NCBI RefSeq assembly: GCF_009184905.1
Contig: NZ_WESC01000004.1
Location: forward strand, 62,001-126,000
DNA from: Parvibaculum sedimenti
Lineage (GTDB): Bacteria; Pseudomonadota; Alphaproteobacteria; Parvibaculales; Parvibaculaceae
Direction: 5' to 3'
DNA: 64,000 bases
Part shown: positions 1 to 64,000 of the stretch, piece by piece
Numbering within the stretch: position 1 is the stretch's first letter
Layout: each line of letters begins with the position of its first letter
Made by a program: the position numbers and the translations under genes
Notes under the pieces: generated by a model
What the model was told of the DNA's origin: nothing
Database searches by the model: none
Seen by the model: the letters and a program-made list of their open reading frames with translations, nothing else

Positions 1-819
1 CTGGACCTTCGTCTGCTCCATGTTGATGAAGGTCGGATCGGAGAGGTCGTCGGGTACGGGAATGCCGTAGTCGCTGTCGAAATGCGAGATCGAGGCACCG
101 ACATAGCCTGAATCGAAAAGGACCGATGCACCGCCCGCCACACCTTTCGAGTCCGCCCACGTCTCGGATTGACGCGAGGTGCCACCGGGAATGCGATAAT
201 CGTCGGCGATGCGATCATAGGCATCCGCATGCCAGACGACCCGGCCGGTCGAGGCCTCCACCATGGCCGAGCCCTGACGTCCATCATCGACCGTGTCGTA
301 GCTTCCCGAAACTTCACCCGTATAGCCGCCCTCGGGAATGAAGGTCGGGATGCGCGAATTGATGACGTTGACGACGCCACCGATCGCCTCGCTGCCATAG
401 CGCAACGTCGCCGGGCCGCGCACGACTTCCACCTTCTCTGCGCTCATCGGATCAATCGGCACGCCGTGATCTTCGCTCACCGCCGAGACGCCATCGCCGC
501 CGAGTCCGTTTTCGAGGATGTGGACACGAAAATTGTCGAGGCCGCGGATGATCGGACGGCTCGCGCCAGCGGCGAAGGAGCTCTGTGCGATGCCCGGCTC
601 GTCAGCGAGGAGCGCGCCGAGTGTGGACGCGCCCTTGTTCAGGATCTCGTCCCTGCCGATCACGGTGACTTGCGTCGCCAGATCGTCGGGTGTCGAGAAG
701 ATCGGTGAGGCAGTCACCACGATCTCGTCAGCCAGCCCCGCCGTATCGGCTGCCGCAACGGGCGTTCCCATCGCTATCGAAAGCACGATGGCAGCTGCTC
801 CAAGCTCGACATAACCCAT
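1..819 (-). CDS. TonB-dependent outer-membrane receptor, N-terminal part (probable zinc receptor, ZnuD-like)
   Basis: This gene runs off the left edge, so only the first 273 codons are present. The start is ATG at 819, behind a GGGGGGTGTGG purine-rich stretch. A signal peptide ends near AVAAAD (about residues 20-28). It is followed by a TonB-box-like DEIVVTA and a plug domain with the typical segments VTVIGRDEI, GLDNFRVHILENG, DHGVPIDP and VEVVRGPATLRYG...GGVVNVI. The product would be an outer-membrane channel importing a scarce ligand with TonB-ExbBD energy. The plug wording resembles the ZnuD group, and a perfect Zur-type palindrome 22 bases upstream points to zinc. The barrel is outside the window, so ligand specificity cannot be judged from its loops. 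Confidence 0.88.
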   Translation of the reverse strand, partial: MGYVELGAAAIVLSIAMGTPVAAADTAGLADEIVVTASPIFSTPDDLATQVTVIGRDEILNKGASTLGALLADEPGIAQSSFAAGASRPIIRGLDNFRVHILENGLGGDGVSAVSEDHGVPIDPMSAEKVEVVRGPATLRYGSEAIGGVVNVINSRIPTFIPEGGYTGEVSGSYDTVDDGRQGSAMVEASTGRVVWHADAYDRIADDYRIPGGTSRQSETWADSKGVAGGASVLFDSGYVGASISHFDSDYGIPVPDDLSDPTFINMEQTKVQ

Positions 820-840
820 AACCACACCCCCCAATATGTA

Positions 841-857
841 ATGTTATAATATAACAT
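841..857. promoter_or_regulatory. Zur-type operator (17-bp perfect palindrome)
   Basis: ATGTTATAATATAACAT is a perfect odd-centred palindrome: ATGTTATA, a central A, then TATAACAT. It matches the core of the proteobacterial Zur box (GTTATA-N-TATAAC). It lies 22 bases upstream of the ATG of the minus-strand TonB receptor, where it would cover the core promoter. Zur with zinc would repress the receptor when zinc is plentiful. The match and position are seen directly; regulation by Zur is inferred. Confidence 0.8.
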
Positions 858-997
858 ATCGAGATTTGAACGAGGTGCAAGTCCCCTTCTCACCGCCCCC
901 CCTCGCGGTGCATGAACTGCGTCGTCGCACCCGGCTTCATGCGCGCGCCATTCGGCGTTAGGCTCTGCAATCAGAAACGCGCGAGCCGGGAGGCGTC

Positions 998-1804
998 ATG
1001 TCCAGCAAGAACCGCAAGAAGAACCAGGTCGCCGACGACGAAGACGACGGCAACGGCGAGTACAAGAAAGACCTCTACGAGCTCCAGGTGGAGCTTGTGA
1101 AGCTTCACAAGGACATCATCGCGAACAACCGCAAGTTCCTTGTCATCTTTGAGGGACGCGATGCCGCCGGCAAGGACGGCACGATCAAGCGCCTCACGGA
1201 ACATCTGAGCCCCCGCGAGGCGCGCATCATTGCACTTGGCAAGCCGTCGGACCGTGAAACCTCGCAATGGTATTTCCAGCGATATTCACGCTATCTCCCT
1301 GCCGCGCAGGAAATCGTGTTCTTCAACCGCAGCTGGTACAATCGCGCCGGTGTCGAACCGGTGATGGGCTATTGCTCGGAAGCCGAGCATGAACAATTCC
1401 TCAGCACAGTCTCGTCCTTCGAGGAAATGCTGATCGGTGCGGGCATCACACTCTACAAATATTATCTCGACATCACGCGCGACGAGCAGAAGAAGCGACT
1501 GGAAGACCGGCGCAAGGATCCGCTGAAACAGTGGAAGCTCTCGCCCGTCGACGATGCGGCGCTGAAGCACTGGTCGGACTATAGCAAGGCTCGCGACCTC
1601 ATGTTCGCGCGGACCCATACGCTGCACGCGCCATGGTATGTCGTCTGCGCCAACGACAAACGTGAGGCACGTCTCAACGTGATGCGCGACCTGCTCAACC
1701 GGACCACTTATGAGGGCAAGAAGCAGAAGCTGACGATTCCCGACATGAACATCGTCTTTCCCTTCGATCCCGCGCAGCTCAAATCCGACCGGATCGCGAA
1801 GTGA
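998..1804 (+). CDS. ppk2: Polyphosphate kinase 2 (PPK2 family)
   Basis: The 268-residue product catalyses phosphate transfer between polyphosphate and nucleotides, usually driving nucleoside-diphosphate phosphorylation from polyphosphate. The Walker A-like loop FEGRDAAGKDGTIKRL (about residues 50-65), the following SPREARIIALGKPSDRE and the lid/Walker B part EIVFFNRSWYNRAGVEPVMGYC are diagnostic of PPK2. The length fits a single-domain class I enzyme. The N-terminus is highly charged. A GGGAGG ribosome site lies just before the ATG. It heads a chain of four genes (ppk2, DUF4010, MFS, rlmJ) joined by stop/start overlaps. Its final TGA overlaps the next ATG. Confidence 0.93.
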   Translation: MSSKNRKKNQVADDEDDGNGEYKKDLYELQVELVKLHKDIIANNRKFLVIFEGRDAAGKDGTIKRLTEHLSPREARIIALGKPSDRETSQWYFQRYSRYLPAAQEIVFFNRSWYNRAGVEPVMGYCSEAEHEQFLSTVSSFEEMLIGAGITLYKYYLDITRDEQKKRLEDRRKDPLKQWKLSPVDDAALKHWSDYSKARDLMFARTHTLHAPWYVVCANDKREARLNVMRDLLNRTTYEGKKQKLTIPDMNIVFPFDPAQLKSDRIAK

Positions 1805-3123
1805 TGCCCACTTTCTCCTTTCCCGCGATCGACCCGGAACGCTTCGCCGTTCTCATGGCGCTCGGCTTTTTCCTCGGTCTCGCCTTCGAGGAATATTTCG
1901 CCAAGAGCCGCATCAAGCCACCGGGCGGCGTCAGAACCTTTCCCCTGCTTTCCCTCACCGGCGCACTTCTCTATGCGCTGGAGCCGGAGCATGGGCTGCT
2001 GTTTCTGGGCGGGCTCGCCATTCTGGGTACATGGCTTTCCATCTATTACCGGGAACGGCTGGCGCATCAACTCACCGAAACCGACGGAACCGACGAGGAG
2101 ACGGCGACGCGGCTCGATGCCGGCATCATGGCGCCGACGGGCAATCTTCTCGCCTTTCTTCTCGGGCCGATCGCGCTTGCCGCGCCGCTCTGGGTCGCCG
2201 TCAGCGTCGCCGTCGCCGCAGTGCTCCTCACCGGCGCGAGAGAGAGTCTGCATGCTCTCGCCGCGAAGCTCGGTGGCGAGGAACTCAGTACGCTCGGCAA
2301 ATTCCTGATCGTCATCGGCATTGTGCTGCCGCTGGTGCCGCATGAGCCGGTGACAACGCTCACCGACATCACGCCCTATGAAGTCTGGCTCGCCGTCGTC
2401 GCGGTCTCGACGCTTTCTTATGCGAGCTATCTCGTTCAACGCTTCCTCGCGCCACGCCACGGCGTTCTCATTTCGGCGGCACTGGGTGGACTCTACTCGT
2501 CGACGGCCACCACAGTCGTCCTCTCGCGCCGCGTACGGGCGAACATAGTCGCACCGGCCCGAACACAAGCCGCCATCGTGCTCGCGACTGCCATCATGTT
2601 CCTTCGCATCATCGTCGTCGTCGGCGTTTTCACCGTGCCACTTGCGCTGAAACTCCTGCCTTCGATTGCAATTCTATGTCCCGCCGGCCTGCTCATCAGC
2701 GCCTGGCTAATGTGGTCGGCGCCGAAGCCCGCCAACGAAGCAGCTGAGACAACGACCCCGACCAACCCCCTCGAACTCTCGACTGCGATCATCTTTGCCG
2801 TTCTCTTCATCGCGCTTTCGATCGCCGTCGCCTGGGCGAAAACACGCTTTGGCGAGAATGGCATCTTCGCCCTCGGTATGCTGGCGGGCTTCACCGATGT
2901 CGATCCCTTCGTGCTGAGCCTCGCGCAAGGCACGAGCCGCGCTATCAACCTCGACGTGGCAGCCTCCGCAATCCTTCTCGCCGCTTCGTCCAACAATCTG
3001 CTCAAGGCCTCCTATACACTCGCCTTCGCCGGCCGCAACAACGGGCTCAAGCCAGCGCTCGCGCTCTTTGCGCTTTCCGCAGCAGGCATCCTCGCTGCCT
3101 TCCACACTCTCGGATGGTTCTGA
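1804..3123 (+). CDS. MgtC/DUF4010 family integral membrane protein
   Basis: The 439-residue protein is almost entirely hydrophobic helices. The N-terminal helices (ALGFFLGLAFEEYFAKS, GVRTFPLLSLTGALLYAL) resemble the MgtC/SapB fold, and the rest fits DUF4010 (GGLYSSTATTVVLSRR near residue 225). The function of DUF4010 proteins is unknown; MgtC relatives modulate phosphate and magnesium homeostasis or the F-type ATP synthase in other bacteria. I chose ATG at 1804, which overlaps the ppk2 stop as TGATG; a GTG at 1801 is also possible. Coupling to ppk2 suggests, as inference, a role in phosphate or polyphosphate physiology. Confidence 0.85.
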   Translation: MPTFSFPAIDPERFAVLMALGFFLGLAFEEYFAKSRIKPPGGVRTFPLLSLTGALLYALEPEHGLLFLGGLAILGTWLSIYYRERLAHQLTETDGTDEETATRLDAGIMAPTGNLLAFLLGPIALAAPLWVAVSVAVAAVLLTGARESLHALAAKLGGEELSTLGKFLIVIGIVLPLVPHEPVTTLTDITPYEVWLAVVAVSTLSYASYLVQRFLAPRHGVLISAALGGLYSSTATTVVLSRRVRANIVAPARTQAAIVLATAIMFLRIIVVVGVFTVPLALKLLPSIAILCPAGLLISAWLMWSAPKPANEAAETTTPTNPLELSTAIIFAVLFIALSIAVAWAKTRFGENGIFALGMLAGFTDVDPFVLSLAQGTSRAINLDVAASAILLAASSNNLLKASYTLAFAGRNNGLKPALALFALSAAGILAAFHTLGWF

Positions 3124-4316
3124 TGGAGAGCTCGCCCTCCGCGAAGCCGCGCAAGATTGCGTTGCCGGCTGGCATCTGGGCGCTCGGCATCGTCAGCTTC
3201 TTCATGGACATGTCGTCCGAACTGGTTCACTCGCTGCTGCCCGTCTTTCTCGTCTCGGGGCTCGGCGCCAGCATGGTTGCGGTCGGCTTCATCGAAGGCG
3301 CCGCAGAGGCAACGGCATCCATCACCAAGGTCTTTTCGGGCGTCATCAGCGACTGGATCGGCAAGAGGAAGCTTCTCACCGTCATCGGCTATGGCCTCGC
3401 GGCACTGACAAAGCCGCTCTTTCCGCTGGCAACGACGGTCGATGCGGTTTTCGCCGCGCGTTTCATCGACCGGATCGGCAAGGGCATACGCGGCGCGCCG
3501 CGCGATGCGCTGATCGCCGACATCGTTTCGCCCGAGCAGCGCGGTGCCGCCTACGGCCTGCGACAGGCGCTCGATACGGCAGGCGCAGTCGCGGGGCCGC
3601 TGCTTGCCGTTCTCTTCATGTGGCTTCTTGCCGATAACATCAGGGCCGTCTTCTGGGTTGCGACGCTGCCCGCCATCGTCGCGGTTCTCATTCTCATCTT
3701 CGCGGTCCGCGAGCCCGAGCATCGCGACGGGAAAGCCAAGGCCCCCTTCCGCCTTGCCGATCTCCGCGAACTCGACAGGCGCTATTGGGGCATCGTCGCC
3801 GTCGCAGGCGTTCTGACGCTTGCGCGGTTCTCCGAAGGCTTTCTGGTGCTGCGCGCGCAGAACGCCGGGCTTTCCATCGGCTATGTGCCGCTCGTCATGG
3901 TGGTGATGAGCGGCATCTATACGCTGGCGGCCTATCCGGCGGGCCTCCTGGCCGACAGGCTCGACCGGCGCTCGTTGCTCGCGCTCGGCTTCGCCGTGCT
4001 CATAGCTGCCGATATCGTGCTCGCCGAAGCCTCCACGCCGCTGATCGTCTTCGCGGGCGTGGCACTCTGGGGCCTCCATATGGGCCTCACGCAGGGTCTT
4101 CTCTCGACGCTGGTGGCGGATGCCGCCCCCGCCGCGCTCCGCGGCAGCGCCTTCGGCATATTCAATCTCATCTGCGGCGGCATCCTTCTCGCCGCCAGCG
4201 CCATTGCCGGAATGCTCTGGCAAGGCTATGGACCTGCCGCGACATTTTATGTGGGCGCGATCATCACGACCGGCGGGCTCGCCGGTCTTCTCGCCGTCAG
4301 GAGCAGGTCCGCTTGA
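3123..4316 (+). CDS. MFS transporter
   Basis: This 397-residue major-facilitator protein has about twelve hydrophobic segments. The loop 2-3 signature appears as GVISDWIGKRKLLTVIGYG, and a second-half counterpart as GLLADRLDRRSLLALGFA. It starts at ATG 3123, overlapping the previous stop (TGATG); an in-frame ATG at 3114 would add three residues. The substrate cannot be told from sequence. It sits third in the ppk2 chain, so it is probably co-translated with the DUF4010 protein and followed without a gap by rlmJ. Confidence 0.88.
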   Translation: MESSPSAKPRKIALPAGIWALGIVSFFMDMSSELVHSLLPVFLVSGLGASMVAVGFIEGAAEATASITKVFSGVISDWIGKRKLLTVIGYGLAALTKPLFPLATTVDAVFAARFIDRIGKGIRGAPRDALIADIVSPEQRGAAYGLRQALDTAGAVAGPLLAVLFMWLLADNIRAVFWVATLPAIVAVLILIFAVREPEHRDGKAKAPFRLADLRELDRRYWGIVAVAGVLTLARFSEGFLVLRAQNAGLSIGYVPLVMVVMSGIYTLAAYPAGLLADRLDRRSLLALGFAVLIAADIVLAEASTPLIVFAGVALWGLHMGLTQGLLSTLVADAAPAALRGSAFGIFNLICGGILLAASAIAGMLWQGYGPAATFYVGAIITTGGLAGLLAVRSRSA

Positions 4317-5149
4317 ACTACCGTCACGCCTATCACGCCGGGAACTTCGCCGATGTGATGAAGCATTCAGCGCTCGCGCTGGTCATCGAACACATGAAAC
4401 AGAAGGACAAGCCCTTCTTCCTGCTCGATACGCATGCGGGCACGGGCCTGACCGATCTCACGGGCGAGGAAGCACAAAAGACGGGCGAATTCCGAGACGG
4501 CATCGCCCGCATCATGACGGAGCCAGCGCCCCATCCAGCGCTCGCGCCCTATCTCGCGGCGCTCACACGGCTCGGCTGCATCGGCGCCGAGCCGATGTCC
4601 TACCCGGGCTCGCCGCTCATCGCACGGGAGCTCGCCCGGGAAGGCGACCGCCTCGCCTTTTGCGAGCTGCACCCCGAAGACGCCGCGAGCCTCAAGTCGC
4701 TTTTCCGCCACGACCCGCAGACCAGCGTTCACGAAATGAACGGCTATACGGCCCTGAAGGCGATGCTGCCGCCGAAAGAACGACGCGGCCTCGTGCTCAT
4801 CGATCCGCCTTTCGAGGCGCGCGACGAATTCGACGCCCTGCTCGAAGGGCTCGAAGATGCGACGGCTCGTTGGGCGACGGGCACCTATATCATCTGGTAT
4901 CCGGTGAAGGACCCGAGCGTCTCCGGCACCTTCCTCGACGCGCTCGAAAGGGGCGGCCCCGCCAAGACGCTGATGGCCGAAATCTATATCCGCGCCGTCG
5001 ATCCGGCGCGGATGTCGGGCTGCGGCCTCGTCATCGTCAATCCGCCCTGGACGTTGAAGGAAACGCTCACCGATCTTTATGGCTGGCTTGCGGAAAGGCT
5101 CGAGCAAGGCGCCGGCGCGCGGGCCCGTGTTGAATGGCTGAAGCCCTGA
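4313..5149 (+). CDS. rlmJ: 23S rRNA (adenine-2030-N6)-methyltransferase RlmJ
   Basis: RlmJ methylates A2030 of 23S rRNA using SAM. The N-terminus NYRHAYHAGNFADVMKH matches the family signature (E. coli SYRHSFHAGNHADVLKH), which fixes the start at TTG 4313; this overlaps the MFS stop as TTGA. The SAM-binding segment FLLDTHAGTGLTDL (about residues 38-51) and the catalytic motif IDPPFE (about residues 163-168) are present. The length of 278 residues is normal. It closes the four-gene chain. The rare TTG start inside the previous stop suggests translation by re-initiation. Confidence 0.93.
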   Translation: MNYRHAYHAGNFADVMKHSALALVIEHMKQKDKPFFLLDTHAGTGLTDLTGEEAQKTGEFRDGIARIMTEPAPHPALAPYLAALTRLGCIGAEPMSYPGSPLIARELAREGDRLAFCELHPEDAASLKSLFRHDPQTSVHEMNGYTALKAMLPPKERRGLVLIDPPFEARDEFDALLEGLEDATARWATGTYIIWYPVKDPSVSGTFLDALERGGPAKTLMAEIYIRAVDPARMSGCGLVIVNPPWTLKETLTDLYGWLAERLEQGAGARARVEWLKP

Positions 5150-5244
5150 TTGTTCAAAATTGAACACTGACCGGAACCGGACATCGGGTCTATAAGAGCA
5201 CCTGCCGACCAAGCAAAAAGAATGGCGGCGGTGGGAGGACGAGG

Positions 5245-6555
5245 ATGGACGGCGGGCCGAGCCTTGCGCGGACTGAGGAAACGGAGGCGCGCCTGGCCGC
5301 CGAAGAGGCCTATCACGCCGAGGTCGAGCGGAACCTCAGGCGCAACTATGCCGCCAATCTTGCGCATGGCCTCCTGGGGCAGACAGGTTTCCGCCTCGTC
5401 ACGGCGCCGACCTTCGTGCCGGCCTATATCTATCTTCTTTCCGGTTCCGAATTCGCCGTCGGCCTTGCGCTCGCCTCGCAATGGCTCGGCAACGCGCTCT
5501 CCTCGACGCTTGGCGCGACGCTGGTCGAGCACCGGAAGCGCGTGTTGTCGATGGGCCTGCTGGTCGGTTGGGGCATGCGCGGCGGGGTGCTGGGCCTCGC
5601 GCTCAGCGGCTATTTCCTGCCCGACCACTGGGCGCTGATTTTCGCCTGCATCTTTCTCTGCCTCTTCGGCCTCTTCAACGGCGTACAGTCGGTCATCTTC
5701 CAGCTTCTGATGGCAAAGGTGATCCCGCTTCGGCTGCGCGGTCGGCTCACCGGCTTTCGCAACTTCGCCGCAGGCCTTACCGCTGCCGGCGTCGCCTATG
5801 TCGGCGGCAAATATTTTGTCGAGGCGCATGCGCTCGGCAACGGCTATGCGACGACCTTCCTTGCCGCCTTTGCGCTGACATCCATCGGCCTCACCATGCT
5901 GATGCTGGTACGCGAACCCGACTCGCCCGAAGTGCGTCCGCGCACGAGCTTTCTGCTTCGCCTGCGCGAAATCCCGGACATTCTGCGCGAGGACCGCGAA
6001 CTATCGCGCTTCGTCATTGCATCTGGCCTCGCGGCACTTGGAACGCTCGCTGTACCTTTCTATGTGCTTTACGCGGGCAAGGCGATCGGCCTTTCCGGCA
6101 CGACACTCGGTGCGCTATCGACGGCCTTCCTCCTCTCGCAAACCGGCGCAAATCTGATCTGGGGATCGCTCGCCGACCGCATAGGCAACCGCGTCGTCTT
6201 CCTCGCCTCGGTCGGGATCTGGGCACTTTCGACCGTGGTGCTGATGGGCATGCATTCGCTCTGGCCGCTCGTCGCTGTCTTCGCGGGTCTTGGCGCAGGC
6301 CAGGCGGGCTTTCAGAACAGCACACAGAACATGATCCTCGAATTCGGCGCGCGAGAGGATCTTGCAATGCGGATCGCGATCCTGAACACGGCGACGTCCT
6401 CAATGATGGCTGTCGGGCCGCTGCTCGGCGGTCTCATCGCCGACAGTTCGTCCTTCGTCGCCGTCTTCTCAATCTCGACGCTGATGCTGAGCGCGGCCTT
6501 TGTGCTGGTGCTCTTCGCCGTCGGCGAGCCCCGGAAACGCGGCCTCTTTCACTGA
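5245..6555 (+). CDS. MFS transporter
   Basis: This 436-residue major-facilitator protein has a charged N-terminal tail of about 35 residues before the first helix (NLAHGLLGQTGFRL). Twelve hydrophobic segments can be traced, with a second-half loop GSLADRIGNRVVFLASVG near residue 310. It starts at ATG 5245 behind GGGAGGACGAGG. The substrate is unknown. Its last helix and C-terminus overlap, on the opposite strand, the 3' end of the dikinase-like gene by 87 bases, so the two share a convergent overlap with no room for a terminator. Confidence 0.87.
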   Translation: MDGGPSLARTEETEARLAAEEAYHAEVERNLRRNYAANLAHGLLGQTGFRLVTAPTFVPAYIYLLSGSEFAVGLALASQWLGNALSSTLGATLVEHRKRVLSMGLLVGWGMRGGVLGLALSGYFLPDHWALIFACIFLCLFGLFNGVQSVIFQLLMAKVIPLRLRGRLTGFRNFAAGLTAAGVAYVGGKYFVEAHALGNGYATTFLAAFALTSIGLTMLMLVREPDSPEVRPRTSFLLRLREIPDILREDRELSRFVIASGLAALGTLAVPFYVLYAGKAIGLSGTTLGALSTAFLLSQTGANLIWGSLADRIGNRVVFLASVGIWALSTVVLMGMHSLWPLVAVFAGLGAGQAGFQNSTQNMILEFGAREDLAMRIAILNTATSSMMAVGPLLGGLIADSSSFVAVFSISTLMLSAAFVLVLFAVGEPRKRGLFH

Positions 6556-8160
6556 CGTTGCGTCGGTCTCCACACGCCAGCGCGCAACTTCGGCAAGTGC
6601 CGCCTCGGGCCGTTCGCGAATAACGGACAGTGCGCCGGCAAAAATCTGCCCCGCATCTCCATCAAGCGTCAGTTCGTCGCCTTCGCAGAATTCGCGCCCG
6701 CCGATGACGCAGATGCCCTTCTCCGGCAGGATGCGCAGCGCCGAACATCCGACGAGACAGACCTTGCCGAGTTGCCGCGCCACCACCGCCGCATGCGAGG
6801 TGCGCCCTCCCGCCGCCGTGAGTACGCCTTCGGCCGCCGCAATGCCCTCGATATCGCCGGTCGAAATATCGTCGCGCACGAGAATGGCGCGTTTGCCCTC
6901 CGCCGCGAATTCCGCGGCACGCTTCGGGTCAAAGGCGATATGTCCGACGGCGGTGCCTATGCTCGCTGGCACCGCCTCCGCGAGTGGTGCGACACCGTCG
7001 CCCGCAAGGCGAAGACGCTCCAGCTTGTCGAGCGCAATGCCGTCGAGCCGCTTCAGCGCCTCGACGGGCGAGATCAAGCCCTCCTGCACCATGTCGACCG
7101 CCATACGTAGCGCCGCCCATGGCATGCGCTTGCCGTTGCGCGTCTGCAGAAGATAAAGCCTGCCATTCTCGACCGTGAATTCGAAGTCCTGCATGTCGTG
7201 AAATTCGACCTCGAGCACATCCTTCATGCGGGTGAGTTCGTCCGCGACTGCGGGAAGGCGTTGCGGCAGGCGCTCGGTGTCATGCACCGCGTGGCGACCG
7301 GAGACGACATCCTCGCCTTGCGCATTGAAAAGGAAATCGAGATAGGGCCGGTTCTCGCCCGTCGCCGGATCGCGGGTGAAGCCGACGCCAGCGCCGGAGG
7401 TCGCACCCATATTGCCGAACACCATGGCCTGCACGGTGACGGCCGTGCCCATATGCTCGTCGATGCCGTTGAGCGCCCGGTAACGCTTCGCCTTGTCGCT
7501 CATCCAGGAGCGGAAAACGGCCTCGACCGCTGCAACGAGCTGCTCCATCGGATCCTGCGGGAAGGGCTCGCCCGTCAGGGCAAGCGACAGGGATAGCGAT
7601 TCTTGCGCGATCGCGGCAAGGGCGTGGCTGTCGAGATCGCGTGTGCTCGAAAGCTGCTCCTCCGCAGCGCGTGTTTCGGCCAGCGCGTCGAAGGGCGCCG
7701 CATCCACCTCGCGCACGACTTCCGTGAAATCGCGCACAAGGCGGCGATAGCTGTCCTGAACCTGTCGCGGATTTCCGGTCATGCGCAGGAAGCCACGGGC
7801 GGTCTGGTCGGTGAGACCGATATTGAGGACGGTCTCCATCATGCCGGGCATGGAGACCGGCGCGCCGGAACGCACGGACACGAAAAGCGGGCGTCGTTCG
7901 CCGCCAAAGCGACGGCCGGTCGCGCCTTCGAGCTCATGCAGGCCACGGGCGAGAAGTTCGCGCGTTCCCTCAGGAAGCTTGCCCCGCGAGAGATAGGTGC
8001 GGCAAATGTCCGTCCCGAGCACGAAGGCTGGCGGCACATTGAGGCCGAGCCGCGCGAGACGCATGAGCCCATAGGCCTTGGACCCCATAGTCGTCGCACT
8101 TGCCGAAGCGGGCATGGGCTTCCCCGCCAGAATAAAGAAAAGATGCTTGTCGAGGGACAT
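6469..8160 (-). CDS. Pyruvate-phosphate-dikinase-like protein lacking the C-terminal pyruvate-binding barrel
   Basis: 563 residues. The N-terminal ATP-grasp half carries classic PPDK motifs: GSKAYGLMRLARLG (26-39), VRSGAPVSMPGMMETVLNIG (96-115), FGNMGATSGAGVGFTRDPATG (248-268) and LYLLQTRNGKRM (336-347). The phosphohistidine domain follows with GDIEGIAAAEGVLTAAGG then RTSHAAVVAR, placing the catalytic His at residue 456. True PPDK (about 870-900 residues) then has a PEP/pyruvate TIM barrel; here the protein ends about 60 residues after the His domain. It should still transfer phosphate from ATP and Pi to His, but the final acceptor is unclear. It starts 3 bases after the DUF47-fusion stop, so the two form an operon. 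The last about 29 residues are antisense to the MFS gene. Confidence 0.85.
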   Translation of the reverse strand: MSLDKHLFFILAGKPMPASASATTMGSKAYGLMRLARLGLNVPPAFVLGTDICRTYLSRGKLPEGTRELLARGLHELEGATGRRFGGERRPLFVSVRSGAPVSMPGMMETVLNIGLTDQTARGFLRMTGNPRQVQDSYRRLVRDFTEVVREVDAAPFDALAETRAAEEQLSSTRDLDSHALAAIAQESLSLSLALTGEPFPQDPMEQLVAAVEAVFRSWMSDKAKRYRALNGIDEHMGTAVTVQAMVFGNMGATSGAGVGFTRDPATGENRPYLDFLFNAQGEDVVSGRHAVHDTERLPQRLPAVADELTRMKDVLEVEFHDMQDFEFTVENGRLYLLQTRNGKRMPWAALRMAVDMVQEGLISPVEALKRLDGIALDKLERLRLAGDGVAPLAEAVPASIGTAVGHIAFDPKRAAEFAAEGKRAILVRDDISTGDIEGIAAAEGVLTAAGGRTSHAAVVARQLGKVCLVGCSALRILPEKGICVIGGREFCEGDELTLDGDAGQIFAGALSVIRERPEAALAEVARWRVETDATSVKEAAFPGLADGEEHQHKGRAQHQRRD

Positions 8161-8163
8161 CGT

Positions 8164-10101
8164 CTATCCGGCCATGACATCGTTGACGAGGTGATCGCGC
8201 AATTTGAGCGCCGTTCGCGACAGCGCATCCGCCGCCTCTTCGAGAAGCCGGGCCAGCGTGCCCACGAGTTGATGAACGCGGAAATCCGGCGCCTGCATCA
8301 GCAGCAGGCCGCGCGCTTCGCGCTCCACCTTGTCAGTCTCGTGTTCAATGCGGATGAGGCGATCGACCGCTTCAAGGAAATCGTCGAAATCCTCGCGCGC
8401 GCCGTCGCGGCGCACCTGCCCGGCCGCTTCGAACATCTTCACCATCTCCTGCGCGCCCTCGACAAGAAGATCGGCGAGCCGTCCAACAGGCACGAGGAGT
8501 TCCGGCGACATTTCGAACTTCGGCAGGAAGGAGGCGACAAATGCCGCTTCCTCCAGGGCGTCGGCGACGTCGTCCGCCTCATGCAGAAGATCGCTATAGA
8601 CCTCAGGCTTGTGCATGCGGCGCACCAGCGAACGGACGCGAGTGACCAGCCCGTCCGCCTCCTGCTCCCAATGCTGCGCCCGCGTGGCGGCTGCATCGAG
8701 ATTGGCGCGGCCCTCACTGAAGGCGAACAGGCCGTCGCGAAGACCAGTCGCCAACTCGAAGACCAACGCGGCGTGAGAGGAAGCGAGCGAGAGCAGGCTT
8801 TGCTGCGCGCCATGAAAGCGGCGCGCGAGTTCGGTCTTCACCTCGTCGCGAATGAAGCGTTCGGAGCGGCCCTGCAACAAGCCTTCGGTCGAGACGCGCA
8901 GGACGAATTTCAGATAGTCGAGTGCCTGCTCGGCACCCAGCGCCTCATGCAGCTTCTCGCCGTAGCGGAGTGTCTGCTGCGCAAACTCAATGGCTTCGTA
9001 AAGAAGCTGCTCGCCGCCGAGCTTGAGAAAACCGCGATGGCCGATATTCTGTTCCGCCGCCCATTTGAGAAGCCTCACGCCATCGGGCTTGCGCAGGAAT
9101 TCGCGCAGCAGCTTGCGCGTATGATTCCAGTCGATAAGGAAGACGATGCGCGAGCCGAGAAAGCCCAGATAGCGCTCGAGCGACGCCCGGTCCGGTGCAT
9201 CGTAACGGCCGAGGCAGAGATAATAGTTTTCCTTCTCGTTGACCTGTTCACCCTGGCGCGTGCGCGTGTCGTCCCAGCGGACGCCAAATGGCTTGAAGAG
9301 GCTCTGGAAGAAGGCGGCGCGCTGCACATGGATATCGGTATAGGTCAGCGTGACCGCCAATCCCTCGACATGAATGACGAGGACATGCGCATCATTCGTG
9401 CCGATGTCATTTTGAATGACGAGCCTGGCCGCAGCGCGCGTCGCCGTGGTGCCGAGCCCCGGATGGTCGAACTTGAGCGGTGCGGTCTCGTTGAGGCCCC
9501 GCATGAAGGCAGCAACGAGCGAACGGTCCGCCTCATCGATGCGCCAGACGCGGGCGCCCTCAATGCTCTCCTCCGACAATTCACCCTGAAGCGCATTGAG
9601 CGCCTTGTGAAGATCCATGACGAGAATGTGGAGACTGTCCCCCCGCGCGCGCTCGGCGGAGGTGATGGCATCCACAACGCCGGCTGGCACACGATCCCCG
9701 TCAAAGGACGGCAAGGCGGCCGAGAGCGCCGCTTCGCGCGCGGCAAAATCCTCATTGGCCGGAAGTCCCGCCAGCACCAGCGGCGAGCGCATGGCGGCGA
9801 TGCCGTCGAGCACGGCCTGACGCAAGGCCGCCGCGCCGGGAAGATAAAGCGCGCCGTCCGCTTCGCGCCGCACATCCGCGAGAGAGCGGTCGAGCGTCGC
9901 GTCGGCAAGGCCCGCCGCCCGGCGCTCGGCGGAGAGATCGGGCATGGGGCCGTCGGGCCGGTCCGCGCGGCGTTCCGCCGTCTGCATCAGGGTCAGCAGG
10001 AATTTGACGCGGTCATTGGCGGTAAGCGCCTCGGAAAGCTGATCCGGCAGGAGCAGCGCCCGCTCGCCGAGTTCATCCATCATGAGGCTTTTTACGGGCA
10101 C
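8164..10101 (-). CDS. Large protein with C-terminal PhoU-like/DUF47 helical domain and an unrecognised N-terminal region
   Basis: 645 residues if the GTG at 10101 is used; tandem ATGs at 10083 and 10080 are equally plausible. Residues about 435-640 are helical with the acidic pattern of DUF47/PhoU-like proteins: HWEQEADGLVTRVRSLV (477-493), DLLHEADDVADALEEAA (504-520) and RIEHETDKVEREARG (584-598). These carry the E..D pairs that bind metal in PhoU relatives. Such proteins often accompany phosphate transporters. Residues 1-430 match nothing I recognise; they mix helices with a beta-rich centre (VLVIHVEGLAVTLTYTDIHV, LGSRIVFLIDWNHTRKLLREF). It is the first gene of an operon with the dikinase-like gene, behind a PHO-box-like repeat, so a phosphate-starvation role is inferred. 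Confidence 0.78.
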   Translation of the reverse strand: MPVKSLMMDELGERALLLPDQLSEALTANDRVKFLLTLMQTAERRADRPDGPMPDLSAERRAAGLADATLDRSLADVRREADGALYLPGAAALRQAVLDGIAAMRSPLVLAGLPANEDFAAREAALSAALPSFDGDRVPAGVVDAITSAERARGDSLHILVMDLHKALNALQGELSEESIEGARVWRIDEADRSLVAAFMRGLNETAPLKFDHPGLGTTATRAAARLVIQNDIGTNDAHVLVIHVEGLAVTLTYTDIHVQRAAFFQSLFKPFGVRWDDTRTRQGEQVNEKENYYLCLGRYDAPDRASLERYLGFLGSRIVFLIDWNHTRKLLREFLRKPDGVRLLKWAAEQNIGHRGFLKLGGEQLLYEAIEFAQQTLRYGEKLHEALGAEQALDYLKFVLRVSTEGLLQGRSERFIRDEVKTELARRFHGAQQSLLSLASSHAALVFELATGLRDGLFAFSEGRANLDAAATRAQHWEQEADGLVTRVRSLVRRMHKPEVYSDLLHEADDVADALEEAAFVASFLPKFEMSPELLVPVGRLADLLVEGAQEMVKMFEAAGQVRRDGAREDFDDFLEAVDRLIRIEHETDKVEREARGLLLMQAPDFRVHQLVGTLARLLEEAADALSRTALKLRDHLVNDVMAG

Positions 10102-10211
10102 GGGACGCTCTCTGTTGCGGGAAGATGACGGCCATTATGGGGCGCAGCGGCGACGGCGCCTTGATCCGTCTCAATCGCAGAGCCGCGCTTCATTAGAGCT
10201 AGAGCGGCCCG

Positions 10212-10229
10212 ATGACGATGCGATGACAA
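10212..10229 (-). promoter_or_regulatory. PHO-box-like direct repeat upstream of the DUF47/dikinase-like operon
   Basis: Read on the minus strand the site is TTGTCAT-CGCA-TCGTCAT: two 7-base repeats spaced 11 bases apart, as in the PhoB consensus CTGTCAT-N4-CTGTCAT (6 of 7 and 5 of 7 matches). A TCTAAT -10-like element follows at 10197-10192, and the operon start is about 110-130 bases downstream. PhoB control is inferred from spacing and from the phosphate-related domains of the genes. Confidence 0.55.
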
Positions 10230-10273
10230 AACCCCCGTCGGGGCCAAGCCATATGTCGCAGACGCACAAAGAA

Positions 10274-10301
10274 AAACCGGCGCCCTTGCGGACGCCGGTT
10301 T
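10274..10301 (-). terminator. Rho-independent terminator after the aldehyde dehydrogenase gene
   Basis: On the minus strand a 9-bp stem (AAACCGGCG / CGCCGGTTT) with a 10-base loop is followed by TTTTTCTTT. It lies about 30 bases beyond the stop of the gene ending at 10330. A smaller CCCC-GAC-GGGG hairpin with four Ts follows at about 10248-10232 and may act as a second stop before the PHO-box promoter. Confidence 0.75.
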
Positions 10302-10329
10302 CACATCTCATTCCCGAGGGAAAGAAAGA

Positions 10330-11760
<1,431 letters not shown>

Positions 11761-12150
11761 TTCGTCCTCCTTGTGATGGCATTCCCAAGCCCGGTGCCTT
11801 GCGGCCTCGCCGCCCAAATCGAGGGCAATTCTCAACGAGGTCGTCGGCGCGGACAGCCCTGCCGAGGGGCCTGCCCTACCAGCCGGGAGGGGGTTTTTCT
11901 TTGGGGAGAAACCTGACACAGAGGCTCAAGCCCGGTCCAGTCCAAAACGTCTCGCAAACCGGCGATTTCGCGGCGACGCCCTGCGGCAATATCCACAGGC
12001 TGCCGCTGGAATTCCGCCGTTCAGTCGTAAAATTGACACATGCGGAAAAGATAGGAAACTAGACCGCGAATTATTCACCGCCTCGCCAAGTCGCGAGAGT
12101 CGAATGCGCGGTTCCGGACCGGGAACTCAAACGCCGAAAGGTGCGAGTAA
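11761..12150. other. Intergenic region between divergent aldehyde dehydrogenase and GMC oxidoreductase genes
   Basis: These 390 bases should hold both promoters. A TTGACA hexamer at 12033-12038 points toward the GMC gene, but I see no convincing -10 element at the right distance. Open frames here have no recognisable protein character. No repeat or RNA structure stood out. Confidence 0.5.
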
Positions 12151-13686
12151 ATGTTCATCGACGGCCGCAACGTCCCCGACGGCACCATCGTCGAGGCGGA
12201 AGTGGCGATCATCGGCGCCGGCGCCGCCGGCATCTCGATCGCCCGCGCGCTTCGCAATATCGATGCGCGCGTGGTGCTCATCGAAAGTGGCGGCCTCGAT
12301 TTCGAGCCCGATACACAGGAGCTTTACGAGGGCGAAAGCGTGGGCGTTCCCTACGCCCTCGACACATCGCGGCTTCGCTATTTCGGCGGCTCGACCAACC
12401 ACTGGGGCGGCTGGTGCCGGCCCTTCGAGCCGATCGACTTCGAGCAGCGCGACTGGGTGCCGCATTCCGGCTGGCCGATCAATCGCGCCGACCTCGACCC
12501 CTATTACGTTCGGGCCAATGAAGTCTGTCAGATCGGCCCCTTCATCTATGATGACCCGGCAGCCGTTTCGGAAGGCGGCCAGTACCAGCCGCTCGACCTC
12601 GGCAAGGAGGTGATGACGCGCTGGTTCGAATACAGCCCGCCCACGCGCTTCGGCTGGACCTATCGCCAGGACATTGAGAAGGCCTCGAACATCAAGACCT
12701 ATCTCAACTCCAACGTGATGGAGATCCTGCCCAATGCCGAGGCAACGAAAGTTGAGCGGCTTCGCGTCGGCACACTGACCGGCCGCCGCTTCGAGGTGCG
12801 CCCGCAAACCGTGATCCTTGCAACGGGCGGTATCGAGAATGCGCGCATGCTGCTTCTGTCGAACAGCATCGAGAAGGCGGGGCTCGGCAATGGGCGTGGG
12901 CTGGTCGGGCGCTACTTCATGGAGCACCCCCATATCGAGCGGCCCTGCGAGATCATGATCACCGATCCATCGCTCGTCGCGCCCTATTACCAGACCTATA
13001 CGCAGTCGGCGGGGGCCAACATCCGCGGCGTTTTCATGTTCACAGCGGACTATCTGCGCAAGAACCGCCGCCTCGGCACCGTCATGACCTTCTACAAGCA
13101 GAAGGAGGTCCGCACCGACATCGACGTGGAGGAAAAAGACACTGAGGCGGCGCGCGACATCGAGCCCGGCATTGCACAGCTCATTCGCTCGACAAGCTCA
13201 AAAGCCAACGAAAGTCCGGTGCTCGCCATGCGCTATGGCACGGGCTGCGCGACCGAACAGGCGCCAAACCCCGACAGCCGCATCATGCTCTCGACTGAAA
13301 AGGACGCGCTTGGCCTCAACCGCACGAAGATCGACTGGCGGCTCTCGCCGAGCGACCGCGCCAATCTGCGCCACAACATCGAGGCACTTGCCCGCGCCTT
13401 CGGCGCCTGGGGCGAAGGCCGCGTGCGCATTCGCCTGCCCGACCGCGACAAATGGGACGAGGCCGAAGGCTGGGGCAACCACCACATGGGCACGACCCGC
13501 ATGGCCGCCGACCCGCGCAAGGGCGTCGTCGACGCCAACTGCAAGGTCCACGGCGTCGAAAACCTCTACGTCGCCGGAAGCTCCGTCTTCACGACCTCGG
13601 CGACCGTCAATCCGACGCTCACCATCGTCGCGCTGGCGCTTCGTCTCGCCGATCACGTCCAGACGCGCTTCACGAGGGGGGTCTGA
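12151..13686 (+). CDS. GMC-family FAD-dependent oxidoreductase
   Basis: This 511-residue flavoprotein has an N-terminal FAD-binding Rossmann motif IIGAGAAGISIARAL (about residues 26-40) with ESGG downstream, GGSTNHWGGWCRP near residue 76, and the GMC C-terminal domain with NHHMGTTRMA (catalytic His region) and the closing segment VAGSSVFTTSATVNPTLTIV. It would oxidise an alcohol or sugar-type substrate. The gene is followed two bases later by a Tat-signal protein, the arrangement seen for membrane-associated gluconate/sorbitol-type dehydrogenases where the small partner carries export. The flavin subunit itself has no signal peptide, so it may be exported together with its partner. Confidence 0.9.
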   Translation: MFIDGRNVPDGTIVEAEVAIIGAGAAGISIARALRNIDARVVLIESGGLDFEPDTQELYEGESVGVPYALDTSRLRYFGGSTNHWGGWCRPFEPIDFEQRDWVPHSGWPINRADLDPYYVRANEVCQIGPFIYDDPAAVSEGGQYQPLDLGKEVMTRWFEYSPPTRFGWTYRQDIEKASNIKTYLNSNVMEILPNAEATKVERLRVGTLTGRRFEVRPQTVILATGGIENARMLLLSNSIEKAGLGNGRGLVGRYFMEHPHIERPCEIMITDPSLVAPYYQTYTQSAGANIRGVFMFTADYLRKNRRLGTVMTFYKQKEVRTDIDVEEKDTEAARDIEPGIAQLIRSTSSKANESPVLAMRYGTGCATEQAPNPDSRIMLSTEKDALGLNRTKIDWRLSPSDRANLRHNIEALARAFGAWGEGRVRIRLPDRDKWDEAEGWGNHHMGTTRMAADPRKGVVDANCKVHGVENLYVAGSSVFTTSATVNPTLTIVALALRLADHVQTRFTRGV

Positions 13687-13688
13687 CG

Positions 13689-14129
13689 ATGTCGGACGCC
13701 ATTTCACGCCGTCAGCTTCTGGTGCTCACGGGTGTCGGCCTCGCGGCGGCCGCTTTGCCCGCCGCCTTGCCCCTGCTCGACCGTGAGCGCACGACACTTG
13801 CCGGGGAACTCATCGCCACGCTCGCCGATCCGGCGCGAGCGGCGGAGATCGGGCGGCAATGGATGGTTTCGACAGAGCGTGGCGGGAATACATCCGTCTT
13901 CGCCCAGAAAATCGCCAAGCGTCTGCACGCGCGTGGTTGGCATCCCGGCGATCCCACCGACGTCACACGCTCTGCCATCGGCGAACGTGTGCGCTATGAA
14001 TTCAGACACGACGATATGGTCGAGATTTCCGGCTGGCAGATTTCACGCACCGAAGCGGAACTTTGCGCACTGGCCGCGGCAAGCCTCGGTACCGCCCCCG
14101 CCGAAACCGAACCATCGACCGAGGGCTGA
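13689..14129 (+). CDS. Small Tat-exported protein, probable partner subunit of the GMC oxidoreductase
   Basis: This 146-residue protein begins with a twin-arginine signal (SRRQLLVLTGVGLAAAALPAA, first 27 residues). The mature part is short and charged, with no cysteines or obvious cofactor motif. ATG 13689 lies two bases after the upstream stop. Gluconate-2-dehydrogenase subunit 3-type proteins have the same position and signal, and would co-export and anchor the flavin subunit through the Tat system. I infer the same role here; the sequence resemblance itself is weak. Confidence 0.7.
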   Translation: MSDAISRRQLLVLTGVGLAAAALPAALPLLDRERTTLAGELIATLADPARAAEIGRQWMVSTERGGNTSVFAQKIAKRLHARGWHPGDPTDVTRSAIGERVRYEFRHDDMVEISGWQISRTEAELCALAAASLGTAPAETEPSTEG

Positions 14130-14144
14130 GGCAGCCGACCTGGG

Positions 14145-14915
14145 TCAGGGACAAGGCGCATTCTTGCCGAGCACCACGCTCTGCATACGCGCCTCGATCG
14201 TATAGGCGCGGGCCCGCGTCCAGTCGCCCGGCTTGTCGGGATGCCATTTGAGTGGATTGGGGAGCACTGCCGCCATGAGCGCGGCCTGATAGGGCGAGAG
14301 CCGCGCCGCGCTGACGCCGAAATAAGTCTGGGCCGCGGCTTCGGCGCCGTAAATGCCCGGTCCCCATTCGATCTCGTTCAGATAGAGCTCGAGAATGCGT
14401 TTCTTCGGCAGCAGCGCTTCAAGCCAGACAGTCAGATAGGCCTCACCGCCCTTGCGCAGAAATGTGCGCCCCGGCCAGAGAAACAGATTCTTCGAGGTCT
14501 GCATGCTGATCGTGCTCGCGCCCAGCACACGATGGCGCTTCTGCTGCAGCCGCTCGATCGCATTGTCGACCGCCTCCCAATCGAAGCCGCGATGCCTACA
14601 GAATTTCGCATCCTCGGAGGCGATGACGGCCCGCTGGAGATTGGGCGAAATCTGGGAGAGCGGGACCCAATCCTTCGAGATTCCATAACCCTCGACGAGA
14701 CGGATCAGCATCAGCGGCGTCACCGGCGGCGGCACGATGCGATAGAGAAGAATGACCAGCGCCGGACCGACGAAGAGCAGCAGCAGGAGATTGCCGACCA
14801 CTCTGCGGAGCCTGCTGCGGGGCGCTTTGGCGGGCCGCCGCGCCGCAGGGCCGGGCCTCGATGAGGGTCTTGATCTGGTCACGCCGGAAGTTTCCGCGAG
14901 CAGGAGCTTCAACAC
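14145..14915 (-). CDS. mtgA: Monofunctional biosynthetic peptidoglycan transglycosylase
   Basis: This 256-residue GT51 enzyme polymerises lipid II into glycan strands in the periplasm. After an arginine-rich cytoplasmic tail and one transmembrane helix (VVGNLLLLLFVGPALVILLY, about residues 41-60) come the GT51 motifs: AVIASEDAKFCRHRGFD with the catalytic Glu, STISMQTSKNLFLWPGR, KKRILELYLNEIEWGPGIYG and GAEAAAQTYFG. There is no transpeptidase domain, which separates it from bifunctional penicillin-binding proteins. It is convergent with the Tat-partner gene and divergent from the glycine-zipper gene. Confidence 0.95.
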   Translation of the reverse strand: MLKLLLAETSGVTRSRPSSRPGPAARRPAKAPRSRLRRVVGNLLLLLFVGPALVILLYRIVPPPVTPLMLIRLVEGYGISKDWVPLSQISPNLQRAVIASEDAKFCRHRGFDWEAVDNAIERLQQKRHRVLGASTISMQTSKNLFLWPGRTFLRKGGEAYLTVWLEALLPKKRILELYLNEIEWGPGIYGAEAAAQTYFGVSAARLSPYQAALMAAVLPNPLKWHPDKPGDWTRARAYTIEARMQSVVLGKNAPCP

Positions 14916-15072
14916 AAGTCCGCCTTCTTAGGCCCGCGCCCGCCTTATTGCCAGATTTCAGCCACATTCTCGACCGGAAACCTTGCGAGGCTTTCATCTT
15001 CGCGATGCGGCGGGCAGCGATTCGCGTCGCTGAAAGGCCGCGCTCTGAGGGGGCGCATTCACGGAGGTTTCG

Positions 15073-15309
15073 ATGAGGAAAGCAGTGACAATCGTAGCGG
15101 TGGCGGCGCTTTTGGGTACGACTGCCTGCACCAATCAGGACAACACGACCCAGGGCGCGCTTTCTGGCGGCGCCATCGGCGGCGCGATCGGTCTCGCGGC
15201 GACGGCAGTAGCAGGCACCAGCCTCGTCACGGGCGCTATCGTCGGCGGCGCGGTCGGTGCGGCGGCGGGCGCCTATATGGGTTGCCAGAAGGATAACAGG
15301 TGCAAGTAA
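15073..15309 (+). CDS. Small glycine-zipper envelope protein (possible lipoprotein)
   Basis: 78 residues: a hydrophobic signal (AVTIVAVAALLGTTAC) with a Cys at residue 19 that could be a lipobox, though Thr at -3 is atypical. A glycine-zipper segment follows (GGAIGGAIGLAATAVAG...GAIVGGAVGAAAGAYMG), and a short tail with a second Cys pair (CQKDNRCK). Glycine-zipper proteins sit in the envelope; the role is unknown. A GGAGG ribosome site precedes the ATG. The stop codon lies inside a 10-bp hairpin (AGTAAAGCGG/CCGCTTTACT, 15304-15329), followed by a strong terminator. Confidence 0.78.
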   Translation: MRKAVTIVAVAALLGTTACTNQDNTTQGALSGGAIGGAIGLAATAVAGTSLVTGAIVGGAVGAAAGAYMGCQKDNRCK

Positions 15310-15340
15310 AGCGGCCTCATCCGCTTTACTCTGACGAAAG

Positions 15341-15371
15341 AGGCCCGCCGGAAATCTCCGGCGGGCCTTTT
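15341..15371 (+). terminator. Rho-independent terminator between convergent genes
   Basis: A 12-bp perfect stem, AGGCCCGCCGGA / TCCGGCGGGCCT, with loop AATC is followed by TTTTC on the plus strand. It lies between the glycine-zipper gene and the P19 gene and could also serve the minus strand, where the tail is CTCTTTC. Confidence 0.85.
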
Positions 15372-15394
15372 CGATTCTTCAAACAGCGAAGGGC

Positions 15395-15937
15395 TCAGTA
15401 GCCGCCCTTTTTGCCGGTGCCGACATAGGCGAAGTCCCAGGCGACCTGGAAGGGTTCCCACCATTCCTTCGTGCCCGTCTCCTTGTCGACGTGATGATAA
15501 AAGCCGTTATAGGCAGGCGGCTGAATGTTGAACGTCACCTTGTACTTACCGGCGCCGTCGAGCTTCACATTGTCGCCGTAGTGAGGACCATCATCTGCGC
15601 ACATGGGTAGGAAGAGCCCCGCCGTCTTCCAGTCCGAACCGAGCTTCTCGATCGTGTAGGTGATCGTGAGGTAAGGAATCCAGGCCTCGTCGCGGAAGCC
15701 CTGTTCATTTCCGCGCACGGCATGAATGTCCGCCTCCAGATGAATATCGGTCGGCTTGTCCATGCCCGGAAGCTCCGGCGCCATCTTGACCGACTGCAGA
15801 TAGACGGCGGCGATGTTCATGCCGTCCTTCTCGACAGGATTGCCGACCGCTACTTCACCCGCGGAGGATGGTGTGGCAAGCGCCGCAAGCGACAAGGCAA
15901 GAGGCAAGGCGGCAAGACGCTGTTTCAGAGATGTCAT
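15395..15937 (-). CDS. P19/Tp34-family periplasmic iron(II)-binding protein
   Basis: This 180-residue protein has a Sec signal (LPLALSLAALATPSSAGE, first 27 residues). It has the family pattern of periplasmic ferrous-iron binding proteins (P19, FtrA): VGNPVEKDGMNIAAVYL, DIHLEADIHAV and YHHVDKETG, which supply Glu, Met and His ligands. Family members deliver iron to an FTR1-type permease or work with a polyferredoxin. It is downstream of the NapH-like 4Fe-4S protein on the same strand (37 bases apart), so the two are probably one operon. No FTR1 permease or cupredoxin gene is in the window. Confidence 0.85.
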   Translation of the reverse strand: MTSLKQRLAALPLALSLAALATPSSAGEVAVGNPVEKDGMNIAAVYLQSVKMAPELPGMDKPTDIHLEADIHAVRGNEQGFRDEAWIPYLTITYTIEKLGSDWKTAGLFLPMCADDGPHYGDNVKLDGAGKYKVTFNIQPPAYNGFYHHVDKETGTKEWWEPFQVAWDFAYVGTGKKGGY

Positions 15938-15974
15938 GGCATCTGTCCTTTAATTGACTCGAACGAAAGAAAAC

Positions 15975-17447
15975 TCAGGCGCCGACAACGGCTGGCCACC
16001 ACGAGAAAACGATGAAGATGCTGCCCGCGAGGCCCGGGGCCAAAGCGAACATCCGGGAATAGAAAGAAACGCCCTGACGCGCGAGGATGCGCGCACCGAG
16101 CGCGAGGCCCCAAAGCGTCGCTCCGGCAAGCAATGCGGCCTTGAAATCGCCGACGAGTGCGGCGGGTGCGCCAGCGGCTACAACGGTGTCAAAAAGCTTG
16201 CCGCCAAGACCGAGAAGCAATGAGACCATCGCCACGGGCGCGAACTGATAGCCAAGCTCGACAAAGCGAGCGCGGAAGCTGCCTTCGCCACCGAGGCGTC
16301 CAGCGATCCAGGACGAAAGACCGGTTGCGAGCGCAAGGCCCGCCGCGAGAAGTGCCGCCCAGCCGAGCATGTAGCCGACGATCATCGTGAAATCGAGCCA
16401 GGTAAAAACCTCGCGCGCTTCCGGATGCACACTCATCAGCCACCAGGGCCCCGGCTCGCCGACCCAGAACATGTTGTGGTCGATCGCCCATGTGCCGAGA
16501 GCCATGCGCCATGTCTGATAGCTCGGCAGGATAAGCCAGAGGAACCCGCCCAGCGCTGCGCCGGTGCCGACAAAGAGGAACCACACTTCGGCGGCATTTG
16601 GATTGTGATCGCGGATTTTCGCGACTTCTTCGCCGGGCGCGCGCAGGCGGAGGAAAAGGCCGCCGGGCGAAGACGGTTTCACGCAGCGGAAGCATTCAAT
16701 GCAGTGGCGCGATTCTTCCTTGCGCGGGATCGAGATCATGGTCGGGCAAATGCCGCGCTCGGCATAGGCGTCACCGCCCGGATGCTTGCTCTTGGGCGCA
16801 AACTGCACTGCGCCGAGGCGCGAGAAGACGCCGAGCAACAGGCCGATAGGGCAAGCATGGCGGCACCATGCGCGCTTCTTGCGGCCATAGATGAAGCCCA
16901 TGGTCACGGCGGCGAGCAGCGTGCCGCCAAAGACTTCGGCGATACCGAGCGGATGATCGCGCACGCCGACCGTCTGGCCGAGAATGGTGATGATGAGAAA
17001 GCTGACAATGGGCGTGCCTTCCCATTTGATCCAGCGCGGAATCTGCCGCTGCAAGCCGACCTTGTTCGCCCATTCGGACGCGGCGCCCATGGGGCAGAGC
17101 ACACCACACCAGCTGCGCCCGGTGAAGATCACCGAAAGGAAGACCAGCGGAAACCAGATGCCCCAGAAGGCGAAGTTTACCGCCACCGTGAAGTTGTTGA
17201 GCGGCGTCGCATCTTCCGGCGGAAGCGGCAGAAAGAGCGGAACGATGATCGCGACGAGGAAGGCGACGAACATCGCCGCATGAACATAGGGTAGAAATTT
17301 GCGGTAGCGCGTAAAGAAGGCCTCAAGCACGCGGGCAAGACCCGGAAAGAGCCCGGGGCGTTCGGTACCCGAGCGGAACCAGATTTCCGGCCCCAGCGCG
17401 CCCGCGCCCGCCCCGCCTCTGCCCGACCTCGTGTCTATGATGACCAT
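15975..17447 (-). CDS. NapH-like 4Fe-4S membrane protein (FtrD-like polyferredoxin)
   Basis: About 490 residues from ATG 17447 (MVIIDTRSG); the frame is open further upstream but reads as non-coding there. Several transmembrane helices alternate with cysteine clusters: GRSWCGVLCPMGAASEW and RAWCRHACPIGLLLG, each CX3CP as in NapH-type proteins, then a ferredoxin-like CIECFRCVKP after ICPTMIS. It would pass electrons across the inner membrane. Paired with the P19 protein, it resembles the FtrA/FtrD half of the Brucella/Bordetella ferrous-iron uptake system, the ferredoxin handling iron redox state. A Fur-like inverted repeat lies about 75 bases upstream. Confidence 0.82.
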   Translation of the reverse strand: MVIIDTRSGRGGAGAGALGPEIWFRSGTERPGLFPGLARVLEAFFTRYRKFLPYVHAAMFVAFLVAIIVPLFLPLPPEDATPLNNFTVAVNFAFWGIWFPLVFLSVIFTGRSWCGVLCPMGAASEWANKVGLQRQIPRWIKWEGTPIVSFLIITILGQTVGVRDHPLGIAEVFGGTLLAAVTMGFIYGRKKRAWCRHACPIGLLLGVFSRLGAVQFAPKSKHPGGDAYAERGICPTMISIPRKEESRHCIECFRCVKPSSPGGLFLRLRAPGEEVAKIRDHNPNAAEVWFLFVGTGAALGGFLWLILPSYQTWRMALGTWAIDHNMFWVGEPGPWWLMSVHPEAREVFTWLDFTMIVGYMLGWAALLAAGLALATGLSSWIAGRLGGEGSFRARFVELGYQFAPVAMVSLLLGLGGKLFDTVVAAGAPAALVGDFKAALLAGATLWGLALGARILARQGVSFYSRMFALAPGLAGSIFIVFSWWPAVVGA

Positions 17448-17521
17448 GACCCGTAACCAACCAAATCCGGCTCTTCGCGCCGCACGGCTTGCCGCCGCCA
17501 GGAAGATGTTGGTTATCGAGT

Positions 17522-17538
17522 TTGCGAATGAATTGCAA
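17522..17538 (-). promoter_or_regulatory. Possible Fur-type iron operator
   Basis: TTGCGAATGAATTGCAA is a 17-bp imperfect inverted repeat (six of eight positions symmetric around the central G). It lies 75-91 bases upstream of the 4Fe-4S/P19 operon. AT-rich TTGC...GCAA repeats of this kind are seen at iron-regulated alphaproteobacterial promoters. I cannot score it against a matrix, so this is a suggestion only. Confidence 0.35.
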
Positions 17539-17577
17539 TATCTATCGAAGGGCCGAGGCAATCCGCCGCGAGGAACC

Positions 17578-18162
17578 TCAGCCCTGAGCGGAACGGCCCC
17601 TGACCTGCTGCGGAGCCACCAGTCGCCTCCGCAGGGTGCCGATGATCCGGTCGAAGGCTCCCGCATCGTCCAGCGCCCGCGACAGGACGATGGCACCCTG
17701 AATGAGGCCTACGGCCTCCTCGGCCAGCGCAGCGGCGTCCTTCCGCCCCGCCCTTGTGAGAGCGGCGGCAAGCGCCTCGATCCAACGCACGAAATAGCCG
17801 TGGATACGCACAGCGAACCGGCTGCGCGCATCGTCGAGGGCGAAGGCCCCGACGAGGCAGATGCGCCGGCCCGAACGGAAATAGGCATCGACGGCATCGA
17901 GCATCGTTGAAATGGCCTTTCCCGCGTCAGCCTCTTCGCGCAAGGGCAAGAAGACATCCCCCTCAAACCACGTGTCCACATCGGCGAGCACAGCGGCGGC
18001 CATCTCCTCCTTTCCGCCCGGGAAAAAGTTGTAGAGGCTGCCCTTGCCGAGGCCCGTCGCCTCGCTGATGAAGGCAAGACTCGCGCCCTCATAGCCATGC
18101 TTGCGAAAGACTTCCGCAAGGAGCTGCGGCAGATCGGCGCGTTCGACGGGTTTTCTGGACAT
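17578..18162 (-). CDS. TetR/AcrR-family transcriptional regulator
   Basis: This 194-residue regulator has an N-terminal helix-turn-helix of TetR type (LLAEVFRKHGYEGASLAFISEATGLGKGSLYNFF, split here as LLAEVFRKHGYEGASL and GLGKGSLYNFFPGGKEE, residues 15-55). The C-terminal ligand-binding helices include RRICLVGAFALDD. ATG 18162 with GAGG upstream gives the normal family length. It follows the DUF1348 gene with five bases between, and shares its promoter region with the divergent RND efflux operon. It most likely represses both directions through the two-site operator at 18650-18687 until a ligand binds. Confidence 0.88.
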   Translation of the reverse strand: MSRKPVERADLPQLLAEVFRKHGYEGASLAFISEATGLGKGSLYNFFPGGKEEMAAAVLADVDTWFEGDVFLPLREEADAGKAISTMLDAVDAYFRSGRRICLVGAFALDDARSRFAVRIHGYFVRWIEALAAALTRAGRKDAAALAEEAVGLIQGAIVLSRALDDAGAFDRIIGTLRRRLVAPQQVRGRSAQG

Positions 18163-18167
18163 GGACC

Positions 18168-18635
18168 TCATAACCCCAGATCGGAGAGGCCAGGATGATT
18201 CAACGGCCGTACACCGAGGGGCCAGTGGAATTTGCGCTCCTCTTCTGCAATGGGCAGATCGTTGATGCTGGCGAAGCGGCGGCGCATCAGGCCGTCGTCG
18301 TCGAACTCCCAGTTCTCGTTGCCATAGGACCGGAACCATTGGCCGGAATCGTCGTGCCATTCATAGGCAAAGCGCACGGCGATGCGATTTCCTTCGCAAG
18401 CCCAGACTTCCTTGATGAGCCGGTATTCATTTTCGCGCCGCCACTTGCGCCCGAGAAACGCGACGATCTCCGCGCGGCCCGTGACGAACTCGGCCCGATT
18501 GCGCCAGACGCTGCCTTCCGTATAGGCGAGGGCGACACGCTCAGGGTCGCGGCTGTTCCAGGCATCTTCGGCCATGCGAGCCTTTTGCACAGCAGTTTCG
18601 GCGGTGAAGGGCGGCAGGGGTGGGCGCGGCGACAT
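18168..18635 (-). CDS. DUF1348 (SnoaL/NTF2-like) protein
   Basis: This 155-residue protein fits DUF1348, an NTF2-like cone fold: [26 protein letters not shown] near the start, [20 protein letters not shown], and [19 protein letters not shown]. Family members are small, often stress- or TetR-linked proteins with no proven reaction. It is the first gene of a DUF1348-tetR operon; the ATG at 18635 has a GGAGAG site. The operator repeat begins 15 bases upstream of the start, so expression is probably controlled by the adjoining TetR protein. Confidence 0.87.
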
Positions 18636-18649
18636 GGAAACTCTCCGGC

Positions 18650-18687
18650 TTGTACCGAACGGTCAAATTATGGACCAATCGGTACAA
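18650..18687. promoter_or_regulatory. Two-site TetR-type operator in the divergent promoter
   Basis: A 38-base inverted repeat has arms TTGTACCGAACGGTC (18650-18664) and GACCAATCGGTACAA (18673-18687), identical at 13 of 15 positions, around an 8-base AT-rich centre. Each arm also contains a smaller near-palindrome (ACCGAACGGT, ACCAATCGGT) of the size a TetR dimer binds. The site lies between the DUF1348-tetR operon and the efflux genes and could control both. Confidence 0.7.
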
Positions 18688-18829
18688 AACTCTTCTGGTG
18701 CCGTCAAGAGCGCTTTCTGCCCGCAACGACACCGGCCATGACATTTCGTTGAAGTGGCTGGGCGCTTCGTTCTTCTCGATTGACCGGACCGCGCAAGGCG
18801 GTCGATAACAAAATCGAAAAGCTCGCATT

Positions 18830-18855
18830 GATGCGACGGTTCGATGCGACGGTTC
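18830..18855 (+). repeat. 13-bp perfect tandem duplication at the start of the efflux adaptor gene
   Basis: GATGCGACGGTTC occurs twice in direct succession (18830-18842, 18843-18855). Each copy contains an ATG; the second is the annotated start of the adaptor gene. Because 13 is not a multiple of three, the two ATGs are in different frames. Slippage here would alter the leader of the efflux operon. Confidence 0.9.
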
Positions 18856-20070
18856 GCCCGTACGCCTCCCGTTTCAACGACGGGCAGCCGGGGACGCGGC
18901 GCGGAAAACCACGATAAAAATGAGGATATTCAAATTCGCAGGGCATCTCCTCGTACGGTTCTCATTGCGGCCGGTGGCTTGCTGTTCGCAGGGTTTGCGG
19001 TTCACAGTTATTTTGGCGGCGATGTAGCGCACAAAGGCAAGGGCGTGGACACGCCTTCCGTCGCCGTCGCACCCGCCCAGCGACGCGACATTCCCGTCTA
19101 TGCGCAGGCAGTCGGCACGGTCGTCGCCAATGCCACGGTGCAGGTGAAGTCGCGCATCGACGGACAGATCGTGGGCGCGGGTTTCAAGGAAGGCCAACTC
19201 GTCCGCAAGGGCGATCTCCTCTTCCAGATCGATCGGGCGCCCTACGAGGCCGCGTTGCGTGCAGCACGCGCCAATCTGCAACGCGACGAGGCACAGCTCG
19301 CCAATGCGCAACTCGACCTCGGCCGTGCCAACAAGCTCGTCAAAAACGGCTATGTCTCCGAGCAGACGCGCGACGCCGCGATTGCTCAATCGAAGGCATT
19401 GGCAGGCAGCGTCGCTGCGGACCGCGCGGCCGTCGACCAGGCCGATCTTCAACTCGGCTATACCGAAATCCGCTCACCCATCGACGGCAAGACGGGCCCC
19501 TTCCTTGTCGATGTCGGCAACATCATTACCTCTGCGAGCGGAACGCCGCTCGTCACCGTGACGCAGATCCAGCCGGTCAAAATCTCCTTCGCGCTCGCCC
19601 AGCAGAATCTGCCGAAGCTACAGCAGGCCCTGGCGAGCAAGAGCCTTGTTGCTTCGCTCAAGACGCATGGCGAGAAGGACGGCGAGGTCGTCGCACCCAT
19701 CGACTTCATCGGCAACACGATCAACGCGACGAGTGGCACGATCGAGCTCCGCGCCACCTATGACAATGCCGACATGCGGCTTGTACCCGGCGAGTATGTC
19801 GATGTGCGCGTCCGCATCGCCGATCTGAAGCAGGCGATCACGGTGCCGCGCGATGCCGTGAATACCGGCCAGAACGGACAATATGTCTATGTCGTTACAC
19901 CAGAGATGAAGGTCGAACTGCGCAACATCACGGTGCTCGACCAGGCGGGCGACATTGCCGCAGTCGACGGAGCGGTGAAGGAAGGTGAAAACGTGATCGT
20001 CGACGGCCAGCTCCGCGTCGCACCGGGCATGGGCGTCAAGATCGCCGCGAAGGGACCGGCGGCCTCATGA
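18844..20070 (+). CDS. RND efflux periplasmic adaptor (membrane-fusion) subunit
   Basis: 408 residues. A membrane anchor (TVLIAAGGLLFAGFAVHSYF, about residues 38-57) is followed by the barrel-sandwich and hairpin domain (AQAVGTVVANATVQVKSRIDGQIV, seen as VGTVVANATVQVKSRIDG; DLLFQIDRAPYEAALRAARA; coiled hairpin LDLGRANKLVKNGYVSEQ). The second lipoyl half is LGYTEIRSPIDG, and the beta-barrel domain ends with VPRDAVNTGQNGQYVYVV. It links the inner-membrane pump to an outer-membrane channel, which is not encoded nearby. The exact start is uncertain: no clear ribosome site precedes ATG 18844, which lies in the second copy of a 13-bp duplication. It overlaps the pump gene by ATGA. Confidence 0.88.
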   Translation: MRRFARTPPVSTTGSRGRGAENHDKNEDIQIRRASPRTVLIAAGGLLFAGFAVHSYFGGDVAHKGKGVDTPSVAVAPAQRRDIPVYAQAVGTVVANATVQVKSRIDGQIVGAGFKEGQLVRKGDLLFQIDRAPYEAALRAARANLQRDEAQLANAQLDLGRANKLVKNGYVSEQTRDAAIAQSKALAGSVAADRAAVDQADLQLGYTEIRSPIDGKTGPFLVDVGNIITSASGTPLVTVTQIQPVKISFALAQQNLPKLQQALASKSLVASLKTHGEKDGEVVAPIDFIGNTINATSGTIELRATYDNADMRLVPGEYVDVRVRIADLKQAITVPRDAVNTGQNGQYVYVVTPEMKVELRNITVLDQAGDIAAVDGAVKEGENVIVDGQLRVAPGMGVKIAAKGPAAS

Positions 20071-23000
20071 ATATTTCCGAGGTCTTCATCCGCCGCCCGG
20101 TCATGACGACGCTCGTCATGGTCGCGACCGTACTTTTCGGCGCCTTCGGCTACATGCAATTGCCGACGAGTGAATTGCCTGCCGTCGATTTTCCAACAAT
20201 CTCGGTTTCTGCCTCGCTTCCGGGCGCCGATCCGGAAACGATGGCGTCCGCTGTTGCGACGCCGCTTGAAAGCCAGTTCTCGACCATTGCCGGCATCGAC
20301 CAGATGACCTCAACGTCGAGCCTTGGTTCGACACGCATCACGTTGCAGTTCAAGCTCGACCGGAACATCGATGCGGCGGCGCAGGACGTACAGGCGGCGA
20401 TTTCTGCTGCGCAGCGGCAATTGCCCGACGGCATGCCGAACCCGCCGACACTCCGCAAGGTCAATCCGGCGGACTCGCCCATCCTCTTCCTGATGATGAG
20501 TTCGAAGGTCCTGCCCTTGAGCGAGGTCGACCGTTATGCCGAAAGCATCCTCTCGCGGCGCCTCTCGACCATTGACGGCGTCGCGCAGGTCAATGTCTAT
20601 GGCTCGCAGAAATATGCGGTGCGCATCCAGCTCAATCCCGAGCAGGTTGCCGCACGCGGCCTCGGCATCGACGAGGTAACGGCGGCGGCGCAGGCGGCGA
20701 ACGTCAACAATCCCACCGGGGCGCTCAACGGCCCGACGCGCAATACCGTCATCCGCGCCAACGGCCAGCTCGTCGACGCTGAAGCCTTCCGGCGCCAGAT
20801 CGTTGCCTGGCGCGACGGCGCACCGGTGCGGTTCGGCGACATCGGCGACGTCGTCGACAGCGTCGAGAATGACCAGGTCGCAAGCTGGTCCGGTCAGAAC
20901 CGCGCGATCGTACTGTCGATCCAGCGCCAGCCCGGCGCCAACACCATCGCGGTGGTCGATGCGATCAACAAGGTCCTGCCGGCATTCCAGCAGCAGCTGC
21001 CAGCGTCGATCTCCTTCGACGTGCTCTACGACCGCAGCCAGTCGATCCGCGCCTCGGTCGCCGACGTGCAGTTCACGCTAGTGCTTGCCGCAGCGCTCGT
21101 CGTGCTCGTGATCTTCCTCTTCCTGCGCACTCTCTCGGCGACGATCATTCCGTCGCTGGCACTTCCCATCGCAGTCATCGGCACCTTCGCAGGCATGGCC
21201 TTTCTCGGCTACAGCCTCGATAATCTGTCGCTGATGGCGCTGACGCTCGCCGTCGGCTTCGTCGTCGACGACGCTATCGTCATGCTCGAAAACATCATGC
21301 GGCATATCGAGAATGGCGAGCGCCCCTTCGATGCGGCACTGAAGGGTTCGCGCGAGATCGCCTTCACCATTCTGTCGATGACAGTATCGCTCGCCGCCGT
21401 CTTCATTCCCGTGCTCTTCATGGGCGGCATCGTCGGCCGGCTGCTGCATGAATTCGCTGTCACGATCGTTATCGCCATCATCGTCTCGGGCGTCGTCTCG
21501 GTGACGCTGACGCCGATGCTGTGCAGCCGCATGATCCGTGCCGGCCACGACACGGGACGCCAGAGGGCGATCCTCGCCTGGAGCGAGCGCGTCTTCACCG
21601 CGATGGAGGCTGGATACGAGCGCACGCTGCGCATCGCCATGATCCATCACCGCGCAATCTTCGCGGTGTTCCTCCTGAGCATCGTCGCGACCGTCGCGCT
21701 CTTCAATATCATCCCCAAGGACTTCCTGCCGAGCGGCGATACGGGTCAGATCATCGCCATGACCGAAGGGCCGAACGGCATTTCGATCGCCGACATGTCG
21801 CGCCACCAGCAGGCGGCCGTCGCCGTCATCATGAAGGATCCGAACGTCGCTGCCGTCATGTCGTCGGTCGGCGCCGGCGGCTCACGCACGACGGTCAATG
21901 CCGGCACGATTATCATGCGCCTGAAGGATCGTTCCGAGCGTAGCCTCAATGCCGACCAGATCATCCAGGAACTCAGGCCGAAGCTCGCGCAGGTTGCGGG
22001 ATTCAAGGTCTACCTGCAGAACCCACCGGCGATCCGCGTCGGCGGCCAGCTCTCCAAGGCCTCATACCAGTACACACTGCAAGATCTTGACCTGCCGACG
22101 CTCTATGCCGGCGCGACGAAGCTCCAGAATGCGCTCGCCACTGCGCCCGGCTTCCAGGACGTGACGAGCGACCTCGACCTTTCGACACCGACACTCAGCG
22201 TCAAAATCGACCGCGACCGAGCGGCCTCTCTCGGCATCACGCCGCAGCAGGTGCAGACCGCGCTGTCCTCGGCTTTCGGCGGCGTACAGATTTCGACGAT
22301 CTACACCTCGTCCGATCAGTACGAAGTCGTGATGGAGCTGCAGAAGCGGTATCAGCAGGACGAAACCGCGTTGCAACGCCTCTATCTGCGCTCATCGTCC
22401 GGCAATCTCGTACCACTCACCGCCGTGACGCAAACCAGCCATATCGCCACCTCGCTGACTGAGAACCATCTCGGCCAGCTTCCCGCCGTCACCATCTCGT
22501 TCAATCTCGCGCCAGGCGTCGCGCTCAGCCAGGCTATGCGCACGATCGAACAGACGCAGGAGAATATCCGTCTGGCCGCGACGATCAGCACCAGCTTCCA
22601 GGGAACGGCGCAGGCATTCCAGAGCTCGATGTCGAGCCTCGGCCTGCTCCTCGGCCTTGCTATCCTCGTCGTCTATGTCGTTCTCGGCATTCTTTATGAG
22701 AGCTTCATCCACCCGCTGACCATTCTCTCCGGCCTGCCTTCGGCTGCGGTCGGCGCGCTGCTGACGCTCTGGCTCTTCGGCCTGCCGCTGACGCTTTACG
22801 CCTTTGTCGGCATGATCATGCTCATCGGCATCGTGAAGAAGAACGCGATCATGATGATCGACTTTGCGCTGGAGCGGGAGCGCGGCGAGGGCATGGCGCC
22901 TGACGAGGCGATTTTCCGCGCCGCCATCATCCGCTTCCGCCCCATCATGATGACGACAATGGCTGCTCTCATGGGCACTCTGCCCATCGCCATCGGTTTC

Positions 23001-23171
23001 GGCGAAGGCGGTGAAGTGCGCCGGCCTCTCGGCCTCGCCGTCGTAGGTGGCCTTATCCTTTCGCAGTTGCTCACGCTCTACATCACACCGGTGCTCTATG
23101 TGTATCTCGACCGGCTGGGCAAGCGGTTCGGCGGGAGACCGGCGGACGTGGTGGTGGCCGCAGGCGAGTAG
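20067..23171 (+). CDS. RND multidrug efflux pump, inner-membrane transporter (MdtB/C-like)
   Basis: This 1034-residue protein has the AcrB fold: helix 1 after SEVFIRRPVMTTLVMVA, two large periplasmic loops and the proton-relay helix LAVGFVVDDAIVMLENI with the two adjacent Asp. The second-half repeat includes GMIMLIGIVKKNAIMMIDFA. The opening (LPTSELPAVDFPTISVSASLPGADPE) is most like the MdtB/MdtC and MexQ-type branch. It uses proton influx to expel drugs, detergents or metabolites with the adaptor upstream. It is probably induced through the adjacent TetR regulator. The length is normal and no damage is seen. Confidence 0.93.
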   Translation: MNISEVFIRRPVMTTLVMVATVLFGAFGYMQLPTSELPAVDFPTISVSASLPGADPETMASAVATPLESQFSTIAGIDQMTSTSSLGSTRITLQFKLDRNIDAAAQDVQAAISAAQRQLPDGMPNPPTLRKVNPADSPILFLMMSSKVLPLSEVDRYAESILSRRLSTIDGVAQVNVYGSQKYAVRIQLNPEQVAARGLGIDEVTAAAQAANVNNPTGALNGPTRNTVIRANGQLVDAEAFRRQIVAWRDGAPVRFGDIGDVVDSVENDQVASWSGQNRAIVLSIQRQPGANTIAVVDAINKVLPAFQQQLPASISFDVLYDRSQSIRASVADVQFTLVLAAALVVLVIFLFLRTLSATIIPSLALPIAVIGTFAGMAFLGYSLDNLSLMALTLAVGFVVDDAIVMLENIMRHIENGERPFDAALKGSREIAFTILSMTVSLAAVFIPVLFMGGIVGRLLHEFAVTIVIAIIVSGVVSVTLTPMLCSRMIRAGHDTGRQRAILAWSERVFTAMEAGYERTLRIAMIHHRAIFAVFLLSIVATVALFNIIPKDFLPSGDTGQIIAMTEGPNGISIADMSRHQQAAVAVIMKDPNVAAVMSSVGAGGSRTTVNAGTIIMRLKDRSERSLNADQIIQELRPKLAQVAGFKVYLQNPPAIRVGGQLSKASYQYTLQDLDLPTLYAGATKLQNALATAPGFQDVTSDLDLSTPTLSVKIDRDRAASLGITPQQVQTALSSAFGGVQISTIYTSSDQYEVVMELQKRYQQDETALQRLYLRSSSGNLVPLTAVTQTSHIATSLTENHLGQLPAVTISFNLAPGVALSQAMRTIEQTQENIRLAATISTSFQGTAQAFQSSMSSLGLLLGLAILVVYVVLGILYESFIHPLTILSGLPSAAVGALLTLWLFGLPLTLYAFVGMIMLIGIVKKNAIMMIDFALERERGEGMAPDEAIFRAAIIRFRPIMMTTMAALMGTLPIAIGFGEGGEVRRPLGLAVVGGLILSQLLTLYITPVLYVYLDRLGKRFGGRPADVVVAAGE

Positions 23172-23264
23172 GCGAAAGGCATTATCGCCTCAGCAGGTGA
23201 CAGCCGGAATGCCAGCCACTAATGTTCCCGCCGGGTGAGTTCTGGCTCGAAACGGGGGGATATC

Positions 23265-23474
23265 ATGGCAGATGAGAATAATGACGCGCGGCCGCACAAG
23301 CGCCGCTGGCTTGTGCCGCTGATCTTCCTGCCCTTCGCGGCGATGCTCTGGGTACCGTTCTTCAATTCGGCCGAGCCTGCGCTTGCCGGCATCCCCTTCT
23401 TCTACTGGTATCAGCTGCTCTGGATCGCTCTCGGTGCGGTACTGACCATCGCCGTCTATTTCGCGACCGAGTAA
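23265..23474 (+). CDS. DUF3311 small membrane protein
   Basis: This 69-residue protein has two transmembrane helices (WLVPLIFLPFAAMLWVPFF and FYWYQLLWIALGAVLTIAVYF) joined by a short loop with NSAEPALAGIPFFYWYQ, the DUF3311 pattern. DUF3311 genes stand directly before sodium/solute symporters of the SSS family and are thought to encode a small companion subunit. ATG 23265 follows GGGGGG; the symporter starts five bases after the stop. Its function is unproven. Confidence 0.87.
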   Translation: MADENNDARPHKRRWLVPLIFLPFAAMLWVPFFNSAEPALAGIPFFYWYQLLWIALGAVLTIAVYFATE

Positions 23475-23478
23475 GCCC

Positions 23479-25005
23479 ATGACCATCAATTGGACCGCGC
23501 TTTACGTTTTCACGGGCCTTTTCGGCTTCATCACCATTCTGGGCTTCCTCGCCGCGCGCTGGCGGCAGGGCGACCTCAGCCAGCTTCATGAATGGGGCCT
23601 TGGCGGGCGCCGCTTCGGGACCATCATCACCTGGTTCCTGCTCGGCGGCGACCTCTACACGGCTTATACATTCATCGCCGTTCCCGCCCTCGTCTTCAGC
23701 GCGGGCGCCATGGGCTTCTTCGCCGTGCCCTACACCGTGCTCGTCTATCCGATGGTCTTTGTGATCTTCCCGCGCCTCTGGGCCGTCGCCCATCGCCACG
23801 GCTATGTCACGGCGGCGGATTTCGTGAAGGGGCGCTATGGCTATCGCCCGCTCGCGCTAGCCATCGCGGCGACGGGCATGCTCGCCACCATGCCCTATAT
23901 CGCGCTGCAGCTCGTCGGCATGGAAGTCGTCATCGGCGCCATGGGCGTCCATGGCCATCTGCCGATCATCATTGCCTTCATCATTCTCGCCGCCTTCACC
24001 TATACGAGCGGCCTTCGCGCGCCTGCCATGATCGCCGTGGTGAAAGATCTCCTGATCTACATCACCGTCATCGCCGCCGTGATCATCATTCCGGCAAAAC
24101 TCGGCGGCTACGGCGCGATCTTCGCGTCCGTCGCGCCCGAAAAGCTGACGCTGACGCCACCCGCCGAGGGCAGCCTCGGCGGTTACAGCGCCTATGCGAC
24201 GCTGGCGCTCGGCTCTGCGCTCGCCCTTTTCCTCTACCCGCATTCGATGACGGGTGTGCTGAGCGCAAGCTCGGGCCATGTGATCCGCCGCAACGCCGCG
24301 CTGCTGCCGGCCTATTCCTTCGTGCTGGGCCTCATCGCGCTTCTCGGCTACATGGCGCTTGCCGCGGGCGTTTCGGCGAAGCCGGAATTTGCCGAGGGCT
24401 TTAAGATGTACGGGGCCAATTTCTCGGTGCCCGCCCTCTTCCTCGACCAGTTCCCGAGCTGGTTTGTCGGCGTCGCCTTCGCCGCCGTGGGCATCGGCGC
24501 GCTGGTTCCCGCCGCGATCATGTCGATCGCGGTCGCGAACCTCTTCACGCGCAACGTGTACAAGGAATTCATCGCGCCGAATTGCTCGGCGGAAGCGGAA
24601 TCGAGCATGGCGAAGATCGTTTCGCTGGTTGCCAAGGTGGGCGCGCTGGTCTTCGTGCTGAATCTCGAACAGCGGCTCGCGATCCAGCTTCAACTGCTCG
24701 GCGGCATCTGGATCATCCAGACGCTGCCCGCGATCTTCTTCGGCCTCTATACGCGCTGGTTCGATCCGCGAGCGCTGCTCATCGGCTGGGCGGCGGGCAT
24801 CGGCACGGGCACCTGGATGGCATGGTCGCTCGGCTTCAAGACCTCGACATGGCCGCTGACGATCTTCGGCGTCACCATGCCGGGCTATGCGGCGCTCTAC
24901 ACGGTGATCCTGAACCTCGTCATCTCAGCGGTACTAACGCTTGTCTTCCGTGCCATCTCCACGGCCACACATCACGACGCGACCGTGGAAGCCGATTATC
25001 GCTGA
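23479..25005 (+). CDS. Sodium:solute symporter (SSS family, monocarboxylate/MctP-like)
   Basis: This 508-residue transporter has about thirteen hydrophobic segments. Family features include WGLGGRRFGTIITWFLLGGDLYTAYTF near residues 38-65 (seen as GGRRFGTIITWFLLGGD), VTAADFVKGRYG, a long YTSGLRAPAMIAVVKDLL segment and a LFLYPHSMTG motif near residue 255. With a DUF3311 partner it most resembles MctP-type carriers for monocarboxylates such as pyruvate or lactate; the substrate is inferred. It ends three bases from the convergent mtnC stop. Confidence 0.9.
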   Translation: MTINWTALYVFTGLFGFITILGFLAARWRQGDLSQLHEWGLGGRRFGTIITWFLLGGDLYTAYTFIAVPALVFSAGAMGFFAVPYTVLVYPMVFVIFPRLWAVAHRHGYVTAADFVKGRYGYRPLALAIAATGMLATMPYIALQLVGMEVVIGAMGVHGHLPIIIAFIILAAFTYTSGLRAPAMIAVVKDLLIYITVIAAVIIIPAKLGGYGAIFASVAPEKLTLTPPAEGSLGGYSAYATLALGSALALFLYPHSMTGVLSASSGHVIRRNAALLPAYSFVLGLIALLGYMALAAGVSAKPEFAEGFKMYGANFSVPALFLDQFPSWFVGVAFAAVGIGALVPAAIMSIAVANLFTRNVYKEFIAPNCSAEAESSMAKIVSLVAKVGALVFVLNLEQRLAIQLQLLGGIWIIQTLPAIFFGLYTRWFDPRALLIGWAAGIGTGTWMAWSLGFKTSTWPLTIFGVTMPGYAALYTVILNLVISAVLTLVFRAISTATHHDATVEADYR

Positions 25006-25008
25006 GGC

Positions 25009-25707
25009 TTAGAAAAAGTCCCGGTCGACGGGCGAGAAGGAACCGGCGACGAGAACGCCATCCTCGCGATGTGCATCGTCCAACCCGAGCGCTCGGTCGA
25101 TGCGCGCGACCTGAAGGCCCGCCGCCTTCGCCGCCACGATCTCCTCCGGATTATCGGAGAGGAAAAGAATGTTGGCGGGCTTGATGCCGACTTCCCGCGC
25201 GATGCGCTCGTAAGACGCCGTCTCGAGTTTCGCGCCGACGGCGGTGTCGAAGAAGCCCGAGAAGAGCGTCGCGAGATCGCCCTTATCGGAATAGCCGAAA
25301 ATCAGCTTCTGCGCCTCGACGGACCCGGAAGAATAGACGAAGAGGCTGATGCCGCTTGCATGCCAGCGATTGAGATAATCGGCGGCGTCCTCATAGACCT
25401 GACCTTTCAGCACACCCTCTTCATAACCCTTGCGCCAGATAAGGCCCTGCAGCGTCTTCAGTGGACCGGCCTTCCGGTCCTCGTCGATCCAGCGGATGAG
25501 CAGCCCGATCGTCGTGTCGAGATCGAGCCCGGGATAACCGTCGAGCGCGCGGGCCGCGGCAAGCGCCTCCGCGACTTCCGGCTCCGCCTCATGCGCCTTG
25601 CAGAACTCGGCAATGCGGGCGCGCGCATAGGGAAACAGCGCCTCATGCACAAAGGAGATCGGCGTCGTCGTGCCTTCGATATCGGTCAGGACAGCCGCGA
25701 TCCTCAT
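25009..25707 (-). CDS. mtnC: Enolase-phosphatase E1 (methionine salvage)
   Basis: This 232-residue HAD-family enzyme converts 2,3-diketo-5-methylthiopentyl-1-phosphate to acireductone by enolisation and dephosphorylation. The MtnC N-terminus AAVLTDIEGTTTPISFVHE gives HAD motif 1 as DIEGTT, which is the family's form. Motif 2 is VYSSGSVEAQKLIFG and motif 4 is ILFLSDNPEEIVAAKAAGL. ATG 25707 overlaps the mtnD stop by four bases. It is the last gene of a coupled mtnB-mtnD-mtnC operon that recycles methylthioadenosine sulfur into methionine. It lies three bases from the convergent symporter. Confidence 0.95.
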   Translation of the reverse strand: MRIAAVLTDIEGTTTPISFVHEALFPYARARIAEFCKAHEAEPEVAEALAAARALDGYPGLDLDTTIGLLIRWIDEDRKAGPLKTLQGLIWRKGYEEGVLKGQVYEDAADYLNRWHASGISLFVYSSGSVEAQKLIFGYSDKGDLATLFSGFFDTAVGAKLETASYERIAREVGIKPANILFLSDNPEEIVAAKAAGLQVARIDRALGLDDAHREDGVLVAGSFSPVDRDFF

Positions 25708-26255
25708 GCGGCGTTCTCGAAAAGCGGAAAGCGCGTCGCGATGTCGTCGCCTGTAAAATGGCCGACCCAGCCGTCGGGCGAGGTGAAGATGCGGATGGCG
25801 CAGAAATGCGGGCGCTCGCCGGTGTCGAACCAATGCATCGTACCGGCGGGCACGCTGATGAGATCGTTGCGCTCGCAGACGAGGCGATAGACCTTGCCCT
25901 GCACATGCAGATAGAAGGCGCCGGCGCCTTCGACGAAGAACCTCACTTCGTCGTCATCATGCGTATGCTCGGCAAGGAACTTCTGGCGCAGCGCAGTGCG
26001 GTCGGGATGATCGGGCGTCACACGCGCAACATCGACCGATTTGTAGCCGCCCGCCTCCATGATGCGCTTCACATCGGCCTCATAGGCCTTCAGCACTTCG
26101 TCCTGGCCTGCCGCATCGGGCAGCGCAATGGACGCGTTCCAACGCTCGAAGACGACGCCGAGGTCGGAGAGAACGTCAGCGATCTCGGCGGCTTCGCGTG
26201 TCTCGATCAGTATCTTCGACGGATCGGTGTCGGCATAGACGGTGAGCTGCGTCAT
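25704..26255 (-). CDS. mtnD: Acireductone dioxygenase
   Basis: This 183-residue cupin oxidises acireductone to the keto acid precursor of methionine plus formate (iron form), or to methylthiopropionate, formate and CO (nickel form). The metal ligands are visible as EHTHDDDEVRFF (HxHxxxE) and the distant His in AGTMHWFDTGERPHF. The length is normal. It overlaps mtnB upstream and mtnC downstream by four bases each, so the three are translationally coupled. Confidence 0.96.
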   Translation of the reverse strand: MTQLTVYADTDPSKILIETREAAEIADVLSDLGVVFERWNASIALPDAAGQDEVLKAYEADVKRIMEAGGYKSVDVARVTPDHPDRTALRQKFLAEHTHDDDEVRFFVEGAGAFYLHVQGKVYRLVCERNDLISVPAGTMHWFDTGERPHFCAIRIFTSPDGWVGHFTGDDIATRFPLFENAA

Positions 26256-26875
26256 CGCGCGTTCTCCTCATGCAGTTCGGCGGTCAGAAGAAAATCGAAG
26301 GCCTCCATGTGGCGGATCGCATCCTTCGCGCTCGCGCCCCATACATAGAGCCCATGGCCGGCAATCAGATAGCCGGGAACCGGACCCGACGCACCCAGCC
26401 GTTCCTCGATCAGCGCGGCGAGGCGATCCGTATCCTGATCGTTCGGCACGATGGGAATGTCGAGCGCTGTTTCGTGAGTCTTGATGCCGGTAAATGCCTT
26501 GAGCAATTCCCACCCATCGAGGCGAAGTGCGCCCTTCGCGGCATGACGCCGGGAAAGAAGGGTCGCAGGCAGTGTATGAATATGCGCAATGGCTCCGATA
26601 GAGGGATCTGAGGCATAACGAACGAGGTGCAGCGGCGCTTCGGCGGAGGCGCGCGGATGCTTCGGTCCCGAAATCTCGGCGGCGATCACGTCCGCTTCCG
26701 TCAGATTGGCCTTGTCTGCGCCTGTCGCCGTCACGGCGGCAAAACGCTCGTCTATACGCACCGAGAAATTGCCGCTGGTGGCGGGCACCCAATGACGGTC
26801 ACCCGCGTAACGCGCCATGGCGATGACGCCCGCGGCGGCGGCGGCAAAGGCTTCGGAACTGGGCGCGCTCGTCAT
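26252..26875 (-). CDS. mtnB: Methylthioribulose-1-phosphate dehydratase
   Basis: This 207-residue class II aldolase-fold enzyme dehydrates methylthioribulose-1-phosphate to the diketo intermediate used by MtnC. Key segments are WVPATSGNFSVRID, HLVRYASDPSIGAIAHIHTLPATLL with the zinc-binding HxH, and GYLIAGHGLYVWGASAKDAIRHMEAFDFLL with the third His. It is first in the mtnBDC operon. The upstream steps (mtnA isomerase and a nucleosidase or phosphorylase) are not in the window. Confidence 0.94.
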   Translation of the reverse strand: MTSAPSSEAFAAAAAGVIAMARYAGDRHWVPATSGNFSVRIDERFAAVTATGADKANLTEADVIAAEISGPKHPRASAEAPLHLVRYASDPSIGAIAHIHTLPATLLSRRHAAKGALRLDGWELLKAFTGIKTHETALDIPIVPNDQDTDRLAALIEERLGASGPVPGYLIAGHGLYVWGASAKDAIRHMEAFDFLLTAELHEENAR

Positions 26876-27018
26876 CTCACACTCCGGATGAACAGGTATT
26901 TTCGGCCATATAGCATATCTCCATCATATTTGTAGCCTTGGCTCCGAATGACGCGGGCCGATTGACACTGGCCACCCATGCCCTCTCAATTGCATGACCG
27001 AGACAAATGGGGCTTCTC

Positions 27019-27798
27019 ATGGCGGATGCAAAGACGGGACGGCTCGCAGGCAAGGTAGCGGTGGTGTCCGGCGGCGCGGGCGGATGCGGCGAAGCGGCTT
27101 CGCTTCTCTTCGCGGACGAAGGCGCCAAGGTCGTAATTGTCGACCGGCAGGGCGAGGCAGCAAAGAAACTCGCCGAGAAGATCGTCGCCTCGGGCGGCGC
27201 GTCCATCGGGATCAAGGCCGACGTATCGAACGCCGCCGAAGTTAACGCCGCTATCGACGAAGCGCTAAACGCCTTCGATACGATCGACGTGCTGTTCAAT
27301 CATGCAGGCACCATCGTCGTGAAGCCCTTCCTCGAAACGACGGAAGAGGAATGGGACTGGCTCCACGCGGTCAACGTGAAGAGCATGTTCCTGATGTGCA
27401 AAGCGGTGTTGCCAACCATGCTCAAGGCTGGCAAGGGTTCGATCATCAACACCTCGTCCATTTCCGCCATCACGGCGACGCCGCTCGAAGTGCTCTACTG
27501 CACGACCAAGGGCGCTGTGCACCAGTTCTCCCGTGCGCTCGCCGTCGAATATCGCGACAAGGGCATCCGTGTGAATGCCGTCTGCCCCGGTTTCATCCGC
27601 ACAGCGCATGGCATTCGCGAAGTGACCGAACTCTCCGCGCAGGGTGTCGACGCCTCGGAGGCAGCGATGAAGGCCATGCAGGGCCGCTTCTGCGAGCCCG
27701 AGGAAGTGGCGCAGGCGGCGCTTTTCCTCGCCAGCGACGAAGCGAGCTTCGTCAATGGCAGCCATATCTTCGTCGACAACACATTCACGGCGGTATGA
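27019..27798 (+). CDS. SDR-family oxidoreductase
   Basis: This 259-residue short-chain dehydrogenase starts at ATG 27019 with GGGGC upstream; ATG 27007 would add four residues. The cofactor loop is VVSGGAGGCGEAASLLF, a GGxxGxG variant with Cys where most members have Ile. VDRQG suggests NAD(H) preference. NHAG, the catalytic Ser in NTSSISAITAT and Tyr/Lys in LYCTTKGAV follow. The PGFIRTAHG segment is the substrate lid. The substrate is unknown. A weak TTGACA at 26962 may be its -35 element. It is divergent from mtnB and ends at a hairpin terminator. Confidence 0.9.
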   Translation: MADAKTGRLAGKVAVVSGGAGGCGEAASLLFADEGAKVVIVDRQGEAAKKLAEKIVASGGASIGIKADVSNAAEVNAAIDEALNAFDTIDVLFNHAGTIVVKPFLETTEEEWDWLHAVNVKSMFLMCKAVLPTMLKAGKGSIINTSSISAITATPLEVLYCTTKGAVHQFSRALAVEYRDKGIRVNAVCPGFIRTAHGIREVTELSAQGVDASEAAMKAMQGRFCEPEEVAQAALFLASDEASFVNGSHIFVDNTFTAV

Positions 27799-27819
27799 TT
27801 TCCGCCGAACCGAAACTGG

Positions 27820-27853
27820 AAATGGCCGTGTCCTGCAACACGGCCATTTTTCA
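27820..27853 (+). terminator. Rho-independent terminator after the SDR gene
   Basis: An 11-bp stem, AAATGGCCGTG / CACGGCCATTT, with an 8-base loop is followed by TTC. It lies between the convergent SDR and yacG genes; its right arm touches the yacG stop at 27851. Confidence 0.75.
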
Positions 27854-28057
27854 ATCCTGCTCGGGTGCCTCACCCGTTGCCTCATCCCAATCGTCGGGCG
27901 GCTCGACCGCGGGGATCGCGTAGGAACCTTTCAGCCAGCGGTTGAGATCGACATCGGCGCAGTGCTTCGAGCAGAAGGGATGAAAGCTCGGCGCCGATTT
28001 CTTGCCGCAGATCGGACAGGGACGGCTCGGCCGCAGGGGCACGACATTGTCGGTCAT
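27851..28057 (-). CDS. yacG: DNA gyrase inhibitor YacG (zinc-binding)
   Basis: This 68-residue zinc-ribbon protein has the family's four cysteines in [20 protein letters not shown] (CX2C...CX3C) and the ADVDLNRWL motif. YacG binds the GyrB C-terminal region and reduces gyrase activity. In alphaproteobacteria it commonly follows rng as here, nine bases downstream of the ribonuclease stop. The acidic C-terminal tail ([17 protein letters not shown]) is typical. Confidence 0.94.
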
Positions 28058-28066
28058 GACAAATTC

Positions 28067-29587
28067 CTACTGCACCGCGGCGACATCGATGCGCTCGCGG
28101 GTGAAGGTCGGCTCCATGACGAGCTGCAGGCTGACGGCCACTTTCTGGCGTAGCCTGTCGATCAGATAGGAATTGCCGCGCTCCAGCCAGTCGACGACAT
28201 CCGGTGAGGCGCGAGCGATGATGGCGCGGCCAGGTACAGCATGTGCTTCCGCGGCAATCTTCCGCAGCAATTCATTGGCGACCGTCGCGCAGGTCTTGCG
28301 GCGCGGGCGGCCATTCGCATAGGCAGGCTCGGTCAGCAGCTTGGTCAGCGGCTCGCGCACACGCTTGCGCGTCATTTCGACGAGGCCAAATTCGGACATG
28401 CCGGAAATCTGCGTCGGCACACGATCATGGGCAAAGCCCGTGTTCAGCGCATCGAGCACCTTTTCGATATTCGCCGGATCGTTCAGATGGATGAAGTCGA
28501 TGACGATGAGGCCGCCCGTGCCCCGCAGGCGAAGCTGATAGATGATCTCGTCCACCGCTTCGAGATTGATCTTGGCGCTTGTTTCCTCGAGGCCGGTCGC
28601 CGCCGTGTAGCGGCCCGAATTGACGTCGATGGCGGTCAGCGCTTCCGTCGTCTCGACGGTAATCCAGCCACCCGATTTCAATTCGACGCGCGGCTCCAGC
28701 GCCTGCTCGATCTCGCCATCGATGTCGTAGAGCGAGAAAAGCGCGCCCGGCCCGTTGAAGAGCTGAATACGGTCGAGCAATTCCGGCATGGCGCGGCGCG
28801 CGTAACGCTGTGCCTCGCCGAAGGCATCTGCATCGTCGATGAGGACGCGGGCGGTATCGGAACTTACATAGTCCCGCAGCGTCTTCGACACAGGATCGAG
28901 ATCGTGGAAGACGACACAGGGCGGGTTCGAACGCCTCTCGACCTCACGCACCTTGCGCCATTCCTCGGCCAGCATGCGCGCATCGGCCGCGATGTCGTCC
29001 ACCGTCGCGCCGATGGCCGCCGTACGAACGATGAAGCCCGCCGGTTCGCCCGTGACACCCATCGAACCGAAGCGGGCAATCATCTCCTCGACAAGCGCCG
29101 TGAGGCGCGTGCGCTCCGCCTCGTCCTCAATGCGGCGCGAGAGCGCGACGCCCGACTGATTTGGCACAAGCACGAGAAGCCGGCCCGGAATGGTGACATT
29201 GGCAGATAGCCGCGCGCCCTTGTCGCCGATCGGATCCTTCGTCGCCTGGACGAGGATGGTCTGGCCTTCGGTCACGCAGGCGCTGATGGGCGGCAGGATG
29301 TGCTCGTCGAGCTGGGCGAGTTCGCAGAGGCACTTCGCCTCGCGCGCGCCGAGAAAGCCCGCGCGCTCGAGCCCGATCTCGACGAAAGCGGCCTGCATGC
29401 CGGGCAACACGCGCTGTACGCGGCCAAGAAAGATATTGCCGAGGAGCGAGTGCCCCGCGCGGCCGGTCTTGCCCTTGAGGTCGTCTTCCATCCTGCGCTC
29501 GAGGATGATCTCGACGGGCCGGCCATTCTCGACGACCGCTACACGCGTCTCGCCGGGCCCTACATTGATCAGCACTTCCTCGGACAT
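28067..29587 (-). CDS. rng: Ribonuclease G/E family endoribonuclease
   Basis: About 506 residues from ATG 29587 (MSEEVLINVGPGETRVAVVE, ribosome site AAGGGG). The S1 domain is visible (LGNIFLGRVQRVLPGMQAAF, residues about 49-68). The catalytic DNase I-like part has IDVNSGRYT and LIVIDFIHL with the two metal-binding Asp. RNase E/G cleaves single-stranded AU-rich RNA and matures 16S rRNA. The lack of the long C-terminal scaffold of RNase E supports RNase G. It lies between maf and yacG, as is usual for the clade. Confidence 0.92.
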   Translation of the reverse strand: MSEEVLINVGPGETRVAVVENGRPVEIILERRMEDDLKGKTGRAGHSLLGNIFLGRVQRVLPGMQAAFVEIGLERAGFLGAREAKCLCELAQLDEHILPPISACVTEGQTILVQATKDPIGDKGARLSANVTIPGRLLVLVPNQSGVALSRRIEDEAERTRLTALVEEMIARFGSMGVTGEPAGFIVRTAAIGATVDDIAADARMLAEEWRKVREVERRSNPPCVVFHDLDPVSKTLRDYVSSDTARVLIDDADAFGEAQRYARRAMPELLDRIQLFNGPGALFSLYDIDGEIEQALEPRVELKSGGWITVETTEALTAIDVNSGRYTAATGLEETSAKINLEAVDEIIYQLRLRGTGGLIVIDFIHLNDPANIEKVLDALNTGFAHDRVPTQISGMSEFGLVEMTRKRVREPLTKLLTEPAYANGRPRRKTCATVANELLRKIAAEAHAVPGRAIIARASPDVVDWLERGNSYLIDRLRQKVAVSLQLVMEPTFTRERIDVAAVQ

Positions 29588-29672
29588 GAAACCCCTTGAG
29601 CGATCGGCCCGTCCCCCGACACGCCGATCAACCTCCCTCGCAATTCCTATGCCCGCGATCCTAACACCGTTG

Positions 29673-30272
29673 TCAGTGCGCTGGGTAGAGCGGGAAACCG
29701 GCACCCGTGAGAAGCGCCGCCGTCTCGAAGAGCGGCAGGCCAATGACACCGGAATGAGAACCGGTCAGCAAGCGGACAAAGACCGCCGCATGCCCCTGAA
29801 TTGCATAGCCGCCCGCCTTGCCGAGCCATTCGCCATTTTCGACGTATAGGTCGATTTCCTCTTTGGAGAGGCGCTTGAAGGCCACGCGCGTTTCGCTGAC
29901 GCGCTCCATGAGCTTTCCATCCGGACGGATCAACGTCACCGCCGTATAGACGCGATGTGCGCGGCCCGAGAGCAATGCAAGACATTGCCGCACCTGCGGC
30001 TCGGTCTCCGCCTTGGGAAGAATCCGACGTCCGCAGGCGACAACCGTATCGGCGGCAAGCACCAGCGCGCCCGGCTCGAGCTTTGCCACGGCTTCGGCCT
30101 TTTCACGGGCGAGGCGGCGGGCATGTTCGCGGGGCAGTTCACCCTTCAGGGGCGCCTCGTCGATGTCGGACGGGCGCACCTCATCGGGCTCGACGCCGAT
30201 CTGCGCAAGCAACGCTATCCGGCGCGGCGAGGCACTGGCAAGAACAAGGCGTGGTTTGGCTTTGGACGTCAT
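29673..30272 (-). CDS. maf: Maf-family nucleotide pyrophosphatase
   Basis: This 199-residue enzyme hydrolyses non-canonical or pyrimidine nucleoside triphosphates to monophosphates. It has the Maf N-terminus LVLASASPRRIALLAQIG (residues 9-26), the central ADTVVACGRRILPK with catalytic Asp, and the GRAHRVYTAV and GKAGGYAIQGHAAVFV segments. It is placed between infA and rng in the conserved cluster. Confidence 0.94.
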   Translation of the reverse strand: MTSKAKPRLVLASASPRRIALLAQIGVEPDEVRPSDIDEAPLKGELPREHARRLAREKAEAVAKLEPGALVLAADTVVACGRRILPKAETEPQVRQCLALLSGRAHRVYTAVTLIRPDGKLMERVSETRVAFKRLSKEEIDLYVENGEWLGKAGGYAIQGHAAVFVRLLTGSHSGVIGLPLFETAALLTGAGFPLYPAH

Positions 30273-30335
30273 GACGGCGCTATGGGGCTCGGGCTCGCAA
30301 TGGGCACGGGTCCGGGGTGGAACCCCGCCGTCCGC

Positions 30336-30554
30336 TTACTTGAAGCGATAGGTGATCCGGCCCTTGGTCAGATCGTAGGGCGTCATTTCGACAAGCACCT
30401 TGTCGCCCGCCAGAACGCGAATGCGGTTCTTGCGCATCTTGCCAGCGGTGTGAGCGATGATTTCGTGCTCGTTCTCGAGCTTGACGCGGAACGTCGCGTT
30501 CGGGAGCAATTCCGTCACCACGCCCGGAAACTCAAGTAGTTCTTCCTTGGACAT
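30336..30554 (-). CDS. infA: Translation initiation factor IF-1
   Basis: This 72-residue OB-fold protein occupies the ribosomal A site during initiation. The sequence is close to the universal IF-1 pattern ([52 protein letters not shown]). The length is exactly typical. An alphaproteobacterial gene order with maf and the low-Mr phosphatase on either side supports the call. Confidence 0.98.
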
Positions 30555-30700
30555 TCATATTCCTTCGAGATTTGGCGGGAGAATGAGCATAAACCCGGCC
30601 AAAATCAAGGGCCGTGGCCCAATTCCCGCCACGGCGCGGGGTCAAACCTTTGATTCGTCGCTGAAATCCGGGGCGTTTGCCCCTGACAGCCCTGCCCGCA

Positions 30701-31159
30701 TCAGCTGGCCTTCTTTTCGGCAGCACCGAAGCGCTGCTCGATCCGGCGGCGGAGGTCATCGCGGAGACGGCGATAGGCGTCGAGCTTCTGCTCGCGGCTG
30801 CCCTGCTCGCCCCCCGCGAAAGGGTCGATGGTCGGCCAGAAGTCGATGTCGACCGCCTGTCCGCGAGTGAGTTCGGCGACACGGACGCGGGCCTCCTCGG
30901 TGAGGCAAATCACGAGGTCGAAGGAGCCGATATTGATCTCCTCGACATCCATCGGGTGATCCTCGGCCATGTCGACACCGATCTCGGTCATCACATTGAT
31001 CACGAAGGGATCGCGCGGCTGAGGCTCGATCCCCGCGGAGTCGATGAAAATGCGTTTACCGTAAAGCGACTTCGCCAATGCCTCGGCCATGGGCGAGCGC
31101 ACCGCGTTGAGATTGCACACAAAGAGGACGGACCCCGGAAGCTTCTCGACTGCCGCCAC
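30701..31159 (-). CDS. Low-molecular-weight protein-tyrosine-phosphatase family protein
   Basis: This 152-residue protein has the phosphate-binding loop CNLNAVRS (CX5RS) near residue 15 and the general-acid Asp in WPTIDPF near residue 109. It would dephosphorylate phosphotyrosine or small phosphoesters, though arsenate-reductase-like chemistry in the same fold is possible. It starts four bases after the UPF0262 stop and is part of the conserved hisD-infA cluster; its cellular substrate is not known to me. Confidence 0.88.
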   Translation of the reverse strand: MAAVEKLPGSVLFVCNLNAVRSPMAEALAKSLYGKRIFIDSAGIEPQPRDPFVINVMTEIGVDMAEDHPMDVEEINIGSFDLVICLTEEARVRVAELTRGQAVDIDFWPTIDPFAGGEQGSREQKLDAYRRLRDDLRRRIEQRFGAAEKKAS

Positions 31160-31163
31160 CGCA

Positions 31164-31652
31164 TCAACCCTTGATATGAAGAACGCAGATCAGCGTGAAG
31201 AGGCGCCGCGCCGTGTCGAAATCCATCTCGACCTTGCCCGAAAGCCGGTCCTTCAGGAGCTGCGAGCCCTCGTTGTGGAGCCCCCGGCGCCCCATGTCGA
31301 TCGCCTCGATCTGGGCAGGCGCCGCCGTCTTGATGGCGTCGTAATAACTCTCGCAGATCAGGAAATAGTCCTTGATGATCTTACGGAAGGGCGTGAGCGA
31401 CAGCATGATCCTGCCATGCGGCTCGCCACCATTGAGCTTCACGTCGAAGACGAGCCGGCTCTCCTCGATGGCGAGGTGGAGCACGTAAGGCCCGCCAGGA
31501 CTGCCGACCGGCGCGAAGTTGTTTTCTTCCAGCAGATCGAAAATCGCGACCTTGCGCTCATGCTCCACATCCGGGCTGCGGCGCACGACCGTCTTCTCGT
31601 CGAGCACAAGCTCGGCAATGCGGAAGTTCGACCTGTCGTCCGTTCTGTCCAT
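31164..31652 (-). CDS. UPF0262 family protein
   Basis: This 162-residue alphaproteobacterial protein of unknown function has recognisable segments [38 protein letters not shown] and [14 protein letters not shown]. It lies between hisD and the low-Mr phosphatase, its normal position. It is acidic and soluble, with no signal or transmembrane segment. Confidence 0.9.
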
Positions 31653-31732
31653 GGGCCTGTCTGCAAGCGTTTCGGCGCGGCCACTTTAAGCCGATTTGGG
31701 CAGCATAGGCGAGCCGCGCATCGACCGGATTG

Positions 31733-33025
31733 CTACTTGTTCAACCGGATCGAGACTGACCGTCCATGGGCATCGAGCCCTTCGGCAGTAGCGAGCGCCA
31801 CGGCGGCGGGGCCGATGCGGCCAAGCGAGTCCGCGTCGCAGCGCACGATCGAAGTCCGCTTCATGAAGTCGAGCACATTGAGGCCCGAAGAGAAGCGGGC
31901 GCTACGCGCCGTCGGCAACACATGGTTCGAGCCCGCCACATAGTCACCCACCGCTTCCGGCGTATAGCGGCCAAGGAAGATCGCGCCGGCATTGCGGATG
32001 CGGGCGGCCAGCGGCTCGGGATCGTCCACGGCGATTTCGAGATGCTCGGGCGCGAGCCGGTCGACCAGCGGCACGGAATCGACGAGCGACTTCACCACGA
32101 TGACCGCACCGAAATCGGCCCAGCTCTTCGTCGCTGTCGTTTCGCGCGGCAGAAGCTTCAACTGCGCGGCGACAGCTTCCTCGACGCGGGAGGCAAAGGC
32201 CGCGTCGTCGGTGACGAGGATCGACTGCGAGCTTTCGTCATGCTCGGCCTGCGAGAGGAGATCGGCGGCGATCCAGTCCGGATCGTTCTGACCGTCGGCC
32301 ACGACAAGGATTTCGGACGGGCCCGCGATCATGTCGATGCCAACAATGCCGAAGACCTGGCGCTTGGCGGCCGCAACGAAGGCGTTGCCAGGGCCGACGA
32401 TCTTGTCGACCGGCTTGATCGTCGCCGTGCCATAGGCAAGCGCTGCCACTGCCTGCGCGCCACCGACACGATAGACTTCATCCACGCCAGCGAGCCGCGC
32501 GGCTGCCAGCACCAGCGGATTGACCTTGCCGTCCGGCATGGGCACGACCATGACGACACGCTCGACGCCCGCGACCTTGGCAGGCACGGCGTTCATCAGC
32601 ACGGAGCTTGGATAGTTGGCCGTGCCGCCCGGCACATAAAGACCGACCGCGCCGACCGCCGTCCAGCGATGGCCAAGCTCGACGCCCTGCGCATCGGTAA
32701 AGCGACCGTCGGAAGGCTTCTGGCGCGCGTGATAGGCTTCGATCCGAGCCTTGGCCATTTTCAGCGCGTCGAGCGTCTTGGCATCGCAAGCTGCAACAGC
32801 AGCATCGAGTTCGGCATCGGGAATGCGGAGCGTTTCCGGCGTGAGAGACAGGCGGTCGAACTTGTTGGTGAGCTCGATCAGCGCCGCATCGCCGCGCGCG
32901 CGCACATCGGCGATGATCTTCGCCACGGCGTCATTGACGTCGACGGAGGATTCGCGCTTCCCGGTGAGGAGCGTTTCGAAGGCCCGCTCAAAATCGGGCG
33001 ATGATGCATCCAGTCGAATGGCCAT
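31733..33025 (-). CDS. hisD: Histidinol dehydrogenase
   Basis: This 430-residue zinc enzyme catalyses the last two oxidations of histidine synthesis (histidinol to histidine, two NAD+). Family segments are present: YVPGGTANYPSSVLMNAVPAKVAGV (seen as GGTANYPSSVLMN), VGPGNAFVAAAKRQVFG, GIDMIAGPSEILVVADG with the zinc-site region, QAEHDESSQSILVT and the closing NHVLPT. It stands apart from other his genes, as is common in alphaproteobacteria, between DUF2948 and UPF0262. Confidence 0.97.
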   Translation of the reverse strand: MAIRLDASSPDFERAFETLLTGKRESSVDVNDAVAKIIADVRARGDAALIELTNKFDRLSLTPETLRIPDAELDAAVAACDAKTLDALKMAKARIEAYHARQKPSDGRFTDAQGVELGHRWTAVGAVGLYVPGGTANYPSSVLMNAVPAKVAGVERVVMVVPMPDGKVNPLVLAAARLAGVDEVYRVGGAQAVAALAYGTATIKPVDKIVGPGNAFVAAAKRQVFGIVGIDMIAGPSEILVVADGQNDPDWIAADLLSQAEHDESSQSILVTDDAAFASRVEEAVAAQLKLLPRETTATKSWADFGAVIVVKSLVDSVPLVDRLAPEHLEIAVDDPEPLAARIRNAGAIFLGRYTPEAVGDYVAGSNHVLPTARSARFSSGLNVLDFMKRTSIVRCDADSLGRIGPAAVALATAEGLDAHGRSVSIRLNK

Positions 33026-33087
33026 GGGCCTTGCCTCTATCTATCCCTCATCGCATCGGCCCGACGGGCTCGCGCAATGACGGCAAA

Positions 33088-33537
33088 TCAATCGTCATGC
33101 TTCGGAAGGTTCGGCGTTTCCCAGACGAGGCCGAGATCGGATAAATGCGCATCGAGCGCCTCGACTTCAAGCCTGAGCTCGCCGCCGCCGGAGAAGGTGA
33201 GAACCACAATGCCCGAAGGCGCGTCGAGCTCCTCGAAGCGGATGGCGAGCAGGTTCAGCACGCCATCGGGATGATCCCGCCTGATGCCCCGGGCCTGCGC
33301 CCTCAGCACGTTCTCGAAATGGAGGCCCGAACGCACGCGCTCATGGGTGCGGACCGCGCCAGCCCTCTTTGCCGTTGAGGTCTCGCCTTCCCAGCGGAAG
33401 CGGTTCACCACCATGGCGAAGCGCCGGACGCTCGGCAGATAGGCAAGATCGCCGACGCGCGTCACCGCATCCTGCAAGAAGGCCGAGATCACTTCGAGAT
33501 CGGCAGCGTCCTCCGCACTCAGCCGCAAATCGCTCAT
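33088..33537 (-). CDS. DUF2948 family protein
   Basis: This 149-residue alphaproteobacterial protein starts at ATG 33537 (MSDLRLSAEDAADLEVISAF) and includes RFAMVVNRFRWE and the C-terminal DLGLVWETPNLPKHDD. Its function is unknown. It is conserved between murA and hisD in this lineage. Upstream in-frame sequence does not look coding. Confidence 0.9.
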   Translation of the reverse strand: MSDLRLSAEDAADLEVISAFLQDAVTRVGDLAYLPSVRRFAMVVNRFRWEGETSTAKRAGAVRTHERVRSGLHFENVLRAQARGIRRDHPDGVLNLLAIRFEELDAPSGIVVLTFSGGGELRLEVEALDAHLSDLGLVWETPNLPKHDD

Positions 33538-33568
33538 CGGTCCCCTGCTCTCACGATGCCCATGTCTC

Positions 33569-34831
<1,263 letters not shown>

Positions 34832-34962
34832 GATGGGTCCGCTGGGCACGGGGCCTGATGCCCCGGGCGACCACGGATTTATAGGGGGGCGAGCCCAAAG
34901 AGTCACGGGGAGCGGGTCATTTTGCCCCCGAAGCCCCCTCGCCCCTGCAGGAAAGAAGAGGC

Positions 34963-35124
34963 TTACTTGTCGCCTTCGGCGTCGCGGCCCTTGGCCTGCG
35001 CCTTGCGCTTGCGGAGATTGGCGCGCAGCGCTTCGGCGAGGCGAGCTTCCTTGGCCTGCTGGCCCCGGGCGGGACCCTGACCATTGGGGGCGCGGGTGCG
35101 GTTGTCGTCGGCCTTGCTTTTCAT
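34963..35124 (-). CDS. Small basic hypothetical protein (53 residues)
   Basis: The reading frame ATG 35124 to TAA 34963 encodes a lysine- and arginine-rich 53-residue protein: [16 protein letters not shown], then [20 protein letters not shown]. One amphipathic helix with an RKRKAQ core is predicted. Codon choice matches the neighbours. It lies upstream of murA on the same strand. I do not recognise a named family; similar small KRKAQ proteins occur beside murA in related genomes, as far as I recall. Confidence 0.6.
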
Positions 35125-35322
35125 GGCTCACGGCCCTTTCGAGGCTAAATCTGAACCTCGCATATGACCCATAGGAAACCGGGCGTCAACAGTGTGCCCT
35201 CAACCCGCCATTCCCTGTTGCATCTTGGGGGCAGGCTGTGGCACTTTCCGCGCGCCCGAAAGAGGTTCGGCTTCTGCCCGACCTTCCCTTTCGCTCCCCG
35301 GCCCGCCGGGGCACCAGAAGCG

Positions 35323-35397
<75 letters not shown>

Positions 35398-35532
35398 TTC
35401 CCCTTCCAAAACACGCCTCCATCTTCCGGCAGGCACATTCCTCGCGCCTTACCACAAACCGTTCATGGCCGGTTCAGCCGTCGCGGCGCATCCTCCCATC
35501 GCGGTCTGGGGAAACCCGCATGGAGGCGGATC

Positions 35533-35835
35533 ATGAATCAGTTCGGAAAACTCACCCTGATGCTGGCTGTCGCTTCGGTGACTGGTCTCGGGACCCTGAG
35601 CCTCGGCTCCAGCGCTGCCCGCGCCGACGATGACGACTATTACCGGCCCCGGGTCCAGTGCGATTGGGATGGCGACGACTGCCGCTATGTGCAGCCCGAG
35701 CGGACCGTCAGAACCGAATGCGACCGGGACGGCGACGATTGCCGCCAGCTTGTCTGCGACGAAGACGGCGACCGCTGCCGCCCGATGGCGGAACGGCAGG
35801 AACGCTACGCCTATCATCACAGAGGATGGTGGTGA
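35533..35835 (+). CDS. Small secreted Asp/Cys-rich protein with three DGD repeats
   Basis: This 100-residue protein starts at ATG 35533 behind GGAGGCGG. A Sec signal (KLTLMLAVASVTGLGTLSLG...AARA, first 31 residues) precedes a mature part with three repeats of D-x-DGD-x-CR: DWDGDDCRYV, DRDGDDCRQL and DEDGDRCRPM. The acidic DxDGD cores resemble EF-hand/dockerin calcium loops, each with one Cys. The tail is YAYHHRGWW. I recognise no family. Periplasmic or extracellular metal binding is a guess. Confidence 0.72.
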   Translation: MNQFGKLTLMLAVASVTGLGTLSLGSSAARADDDDYYRPRVQCDWDGDDCRYVQPERTVRTECDRDGDDCRQLVCDEDGDRCRPMAERQERYAYHHRGWW

Positions 35836-35862
35836 GCGCAGCTCGCCAGCGCCCGCCCCGAT

Positions 35863-36024
35863 TCAGCGCCCCGTCGGCTTCGGCAGCGCGACGAGCTTCA
35901 CCGCATGACGCATGCATTTGGTCGCCAACATCAGCAAGCGCCGCTTCAGGGCAACCTCACCGGGATCGCGCGCGAGGCTCACATATTTCAGAGCCTTCAG
36001 GCGCCAATTTTCGGACTGGGACAT
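35863..36024 (-). CDS. Possible small basic protein (53 residues)
   Basis: ATG 36024 to TGA 35863 encodes 53 residues, MSQSENWRLKALKYVSLAR then EVALKRRLLMLATKCMRHAV. It is strongly basic and mostly helical, with codon choice like the neighbours. No good ribosome site is visible. It may be a real small gene or a chance frame. Confidence 0.4.
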   Translation of the reverse strand: MSQSENWRLKALKYVSLARDPGEVALKRRLLMLATKCMRHAVKLVALPKPTGR

Positions 36025-36147
36025 CGCCAGACTGTAGGCACATGGGGGGAATGCGCAAGAGGTGGTGATTCACGCCTTTCGAACAACGAAATACGCGCCG
36101 GCGACGGGATAAGAGAGCCCGCTCTTTTCGACAGCAGTTCCTACCCG

Positions 36148-37104
36148 TCAGTCGTCACTCTGCTTCGCATCGCCAAGGAGAGTATTTCGGATAACTGCTT
36201 TAAGTAAATTGGCGGCACGCTCTGGTTGATCGGGATTCCAGCGAATTGTGTGCCGGTGCTCCGTATCGAAGTGAGTCTGCTTCCCATCTCGGCAGATGTA
36301 GATGACTGGCTTGCCAAGCCCCTCTGCGAAACCCGCCTCCCAGTATGCCCCTGCGTTGTTGTCAGAAAGATCTGAAATCAAAAACCGGGCACCACGTATT
36401 TCATGTTCAATAATTGAATCTATGAGACCCGCTTTCTGGCTGACGATACGAAGTTCAAAGCCCGTCTGTCCGACTGCGCTCTCAAGGTCTCCTATAATCG
36501 AGTCCAACTCCGAATTTTCGAACTTCCTCGCAAAAAAGGCATACTTAGATTCGACTCTCTTTTTTTGCAGCTCTTCAAATCGCCCCCAGCCCACCAAAGT
36601 CAGTTGAATGGCAGATGACGAACTACTGGCGCCATGTGGTACGAGGTCGCCTCTTTTTTTCAGTTCAGAGACCAACCAACGAAGGTCTTGCTCATTGGCG
36701 GCTCCAATCTCTGCCACCACACTCAAATCATCGAATTTGATAGTTTCTGGCTTGCCAGGCGAACGACCAACCAGATCACCGATAAATAAGACAAGATTAT
36801 CCGCCGCCTCAGCGGGGGTCGGCAGATTCCGTTCACCTATAGATTGAAAAAAGGACCTGCCTAAAATTGTCCTATGTGCGCCCCCTTGGAGGCGTCGAAT
36901 AAAATGGCTAGCTATCGCCTGCGCCCGCTCCCATCCGCTATTATTCGCATATGGGGTAAGCCAATCATCAATAAGATCGCGTGTAGCTGAAAAATCTCCA
37001 CACCGAGAACAGTCAACGAGAACTTGAAAATCATAGGGCTGCACATTAGCGGCGCTACCGCATATTGGGCATTCCCTAGTCGGCGCCTTCGGATTGAATG
37101 TCAT
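36148..37104 (-). CDS. Zinc-ribbon protein with C-terminal nucleoside 2-deoxyribosyltransferase-like domain
   Basis: 318 residues from ATG 37104 (site GGGAAG). A zinc ribbon comes first, ECPICGSA...DCSRCGDF with Cys at 12, 15, 32 and 35. A helical middle follows, with a possible winged-helix part (residues about 135-180, ending LTLVGWGRFEELQ). The Rossmann-like C-terminal domain (about 186-300) has IIEHEIRGARFLISDLSDNNAGAYW (split: EIRGARFLISDLS, AGAYWEAGFAEGLGKPVIYIC) and HFDTEHRHTIRW. The Glu in YWEAGFA matches the nucleophile of deoxyribosyltransferases; related TIR/NDT-like domains act as nucleotide hydrolases in defence. The gene is clearly AT-richer than its surroundings (sampled lines 37% and 45% GC) with different codon use, so it is probably acquired. 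Confidence 0.75.
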   Translation of the reverse strand: MTFNPKAPTRECPICGSAANVQPYDFQVLVDCSRCGDFSATRDLIDDWLTPYANNSGWERAQAIASHFIRRLQGGAHRTILGRSFFQSIGERNLPTPAEAADNLVLFIGDLVGRSPGKPETIKFDDLSVVAEIGAANEQDLRWLVSELKKRGDLVPHGASSSSSAIQLTLVGWGRFEELQKKRVESKYAFFARKFENSELDSIIGDLESAVGQTGFELRIVSQKAGLIDSIIEHEIRGARFLISDLSDNNAGAYWEAGFAEGLGKPVIYICRDGKQTHFDTEHRHTIRWNPDQPERAANLLKAVIRNTLLGDAKQSDD

Positions 37105-37186
37105 CTTTCTTCCCAGCAACCAGATAGTTACTGCACCACCACCCGTTTCCAAGCGGCGGTGCAATGCGTCGTAAAGTCGGATCAAA

Positions 37187-38590
37187 TCAACGCGCGATGT
37201 TGATGATCTTCAACTGCGTGAATTCGGCGAGGCCTTCTTCGCCGAGTTCGGTGCCGATGCCGGACATCTTCGAGCCGCCGAAGGGAATGTTCGGGGCGAG
37301 TTCGGCGTGCTTGTTCACCCAGACGGAGCCCGACTCCATCTTCTCGGCCAGCTTGTAGGCGCGGTCGAGGTCGGTCGACCAGATCGAGCCGCCAAGGCCA
37401 TAGGGCGAGGCGTTGGCGCGGGCCACCGCATCTTCCGGGTCCGAATATTTGATGACCGGAAGCACCGGGCCGAACTGCTCTTCATCCACGAGGCGCGCGC
37501 CGTCGGTGATGTCGCGCACGATGGTCGGCTTGATGAAGAAGCCGGCCTGATCGGGAACCGTGCCGCCCGCAATGACCTTGCCGGTCTTCTTCGCGTCGTC
37601 GAGCAGTTCCTTCACCTTGTCGAACTGCATCCTGTTCTGGAGCGGCCCGAGTTGCGTGCCTTGTTCGAGGCCGTTGCCGACGATGGCGGCGTCGGCGATC
37701 TTCGCCAGCTCGTCGCACATCTCGTCATAGATCGACTCATGCACATAGAGCCGCTTCATGGCGATGCAGACCTGCCCGTTGTTCTGGAAGGCGCTCTGGA
37801 AAAGCTGCGGCGCCGCGGTCTTGGGGTCCACGTCGTCGAGCACGATGCCCGCGTCGTTACCGCCGAGTTCGAGCGTGATGCGCTTCAGCGTCGCCGCCGC
37901 ACCCGCCATGACCTTGGCGCCCGTCGCAGTGGAACCCGTGAACGAGATCTTGCGCACGTCGGGATGCGCCGTCAGCTCACCGCCGAGATCGTTCGCATCG
38001 GTGATAAAGTTGATGACGCCAGCAGGCAGCACATCCTTGATCAGCTCGCCAAGCTTGAGCGTCGCAAGCGGCGTCGTCGGCGCGGGCTTCACGACCAGCG
38101 TATTGCCGGCGAGAAGCGCGGGCGGCACCTTGAAGGCCATGAGGATCAGCGGGAAGTTCCACGGCACAATGGCGCCTATGACGCCGAGCGGCTTCCTGTG
38201 GGCTTCGACGCGGCGGTTCTCGCTGTCGTCGATCACCTTCACCGGCATGTCGAGCATGGTGAAGTAGCGGAAGAAGGCCGCCGTGCCATAGACTTCGCCG
38301 GTCGCGTCGCCGATAGGCTTGCCCTGTTCCTGCGTCAGCAGGCGGGCGAGTTCAGCCGCATTCGCCTCAATGATATCGGCGATGGCGCCCAGCGCCTTCT
38401 TGCGCTCCGCGATCGGCGTCGCAGCCCATGCCGGGAATGCCGCCTTCGCCGCGGCCACGGCCGCATTAAGCTGCGCCTTCGACGCACGCGGGCACTTCGC
38501 CAGTACTTCCTCGGTCGCGGGGTTGACGACGTCCATCGTCAGGTCGCCGGCAACAAGCTTGCCGCCGATAAGGAGCTTGAAATCGCTCAT
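37187..38590 (-). CDS. Aldehyde dehydrogenase family protein (succinate-semialdehyde-dehydrogenase-like)
   Basis: This 467-residue enzyme has VVNPATEEVLAKCPRAS near the start, IVPWNFPLILMAFKVPPAL (residues about 145-163), FTGSTATGAKV, the catalytic base in ELGGNDAGIVL and the nucleophilic Cys in NNGQVCIAMKRLYV. The general layout fits NAD(P)-dependent semialdehyde-type dehydrogenases. The substrate is not certain. It is a different subfamily from the 10.3 kb enzyme. Its stop lies 82 bases before the start of the AT-rich zinc-ribbon gene. Confidence 0.92.
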   Translation of the reverse strand: MSDFKLLIGGKLVAGDLTMDVVNPATEEVLAKCPRASKAQLNAAVAAAKAAFPAWAATPIAERKKALGAIADIIEANAAELARLLTQEQGKPIGDATGEVYGTAAFFRYFTMLDMPVKVIDDSENRRVEAHRKPLGVIGAIVPWNFPLILMAFKVPPALLAGNTLVVKPAPTTPLATLKLGELIKDVLPAGVINFITDANDLGGELTAHPDVRKISFTGSTATGAKVMAGAAATLKRITLELGGNDAGIVLDDVDPKTAAPQLFQSAFQNNGQVCIAMKRLYVHESIYDEMCDELAKIADAAIVGNGLEQGTQLGPLQNRMQFDKVKELLDDAKKTGKVIAGGTVPDQAGFFIKPTIVRDITDGARLVDEEQFGPVLPVIKYSDPEDAVARANASPYGLGGSIWSTDLDRAYKLAEKMESGSVWVNKHAELAPNIPFGGSKMSGIGTELGEEGLAEFTQLKIINIAR

Positions 38591-38723
38591 CTGCTTCTCT
38601 CCCTGTTCGCGGGCGCTTCAAGGCCCGTCGCCTTTTGTTATGTGCTGACACTATGCCAGAACGCGGCGCGGCGGAAAGCAGGGAGAATCAGGGCGATGCA
38701 CAGGCATCGCCCTTGACCCAGCG

Positions 38724-39062
38724 TCAGCGGATCGGAATCACCACATTGAGCGAGGGGCCGCCGTAATAGACCGGCGGTGGCGCGTAGTAGACCGGCGGCG
38801 GGGGCGGCGGCGCATAGAAAACGCGGGGCGGCGGAGGGGCCCAATAGATGTAGGGGCCATCGTAGTAGCGCACCCAGCCTGGATGATAGTGGCGATCCCA
38901 GCGTCCATGGTGTTCCCAGCGTTCATGCCGTCCATACCCATGGGGATCAGCCAGCGCGGGCGTCGCGGCGAGGCCACCCGCAAGGCTCATGGCGGTCAGC
39001 GCGGCGAGGAGAAGCCTTCGTCCCCGCGCTGATGTCTCCGCACTGCTGCTAGATTTGATCAT
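38724..39062 (-). CDS. Secreted Pro/Tyr-rich small protein
   Basis: This 112-residue protein starts at ATG 39062 with AAGGTGGG upstream. A signal peptide (RRLLLAALTAMSLAGGLAATPALA) precedes a His-rich stretch (HGYGRHERWEHHGRWDRHYH), then repeats of APPPPPVYYAPPPVYYG. It ends with the hydrophobic SLNVVIPIR. Short His/Pro/Tyr-rich exported proteins of this type are common in Hyphomicrobiales and lack a known function. A 39-base palindrome lies in its upstream region. Confidence 0.75.
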   Translation of the reverse strand: MIKSSSSAETSARGRRLLLAALTAMSLAGGLAATPALADPHGYGRHERWEHHGRWDRHYHPGWVRYYDGPYIYWAPPPPRVFYAPPPPPPVYYAPPPVYYGGPSLNVVIPIR

Positions 39063-39088
39063 GTTCCCACCTTGCAACTCTTTTTACC

Positions 39089-39127
39089 TGCCAATGTGGC
39101 GGCGCCTTGGGCCGCGCCACATTGGCA
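39089..39127. repeat. 39-base inverted repeat upstream of the Pro/Tyr-rich gene
   Basis: Arms TGCCAATGTGGCG (39089-39101) and CGCCACATTGGCA (39115-39127) are perfectly complementary over 13 bp around a 13-base centre. It lies 27 bases upstream of ATG 39062 and is not followed by a T run in that direction, so it may be an operator or a leader structure rather than a terminator. Confidence 0.85.
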
Positions 39128-39242
39128 AACCGTTCCATGCTCGAAGCTAGATGGGCATCGCGTCGAAAAAGCGGCATAATTGCGGGACTTTCAGGGAAGT
39201 TCGGGCGAGATTGCCGCTCCGTATGATCGAGGTTGAATCAGC

Positions 39243-40010
39243 ATGAGCGGCGGCACCTACTGGCGCGTGATCGAGAGTTTGCATAATCCGCAGGCAAAAC
39301 TGTGGGAGCAGATCACCGAGAGCCGGGGTATCAGGAAACATGGGGAGTTCCTGCTTGCCGGCCGGAAATCCGTGCCCGAAGCGCTGGCCCTCCACCCCAC
39401 CCGCTTCCACGCGCTGCTTGCGCTCGACCCGGCACAGGTGGATGGCTGGGACATTCCTCAACACATCGAGAAATATCGCCTGTCGCGCGCGCTGTTCGAC
39501 GCACTCGATGTATCCGGCACGGGCGTTCCGCTGCTTGTCGGCAAGGTGCCCGCCATGTCGCAAGCCGATCTCGCGGCGAAACCGAAAGGGCTCGAACTCA
39601 TTTGCGCGCTCGGCGATCCGAACAATCTGGGTGCAGCGTTCCGCAGCGCCGCCGCCTTCGGGGCCAAACGCATCATCCTGATGAACGAGGCCGCGCACCC
39701 CTTCCATCCCAAGGCGCTGCGCGCGGCAGCGAATGCCCAATTCGAGCTGACGCTTCTGCGCGGACCGTCATGGGAAGATCTCGATCAAGCCACGGGGCCG
39801 ATCTTCGCGCTCGACGCGGGCGGCGAAGACATGGGCATGCTCGATTGGCCGCGCGACCTGCGCCTCGTGCTGGGCGAGGAAGGGCGCGGCATTCCGGAGG
39901 CGCTTCACGTCAGGCGCCTGACCATCCCGACGACCAGCGCGGTGGAGTCGCTTAATGCAACAGTGGCCGCGAGCCTCGCGCTCTACTCGCACTACCTCGC
40001 GACGCGCTGA
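39243..40010 (+). CDS. TrmH/SpoU-family RNA 2'-O-methyltransferase
   Basis: This 255-residue SPOUT methyltransferase has an N-terminal substrate-binding part (VIESLHNPQAKLWEQITESRG, seen as SLHNPQAKLWEQI) and the knotted SAM domain with ICALGDPNNLGAAFRSAAAFGA (motif 1, Asn/Arg), LRLVLGEEGRGIPEAL (motif 2) and IPTTSAVESLNATVAASLALY (motif 3: SAVESLNATVAAS). The target RNA base is unknown. It ends four bases from the convergent photolyase stop. Confidence 0.92.
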   Translation: MSGGTYWRVIESLHNPQAKLWEQITESRGIRKHGEFLLAGRKSVPEALALHPTRFHALLALDPAQVDGWDIPQHIEKYRLSRALFDALDVSGTGVPLLVGKVPAMSQADLAAKPKGLELICALGDPNNLGAAFRSAAAFGAKRIILMNEAAHPFHPKALRAAANAQFELTLLRGPSWEDLDQATGPIFALDAGGEDMGMLDWPRDLRLVLGEEGRGIPEALHVRRLTIPTTSAVESLNATVAASLALYSHYLATR

Positions 40011-40013
40011 AGA

Positions 40014-41435
40014 TCAGCCCTTCTTGATGCTGGCGAGAGCCGCAAGCGCGCGAGCGCGTGCCCGTGCGTGTTCGACGATCGGCTTCGGATAGGTTGCGCC
40101 CAACTCGATCCCCGCCACAGCAAGCATTGCGGACGGCGCTTCCCAGGGCCGATGGATATAGCGATTGTCGAGACGGACAAGCTCCGGCACGTAGCGGCGA
40201 ATATATTGCCCGTCCGCGTCGAACTTTTCACCCTGTGTCACCGGATTGAAAATACGGAAATAGGGAGCGGCGTCGACGCCCGAACCCGCCACCCATTGCC
40301 AGCCCGCGCGGTTATTCGCGATATCCGCGTCGACCAGCGTATCTTCGAACCATTCCGCACCGTGCCGCCATTGGATCAGAAGATCCTTGACGAGGAACGA
40401 GGCCGATATCATCCGTACACGGTTATGCATGTATCCCGTGGACCAAAGTTCTCGCATGCCCGCATCGACGATCGGATAGCCGGTCCGCCCGCGCTGCCAG
40501 GCGGAGAGAAGTGCATCATCATGCGCCCATGGAAAATCCTCGAATTCCGGCTTCCATGCATGATCGACCATCTCCGGCCAGTGATAGATCAGGTGATGGG
40601 TGAATTCTCGCCAGCCGACCTCCCGCAAGAATGACATGACGCCGCTCGACGCTTCAGGCGTCGTACGCGAAACGGCGTCGGCCGCCGCCCAGACCTGCCG
40701 CGGCGAGATTTCGCCAAAATGAAGGTGTGGAGAAAGGCGAGACGTTCCTTCGACTGCCGGAAGATCGCGCATGGTCGCGTAACCGACGACAAGCTCATCA
40801 AGAAAATAGGAAAGACGCGCTGCGGCGTGTTTTTCGCCCGGCCTCCACGCGGTGCGCAATCCGCCCGCCCAGTCTGGCTTTGCGGGCCGCAGGTTCCATC
40901 GTGAGAGATCGTCCGATGCGATGCCGGCGAGCCCGCGCAGGTTCTTCGGTGCGCGCAGCGGGGCGGCGAAGGGAGCACGGGCGGCAAGCGAGCGCCAGAA
41001 AGGCGTGAAAACCTTGTAGGGCCCGCCGCCCCCAGTCTGCACTTCACATGGCTCGGCAAGCAGCCCGGCATTGAAACTTTTCGCCGCGATACCCGACGCG
41101 GCGAGCGACGCCTTCAGCGTCGTGTCCCGCGCGATCGCGGTTGGTTCATAGCAGCGATTCCAGAAGACGGCACTTGCCTTCGTCTCAGCCACCAAGGATG
41201 GCAGAATGTCGGCGGCAAGACCGCGCCGCAACACGAGCGGCGCGCCACGTTTTTCCAACTCGCCGCCCAATGCTTCGAGGCTTCCATGCAGCCACCAGCG
41301 CGAGGCGCCGCCCAACATCGCTTCCTTGTCGAGAATGTAGACGGGCAGGATTGGCTCGCCCGTTTCCACGGCCGCAGCAAGCGCCAGATTGTCGGCGAGA
41401 CGGAGATCCTGACGGAACCACACGATGACGGACAT
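40014..41435 (-). CDS. phrB: Deoxyribodipyrimidine photolyase
   Basis: This 473-residue FAD enzyme repairs cyclobutane pyrimidine dimers with light. The N-terminal antenna domain (VIVWFRQDLRLADNLALAAA) is followed by the FAD-binding helical domain: FGEISPRQVWAA, FLREVGWREFTHHLIYHWPEM, GRTGYPIVDAGMREL, TGYMHNRVRMISASFLVKDL, and DADIANNRAGWQWVAGSG...YFRIFNP. The Trp residues of the electron-transfer chain are present. Length and motifs indicate a class I CPD photolyase rather than a cryptochrome. Confidence 0.95.
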   Translation of the reverse strand: MSVIVWFRQDLRLADNLALAAAVETGEPILPVYILDKEAMLGGASRWWLHGSLEALGGELEKRGAPLVLRRGLAADILPSLVAETKASAVFWNRCYEPTAIARDTTLKASLAASGIAAKSFNAGLLAEPCEVQTGGGGPYKVFTPFWRSLAARAPFAAPLRAPKNLRGLAGIASDDLSRWNLRPAKPDWAGGLRTAWRPGEKHAAARLSYFLDELVVGYATMRDLPAVEGTSRLSPHLHFGEISPRQVWAAADAVSRTTPEASSGVMSFLREVGWREFTHHLIYHWPEMVDHAWKPEFEDFPWAHDDALLSAWQRGRTGYPIVDAGMRELWSTGYMHNRVRMISASFLVKDLLIQWRHGAEWFEDTLVDADIANNRAGWQWVAGSGVDAAPYFRIFNPVTQGEKFDADGQYIRRYVPELVRLDNRYIHRPWEAPSAMLAVAGIELGATYPKPIVEHARARARALAALASIKKG

Positions 41436-41491
41436 GATATCCGATGCGAAAAGAGTCTGTCAGCCGTTTACGATTTCGCCGCGAAGTTGGA

Positions 41492-42373
41492 TCAGAGCGG
41501 CTCGCTTCTCTGCATGGGTGGCTCCTTCGGACCGGGCGCATTGAAGGCGGTAATGTAGTTCCAGGCCTCCTCCGCGCTCTCGACGAAGTGGAATATCTCG
41601 AGGTCCTTGGGCGCGATCGTGCCCTCATCGACCATGGCTTCGAAATTGATGATGCGGCGCCAATATTCCTCGCCGAACAGCAGAACCGGCATGGGCTCGA
41701 TCTTGCCGGTCTGAATCAGCGTCAGCGTTTCAAAGAGTTCGTCCAGCGTACCGAAGCCGCCGGGAAAGACGACCAGCGCTTTCGCCCGCATCAGAAAATG
41801 CATTTTGCGTAGCGCAAAATAATGAAACTGAAAGGTCAACTCTGGCGTGATGTAGGGATTGGGCATCTGCTCGCGCGGGAGCTTGATGTTGAGGCCGATG
41901 GAAACACGGTTCGCATCGGCGGCACCGCGATTGGCAGCCTCCATGATGCCAGGCCCGCCACCGGTCATGATGACATAGTCGCGCCCCTGCCCGTTTTGGG
42001 CGGCTTCAGACACGAGGCGGCCGAATTTCCGCGACTCCTCGTAATAGCGGCAATGCGCGAGCTGATGCTTGCTGGCGCGAACTGCGCGCTGAAGCTCGGG
42101 ATTACCCGGATCGGCGGCCAGTGCCGCTTCCGCCTCGTTGCAATGGCTATCCGCCGCTTCAGGAGATGGCACGCGGGCACTGCCAAAGACAACGATGGTC
42201 GAGCGGATGTTGTGATCCTGCAGGATGGTCTCGGTCTTCAGAAGCTCGAGCTGAAGACGCACGGCGCGCAACTCGTCGCGCAGCAGGAAATCGCTGTCCT
42301 CGAAGCTCAACTTGAACGAGGGCGAAAGCGTCTGGGGGGTTTCGACCGTTCTTTCGTGAGAAGGCTTGTTCAT
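41492..42373 (-). CDS. LOG-family protein (TIGR00730-like, lysine-decarboxylase-like fold)
   Basis: This 293-residue protein has the Rossmann-type nucleotide-binding fold with GGGPGIMEAANRGA (about residue 138) and the signature PGGFGTLDELFETLTLIQTGK (PGGxGTxxE, about residues 206-213). LOG enzymes release cytokinin-type bases from ribotides or, more generally, hydrolyse nucleoside monophosphates. The N-terminal 60-residue extension is seen in the long bacterial subgroup. It is a single gene with no obvious partner. Confidence 0.85.
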   Translation of the reverse strand: MNKPSHERTVETPQTLSPSFKLSFEDSDFLLRDELRAVRLQLELLKTETILQDHNIRSTIVVFGSARVPSPEAADSHCNEAEAALAADPGNPELQRAVRASKHQLAHCRYYEESRKFGRLVSEAAQNGQGRDYVIMTGGGPGIMEAANRGAADANRVSIGLNIKLPREQMPNPYITPELTFQFHYFALRKMHFLMRAKALVVFPGGFGTLDELFETLTLIQTGKIEPMPVLLFGEEYWRRIINFEAMVDEGTIAPKDLEIFHFVESAEEAWNYITAFNAPGPKEPPMQRSEPL

Positions 42374-42471
42374 GCTTGCGCTCTTCGTCTGCTCTTTCGA
42401 CGTCGCGGAGACCTCCGCGCGAGGACCAAAGGATAGAGAGTTTCGCCGCGCGAGACGAGGCCTTGCAGACC

Positions 42472-43242
42472 CTATTCGACCCGTTTCACGGGCTGCACAT
42501 GAAAACCCCGCCCTTCGCCGCCGATCAGTGCCTCTACGCGATAGACGCTGCGCAGCGTCTCCGCCGTCAGCACCTCTGCGGGCCCACCATCGGCGCGGAT
42601 AATGCCTTCATCAAGCAGGATCAGCCGATCGCAATAGCGGGCAGCCAGCGAGAGATCGTGCAGTACCGCAATCACCATGCGTCCCTGATCGACATAGGCG
42701 CGAAGCACTTCCATGACGCCAAGCTGATGATAAGGGTCAAGTGAGGCGACAGGTTCGTCGACGAGAAGCAGTTCCGCTTCGACTGCAAGCGCGCGGGCAA
42801 GCAGCACACGAGCGCGCTCGCCTCCTGAAAGAGTCAGCACATCGCGATCGCGGAACCGCGTTACATCGGCGAGTTCCATCGCGCGTTCAATGGCCACCTC
42901 GTCGGCAGGGGAAGCCGCGCGGAAAGGCTCAAGATGCGGAAGGCGGCCAAGCGCGACGACACGCTCCACCGAAAGCGGCCAATGGCTTTCAGCGCCTTGC
43001 GCGAGATAGGCGATCTTCTTTGCCCGCGCGCGCGGCTCGACGGAGTCGACCGGTGCGCCATCGAGCGAAATCTCTCCCTCGAAGGGAATGAGGTTCGCGA
43101 CGGCGCGGATGAGCGTCGTCTTGCCCGCGCCATTTGGACCGACAAGGCCGATGAAGCTCGGCCCACGCGCATCGAAGGAGAGCCTGCGCAAGACGCGCGC
43201 ACCGCCGAGAGAGGCGCGGAGATTTTCAACGCGAAGTTCCAT
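42472..43242 (-). CDS. ABC transporter ATP-binding protein (BtuD/FecE-like)
   Basis: This 256-residue ATPase has Walker A GPNGAGKTTL, the Q-loop around YLAQGAESHW, signature LSGGERARVLLARAL and Walker B LLLVDEP followed by VLHDLSLAARYCDR. It powers import of a chelate (cobalamin, haem or ferric siderophore) with the FecCD-type permease. ATG 43242 overlaps the permease stop (TGATG), which fixes the start; the longer open frame upstream is the permease gene out of frame. It is the last gene of the substrate-binding, permease, ATPase operon. Confidence 0.92.
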   Translation of the reverse strand: MELRVENLRASLGGARVLRRLSFDARGPSFIGLVGPNGAGKTTLIRAVANLIPFEGEISLDGAPVDSVEPRARAKKIAYLAQGAESHWPLSVERVVALGRLPHLEPFRAASPADEVAIERAMELADVTRFRDRDVLTLSGGERARVLLARALAVEAELLLVDEPVASLDPYHQLGVMEVLRAYVDQGRMVIAVLHDLSLAARYCDRLILLDEGIIRADGGPAEVLTAETLRSVYRVEALIGGEGRGFHVQPVKRVE

Positions 43243-44240
43243 CAGGGCGCCTCCCGCCTGGTGCGCAGGATCAGCCACAAGAAGAACGGCGCGCCGATGA
43301 GCGAGGTGACGACACCGAGCTTCGGCTCCGGCCCGTTCATCGGCAGGCGCACGAGAAGATCGGCAGCGAGCAGCATGGCCGCACCCGCAAGCGTACTCGG
43401 CAGGAGCAGCCTGCCCGGCTGATGGCCGACGAGCGGTCGAACCAGATGCGGCACGACGAGACCGACGAAACCGATGACGCCGGTGACGGAAACCGCCGCG
43501 CCGACCGCGAGCCCGGTGCCGATGACGGCGCGGGCCTTGAGCCATTCCTGATTGAAGCCGAGCGTCGCCGCCGTGTCCTCGCCCAGCGTCAGCGCATCAA
43601 GGCCGCGCGCCGTAGATGCAACGAGCAGTGCTCCAAGCGCCATGAAAGGCGCGGCGAAACGAACCTGATCCATGCTGCGATCGGTGAAGGAGCCCAGCAG
43701 CCAGAAGATGATTTCGTAAACCGCATAGGGCGAGGCGGCGAGACTCAGCGCGAGCGAGGTGAGCGCCGAGGTAAAGGCCGAGATCGCGACGCCCGCGAGG
43801 ATGAGCGTGACGATGGAAGGGTTTCTGCCGCTGAGCATGTAGAGAACGCCAAGCGAAATGAGCGCGCCAGCAACGCCGCCCAACGGCACGAACATGGCCG
43901 AACCCGCGGCGAGGCCGAAATAAAAAACCAGCACCGCGCCGAGCGCCGCGCCGGACGATGCGCCGATAAGGCCGGGCTCCGCCAGCGGATTGCGCAACAG
44001 GCCCTGAAGCGCCGCACCGGTCAGGCCGAGCGTCGCGCCGACGAAAAGGCCAAGCAATGCGCGCGGCAGCCGCACTTCCTTGAGGATCAGCCAGGCAAGC
44101 GAACGATCCGTCTCGTCGATGGCATGGAGCTTTCCCACCAGCGATTCGCCGCCGCGACCGATATAAATTGAGGCGACGAAAAAGATCGCGGCAAGAAGCG
44201 CAAGACCGAGATTGATGAGGAGATAGCTGCGGCTGCGCAT
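43242..44240 (-). CDS. FecCD/BtuC-family ABC transporter permease
   Basis: This 332-residue permease has about ten transmembrane helices and the family segments LILKEVRLPRALLGLFVGA, GAALQGLLRNPLAEPGLIGASSGAALGA (seen as LQGLLRNPLAEPGLIGASSG), GVIGFVGLVVPHLVRPLVG and the C-terminal DLLVRLPMNGPEPKLGVVTSLIGAPFF (part). It forms the dimeric channel for a cobalamin- or siderophore-type substrate. ATG 44240 overlaps the binding-protein stop (TGATG). Confidence 0.93.
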   Translation of the reverse strand: MRSRSYLLINLGLALLAAIFFVASIYIGRGGESLVGKLHAIDETDRSLAWLILKEVRLPRALLGLFVGATLGLTGAALQGLLRNPLAEPGLIGASSGAALGAVLVFYFGLAAGSAMFVPLGGVAGALISLGVLYMLSGRNPSIVTLILAGVAISAFTSALTSLALSLAASPYAVYEIIFWLLGSFTDRSMDQVRFAAPFMALGALLVASTARGLDALTLGEDTAATLGFNQEWLKARAVIGTGLAVGAAVSVTGVIGFVGLVVPHLVRPLVGHQPGRLLLPSTLAGAAMLLAADLLVRLPMNGPEPKLGVVTSLIGAPFFLWLILRTRREAP

Positions 44241-45097
44241 CAATTCACCTTCGGCCCATCGAAGCTGTCGCGCGCGGCTGCCAGCCGGTCTGCAATGTCG
44301 GCGATGAAAGGCGTGCCGCAAGTCCAGAGTTTCGCGGGCAGATCGACGGCACGCGCATGATGCGCGACGTAATCGCGGAGCGCTGGATGCGCCAGCTGCG
44401 CATGGGCAAGCGAAGGCTCATGCGCGCGATAGACGCCCACGGCAACGAAATCCGGTCGCATGTCGATCAGCTCCTCGATAGTGAGATTGACAAAGCCACC
44501 GCTCGAAGGTGTTTCGACAACATTCTCGAAGCCTGCATGTTTAAGCAATGCGCCGAGAATGGTGTTGGCGGCCGCAGCGCCACCAAGATCCTGATAGATG
44601 ACAGCGCGAAGCGGATGCGCGGGCGGCAGCCGTTTCGACGCGGCGAGCGAGGCGTCGAAGCGCGCGATCCACGCCTCGCCACGCTCGGGATGGCCGATGG
44701 CGGCGGCGACCGCGCGGACATTGTCGCGAATATCCTCGAAGCTCGATGCGTCCTTTACCTGCACAACAGGCACATGCGCGCGAGCGAGAAGCGCCAACGT
44801 GAAGGGTGAGGAATAGCGGTGCGCCAGCACGAGATCGGGTTTGGCCGAAAGAATGTCCTCGGCTGTTGCGTTGTTCAGCGGGAGCTTCGCGGCGAGATCG
44901 GCGACGGGCGAGTCCTCCGGATCGGCGGCGACGCGGAAGACGGACTTCACCGTGCCCGGATCGGCAAGTTCCAGCGCCAGCACATCCGAGCAGAGATTGA
45001 TCGAGACAATGCGCTGCGGCGGCGTGCCCGCCACGGCGGACGCGGCGTCAACAGCGGCCAGCAAGGCGGCAAGCAGGATTTTCCCGATCAGCTTCAT
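44240..45097 (-). CDS. Periplasmic substrate-binding protein of the BtuF/FecB type
   Basis: This 285-residue protein starts at ATG 45097 (GGAAAG site) with a signal peptide (LIGKILLAALLAAVDAASAVAG). The TroA-like fold shows RIVSINLCSDVLALELADP, DLVLAHRYSSPFTLALLAR and the linking helix typical of class III binding proteins. The opening segment resembles proteins annotated for cobalamin or iron chelates. No B12 riboswitch fits in the about 100 bases before the divergent thioesterase gene and no TonB receptor is adjacent, so the ligand stays open. Confidence 0.88.
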   Translation of the reverse strand: MKLIGKILLAALLAAVDAASAVAGTPPQRIVSINLCSDVLALELADPGTVKSVFRVAADPEDSPVADLAAKLPLNNATAEDILSAKPDLVLAHRYSSPFTLALLARAHVPVVQVKDASSFEDIRDNVRAVAAAIGHPERGEAWIARFDASLAASKRLPPAHPLRAVIYQDLGGAAAANTILGALLKHAGFENVVETPSSGGFVNLTIEELIDMRPDFVAVGVYRAHEPSLAHAQLAHPALRDYVAHHARAVDLPAKLWTCGTPFIADIADRLAAARDSFDGPKVN

Positions 45098-45199
45098 CTT
45101 TCCGCTCTTGCCGGCTCCGGCGAGGTGGGGCGAAATGGTTCTCATGTGGGAGGGAACGGCACAGATGGTCAAGCATTATCATGACGGCGGGAGGGGCAC

Positions 45200-45613
45200 A
45201 TGACGGAAGCTCAGGCGCTTGAGGCGTTTCAGGCCTATATCGACATTTCACCGTTTCAGCGCTGGCTCGGCCTCAAGGTCGAGGAAGTGGGCGAGGGGCG
45301 ACTGGTCATCGCGCTTCAATGGCGCGAGGAGATGGTCTCGAATCCAAACACGAAATCGATGCATGGCGGCATTCTGGCCTCGCTCGTCGACCTCGGCGGG
45401 CTCTATGCAGTACTAACAACAAAATCGATCGCCACTGCGACCGTCGATCTGCGTGTCGACTATCACCGGCCATCGACCGGCGGCGCTATCCGCTCGGTCT
45501 CAACCATCATCAAGCTCGGCTCGAAAGTCTCGACGGCCCAGACCGAAATCTTCGGCGAAGACGGAAAGCTCCTCGCTTCCGGGCGCGGCGTCTATCTCAT
45601 GGGCAATGGCTGA
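45200..45613 (+). CDS. PaaI-family hotdog thioesterase
   Basis: This 137-residue hotdog-fold protein has the PaaI/YdiI core: NTKSMHGGILASLVDLGGLYAV (helix with MHGGILASLVDLGG, catalytic Asp) and DLRVDYHRPSTGG. It would hydrolyse an acyl- or aryl-CoA. It is followed 11 bases later by the DUF3237 gene on the same strand, suggesting a two-gene operon. Confidence 0.9.
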   Translation: MTEAQALEAFQAYIDISPFQRWLGLKVEEVGEGRLVIALQWREEMVSNPNTKSMHGGILASLVDLGGLYAVLTTKSIATATVDLRVDYHRPSTGGAIRSVSTIIKLGSKVSTAQTEIFGEDGKLLASGRGVYLMGNG

Positions 45614-45624
45614 AGGAGGAAGAA

Positions 45625-46098
45625 GTGAAAGAACTCAAGAGCGAATTTCTGTTCGAGATGGATGTCGAACTCGAAGAACACCCTCTCGTCATCGGCGGCA
45701 CGCCCGACGGCATGCGGCTGATCGCCTATGTGAAGGGCGGCACCTTCGAGGGGCCGCGCCTTCGCGGCACCATTCCGCCGGGGGGTGGCGACTGGGCAAT
45801 GATCCGCTCCGACGGTTCGCTGAAGGCCGATGTCCGCGTCTGCCTTACAACGCATGATGGTGTGAACATCTATGCGACCTATGGCGGCCGCATTGTTCTG
45901 CCGCCGGAACTGGCGGGACTGCTGGGCGACCGCGAAGCGGCAGCCGCGACCGATCCCTCGAAATATTACTTCCGTACCGCGCCCATGTTCGAGGTGGCAG
46001 GCGGTACGCCCCATTCATGGCTCAATGGCATTGTGGCGGTGGGACTTGGCCGGTTGACGCGAAAGGGCGTCGCCTATCGCGTTTTCGCCATCAAATAG
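45625..46098 (+). CDS. DUF3237 (UPF0311) family protein
   Basis: This 157-residue protein starts at GTG 45625 with a perfect AAGGAGG site. Typical segments are GGTPDGMRLIAYVKGGTFEGP, split as PDGMRLIAYVKGGTFEGPRL, GTIPPGGGDWAMIRSDGSL and YYFRTAPMFEVAGG. DUF3237 proteins are small beta-barrels of unknown role, common beside aromatic or CoA metabolism genes. It overlaps the convergent MFS gene by eight bases. Confidence 0.9.
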   Translation: MKELKSEFLFEMDVELEEHPLVIGGTPDGMRLIAYVKGGTFEGPRLRGTIPPGGGDWAMIRSDGSLKADVRVCLTTHDGVNIYATYGGRIVLPPELAGLLGDREAAAATDPSKYYFRTAPMFEVAGGTPHSWLNGIVAVGLGRLTRKGVAYRVFAIK

Positions 46099-47386
46099 GC
46101 CGCGACTTTCGTGTGAGCTGAAGCCGGACGACGAGCGTCAGCACACCCGCCGCGACGAGCGCGATCGCAAGCGCGAGCATGCCCGCCGAATAGCTCTGCG
46201 TCGTGTCCTTCACCCAGCCGACAATGGAGGGGCCGACAAAGCCGCCGAGATTGCCGGTCGAGTTGATGAGGGCGATGCCGGCGGCGGCTGCCGTGCCGCC
46301 GAGAAAGGTCGGCGGCAGCGCCCAGAAGGGCACGATGGCGACATAGGTGCCGACGGCAGCAACGCCAAGGGAGAGGATGACGAGCGCGGGCGAGTGAAGA
46401 TAGGCGCCACCGATGAACCCCGCCGCGCCGATGAAGGACGCAATCGAGGTATGCCAGATGCGCTCCTGCGAGCGGTCCGACGACCAGCCCCAGAGCGGCA
46501 TGGCAATGGCGGCGACGACGTAAACGGCTGAAACGATCCAGCCGGTCTCATGATTGGTGAAGCCCATGCCCTTCACCATCTGCGGCAACCACAGGCTGAT
46601 GCCGTAGAGGCCGATGACGATGCCGAAATAGATCGCGGCCATCAGCAACACACGCGGATCGCGTAGCGCCGGCCAGAGCGTGTGATGCGCGTCGCTCGCA
46701 TGGCTTTCCTCGCGGTCGCGCTTGAGGCAGGCGGCGATGCGCGCCTTCTCGTCGTCGCTGAGCCAGCGCGCCTTCGCGGGACCGTCAGGCAGGAGCCAGA
46801 GCACCGCAATGCCGAGCAGCAGCGCGGGAACAGCCTCGAGGATAAACAGCCACTGCCATCCCTTGAGGCCGAGATGGCCGTCGAAACCAAGGAGATAGGC
46901 CGAGACCGGCGCGCCGATGACGCTCGCCAGCGGAATGGCGATGAAATAGGTGCCGTAGTATTTCGCGCGCAGATCCGCCGGGAACCAGTAGGTGAGGTAG
47001 AGGATCATGCCGGGCGCGAAGCCCGCTTCCGCCGCGCCGAGCAGGAAGCGCAGGGCGTAGAAACTCGTCTCGCTGCTGATGAAGGCCATGGCGCCGGAAA
47101 TGAGGCCCCATGTCAGCATGATGCGGCAGATCCAGAGCCGCGCGCCCACCTTCTCGATGACGACGTTGGAAGGAATTTCGAAAATAAAATAGCCGATGAA
47201 GAAAATGCCGACGCCCCAGCCGAAGACGGCAGGCGAAAACCCCAGATCGGCATTCATCGTGAGGGCGGCGAAGCCGACATTCACACGGTCGAGGAAGCTC
47301 ACCATGTAGAGAAGGATCATCAGCGGAATGATCCTTCGGCTCGCTCGCGCGAAAAGGCTGCGTTCCTCGGCGGTCAGTGTCGTCAT
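46091..47386 (-). CDS. MFS transporter, anion:cation symporter (phthalate/hexuronate permease-like) family
   Basis: This 431-residue protein from ATG 47386 (GGGGAGGGG site) has twelve helices. The ACS-family features are RIIPLMILLYMVSFLDRVNVGFA (part: LLYMVSFLDRVNVGFA) in helix 1, GFAPGMILYLTYWFP in helix 4-5 and LWLPQMVKGMGFTN in the second half. Members import organic acids such as phthalate, tartrate or hexuronates. The neighbouring thioesterase/DUF3237 pair suggests an aromatic-acid link, as inference. Confidence 0.9.
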   Translation of the reverse strand: MTTLTAEERSLFARASRRIIPLMILLYMVSFLDRVNVGFAALTMNADLGFSPAVFGWGVGIFFIGYFIFEIPSNVVIEKVGARLWICRIMLTWGLISGAMAFISSETSFYALRFLLGAAEAGFAPGMILYLTYWFPADLRAKYYGTYFIAIPLASVIGAPVSAYLLGFDGHLGLKGWQWLFILEAVPALLLGIAVLWLLPDGPAKARWLSDDEKARIAACLKRDREESHASDAHHTLWPALRDPRVLLMAAIYFGIVIGLYGISLWLPQMVKGMGFTNHETGWIVSAVYVVAAIAMPLWGWSSDRSQERIWHTSIASFIGAAGFIGGAYLHSPALVILSLGVAAVGTYVAIVPFWALPPTFLGGTAAAAGIALINSTGNLGGFVGPSIVGWVKDTTQSYSAGMLALAIALVAAGVLTLVVRLQLTRKSRPI

Positions 47387-47450
47387 GGGTTCCCCTCCCC
47401 GGTCTTTGGACGCGACCATAGGGGAGCGGACGCCGGGTGGGAAGTGGCGC

Positions 47451-48413
47451 CTAGGGCAGCTTTTTCAGGCCCTGAATGGCGGGCTTCGGCGCGCGCGCTT
47501 CGGTGAAGAGACCCCAGAAGGCTTCTTCGGGGTGGCTGCCCGCAACCGGGTTGAAGTCGCCCGTCCGCCAAGGTGCGTCGAAAGCGGCGAAGTAGGAAAA
47601 GGCATGGGCCTTCGAGGGCGGCATCTGGCGCTCCAACGCGCGCCAGAAGGCGGCCTGTTTCGCTTCGTCGTAGCCCATGTCGGCAGGACCGGTGGGCAGG
47701 CCCGTTTCCTTGATGAGGATGGGACCGCAGAAGGCCCCCGCCAGCTTGTCGACGATTTTCACGTCAAAGTCTGCCCAGTTCTCCGGGCCCGCCGTCTTGA
47801 ACCAGCTTTCGAAGATGGGATGGACGTTCACCAGCAGAAAATCGAGGCTATCGCGCGCATCACTCGCGTCGCTTCCGAGAAATTGCGCGAAGGGTTCGGA
47901 GACGGTGATCGGAAGGTCGGGCACGCGCTCGCGGGTGAGCTTCACATAGCGTGCGAGCTCAGCCCATGTTCCACGCTTGCCAAAGACGATTTCGTTGCCG
48001 AGCGAAAGACCGACGACAAGTTTCGGATAGCGGCGCGCGAGCGCCAGCGCATTGCGAAGCTCATCCGGATCGCCCGGCGTCCAGATGCCGATGATGACGG
48101 CCTTGTAGCCAAGCTCCTCGGCGATGCCGGGAATGAGCTCGCCGCCATCCCGCGCTGTATAGGTGATGAGGCCGTCGAAATAGGGACGCAACGCCTTGAG
48201 ATCGGCGCGGATGCTCTCGGCATTGGCTGGCTTCACCTCGCCCTCGACGACCTTCAGCGAAGTCGGCGTGTAGGTGACGAAGCGATCCTTCGCCATCGCG
48301 GCTTCGAGCCGATGCAAGGCGGGCGCGGCTTTCGCGCGCGGCTCGCAAGGCTCTGCGGCAAAGCCGGCGCTTGAAACGAAAGACAGAATGATGACGGCGA
48401 TAAGTGTGCGCAT
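47451..48413 (-). CDS. Exported glycoside hydrolase, GH17-like (exo-beta-1,3-glucanase type)
   Basis: This 320-residue protein has a signal peptide (TLIAVIILSFVSSAGFAAEP). The TIM-barrel has the family pattern FVTYTPTSLKVVEGE, GIWTPGDPDELRNAL, VVGLSLGNEIVFGKR (acid/base Glu in GNE) and PILIKETGLPTGP (nucleophile Glu). GH17-like bacterial proteins act on beta-1,3-glucans, for example in cyclic glucan or envelope polysaccharide turnover. It lies 65 bases from the MFS start and 44 from the EamA gene, all on the minus strand. Confidence 0.82.
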   Translation of the reverse strand: MRTLIAVIILSFVSSAGFAAEPCEPRAKAAPALHRLEAAMAKDRFVTYTPTSLKVVEGEVKPANAESIRADLKALRPYFDGLITYTARDGGELIPGIAEELGYKAVIIGIWTPGDPDELRNALALARRYPKLVVGLSLGNEIVFGKRGTWAELARYVKLTRERVPDLPITVSEPFAQFLGSDASDARDSLDFLLVNVHPIFESWFKTAGPENWADFDVKIVDKLAGAFCGPILIKETGLPTGPADMGYDEAKQAAFWRALERQMPPSKAHAFSYFAAFDAPWRTGDFNPVAGSHPEEAFWGLFTEARAPKPAIQGLKKLP

Positions 48414-48457
48414 GGGCGAAAGCCTATGCCAGCGCGGACCGGAAGAACAGGGGGCTT

Positions 48458-48886
48458 TCAGAGCGCGACGAGAACGGCGCCAAGGCCGATCAGCGCGACG
48501 CCGAACCAGCCGGTGAAAGACAGTTTCTCGCCGAGGAAGATCGCGCCGAAAATTGCGACCATGACGACCGAGAGCTTGTCGATGGGAGCGACCTGCGCCG
48601 CCTGACCGATCTTCAAGGCGCGGAAATAACAGATCCAGGAGCCGCCCGTCGCGAGGCCCGACAGGATAAGAAAGACCCATGTGCGGGCCGAGATCGCATC
48701 CGGCTTTTTCAGCTCGCCGATGGCGGCGAGGATCAGCGTCAACGTCACCAGAATGACGACGGTGCGGATCAGCGTCGCCAGATCGGAATTGATGTTCTCG
48801 ACGCCGACCTTGGCGAAAATCGCCGTCAGCGCAGCGAAGCAGGCGGAGAGGAAGGCCCAGAAGATCCATGAGGTGGAGAGGTTCAT
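48458..48886 (-). CDS. EamA-type small membrane transporter
   Basis: About 142 residues with four to five hydrophobic segments (WIFWAFLSACFAALTAIFAKVG, seen as FLSACFAALTAIFAKVGVE; LIRTVVILVTLTLILAAIG; VFLILSGLATGGSWICYFRAL; VVMVAIFGAIFLGEKLSF; GVALIGLGAVLVAL). This is one EamA repeat, as in half-size drug/metabolite exporters that dimerise. ATG 48886 is preferred; in-frame ATGs at 48895 and 48901 are possible. The substrate is unknown. Confidence 0.85.
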   Translation of the reverse strand: MNLSTSWIFWAFLSACFAALTAIFAKVGVENINSDLATLIRTVVILVTLTLILAAIGELKKPDAISARTWVFLILSGLATGGSWICYFRALKIGQAAQVAPIDKLSVVMVAIFGAIFLGEKLSFTGWFGVALIGLGAVLVAL

Positions 48887-48907
48887 ATCCGTCATCCTCA
48901 ATCCGTC

Positions 48908-48929
48908 ATGGCCCGATTATTCGGGCCAT
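48908..48929. repeat. REP-like palindrome
   Basis: ATGGCCCGA-TTAT-TCGGGCCAT, a 9-bp perfect stem preceded by GTC. It is one member of a family of GTCATxCCCGG-type hairpins found only in the right part of the window. Confidence 0.8.
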
Positions 48930-48957
48930 CTGCGTCTTCTTCCCGCGTCAGGCACTC

Positions 48958-49000
48958 AAGACATGTCATGCCCCGGACGAGCCGGGGCATGACATGTCTT
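48958..49000. repeat. 19-bp perfect hairpin (REP-like core, extended)
   Basis: AAGACATGTCATGCCCCGG (48958-48976), loop ACGAG, then its exact complement (48982-49000). The core GTCATGCCCCGG belongs to the same palindrome family as its neighbours, but the arms extend seven bases further. It lies just beyond the nrdB stop and has no T tail. Confidence 0.88.
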
Positions 49001-49017
49001 TAATACAGCGCAGGTCC

Positions 49018-49977
49018 TCAGTCGAACGCTTCGTCCCAGGTGCCCTTGGTCGAGGCCTTGGAATATTCCGTCGCGCGGTTCTCGAAGAAGTTCGCATGCT
49101 CGATGCCGTTCAGCATCTCGTCCATCCATGGCAGCGGGTTCTTGTCCGTGCGGTAGATGGCCTGCAGGTTGAGCTGCGTCAGGCGACGGTCGGCGATATA
49201 GCGGATGTAGCTCTTCACTTCGGCGGCGGTGAGGCCCTCAATAGCGCCCATCTCGAAGGCGAGGTCGATGAAGGCGTCCTCGTGATGGATGATCGTTTCG
49301 CAGGCCTTGTAGATGTCGCGTTGCAGCCCCTCGTTCCAGACTTCCGGGTTTTCCTCGACGAAGGTGCGGAAGAGCTTGATCGCCGAATTGGTGTGCAGCG
49401 ACTCGTCGCGCACCGACCATGTGATGATCTGGCCCATCCCCTTCATCTTGTTGAAGCGCGGGAAGTTCATCAGGATCGCGAAGGAGGCGAAAAGCTGCAC
49501 GCCTTCGGTGAAGGCGCCGAAGACGGCCAGCGTCTTGGCGATGTCTTCCTTCGTATCGACGCCCCATTCCTGCATGTAGTCGTACTTGTCCTTCATCTGC
49601 TTGTATTTCAGGAAGGCTTCGTACTCGGATTCCGGCATGCCGATCGTGTCGAGAAGATGGCTATAGGCCGAGATGTGGATCGTCTCCATGTTGGAGAACG
49701 CGGCCAGCATCATCTGCACTTCGGTCGGCTTGAAGACGCGCGAATAATGCTTCATGTAGCAATTGTTCACTTCGACGTCGGCCTGAACGAAGAAGCGGAA
49801 AATCTGCGTGAGAAGATTGCGCTCACCATCAGTGAGCTTCTTCGCCCAGTCCTTCACATCGTCCGCCAGCGGAACTTCCTCCGGCAGCCAATGGATACGC
49901 TGCTGCGTCAGCCATGCCTCATAGGCCCAGGGATAGCGGAAGGGCTTGTAGACGTGGCGTTCTTCGAGCAGCGACAT
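49018..49977 (-). CDS. nrdB: Class I ribonucleotide reductase, beta subunit
   Basis: This 319-residue subunit provides the metal/tyrosyl radical for ribonucleotide reduction. Metal ligands are visible in FVQADVEVNN (Asp), FSNMETIHISAYSHLL (Glu, His and the radical Tyr) and VRDESLHTN (Glu, His). The start is ATG 49977 (MSLLEERHVYKPFRYPWAY) with AGGGAG upstream. No ATP-cone is fused at the N-terminus. It follows nrdA on the same strand after a 160-base gap that holds two palindromic repeats. Confidence 0.96.
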   Translation of the reverse strand: MSLLEERHVYKPFRYPWAYEAWLTQQRIHWLPEEVPLADDVKDWAKKLTDGERNLLTQIFRFFVQADVEVNNCYMKHYSRVFKPTEVQMMLAAFSNMETIHISAYSHLLDTIGMPESEYEAFLKYKQMKDKYDYMQEWGVDTKEDIAKTLAVFGAFTEGVQLFASFAILMNFPRFNKMKGMGQIITWSVRDESLHTNSAIKLFRTFVEENPEVWNEGLQRDIYKACETIIHHEDAFIDLAFEMGAIEGLTAAEVKSYIRYIADRRLTQLNLQAIYRTDKNPLPWMDEMLNGIEHANFFENRATEYSKASTKGTWDEAFD

Positions 49978-50007
49978 GGGCTTGGCTCCCTCTTCACTCT
50001 GTTCGTC

Positions 50008-50085
50008 ATGCCCGGACTTGATCCGGGCATCCAGGCAGGAGGCTCCACGCCTCGGGCTCTGGATTGCCGTGTCGAGCCCGGCAAT
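50008..50085. repeat. Pair of REP-like palindromes between nrdA and nrdB
   Basis: Two hairpins: ATGCCCGGA-CTTGA-TCCGGGCAT (50008-50030) and ATTGCCG...CGGCAAT (50063-50085), both with the GTCAT-type flank of the local repeat family. As transcribed hairpins between the two subunit genes they could affect mRNA processing or the relative amount of NrdB. Confidence 0.8.
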
Positions 50086-50137
50086 GACGCAATATTTCAA
50101 TGAAACGCTTTGTACTCGACGTAAACGCCCCCCTGCC

Positions 50138-52129
50138 TCACTGGCAGGCGAGGCATTCGTCGTATTCGACTGTTTCGCGGCGGGCTTCCGTCGCGACCTG
50201 ATCGAGCGTCTTCACGTCGAGCTTCTTCGCCGGGACGAGGCTCACGACTTCGGCCTTTTCGGCGCGCTGGATCGAGAGCGAGCGGCAGTAATAGAGGCTC
50301 TTCACGCCCTTCTTCCAGGCCTGAAGGTGAAGCTGGTGCAGGTCGCGCTTGTGAACGTCAGCCGCGAGGAAGAGGTTCACCGACTGCGCCTGATCGATGA
50401 AGGCCGCGCGGTCGCCCGCATGCTCGATCACCCAGCGCTGGTCGAGTTCGAAGGCGGTCTTGAAGACGTCCTTCTCTTCGTCCGACAGGAAGTCGAGATG
50501 CTGCACGGAACCGCCATTGGTGACGATGGAGGACCATACGTCATCCGTGTTCTGGCCCTTCTCTTCGAGCAGCTTCGTCAGGTGACGGTTGCGGACATTG
50601 AAGGAGCCCGAAAGCGTCTTGTGCGTGAAGCTGTTGGCCGCGATCGGCTCGATGCCCGGCGAAGTGCCGCCGGTGATGATCGAGATCGAGGCGGTCGGCG
50701 CGATCGCCGTCTTGTTCGAGAAGCGCTCATTGAAGCCGTAATCCGCCGCATCCGGGCAGGCACCGCGTTCTTCGGCGAGCTTCTTCGAGGCGGCATCCAC
50801 CTGCGTCTTGATGTGCTGGAACATGCGCTTGTTCCAGACCTTCGCCATCACGCCCTCGAAGGGGATCATGTTGGCCTGCAGGAAGGAGTGGAAGCCCATG
50901 ATGCCGAGGCCAACCGAACGCTCGCGCGCAGCGGCATATTTCGCCCGCGCCATTTCGTCGGGCGCGCGGTCGATGAAGTCCTGCAGCACGTTGTCGAGGA
51001 AACGCATCGCGTCCTCGATGAAGTCCGGATGATCCTGCCACTCGAAGAAGGTTTCAAAATTGAGCGAGGAAAGGCAGCAGACGGCGGTGCGCTGCTTGCC
51101 GAGATGGTCGATGCCGGTGGGCAGCGTGATTTCGGCGCAGAGATTCGAGGTCTTCACCTCGAGGCCGGCGAGCTTGTGATGCTCGGGCCGCGCATTGTTC
51201 ACGGTGTCCTTGAAGATGATGTAGGGCTCGCCCGTCTCGATGCGCGAGGTGAGCATGCGGATCCAGAGCGAACGCGCCGAGACCGTCTTCTGAACCGAAC
51301 GATTCTTGGGGCTCTTCAGTTCCCAGTCGCCATCGGCCTCGACGGCACGCATGAAGGCGTCGGAAACGAGGATGCCGTGATGCAGGTTGAGCGCCTTGCG
51401 GTTTGGATCGCCACCCGTGGGGCGGCGGATTTCCATGAACTCTTCGATTTCCGGGTGATCGACCGGGAGATAGACGGCAGCCGAACCGCGGCGGAGCGAC
51501 CCCTGGCTGATCGCCAGCGTCAGCGAGTCCATGACGCGGATGAAGGGGATGATGCCGGAGGTCTTGCCATTGCCATGCACCGTCTCGCCGATGGAGCGCA
51601 GATTGCCCCAATAGGAGCCGATGCCGCCGCCTTTGGCCGCGAGCCAGACATTCTCGTTCCAGAGACCGACAATGCCTTCGAGGCTGTCGGACGCTTCATT
51701 GAGGAAGCAGGAGATGGGCAGGCCGCGCTGTGTGCCGCCATTGGAGAGGACGGGCGTCGCGGGCATGAACCAGAGCTTGGAGATGTAGTCGTACAGGCGC
51801 TGAGCATGGGCCTCGTCGTCGGCGTAATAGGACGCGACGCGGGCAAACAGGTCCTGGAAGGACTCCCCGGGCATCAGATAGCGGTCGCGGAGCGTCGCCT
51901 TGCCGAATTCGGTCAACAGCGCGTCGCGGCCATGATCGAGCTTTACCCGATAGCCATGCGCATGCTGCACGGCCTGATCCATCTCGCCGAAGGGCATTTC
52001 GGGTTCGAGGAGGTCGGCGCGCGGACGCCGCGCCTCACCACGCTTTGGCGCAAGTTCGCCCGTGATGAGTCCGGAGAGCGCAGCCTCGATCTCGTTCGTA
52101 TCGACAGCCTTCGACGTATCGTTCAGCAT
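50138..52129 (-). CDS. nrdA: Class I ribonucleotide reductase, alpha (catalytic) subunit
   Basis: This 663-residue subunit reduces ribonucleoside diphosphates. The active-site elements are LPISCFLNEASDSLEGI (redox Cys), SNLCAEITLPT (Asn-x-Cys-x-Glu triad), AVCCLSSLNFETF (second redox Cys) and a C-terminal CLACQ that relays electrons from thioredoxin. The specificity region and PTASISIITGGTSPGIEP match NrdA. The N-terminal about 60 residues show no ATP-cone, so overall-activity control by dATP may be missing. ATG 52129 with AGGGGA was chosen. Possible NrdR boxes lie upstream. Confidence 0.96.
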   Translation of the reverse strand: MLNDTSKAVDTNEIEAALSGLITGELAPKRGEARRPRADLLEPEMPFGEMDQAVQHAHGYRVKLDHGRDALLTEFGKATLRDRYLMPGESFQDLFARVASYYADDEAHAQRLYDYISKLWFMPATPVLSNGGTQRGLPISCFLNEASDSLEGIVGLWNENVWLAAKGGGIGSYWGNLRSIGETVHGNGKTSGIIPFIRVMDSLTLAISQGSLRRGSAAVYLPVDHPEIEEFMEIRRPTGGDPNRKALNLHHGILVSDAFMRAVEADGDWELKSPKNRSVQKTVSARSLWIRMLTSRIETGEPYIIFKDTVNNARPEHHKLAGLEVKTSNLCAEITLPTGIDHLGKQRTAVCCLSSLNFETFFEWQDHPDFIEDAMRFLDNVLQDFIDRAPDEMARAKYAAARERSVGLGIMGFHSFLQANMIPFEGVMAKVWNKRMFQHIKTQVDAASKKLAEERGACPDAADYGFNERFSNKTAIAPTASISIITGGTSPGIEPIAANSFTHKTLSGSFNVRNRHLTKLLEEKGQNTDDVWSSIVTNGGSVQHLDFLSDEEKDVFKTAFELDQRWVIEHAGDRAAFIDQAQSVNLFLAADVHKRDLHQLHLQAWKKGVKSLYYCRSLSIQRAEKAEVVSLVPAKKLDVKTLDQVATEARRETVEYDECLACQ

Positions 52130-52272
52130 TGGATTCCCCTTCAGCCCCATTCGCACTCACCTCCGCCGCCACGGAAAAGCGCGACACATCCCGCCGGCGA
52201 AGACATAAATCTTCACCGTTCATCTGCCCGAACCGTGGGCAGAACCCAGATTTCGATGATTGCGCCGGCTTC

Positions 52273-52319
52273 TGCTCTATCTAGTGCTTCGCCGAAGCGC
52301 GACGCGTCCAGATATAGTA
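52273..52319 (-). promoter_or_regulatory. Possible pair of NrdR boxes upstream of nrdA
   Basis: Two AT-rich half-palindromes, TGCTCTATCTAGTG (52273-52286) and TCCAGATATAGTA (around 52307-52319), resemble the NrdR box CACTATATATAGTG at 10 and 9 of 14 positions by my alignment. The centres are about 33 bases apart, near the three-turn spacing usual for NrdR. The rest of the 390-base gap between nrdA and the iminopeptidase gene shows nothing I can name. Confidence 0.4.
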
Positions 52320-52521
52320 GCTCAGCTTTGATTCTCGTCAACGACTTGTGTCAGCCGGACGACAAAAAAGTAGTTAACATCTCGCAGACAGACGCAGCGT
52401 CCGGGCGAAAAGTTAAGGCTTATCAAGAGTTTGATTCCGGTTGACGGGGCCCGGCCCAAGGGGCCGAATGCCCGGACGGATTCCGGACCAATTTGCCAGT
52501 AGCGAAAACGCAGGATTCTAC

Positions 52522-53487
52522 ATGTTCGACACCGCCGCACGACGGACGCTTTACCCCGAAATCGAGCCCTACAAGACGGGCTATCTCAAGGTCTCGGATC
52601 TCCACACGATCTACTTCGAAGAGTGCGGAAACCCTGAAGGCAAGCCCGTCATCATCATTCATGGCGGGCCGGGCGGCGGCTCGAACCCGACCATGCGGCG
52701 GACCCACGACCCCAAGGCCTACCGAATCGTCCTCTTCGACCAGCGCGGCAGCGGCAAGTCGACGCCGCATGCTGAGCTGCGCGAGAACACGACATGGGAT
52801 CTCGTCGCGGACATGGAGCGGCTGCGGGAGCATCTCAAGATCGAGCGCTGGCAGCTTTGCGGCGGCTCATGGGGCTCGACACTGGCACTTGCCTATGCCG
52901 AGACTCACCCCGCCCGCGTCACCGAGATCATCATGCGCGGCATCTTCACGCTCCGGAAACGCGAGCTTCACTGGTTCTATCAGGAAGGAACGGACGCGCT
53001 CTTCCCCGACGCCTGGGAGCATTTCATCGCACCGATCCCGGAGGCGGAGCGCGCCAACCTCATGGCCGCCTATTACAAGCGGCTGACCGGCGACAACGAG
53101 GCCGAAAAGCTCGCCTGCGCCAGGGCATGGAGCACGTGGGAGGGGACGACGCTGTCGCTGCTCCCCGATGCCGAGCGCGTATCGCGTTTTTCCGACGGGC
53201 ACTTCGCCATCGCCTTCGCGCGAATCGAGTGCCACTACTTCATGAACGAAGGCTTCTTCCGCCCACAGGACCAGCTCATCCGGAACGCGCATCTCCTGAA
53301 GGGCATTCCGGGCGTGATCGCGCAAGGCCGCTACGATGTGGTGACGCCGATGTTCACGGCCTGGGAACTCGCCAAGGCCTGGCCCGACGTGGAATTGAAC
53401 ATCATTCCGGATGCCGGGCACACGGCAACGGAGCCGGGTATCGTCGATGTGATGGTGCGCGCGAGCGACCGCTTCGCTAAGGTATGA
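52522..53487 (+). CDS. pip: Proline iminopeptidase
   Basis: This 321-residue alpha/beta-hydrolase removes N-terminal proline from peptides. The start MFDTAARRTLYPEIEPYKTG fits the family N-terminus (RTLYPxIEPY), with AGGA upstream. HGGPGGGSNP is the oxyanion segment, FDQRGSGKSTPH follows, the nucleophile Ser is in CGGSWGSTLALAYAETHP, Asp in VIAQGRYDVVTP, and His in IPDAGHTATEPG. The neighbouring gene overlaps its stop by four bases. Confidence 0.94.
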   Translation: MFDTAARRTLYPEIEPYKTGYLKVSDLHTIYFEECGNPEGKPVIIIHGGPGGGSNPTMRRTHDPKAYRIVLFDQRGSGKSTPHAELRENTTWDLVADMERLREHLKIERWQLCGGSWGSTLALAYAETHPARVTEIIMRGIFTLRKRELHWFYQEGTDALFPDAWEHFIAPIPEAERANLMAAYYKRLTGDNEAEKLACARAWSTWEGTTLSLLPDAERVSRFSDGHFAIAFARIECHYFMNEGFFRPQDQLIRNAHLLKGIPGVIAQGRYDVVTPMFTAWELAKAWPDVELNIIPDAGHTATEPGIVDVMVRASDRFAKV

Positions 53488-54326
53488 CGTCTCCCGCGAA
53501 GAAGTTCCCCATGCGTATCCTCTTTCTCGTCAACGACACCATGTCGCCGCCCGGCGTACTGCTTGAAGAAGCACGCGCCAGAGGAGCCGATTGCGACGTC
53601 CGGCTCATCCATTACGGCTTCGGCGATCCTTCGCTGCCGCTCGACGAGGTGCCGGAAGGGCATGAGGCGCACGACGCGCTCGTCATCATGGGCGGGCCGA
53701 TGGGCGTCTATGAGGCCGATAAATATCCCTTCATCGACAAGACCAAAGCTCTCATCTGCAGCTTCCATGAAGCAGACAAATCGGTGATGGGTGTCTGCCT
53801 CGGCTCGCAACTGGTCGCTTCCGCCTTCGGCGGCAATGTCTACAAGATGAAGGATTTCGACGAGTTCGGATTCCTGCCCCAGACATGGCTTGACGCCGCG
53901 ACGGAAGACGCACTGCTCCATGACGCGGAGCCGGAACTTCCGATCGTTCAGTGGCATCACGACACGTTCGATCTACCCGACGGCGCGGTGCAGCTATCGA
54001 CGCGGCCGATCTGCCGCAACCAGTCGTTCCGCATCGGCAACAAGACCTACGCGTTCCAGTTTCATCTGGAACTCACGCGCGAGACGCTCGAAGAGTGGAT
54101 GGCCCAGAGGGCGACCTACACAGGCGTGGAGCTTGCCGAGATCGAGGCCGCGATCGGACCGATCGAAGCTGTGCTCGACCCGCAGCAAGCCTTCGCGCGG
54201 CGCGTCATGGCGAGGTGGATGGGGCTCCAGGCCCCTCCTACCGCCGCCTCAGAAATTCACGCGACGGGTCAGGGCGCCATCGACCACCATGTTGATGCCG
54301 GTGGTGAAGGAGGAGGCGGGGCTTGA
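53484..54326 (+). CDS. Class I glutamine amidotransferase-like protein
   Basis: This 280-residue protein has the GATase-1 nucleophile in GVCLGSQLVASAFGG (Cys near residue 95) and the His-Glu pair in YAFQFHLELT. Such stand-alone domains hydrolyse glutamine or gamma-glutamyl compounds. It overlaps pip by four bases. The last about 30 residues (after RRVMARWMGLQ, the usual family end) are Gly/His-rich and antisense to the SDR gene, suggesting loss of an original stop and read-through. Confidence 0.86.
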   Translation: MTSPAKKFPMRILFLVNDTMSPPGVLLEEARARGADCDVRLIHYGFGDPSLPLDEVPEGHEAHDALVIMGGPMGVYEADKYPFIDKTKALICSFHEADKSVMGVCLGSQLVASAFGGNVYKMKDFDEFGFLPQTWLDAATEDALLHDAEPELPIVQWHHDTFDLPDGAVQLSTRPICRNQSFRIGNKTYAFQFHLELTRETLEEWMAQRATYTGVELAEIEAAIGPIEAVLDPQQAFARRVMARWMGLQAPPTAASEIHATGQGAIDHHVDAGGEGGGGA

Positions 54327-55019
54327 AAGGAAGACGGTCGCATTCGCGATGTCCTGCGGGGTCGCCATGCGGCCTGTGAGGTTGCGATCCATCGCGCCCT
54401 TGAAGACGTCGGGCATGTGCTGCTCGATCATGTCCCAGACGCCGCCCTTGAAATAGACCGTACCCGGAGAAACGGTGTTGACGCGGACATGTTTCGGCGC
54501 CTTTTCCCGGGCAAGACCCTTGGCGAGATGGATCTGCGCCGCCTTCATCGCACCGTAGGAATTGGGGGCGTCGGTCTCGGCGGCGGAGATCGACGAGATG
54601 ATGACGATCGATGCGTCGCCATTTTTCTCGGCCGCCTTTTCGAGAAACGGCATGGCCGCTTCGCTGGCGCGCACGGCACCGAGAACGTCGATCTCGAAGC
54701 CCGCCTTCCACGCCGCTTCCGTGTTGCCATTCTGAAGCGCCGAGGCGTTGGAAACGAGAATATCGATACCGCCGAGAAGCTGGCCCGCCTCGGCGATCCA
54801 CGCCTTGAAAGTCTCGCCGTCGGCGATGTCGACCACGCCGCCAAAGGCCTTCACGCCCTTCTTTTGCAACGCCTCGACCGTTTCGTTCACCTGAAGCTGG
54901 TTGCGCGCGCAGATGGCGACATCGGCGCCTTCCGCCGCCAGCGTTTCGGCGATGGCCCGGCCGATGCCGCGCGTCGCGCCGGTGACAATGGCCTTCTTGC
55001 CCTTGAGATGCAGATCCAT
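54249..55019 (-). CDS. SDR-family oxidoreductase
   Basis: This 256-residue short-chain dehydrogenase has VTGATRGIGRAIAETLAAEG (cofactor loop, residues 12-31), CARN suggesting NADP(H), VSNASALQNG, the catalytic Ser in IISSISAAET, Tyr/Lys in SYGAMKAAQ, and PGTVYFKGGV. The substrate is unknown; the nearby acyl-CoA genes make a lipid substrate possible. It is convergent with, and overlaps by 78 bases, the amidotransferase gene. Confidence 0.9.
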   Translation of the reverse strand: MDLHLKGKKAIVTGATRGIGRAIAETLAAEGADVAICARNQLQVNETVEALQKKGVKAFGGVVDIADGETFKAWIAEAGQLLGGIDILVSNASALQNGNTEAAWKAGFEIDVLGAVRASEAAMPFLEKAAEKNGDASIVIISSISAAETDAPNSYGAMKAAQIHLAKGLAREKAPKHVRVNTVSPGTVYFKGGVWDMIEQHMPDVFKGAMDRNLTGRMATPQDIANATVFLSSPASSFTTGINMVVDGALTRRVNF

Positions 55020-55084
55020 GGTTCTCTCCCCTGAATTTTGCTTTGGTAGGAGTGTAGGCAGTTATTCCGCCAGCGCCAGAAGCA

Positions 55085-56899
<1,815 letters not shown>

Positions 56900-57110
56900 G
56901 AAGTGAGGCAGCGTCCGGCGCGAAAAGGGGGGAGAGTCTCGGACGGCGCGGGTCGGGGACGCGCTCACCGCCCATAAACGAACGGGCGGCGAATGGCGAA
57001 TGAACAGACCGACTTCTGGACCGGCTTCGGCTCGGGGTTATAGTGTAAGGAAAAGAACCGGCGAAACGAGCAAAAATGCGCCAGTTCGCCGATATCAGGG
57101 AGGAGCAAAG

Positions 57111-58316
57111 ATGGATCTCGCCATGCGGCCCGAGGATGTCGCCTTTCGCGACGAAGTACGGGCATTTCTCGACGAGCAATTGACGGACGATCTGAAGGCG
57201 CATGCGAAGCTGACGCCAGGCATCCTCGCCGATCACGATCTCCGCGTTGAGTGGCTGAAGCGCCTTCATAAGCGCGGCTGGTCCGCCCCTTCCTGGCCGA
57301 AGGAATATGGCGGGCCGGGCTGGAACGTGATGCAGCGTTTCATCTGGTCGTCGGAATGCGCCGCCGCCGGCGCGCCGCTGGGTTCCAATATGGGCCTTTC
57401 CATGGTCGGGCCGACGCTTATGGGTCACGGCACGCCTGAGCAGCGCGCGAAATACCTGCCGCGCATCCTGTCGGGCGAAGACTGGTGGTGTCAGGGCTAT
57501 TCGGAGCCGGGTTCGGGTTCCGACCTCGCCTCGCTCCAGTGCCGTGCGGTTGCCGACGGAGACGATTACGTCATCAATGGCACCAAGCTCTGGACCACGG
57601 GCGCGCATATCGCCAACAAGATGTTCTGCCTCGTGCGCACCGACCCCAAGGCAAAGCCGCAGGAAGGCATTTCCTTCATCCTGATCGACGAGTTCCCCGC
57701 GCCGGGAATCAAGATCGAGCCGATCATCACGCTGGCGGGCGACCATGAGGTCAATCAGGTCTTCTTCGACGATGCGCGCGTACCCCGCGCCAATCTCGTC
57801 GGCGCGGAGAACAATGGCTGGACGGTGGCGAAATACCTGCTCGAATTCGAGCGCGGCGGCGCGGCCCATGGCGCGAACCTCCGCAACTCGATCAACAGGC
57901 TCAAAGCCATCGCCACGACCGAGCGCGATGACGGGGAGCGGCTGATCGACGATCCCGCGTTCCGCCGCAAGATCGACGAAACCGATGTCGAGGTAACGGC
58001 GGTCGAGTTCACCGAGCACCGCATCATGTCGCAGCTGTCTAATGGACAGAACCCCGGCGCGGCCGCCTCGATGATCAAGCTGCGCGGCGCCGACACCAAC
58101 CAGCGCATCACCGAACTCTGCGTCGAGGCCATCGGTTATTACGCTGCGCCGCATGTGCTCGAAGCCCGCAACTGGGGCTCCAACGTCGCCCCGGTCGGCC
58201 CGGAACATGCGCTCATGGTCATGCCGAAATATCTCAACACCCGCGCAACGACGATTTACGGCGGGTCGAATGAGGTTCAGCACAACATCATGGCGAAGCT
58301 CGTGCTGGGGCTCTGA
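57111..58316 (+). CDS. Acyl-CoA dehydrogenase family protein (first of tandem pair)
   Basis: This 401-residue flavoenzyme introduces the alpha-beta double bond into an acyl-CoA. It has GWSAPSWPKEYGGPGWNV, the FAD/substrate loop WCQGYSEPGSGSDLASLQ (residues about 125-142), GTKLWTTGAH and the C-terminal IYGGSNEVQHNIMAKLVLGL (split as YGGSNEVQHNIMAKL). A clear AGGAGC site precedes ATG 57111. It is followed after 244 bases by a close paralogue. This subgroup is frequent in steroid and branched-chain lipid degraders; the substrate cannot be assigned. Confidence 0.93.
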   Translation: MDLAMRPEDVAFRDEVRAFLDEQLTDDLKAHAKLTPGILADHDLRVEWLKRLHKRGWSAPSWPKEYGGPGWNVMQRFIWSSECAAAGAPLGSNMGLSMVGPTLMGHGTPEQRAKYLPRILSGEDWWCQGYSEPGSGSDLASLQCRAVADGDDYVINGTKLWTTGAHIANKMFCLVRTDPKAKPQEGISFILIDEFPAPGIKIEPIITLAGDHEVNQVFFDDARVPRANLVGAENNGWTVAKYLLEFERGGAAHGANLRNSINRLKAIATTERDDGERLIDDPAFRRKIDETDVEVTAVEFTEHRIMSQLSNGQNPGAAASMIKLRGADTNQRITELCVEAIGYYAAPHVLEARNWGSNVAPVGPEHALMVMPKYLNTRATTIYGGSNEVQHNIMAKLVLGL

Positions 58317-58337
58317 AACCCGGATTTCTCTCGACAG

Positions 58338-58363
58338 GTCATCCCGGCGAAAGCCGGGATGAC
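58338..58363. repeat. REP-like palindrome between the two acyl-CoA dehydrogenase genes
   Basis: GTCATCCCGGC-GAAA-GCCGGGATGAC, an 11-bp perfect stem with a GAAA tetraloop; the most complete copy of the local repeat family. Confidence 0.9.
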
Positions 58364-58560
58364 GATGAGAGGGTGCCGTCCCACCCGCTCCATCCAATAC
58401 CCGCGACTCCTGACGTAGCGTCGCCCATGCGCGGGACGGAAATCCGCAAGCCGCCCGGCAGAACGGGCTTGCCCCTCCCCATCCCCCTCGACAGACTGCC
58501 CCGACAAAGCCAATGCCAGCGCTGTTTCGGGCGCGGACATGACAAGAAAAGACGGGGAAA

Positions 58561-59763
58561 ATGGATCTCAATTTCACGCGCGAAGACGCTGCATTCCGCG
58601 ACGAAGTACGCGCCTTTCTCGACGAGAAGCTGACGCCGGAACTGAAGGAAGCGGGCAGCCTGACCACCAGTGTCTTCACCGACAAGAAGTGGAATCTCGC
58701 CTGGCAGAAGATCCTCTATGAAAAGGGCTGGGTCGCACCCGCATGGCCGGTCGAATATGGCGGCACGGGCTGGACGGAGATGCAGAAATATATCTGGGCG
58801 TCGGAATGTGCGCGCTACGGCACACCACATCTTTCGCCCATGGGGCTGCGCATGTGCGCGCCGGTGCTGATGAAATACGGCACGCCGGAGCAGAAGGCGT
58901 TCTTCCTGCCGCGCATCCTCAAGGGCGAGGACTATTGGTGCCAGGGCTATTCGGAGCCGGGATCGGGCTCGGACCTCGCCTCGCTCCAGCTTCGCGCGGT
59001 CAGCGACGGCGACGACTATGTGCTCAATGGATCGAAGATCTGGACGACACATGCCCATTTCGCCAATCGCATGTTCTGCCTTGTACGGACGAAATGGGAC
59101 GGCAAGCCGCAGGAGGGCATTACCTTCATACTGCTCGAAATGAACACGCCCGGCATCAAGGTTGAGCCGATCATCACGCTTGCGGGCGAGCACGAAGTCA
59201 ATCAGGTCTTCTTCGACGAGGTGCGCGTGCCCAAGACGAACCGCGTCGGGCCGGAGCATGAGGGCTGGACGGTGGCGAAGTATCTGCTCGAATTCGAGCG
59301 CGGCGGCGCCTATGCGGCGGGTCTCGCGGTCGGCATCGAAAAGGTGCGCTCCATCGCATCGGCCGAGCGCTCGTCGGACGGCGACCGGCTGATCGACGAT
59401 CCGTCCTTCCGCCGCAAGCTCGACGAGACCGAGATCGCGGTGAAGGCGATGGAAATCACCGAGCACCGTGTGATGTCTGAACTCGCGGGCGGCAAGAACC
59501 CCGGCCCCGCCTCATCCATGCTCAAGACGCGCGGCACCGAGACGACGCAGGCGATCGACGAACTCGCGGTCGAGGCAATTGCCTTCTACGCCAATGCCGA
59601 CCAGCACGACGCCCGTCAACCCGGCTCCAACGTCGCGCCCATCGGCCCCGCCCACGGCCTCACCGCCGTGCCCCGCTATCTCAACAACCGCGCCGCCTCG
59701 ATCTACGGCGGCTCGAACGAAATCCAGCGCGGGATCATGGCAAAGCTGGTGCTGGGGCTTTGA
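58561..59763 (+). CDS. Acyl-CoA dehydrogenase family protein (second of tandem pair)
   Basis: This 400-residue paralogue of the preceding gene is collinear throughout: GWVAPAWPVEYGGTGWTE, YWCQGYSEPGSGSDLASLQ, GSKIWTTHAH, VAKYLLEFERGGAYAA and YGGSNEIQRGIMAKL. It shares the same flavin chemistry. The pair arose by gene duplication and might take different chain lengths or form a mixed tetramer; neither is proven by the sequence. Confidence 0.93.
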   Translation: MDLNFTREDAAFRDEVRAFLDEKLTPELKEAGSLTTSVFTDKKWNLAWQKILYEKGWVAPAWPVEYGGTGWTEMQKYIWASECARYGTPHLSPMGLRMCAPVLMKYGTPEQKAFFLPRILKGEDYWCQGYSEPGSGSDLASLQLRAVSDGDDYVLNGSKIWTTHAHFANRMFCLVRTKWDGKPQEGITFILLEMNTPGIKVEPIITLAGEHEVNQVFFDEVRVPKTNRVGPEHEGWTVAKYLLEFERGGAYAAGLAVGIEKVRSIASAERSSDGDRLIDDPSFRRKLDETEIAVKAMEITEHRVMSELAGGKNPGPASSMLKTRGTETTQAIDELAVEAIAFYANADQHDARQPGSNVAPIGPAHGLTAVPRYLNNRAASIYGGSNEIQRGIMAKLVLGL

Positions 59764-59787
59764 GCTCTCGCGATTAAATCAACCGTC

Positions 59788-59869
59788 ATGACCCGCTTCA
59801 TGCGGGTCATCCACGTCTGCCTTGTTGCTGCATCGCCAAGACGTGGATGGCCCGGTCAAGCCGGGCCAT
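59788..59869. repeat. Composite palindromic element (two REP-like hairpins inside an outer inverted repeat)
   Basis: The hairpins ATGACCCGC-TTCAT-GCGGGTCAT (59788-59810) and ATGGCCCGG-TCAAG-CCGGGCCAT (59847-59869) flank an outer inverted repeat ATCCACGTCT (59809-59818) / AGACGTGGAT (59839-59848). The arrangement recalls BIME-type mosaics. It sits just after the second acyl-CoA dehydrogenase gene. Confidence 0.85.
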
Positions 59870-59949
59870 GACGGCTAAGAGACTAGAACAAGTGCCCCTA
59901 GTTCCCTGCCTTCGCAAGGATAACATTGGCGCTCGCGAGCCGCGCCTCG

Positions 59950-60150
59950 TCAGCCGCGCCGGAAAAGTCCGATCCTTTCGGCCTCTTGGGTCATCGCGCG
60001 CTCGGCAGCCACGAGACACTCTTGCGCATCCAACGCGGCTTGATGACGTTGAACATCGTCCGGATTCTCATTGGACAACCGCACTGCTTCGTTTTTCTTT
60101 TTTTCCAGCGCTTCACATCTGGCCCGAAGCTCATCAAGTTTTTGATGCAT
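59950..60150 (-). CDS. Small coiled-coil hypothetical protein
   Basis: This 66-residue protein has a strong AAGGAG site seven bases before ATG 60150. It is almost entirely helical and charged (LDELRARCEALEKKKNEAV, HQAALDAQECLVAAERAMTQ), with heptad spacing of Leu/Ala, so a short coiled coil is likely. No signal peptide or family is recognised. It is 72 bases upstream of the stop of nothing related; the MaoC gene lies on the same strand behind it. Confidence 0.6.
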   Translation of the reverse strand: MHQKLDELRARCEALEKKKNEAVRLSNENPDDVQRHQAALDAQECLVAAERAMTQEAERIGLFRRG

Positions 60151-60222
60151 GACGCTCTCCTTTTTTGCCTAACGATGAGCCTGCCATTGAAAAGCCCTGA
60201 CGCAAGCGGAATTTCATCGGAC

Positions 60223-60663
60223 CTACCTCTTCCGCGCGATTAGCAGCGTCGTCGTCTGCGTGAAGACTGTCTCGCCGTTCTGATTCAGGAGCGTATGGCG
60301 GTTCTTCACGACGCCGCGGTCGGGTTTCGATGAGCTTGGTTTCGTCTCGATGCATTCGATGACGAGGCGGAGCTGGTCGCCGCGTTTGGCGGCTTTGTGG
60401 AAACGCACCTCGTCATAGCCCAGCGCGCCGATGACGGCGGTTTCTTCCGGCAGGCGCGCGGCGAGCCAGAGAACAACCGACTGGATGTGCGAACCGCAGG
60501 CGGTCAGCGTGCCGTAGACGGATTTTGCGGCAGCTTCCTTGTCGATGTGGAAGGGCTGCGGGTCCCACTTCTTTGCAAAGGAGACGATTTCATCTTCCGT
60601 CATGTCGTAGACGGCATCGATCTCGTGTCGTTCGCCGACAACGAAGTCATCAAAATAGCGCAT
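60223..60663 (-). CDS. MaoC-family hotdog dehydratase
   Basis: This 146-residue protein starts at ATG 60663 (GGAGGGG site). It has the R-hydratase pattern FAKKWDPQPFHIDKEAA, with the catalytic Asp and His in DPQPFHID (about residues 34-41). It would hydrate an enoyl-CoA. With the adjoining thiolase and two dehydrogenases it fits a beta-oxidation or acyl-CoA degradation set, although the MaoC gene is on its own transcript. Confidence 0.9.
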   Translation of the reverse strand: MRYFDDFVVGERHEIDAVYDMTEDEIVSFAKKWDPQPFHIDKEAAAKSVYGTLTACGSHIQSVVLWLAARLPEETAVIGALGYDEVRFHKAAKRGDQLRLVIECIETKPSSSKPDRGVVKNRHTLLNQNGETVFTQTTTLLIARKR

Positions 60664-60695
60664 CTCACTCCCCTCCGCATCTCGCGTAAAGATGG

Positions 60696-60715
60696 ATCCC
60701 GGCCTTCGCCGGGAT
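60696..60715. repeat. REP-like palindrome upstream of the MaoC gene
   Basis: ATCCCGGC-CTTC-GCCGGGAT, followed by GAC; an 8-bp copy of the local GTCAT-type family, 33 bases before ATG 60663. Confidence 0.8.
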
Positions 60716-60755
60716 GACAGCTGAATATGGGGCGAGGCCGGGGCACCGCCAAAGA

Positions 60756-60783
60756 AAAAGGCCCGCCGTTTCCGACGAGCCTT
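60756..60783 (-). terminator. Rho-independent terminator after the thiolase gene
   Basis: On the minus strand AAGGCTCGTCG and CGGCGGGCCTT pair over 11 positions (two G-U pairs) around a short loop, followed by TTTTTC. It lies 20 bases beyond the thiolase stop. Confidence 0.78.
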
Positions 60784-60803
60784 TCTCATTCAGGCGTTTC
60801 GAA

Positions 60804-62006
60804 TTACGCGAATTCGAACAGACCCGCAGCGCCCATACCACCACCGATGCACATGGTGACGACGCCGTACTTCACGTTCTGACCGGCTTCGCGACGGCGA
60901 CGGCCTTCGAGCAGGATGTGGCCGGTGCAGCGCGCGCCGGTCATGCCAAAGGGATGGCCGATCGAGATCGAGCCGCCATTGACGTTGTACTTCTCGGGGT
61001 CGATGCCGAGGCGGTCGCGCGAATAGAGGCACTGGCTCGCGAAGGCTTCGTTCAGCTCCCACAGGTCGATGTCGTCGACCTTGAGGCCGTGACGGGCGAG
61101 GAGACGCGGCACGGCGAAGACCGGGCCGATGCCCATCTCGTCGGGCTCGCAACCGGCAACCGCGAAGCCGCGGAAAATGCCGAGCACGTCGGACCCACGC
61201 TTCTCGGCTTCCTTGCGTTCCATGATGACGACGGCAGCGGCACCATCCGAAAGCTGCGAGGCGTTGCCGGCGGTGACGAAGTTGCCTTCGCCGCGCACGG
61301 GCTTCAGCGAGGCGAGGCCTTCAAGCGTCGTCTCGGGACGGTTGCACTCGTCCTTCGTCACCGTGACGTCGACGATCTTCTCTTCGCCCGTCGCCTTGTC
61401 CACGACCTTCATCTTGGTCGCCATCGGAACGATTTCGTCCTTGAACAGGTCGGCGGCCTGGGCGGCGGCGGTGCGCTGCTGCGAACGGAGCGAGTATTCG
61501 TCCTGATATTCGCGGCTGACGTTGTAACGCTTGGCGACGATGTCGGCGGTCTCGATCATCGGCATCCACAGCGCCGGATAGGTCGCCATCAGCTTTTCTT
61601 CGGTGAGGTTCTTCGTGTTGATGCCACCCATGGAGACGAGCGAGATCGACTCGACGCCGGCGCCGACCGTGATCGGCACGTCTTCGTTGAGGACGCGGCC
61701 CGCCGCGATGGCAATGGAGTTGAGGCCCGACGAGCAGAAGCGGCTGACCGTGAAGCCCGAGGTGGTGACGGGGCAGCCGGCCCAGATGGCGGCGAGACGG
61801 CCCGTGTTCATGCCGGTCGCGCCTTCGGGGCTGCCGCAGCCCATGACGACGTCTTCGACTTCGCCCGGCTCGATGCCGGCACGCTCGATCGCGTGCTTGA
61901 CGGCGTGGCCACCCATGGCGGCGCCATGGGTCATGTTGAAGCCGCCGCGGCCGGACTTTGCGAGGCCGGTGCGCGCGGTGGAGACGATGACTGCTTCTCT
62001 CGACAT
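60804..62006 (-). CDS. Acetyl-CoA C-acyltransferase (thiolase)
   Basis: This 400-residue thiolase has all catalytic residues: the acyl-accepting Cys in [14 protein letters not shown] (about residue 91), the His in [10 protein letters not shown] (about 352) and the second Cys in [12 protein letters not shown] (about 382). It either cleaves 3-ketoacyl-CoA in beta-oxidation or condenses acetyl-CoA; sequence alone does not decide. An upstream AGGAG-like site (GGGAGAAC) precedes ATG 62006. A terminator follows. Confidence 0.95.
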
Positions 62007-62508
62007 GAAGTTCTCCCGGAAGGGGGTTGGTTCCTATCGCCCGCGCAGCCTTATGATTTTTATGAGCAGCCGCCCCGGCGAGTTGAGGCGCACCATAAAC
62101 GGCGGCTTACGGGTTCGGAAAGAAGAATTTCCCAGAGGCCGCTGCGTCTAGCGGCAAGCAGGCTGCAGCGGCCGAATAGGCATTATGGAAAATAAAAAGG
62201 CTATTCGCCGATGAAATGGCTGGCGATTTGGCGGAGCTGGTGCCGAGGCACGAGCCGGCCGAGCGCGTCGGACAGGTCCGTCAGCACATCGGAACCGGCA
62301 TTTTCCTGAACAAGAATGAAAGCCAATGTGTGACGGATGAACAGGGTAGAAAGCCACGCCCGCTCGTCCGGAAGGAAAGAATGGTGGCCGCCTCACGCAT
62401 GGGATTCGATCCTGATGGACGGCGGACCACTCTTGCCCCTTTTCGCATCGGCACTCGCCCTTTAAGTAGGGGGCTCCTTCCCATTACTCCAGTTCAGGCA
62501 GCTTTCCC
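62007..62508. other. Intergenic stretch upstream of thiolase and hotdog genes, with inverted repeats
   Basis: These 502 bases hold the divergent promoters, a broken small frame (62201-62400, listed separately) and a structured patch. In that patch GGCCGCTGC (62137-62145) pairs with GCAGCGGCC (62165-62173), while GCCGCT and AGCGGC (62139-62155) could pair instead. The two structures exclude each other. CGAATAG (62173-62179) and CTATTCG (62201-62207) form a further inverted repeat. I assign no function. Confidence 0.5.
62201..62400 (-). pseudogene. Possible frameshifted small gene (about 66 codons)
   Basis: ATG 62400 (AGGA eight bases upstream) opens MREAATIL, after which a shift of one base (at the CTTTCC run, about 62378) gives a protein-like reading: FLPDERAWLSTLFIRHT, LAFILVQENAGSDVLTDLSD, then ALGRLVPRHQLRQIASHFIGE to TAG at 62201. 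Codon third positions are GC-rich and the composition looks protein-like, unlike the nominal frames. It could be a decayed gene, a sequencing error or a recoded gene. The family is not recognised. Confidence 0.35.
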
Positions 62509-62928
62509 ATGAGTGACGTTCCGCCCGGCTTCGCGCCCGTCCAGTCGAAAGGTTTCGGCGGCTTCACGGGGCCCGTCTATCGCGGGCATGACGCGAAGGG
62601 CGAGGTCTTCATTTTCGATGTCGCCGCACAGCACCTGAACGGCGGCGACAGGCTCCATGGCGGCATGATGATGACGCTCGCCTCCATCGTGCTCGGCGAG
62701 GCCGCGAAATCCGCCGCCGAAAAAAGCGAGCCCGGCGCGGACGCCCGCGCCCTGTCGCTCAATTGCGACTTCGTCAGCGCGGGCGAAAGGGACGAGCGCG
62801 TCGAATGCCGGGCGACCATCACGCGGGCGACGCGTAGCGTGCTTTTCATTGCGGGCGAACTCTGCGTCGGCTCGCGCATCCTGATGAGCGCCACCGGCGT
62901 CTATGCAATCAAGCGGGCGGAAGCGTGA
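62509..62928 (+). CDS. Hotdog thioesterase (PaaI/4HBT type)
   Basis: This 139-residue hotdog protein has HLNGGDRLHGGMMMTLASIVLG (core RLHGGMMMTLASIV) and LSLNCDFVSAGERDERVEC. It probably hydrolyses an acyl-CoA. Its stop overlaps the GTG start of the next hotdog gene by four bases, so the two are translationally coupled and may form a mixed oligomer. Confidence 0.87.
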   Translation: MSDVPPGFAPVQSKGFGGFTGPVYRGHDAKGEVFIFDVAAQHLNGGDRLHGGMMMTLASIVLGEAAKSAAEKSEPGADARALSLNCDFVSAGERDERVECRATITRATRSVLFIAGELCVGSRILMSATGVYAIKRAEA

Positions 62929-63392
62929 CCGAGACGAGCCCAAAGACCCTGCGGGGACCGGGACCTCTCAAACCCCTCATCGACGCGCCCGCGCCAGAAG
63001 GCTTCACGCCCGTCGATCTCTTCGATCCATTCGAAGCCTTTGTCGGCCCCTTCTTCGAGCGCATCGAGGAAGACGGCACACGAGTCTCCGCTTTCCGCAT
63101 CGACGAACGTCATGTCCGCGAGGACGGTACCGTGCATGAAGGCATGATGCTGACCTTCGCCGACGCCTTTATGGGCGGGACGGCATGGCGAGCGAAGAAC
63201 GACCGGCCTTGCGTCACGTTGAGCCTGCAGGCGAGCATCCTTGCCGACGCGAAACTCGACGACGTCGTGACCTGCCGCGCCAGGGCCGATCACCAGACCC
63301 GGGCCATCGTGTTCGTGTCGGCCTCTTTCTGGGTCGGCGAAGACAAAGTCATGACGGCGACGAGCCTGTTCAAGGTGCTCGGCGAACGCTAG
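62925..63392 (+). CDS. Hotdog thioesterase (PaaI/4HBT type), second of pair
   Basis: This 155-residue protein starts at GTG 62925, inside the stop of the previous gene (GTGA). The hotdog core is HVREDGTVHEGMMLTFADAFMG with Glu in place of the usual first Gly after His (VHEGMML), then VTLSLQASILADAKLDDVV. It is longer at the N-terminus than its partner by about 30 residues (PLIDAPAPEGFTPVDLF). The substrate is unknown. Confidence 0.86.
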   Translation: MTETSPKTLRGPGPLKPLIDAPAPEGFTPVDLFDPFEAFVGPFFERIEEDGTRVSAFRIDERHVREDGTVHEGMMLTFADAFMGGTAWRAKNDRPCVTLSLQASILADAKLDDVVTCRARADHQTRAIVFVSASFWVGEDKVMTATSLFKVLGER

Positions 63393-63437
63393 ATTCCTCC
63401 CCACCGTCCGGAGAGACGGCACCAGAGAGAGGAACCA

Positions 63438-63851
63438 ATGCCAGCACCCCATACGGGCGGATGTCTCTGCGGCGCCATTCGCTACGAAGTGACGAGCGAG
63501 CCCGTGGCCGCCGCACTCTGCCATTGCCGCGATTGCCAATACGTCTCGGGCGGCGAACCGGCCGCGGTCGTCATCGTGGCCCGCGACGCACTGAAGATCA
63601 CAAAGGGTAAGCCGAAGAGCTATTCGGTCGTCGGCGACAGCGGCAAGCATGTGACCCGCCAGTTCTGCGAGAATTGCGGCACACCGTTGTTCAGCGACGT
63701 CGAAGCCAATCCGGCGATCTGGGTCGTGAAGGCCGGCTCGTTCGACGATCCGAGCTGGATAAAGCCGGGCGCGATTTTCTATACATCCTCGGCGCAGCCT
63801 TGGGCCCATATGGACGCGAACCTGCCGCAGTTCCCGAAGATGCCGGGCTGA
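63438..63851 (+). CDS. GFA-family zinc-binding protein (glutathione-dependent formaldehyde-activating-like)
   Basis: This 137-residue Mss4-like protein has the family cysteines HTGGCLCGAIRYEV, CHCRDCQYVSGG and FCENCGTPLF, which bind zinc. Members named GFA were thought to speed formaldehyde conjugation with glutathione; for most the reaction is unproven. AGAGAGGAA precedes ATG 63438. Confidence 0.9.
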   Translation: MPAPHTGGCLCGAIRYEVTSEPVAAALCHCRDCQYVSGGEPAAVVIVARDALKITKGKPKSYSVVGDSGKHVTRQFCENCGTPLFSDVEANPAIWVVKAGSFDDPSWIKPGAIFYTSSAQPWAHMDANLPQFPKMPG

Positions 63852-63876
63852 GGCAGCCGCCTGCTTTCCCTTTCAT

Positions 63877-63900
63877 CATGCCCGTTTCATGCGGGGCATG
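63877..63900. repeat. REP-like palindrome (imperfect)
   Basis: CATGCCCG-TTTCATG-CGGGGCATG with one bulged base, followed by ACG; a degenerate copy of the local repeat family between the GFA gene and the convergent partial gene. Confidence 0.7.
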
Positions 63901-63909
63901 ACGTGAAGG

Positions 63910-64000
63910 TCAGATCGCATCCTTTACCGGCAGCAGGTCGTCGAAATTCGGCTCGCGCTTCTCGGCCTTGGCGGTGAAGCTCTCCATCATGTCGTGCGGC
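63910..64000 (-). CDS. C-terminal end of a probable enoyl-CoA hydratase/isomerase (partial)
   Basis: Only the last 30 codons are in the window: PHDMMESFTAKAEKREPNF then DDLLPVKDAI and a TGA at 63910-63912. The ESFTAKAEKREPNF ending resembles crotonase-family C-termini (EG..AF.EKR.P.F). The neighbouring acyl-CoA genes agree, but so little sequence leaves the family tentative. Confidence 0.55.
   Translation of the reverse strand, partial: PHDMMESFTAKAEKREPNFDDLLPVKDAI

What the first reader, a model, noticed from the sequence alone, without database searches (positions are those of the whole stretch)
6469..10101. Two-gene module: PhoU-like/DUF47 fusion protein plus a dikinase without its pyruvate domain
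The second product keeps the ATP-grasp and phosphohistidine domains of pyruvate phosphate dikinase (catalytic His456, collinear with the true enzyme) but ends before the PEP/pyruvate barrel. It should form phospho-His from ATP and Pi yet has no obvious acceptor site. Its operon partner, three bases upstream, ends in a DUF47/PhoU-like domain. The pairing suggests a phosphate-responsive phosphotransfer device in which the partner protein or an unknown small molecule takes the place of pyruvate. I know of no described system with this composition.
Basis: partly seen in the sequence, partly recalled or inferred. Interest (0 to 1): 0.8.

Follow-up and report, generated by a model that had tools for sequence, protein, structure and literature searches.

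The report
Phosphate-linked split dikinase gene pair
A shortened pyruvate-phosphate-dikinase that has lost its pyruvate half sits, in nearly every genome stretch examined, right beside the gene of a partner protein ending in a PhoU-like phosphate domain, which suggests an undescribed phosphate-linked phosphoryl-transfer machine.

Summary
Window 6469-8160(-) encodes a 563-aa PPDK that ends before the PEP/pyruvate barrel and keeps the ATP/Pi half-site residues and His456. Three bases upstream, 8164-10101(-) encodes a 645-aa partner: a ~410-aa N-terminal part with no Pfam or clear structural match, plus a PhoU-fold tail. The pair is a conserved but patchily distributed module. Of 423 partner relatives found, the best 80 (bacteria and archaea) were examined: 77 have the short PPDK directly downstream, one has it in broken pieces, two end at contig edges. 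In 299 genomes, 4 (own included) carry the partner and all 4 are paired. The module's PPDK forms one clade. A phosphate link gains support: Pho-box-like sites upstream in 11 of 78 (controls 1 of 169, 0 of 60), the window included; PstB, Ppx or CHAD genes nearby in 14 of 86 (0 of 60). Barrel-less PPDK is not new in itself: M. tuberculosis VadK (2026) is one. But VadK-like actinobacterial sequences branch elsewhere and have a ~200-aa partner; a helix motif (SxHx6H) may be shared by both partner types (moderate evidence). Best reading: a Pho-linked split dikinase whose partner replaces the barrel; the acceptor is unknown.

The parts
6469..8160 (-). Barrel-less PPDK (563 aa): ATP-grasp plus phosphohistidine domain, ends before the PEP/pyruvate barrel
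   Evidence: counterpart directly downstream of the partner in 77 of 80 related loci, broken in one, contig ends in two
6649..6891 (-). Swivelling phosphohistidine domain (residues 424-504, PF00391)
6793..6795 (-). Codon of the catalytic-type His456 (GGRTSHAAVVAR)
   Evidence: alignment to PPDK His455; invariant in the 49 rows of A4
8164..10101 (-). Partner protein (645 aa, GTG start as listed)
9106..10062 (-). Partner N-terminal part, helices plus alpha/beta core (residues 14-332), unassigned fold, most of the invariant polar residues
9604..9639 (-). Helix motif D155-S156-x-H158-x6-H165-K166 (D155, H158, H165 invariant in 50 rows, S156 in at least 90%), resembling the motif of the ~200-aa partners of actinobacterial short PPDKs
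8176..8814 (-). PhoU-fold domain (residues 430-642; DUF47/PhoU_div)
   Evidence: VIA-align Z 25.3, rmsd 2.4 A over 200 residues with 3l39
10212..10229 (-). Pho-box-like site TTGTCATcgcaTCGTCAT, ending 110 bp before the partner start
   Evidence: 11 of 14 core positions; with controls
10273..10302 (-). Terminator-like hairpin behind the upstream aldehyde dehydrogenase gene, suggesting that the pair is its own transcription unit
   Evidence: (1 found, 0.4 expected): weak

Best explanation
The pair is a two-subunit ('split') dikinase of the phosphate-starvation response. The short PPDK carries out the first half of the PPDK reaction (ATP + Pi + His456 -> His456~P + AMP + PPi, reversible). Its swivelling histidine domain then docks on the partner's N-terminal part instead of on the missing barrel and exchanges the phosphoryl group with an acceptor held there. 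The acceptor is more likely a small molecule or a phosphate/polyphosphate chain than pyruvate. The partner's PhoU-fold tail tunes this to phosphate or metal state or anchors it to the phosphate machinery. Shown here: gene structure, conservation of the half-site residues, near-obligate pairing, one clade, PhoU fold (predicted model), enrichment of Pho boxes and of Pi/polyP genes. Inferred: autophosphorylation (shown elsewhere for VadK), docking on the partner, the acceptor, the direction of net flux.
For: Half-site residues invariant in 49 proteins. No room for the barrel in the 72 complete, unbroken downstream genes of the 80 loci (525-569 aa, L087). Pairing intact in 77 of 80 loci and in 4 of 4 carriers among 299 genomes drawn evenly from the phylum, own included. 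One clade at SH-aLRT 100 (27 module rows). Invariant N29 K33 Q40 R122 D155 H158 H165 H213 Q230 N231 D232 D237 H239 D256 H258 R261 D324 N326 R329 K330 H355 in 50 partners. PhoU fold. Pho boxes 11 of 78 against 1 of 169 and 0 of 60. PstB/Ppx/CHAD in 14 of 86 loci against 0 of 60, with CHAD then Ppx directly upstream in three loci. VadK precedent: His422 autophosphorylates with ATP and Mg, and a 2 M NaCl wash was used to separate it from its operon partner. Phenylphosphate synthase is a precedent for a dikinase with a non-pyruvate acceptor and more than one subunit (passages).
Against: No enzymatic evidence for this clade. 67 of 78 upstream regions have no Pho box at the threshold used and 72 of 86 loci have no PstB, Ppx or CHAD gene nearby, so the phosphate link may hold for part of the family only. 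6 of the 11 sites lie on the strand opposite to the gene. Among upstream neighbours ribonucleotide reductase (5 of 111 ORFs) is as frequent as Ppx. The N-terminal part has no assigned fold, so 'acceptor site' is read from conservation alone. No complex could be modelled.
Confidence: 0.5

Rival explanations
1. A regulatory histidine kinase device of the VadK sort: the His~P state reports ATP/Pi/AMP/PPi levels and acts by binding or phosphorylating the partner (for example its invariant H158/H165), which in turn controls phosphate uptake or the Pho signal through the PhoU-like domain; no metabolic product is made.
For: VadK precedent; PhoU-fold domain; two invariant His in a helix motif that may be shared with the VadK-type partners; Pho/Pst context.
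Against: The partner has many more invariant polar residues than a docking surface needs. Loci with Ppx and CHAD but without Pst nearby suggest metabolism rather than Pst control. The VadK-like sequences in the tree fall outside the module clade.
Confidence: 0.3
2. A polyphosphate enzyme (a special case of the best explanation): the acceptor/donor is a polyphosphate chain, so the pair adds phosphate to polyP from ATP or, in reverse, makes ATP from AMP, PPi and polyP.
For: Ppx in 5 and CHAD (polyP-binding by recalled literature) in 4 of 86 loci, 0 of 60 controls; present in four Accumulibacter MAGs, a genus of polyphosphate accumulators (recalled).
Against: Only a minority of loci (6 of 86 have Ppx or CHAD), from few lineages: two Geobacteraceae, one Thiobacillus, one unclassified proteobacterium, one Methanolinea, one Methanoregulaceae with CHAD only. 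No basic channel or known polyP fold shown.
Confidence: 0.15
3. A decayed or redundant PPDK kept by chance next to a DUF47 gene.
For: Barrel lost; a full PPDK exists in the same genome; one of 80 loci (L064) is in fact broken.
Against: Half-site residues invariant across the 49 bacterial and archaeal rows, one clade, near-obligate pairing.
Confidence: 0.02

Closest known systems
VadK (Rv1127c, with operon partner Rv1126c), Mycobacterium tuberculosis, PMC13400623
   Same: PPDK-derived protein with ATP-grasp and phosphohistidine domains and no barrel; operon partner, co-expressed and then washed off with 2 M NaCl; autophosphorylation of the His shown there.
   Different: Module proteins form their own clade apart from the six actinobacterial short PPDKs used in the tree (Rv1127c itself not fetched); the partner is a DUF47 fusion of about 645 aa, not a ~200-aa protein; the context is phosphate rather than the methylcitrate cycle.
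Pyruvate, phosphate dikinase (PpdK; TIGR01828; NCBIfam NF004531/PRK05878)
   Same: Collinear ATP-grasp and phosphohistidine domains, catalytic-type His and Pi/ATP residues. It passes the 534-position model NF004531, named 'pyruvate, phosphate dikinase', just over its cut-off (457.2 against 456 bits), but so does the complete PPDK of the same genome (514.6 bits), so that model does not single out this kind.
   Different: No PEP/pyruvate barrel; far below the TIGR01828 cut-off (557.9 against 843.45 bits).
Phenylphosphate synthase / phenylphosphoamidate synthase (PMC7500099, passages)
   Same: Dikinase chemistry spread over separate subunits with a non-pyruvate acceptor.
   Different: There two dikinase-like subunits are involved, one bearing the phosphorylated His; here the ATP-grasp and His domains stay in one chain and the second protein is not dikinase-like.
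DUF47 / Pit accessory and PhoU proteins (PF01865; 3l39, 1t72)
   Same: C-terminal PhoU fold and PF01865 match above the cut-off.
   Different: Fused to about 410 residues of unassigned fold and paired with a dikinase.

Membership tests
Canonical PPDK | C-terminal PEP/pyruvate barrel in the same chain | tested here: not met
   ends 75-110 aa after the His motif in 39 of 49 rows (the other 10 were not matched by the regex) against 409-449 in complete, motif-matched full-length enzymes
Canonical PPDK | ATP/Pi half-site and catalytic His | tested here: met
VadK-type barrel-less PPDK | PPDK N-terminal and His domains, no barrel, operon partner | tested here: met
VadK-type barrel-less PPDK | same clade as VadK | tested here: inconclusive
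   six actinobacterial short PPDKs fall outside the module clade and one clade with them is weakly rejected (AU p 0.030), but Rv1127c itself was not fetched, the tree is unrooted and branches are long
VadK-type barrel-less PPDK | ~200-aa partner protein | tested here: not met
   only a helix motif may be shared
VadK-type barrel-less PPDK | His autophosphorylation by ATP | not testable with these tools
   shown for VadK only
VadK-type barrel-less PPDK | methylcitrate-cycle neighbourhood | tested here: inconclusive
   print only the 25 commonest neighbour families of 107 and 136
PhoU/DUF47 superfamily (C-terminal domain only) | PhoU helical-bundle fold | tested here: met
   Z 25.3 over 200 residues (predicted model)
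Pho regulon | Pho box upstream and Pi-dependent expression | tested here: inconclusive
   window site 11/14; enriched family-wide but below threshold in 67 of 78; expression not tested
Phenylphosphate synthase | two dikinase-like subunits | tested here: not met
   ATP-grasp and His domains on one 563-aa chain; partner has no dikinase domain

The most novel reading that the evidence does not exclude
Barrel-less PPDKs, including VadK, are a broad class of split dikinases in which a dedicated partner bearing an SxHx6H helix replaces the pyruvate barrel. The DUF47-fusion branch seen here is a Pho-controlled ATP/Pi-dependent phosphotransferase with a new acceptor (polyphosphate or an unknown small molecule), spread by transfer between bacteria and archaea. 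If so, VadK's 'solubility helper' Rv1126c would be its missing functional half.
Probability: 0.25. Interest if true: 0.9.

Novelty: new variant of a known kind. Interest (0 to 1): 0.72.

Why it matters
It suggests that losing the pyruvate half of PPDK is not a mycobacterial oddity: a second, probably separate lineage did it and is tied to a partner ending in a PhoU fold in Pseudomonadota, Acidobacteriota, Planctomycetota, Gemmatimonadota, Thermodesulfobacteriota and two archaeal groups. It makes a concrete question testable: what takes the phosphoryl group in place of pyruvate, and is it part of phosphate storage or sensing? It also points to the partner as the place to look for VadK's mechanism.

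Tried and rejected
Chance or decayed pseudogene: rejected by invariant half-site residues and near-obligate pairing. Separate barrel gene complementing it: PF02896 in G000 occurs only in three open frames of 797-905 aa. Full homology of the partner with the ~200-aa partners: not established. The profile match (P 0.0012-0.0038) is reached by 0 of 300 column shuffles but by 10 of 300 block shuffles, so it rests mostly on the motif blocks. Sub-profiles of two helices are reached by 0 of 100 shuffles each; the first helix (N29/K33/Q40 against N88/K92/Q99, which looked alike by eye) by 13 of 100, and its best match lay elsewhere; the beta core (65 of 100) and tail (46 of 100) gave nothing. A8 found nothing in six module genomes, so sequence search alone does not join the two partner types. 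Fold of the N-terminal part: Foldseek gave no match at E<=0.001. VIA-align's best rows are Z about 8 (P-Rex1 helices; T4 MotA C-domain, Z 7.9, rmsd 3.6 over 106 residues), at the level its notes call common; weak rows with guanidino kinases, PcyA and YbjN were not followed. PDB profile search with A7: nothing significant. Downstream neighbours: no family in more than 2 of 99 ORFs. A complex model could not be made (single-chain tool, total over 1200 aa). Literature: DUF47 + PPDK 0 papers; PPDK + PhoU + truncated 2 papers, one read in passages, neither about this as far as seen; PPDK + polyphosphate + Accumulibacter 1 paper, listing only; a four-term search gave 5 papers, listing only; Pho box + PPDK 1 paper, a Streptomyces study whose one PPDK passage is on gluconeogenesis.
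Full report
WHAT IS THERE. On the minus strand the window holds two genes 3 bases apart: a 645-aa protein (8164-10101) followed by a 563-aa protein (6469-8160). The second matches PPDK_N and the PEP-utilising mobile domain and nothing of the barrel. It aligns with residues 17-516 of the 874-residue PPDK 9pzl_A, with R92, E323, Q335, R337 and H455 preserved (the roles of these residues are recalled). The first has DUF47/PhoU_div at its C-terminus and no Pfam match before residue 442 at E<=1. A terminator-like hairpin behind the upstream aldehyde dehydrogenase gene (0.4 expected by chance) and a Pho-box-like site between it and the partner start (10212-10229) suggest an independent transcription unit; no sigma-70-type promoter was found there. 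The PPDK gene's last 87 bases overlap the convergent MFS gene (5245-6555).

THE PAIR IS A MODULE. A scan of 84,980 species genomes with the partner alignment found 453 pattern matches, 423 of them encoding a relative; the best 80 were kept and only these were examined. In 77 of 80 a PPDK relative starts -17 to +153 bp from the partner's stop on the same strand; in one more (L064) both genes are in pieces and the PPDK pieces lie further downstream; the last two (L048, L051) end at the contig edge (starts picked by script). Of the 77, five PPDK genes are cut by contig ends; the other 72 are 525-569 aa (L087 by its full open frame, 528 aa), too short for the barrel. In an even draw of 299 genomes of the phylum the partner's N-terminal part occurs in 4 (own included), each with the short PPDK next to it. 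These four places score 659-824 bits with the module profile; the next listed score is 634 bits, in a 909-aa frame (the list of weaker matches was cut). Within genus, family and class it is patchy: 4 of 61 genomes including the own. Members come from Pseudomonadota, Acidobacteriota, Planctomycetota, Gemmatimonadota, Thermodesulfobacteriota, Methanoregulaceae and another euryarchaeote, and Nitrososphaerota. Patchiness, breadth and plasmid copies (Methylocella tundrae in two records, Aquabacterium olei in one, all paired) point to horizontal transfer, though many hosts are metagenome bins whose contig assignment I did not check.

TREE. With 27 module rows (chosen from 49), 20 labelled full-length and 6 actinobacterial short sequences the module is one side of a branch with SH-aLRT 100 (quick tree, unrooted). 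The actinobacterial short ones lie with the full-length enzymes; holding them together with the module is rejected weakly (AU p 0.030), and their own unity is not rejected (p 0.062). One row labelled full (L134, 822 aa) later proved to have no barrel match either. So barrel loss probably happened at least twice, but long branches make this provisional, and VadK itself was not in the tree.

THE PARTNER. AlphaFold2 on 50 sequences (window, 48 of the 80 loci, L007) gives pLDDT 87, pTM 0.68. Residues 430-642 are a PhoU fold (3l39, Z 25.3, rmsd 2.4 A, 200 residues). The N-terminal part alone (residues 14-424) gives pLDDT 90, pTM 0.86. Foldseek gives no match at E<=0.001 and VIA-align only Z about 8, which does not show that the fold is new. 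Its invariant residues in 50 sequences include N29, K33, Q40, R122, D155, H158, H165, H213, Q230, N231, D232, D237, H239, D256, H258, R261, D324, N326, R329, K330, H355. Several cluster at strand ends by the predicted secondary structure (QNDIGTxDAH, TDxH); I had no coordinates to measure distances.

PHOSPHATE LINK. The Pho-box consensus (CTGTCAT, 4 bases, CTGTCAT; recalled) was sought on both strands of 250 bp before the partner in 78 regions (77 loci and the window; L042 is a near relative of the window with the same site). 11 reach 11 of 14 positions and 6 reach 12. The same half-sites at spacings 8-10 and 12-14 give 1-5 and 0. Scrambled half-sites (60 draws) give a mean of 1.4 (maximum 5) and 0.08 (maximum 1). 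169 upstream regions of neighbouring ORFs give 1 and 0, and 60 upstream regions of full-length PPDK genes give 0 and 0. Fisher p = 1.7e-5 and 0.0024. Of the 11, 5 are in gene orientation and 6 opposite. Four further loci (L230-L233) gave 1 site at 11; the relative L234 (same contig as L043) has none. Neighbours: a Pfam tally of 111 upstream ORFs (up to two per locus, picked by length and GC3, so some may be spurious) had Ppx-GppA domains in 5-6, ribonucleotide reductase in 5, ABC ATPase and permease in 4 each and CHAD in 3. With fixed queries and thresholds, PstB, Ppx or CHAD genes were found in 14 of 86 module loci (1.04 Mb; PstB 8, Ppx 5, CHAD 4) and 0 of 60 control loci around full-length PPDK (0.81 Mb) (p 0.0004; merging duplicates among the hits only, 11 of 83, p 0.0026). 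The queries came from module loci, and the control set is Pseudomonadota only. TIGR00972 (PstB) is passed by the genes of L118, L095, L058 and L106 and just missed by that of L072. CHAD and Ppx stand directly upstream of the pair in L108 and L066 (Geobacteraceae) and L083 (Methanolinea). A PhoX-like gene stands upstream in L054. 72 of 86 loci show no PstB, Ppx or CHAD.

RELATION TO VADK. VadK (Rv1127c) is a PPDK without barrel that autophosphorylates on His422 with ATP and Mg, was pulled down with methylcitrate-cycle enzymes and is proposed to regulate that cycle; its operon partner Rv1126c was co-expressed for solubility and separated with 2 M NaCl (PMC13400623: abstract, sections 5, 8, 11, 16, 17, 18 and passages read. 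The preprint PMC12636432 was seen in the search listing only). I did not fetch the M. tuberculosis genes. Short PPDKs on plasmids of M. branderi, M. avium, several Rhodococcus, Streptomyces atratus, Diaphorobacter and Novosphingobium stand near or beside a ~200-aa protein with a weakly winged-helix-like start (best PDB profile match E 0.0007); in one R. opacus record (L123) none is next to it, and the nearest copy lies about 9 kb away. Of 23 plasmid records with this partner I aligned 16: 12 have a PPDK N-half neighbour above 250 bits, 2 a weak one and 2 none within the fetched stretch. Eleven of those 12 are short by length; the twelfth, L134, is 822 aa but has no barrel match. Invariant columns are F84, N88, Q99, S171, H173, W176, H180, G188. 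The S-x-H-x6-H helix coincides with the module partner's S156-x-H158-x6-H165 (S156 in at least 90% of rows, the His invariant). Profile comparison gives P 0.0012-0.0038, reached by 0 of 300 column shuffles but 10 of 300 block shuffles. Two helices are individually supported, the first helix and the rest are not. I read this as a possible common docking or acceptor element, not as proven homology. That Rv1126c belongs to this family is inferred from gene order and from the mycobacterial plasmid copies.

MECHANISM. The residues for making His~P from ATP and Pi are conserved, so the half-reaction is likely. What replaces pyruvate is not known. I favour transfer to an acceptor held by the partner's N-terminal part (0.5), against a pure signalling device (0.3); polyphosphate as the acceptor is a special case that I put at 0.15. 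A dikinase with a non-pyruvate acceptor and several subunits exists in phenylphosphate synthase (PMC7500099, passages).

NOVELTY. Barrel-less PPDK is known; this clade, its DUF47-fusion partner, its pairing and its phosphate context were not found in the papers searched (open-licence PMC papers only, most hits seen as listings). I therefore file it as a new variant of a known kind.

Noticed in passing
L122:7563-8165, L236:2501-3106, L238:2474-3094, L242:2363-2971, L245:2501-3106 and others (alignment A8): A family of ~200-aa proteins (annotated MarR, transcriptional regulator or hypothetical) accompanies barrel-less PPDKs on actinobacterial and some proteobacterial plasmids, in several cases with a further PEP-utilizing enzyme in which Pfam finds only the phosphohistidine domain; it looks like a wider set of split dikinases.
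   Followed up: partly
L243:686-3067 (Rhodococcus opacus B4 plasmid): The ~200-aa partner is fused to the C-terminus of a PEP-utilizing enzyme, beside tyrosine-phosphatase, phosphotransferase and ecdysteroid 22-kinase family genes.
   Followed up: no
L134:4001-6466 (Paraburkholderia plasmid): A PPDK with about 330 residues after the phosphohistidine domain that match no Pfam barrel or other family; possibly a fused acceptor domain.
   Followed up: no
L135:3324-9410, L242:2363-5468 (Rhodococcus plasmids): Barrel-less PPDK and ~200-aa partner in one gene run with AMP-binding, biotin/lipoyl, biotin carboxylase and (in L135) carboxyltransferase genes, which resembles a phosphorylation-dependent carboxylation pathway.
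   Followed up: no
L064:1-3827 (Solemya velesiana symbiont): The pair is present but broken into several open frames, as if decaying in this symbiont (or an assembly fault).
   Followed up: no
window 6469-6555: The PPDK gene's last 87 bases overlap the end of the convergent MFS gene; in the close relative L042 the protein stops earlier (538 aa), so the window's tail may be dispensable.
   Followed up: partly
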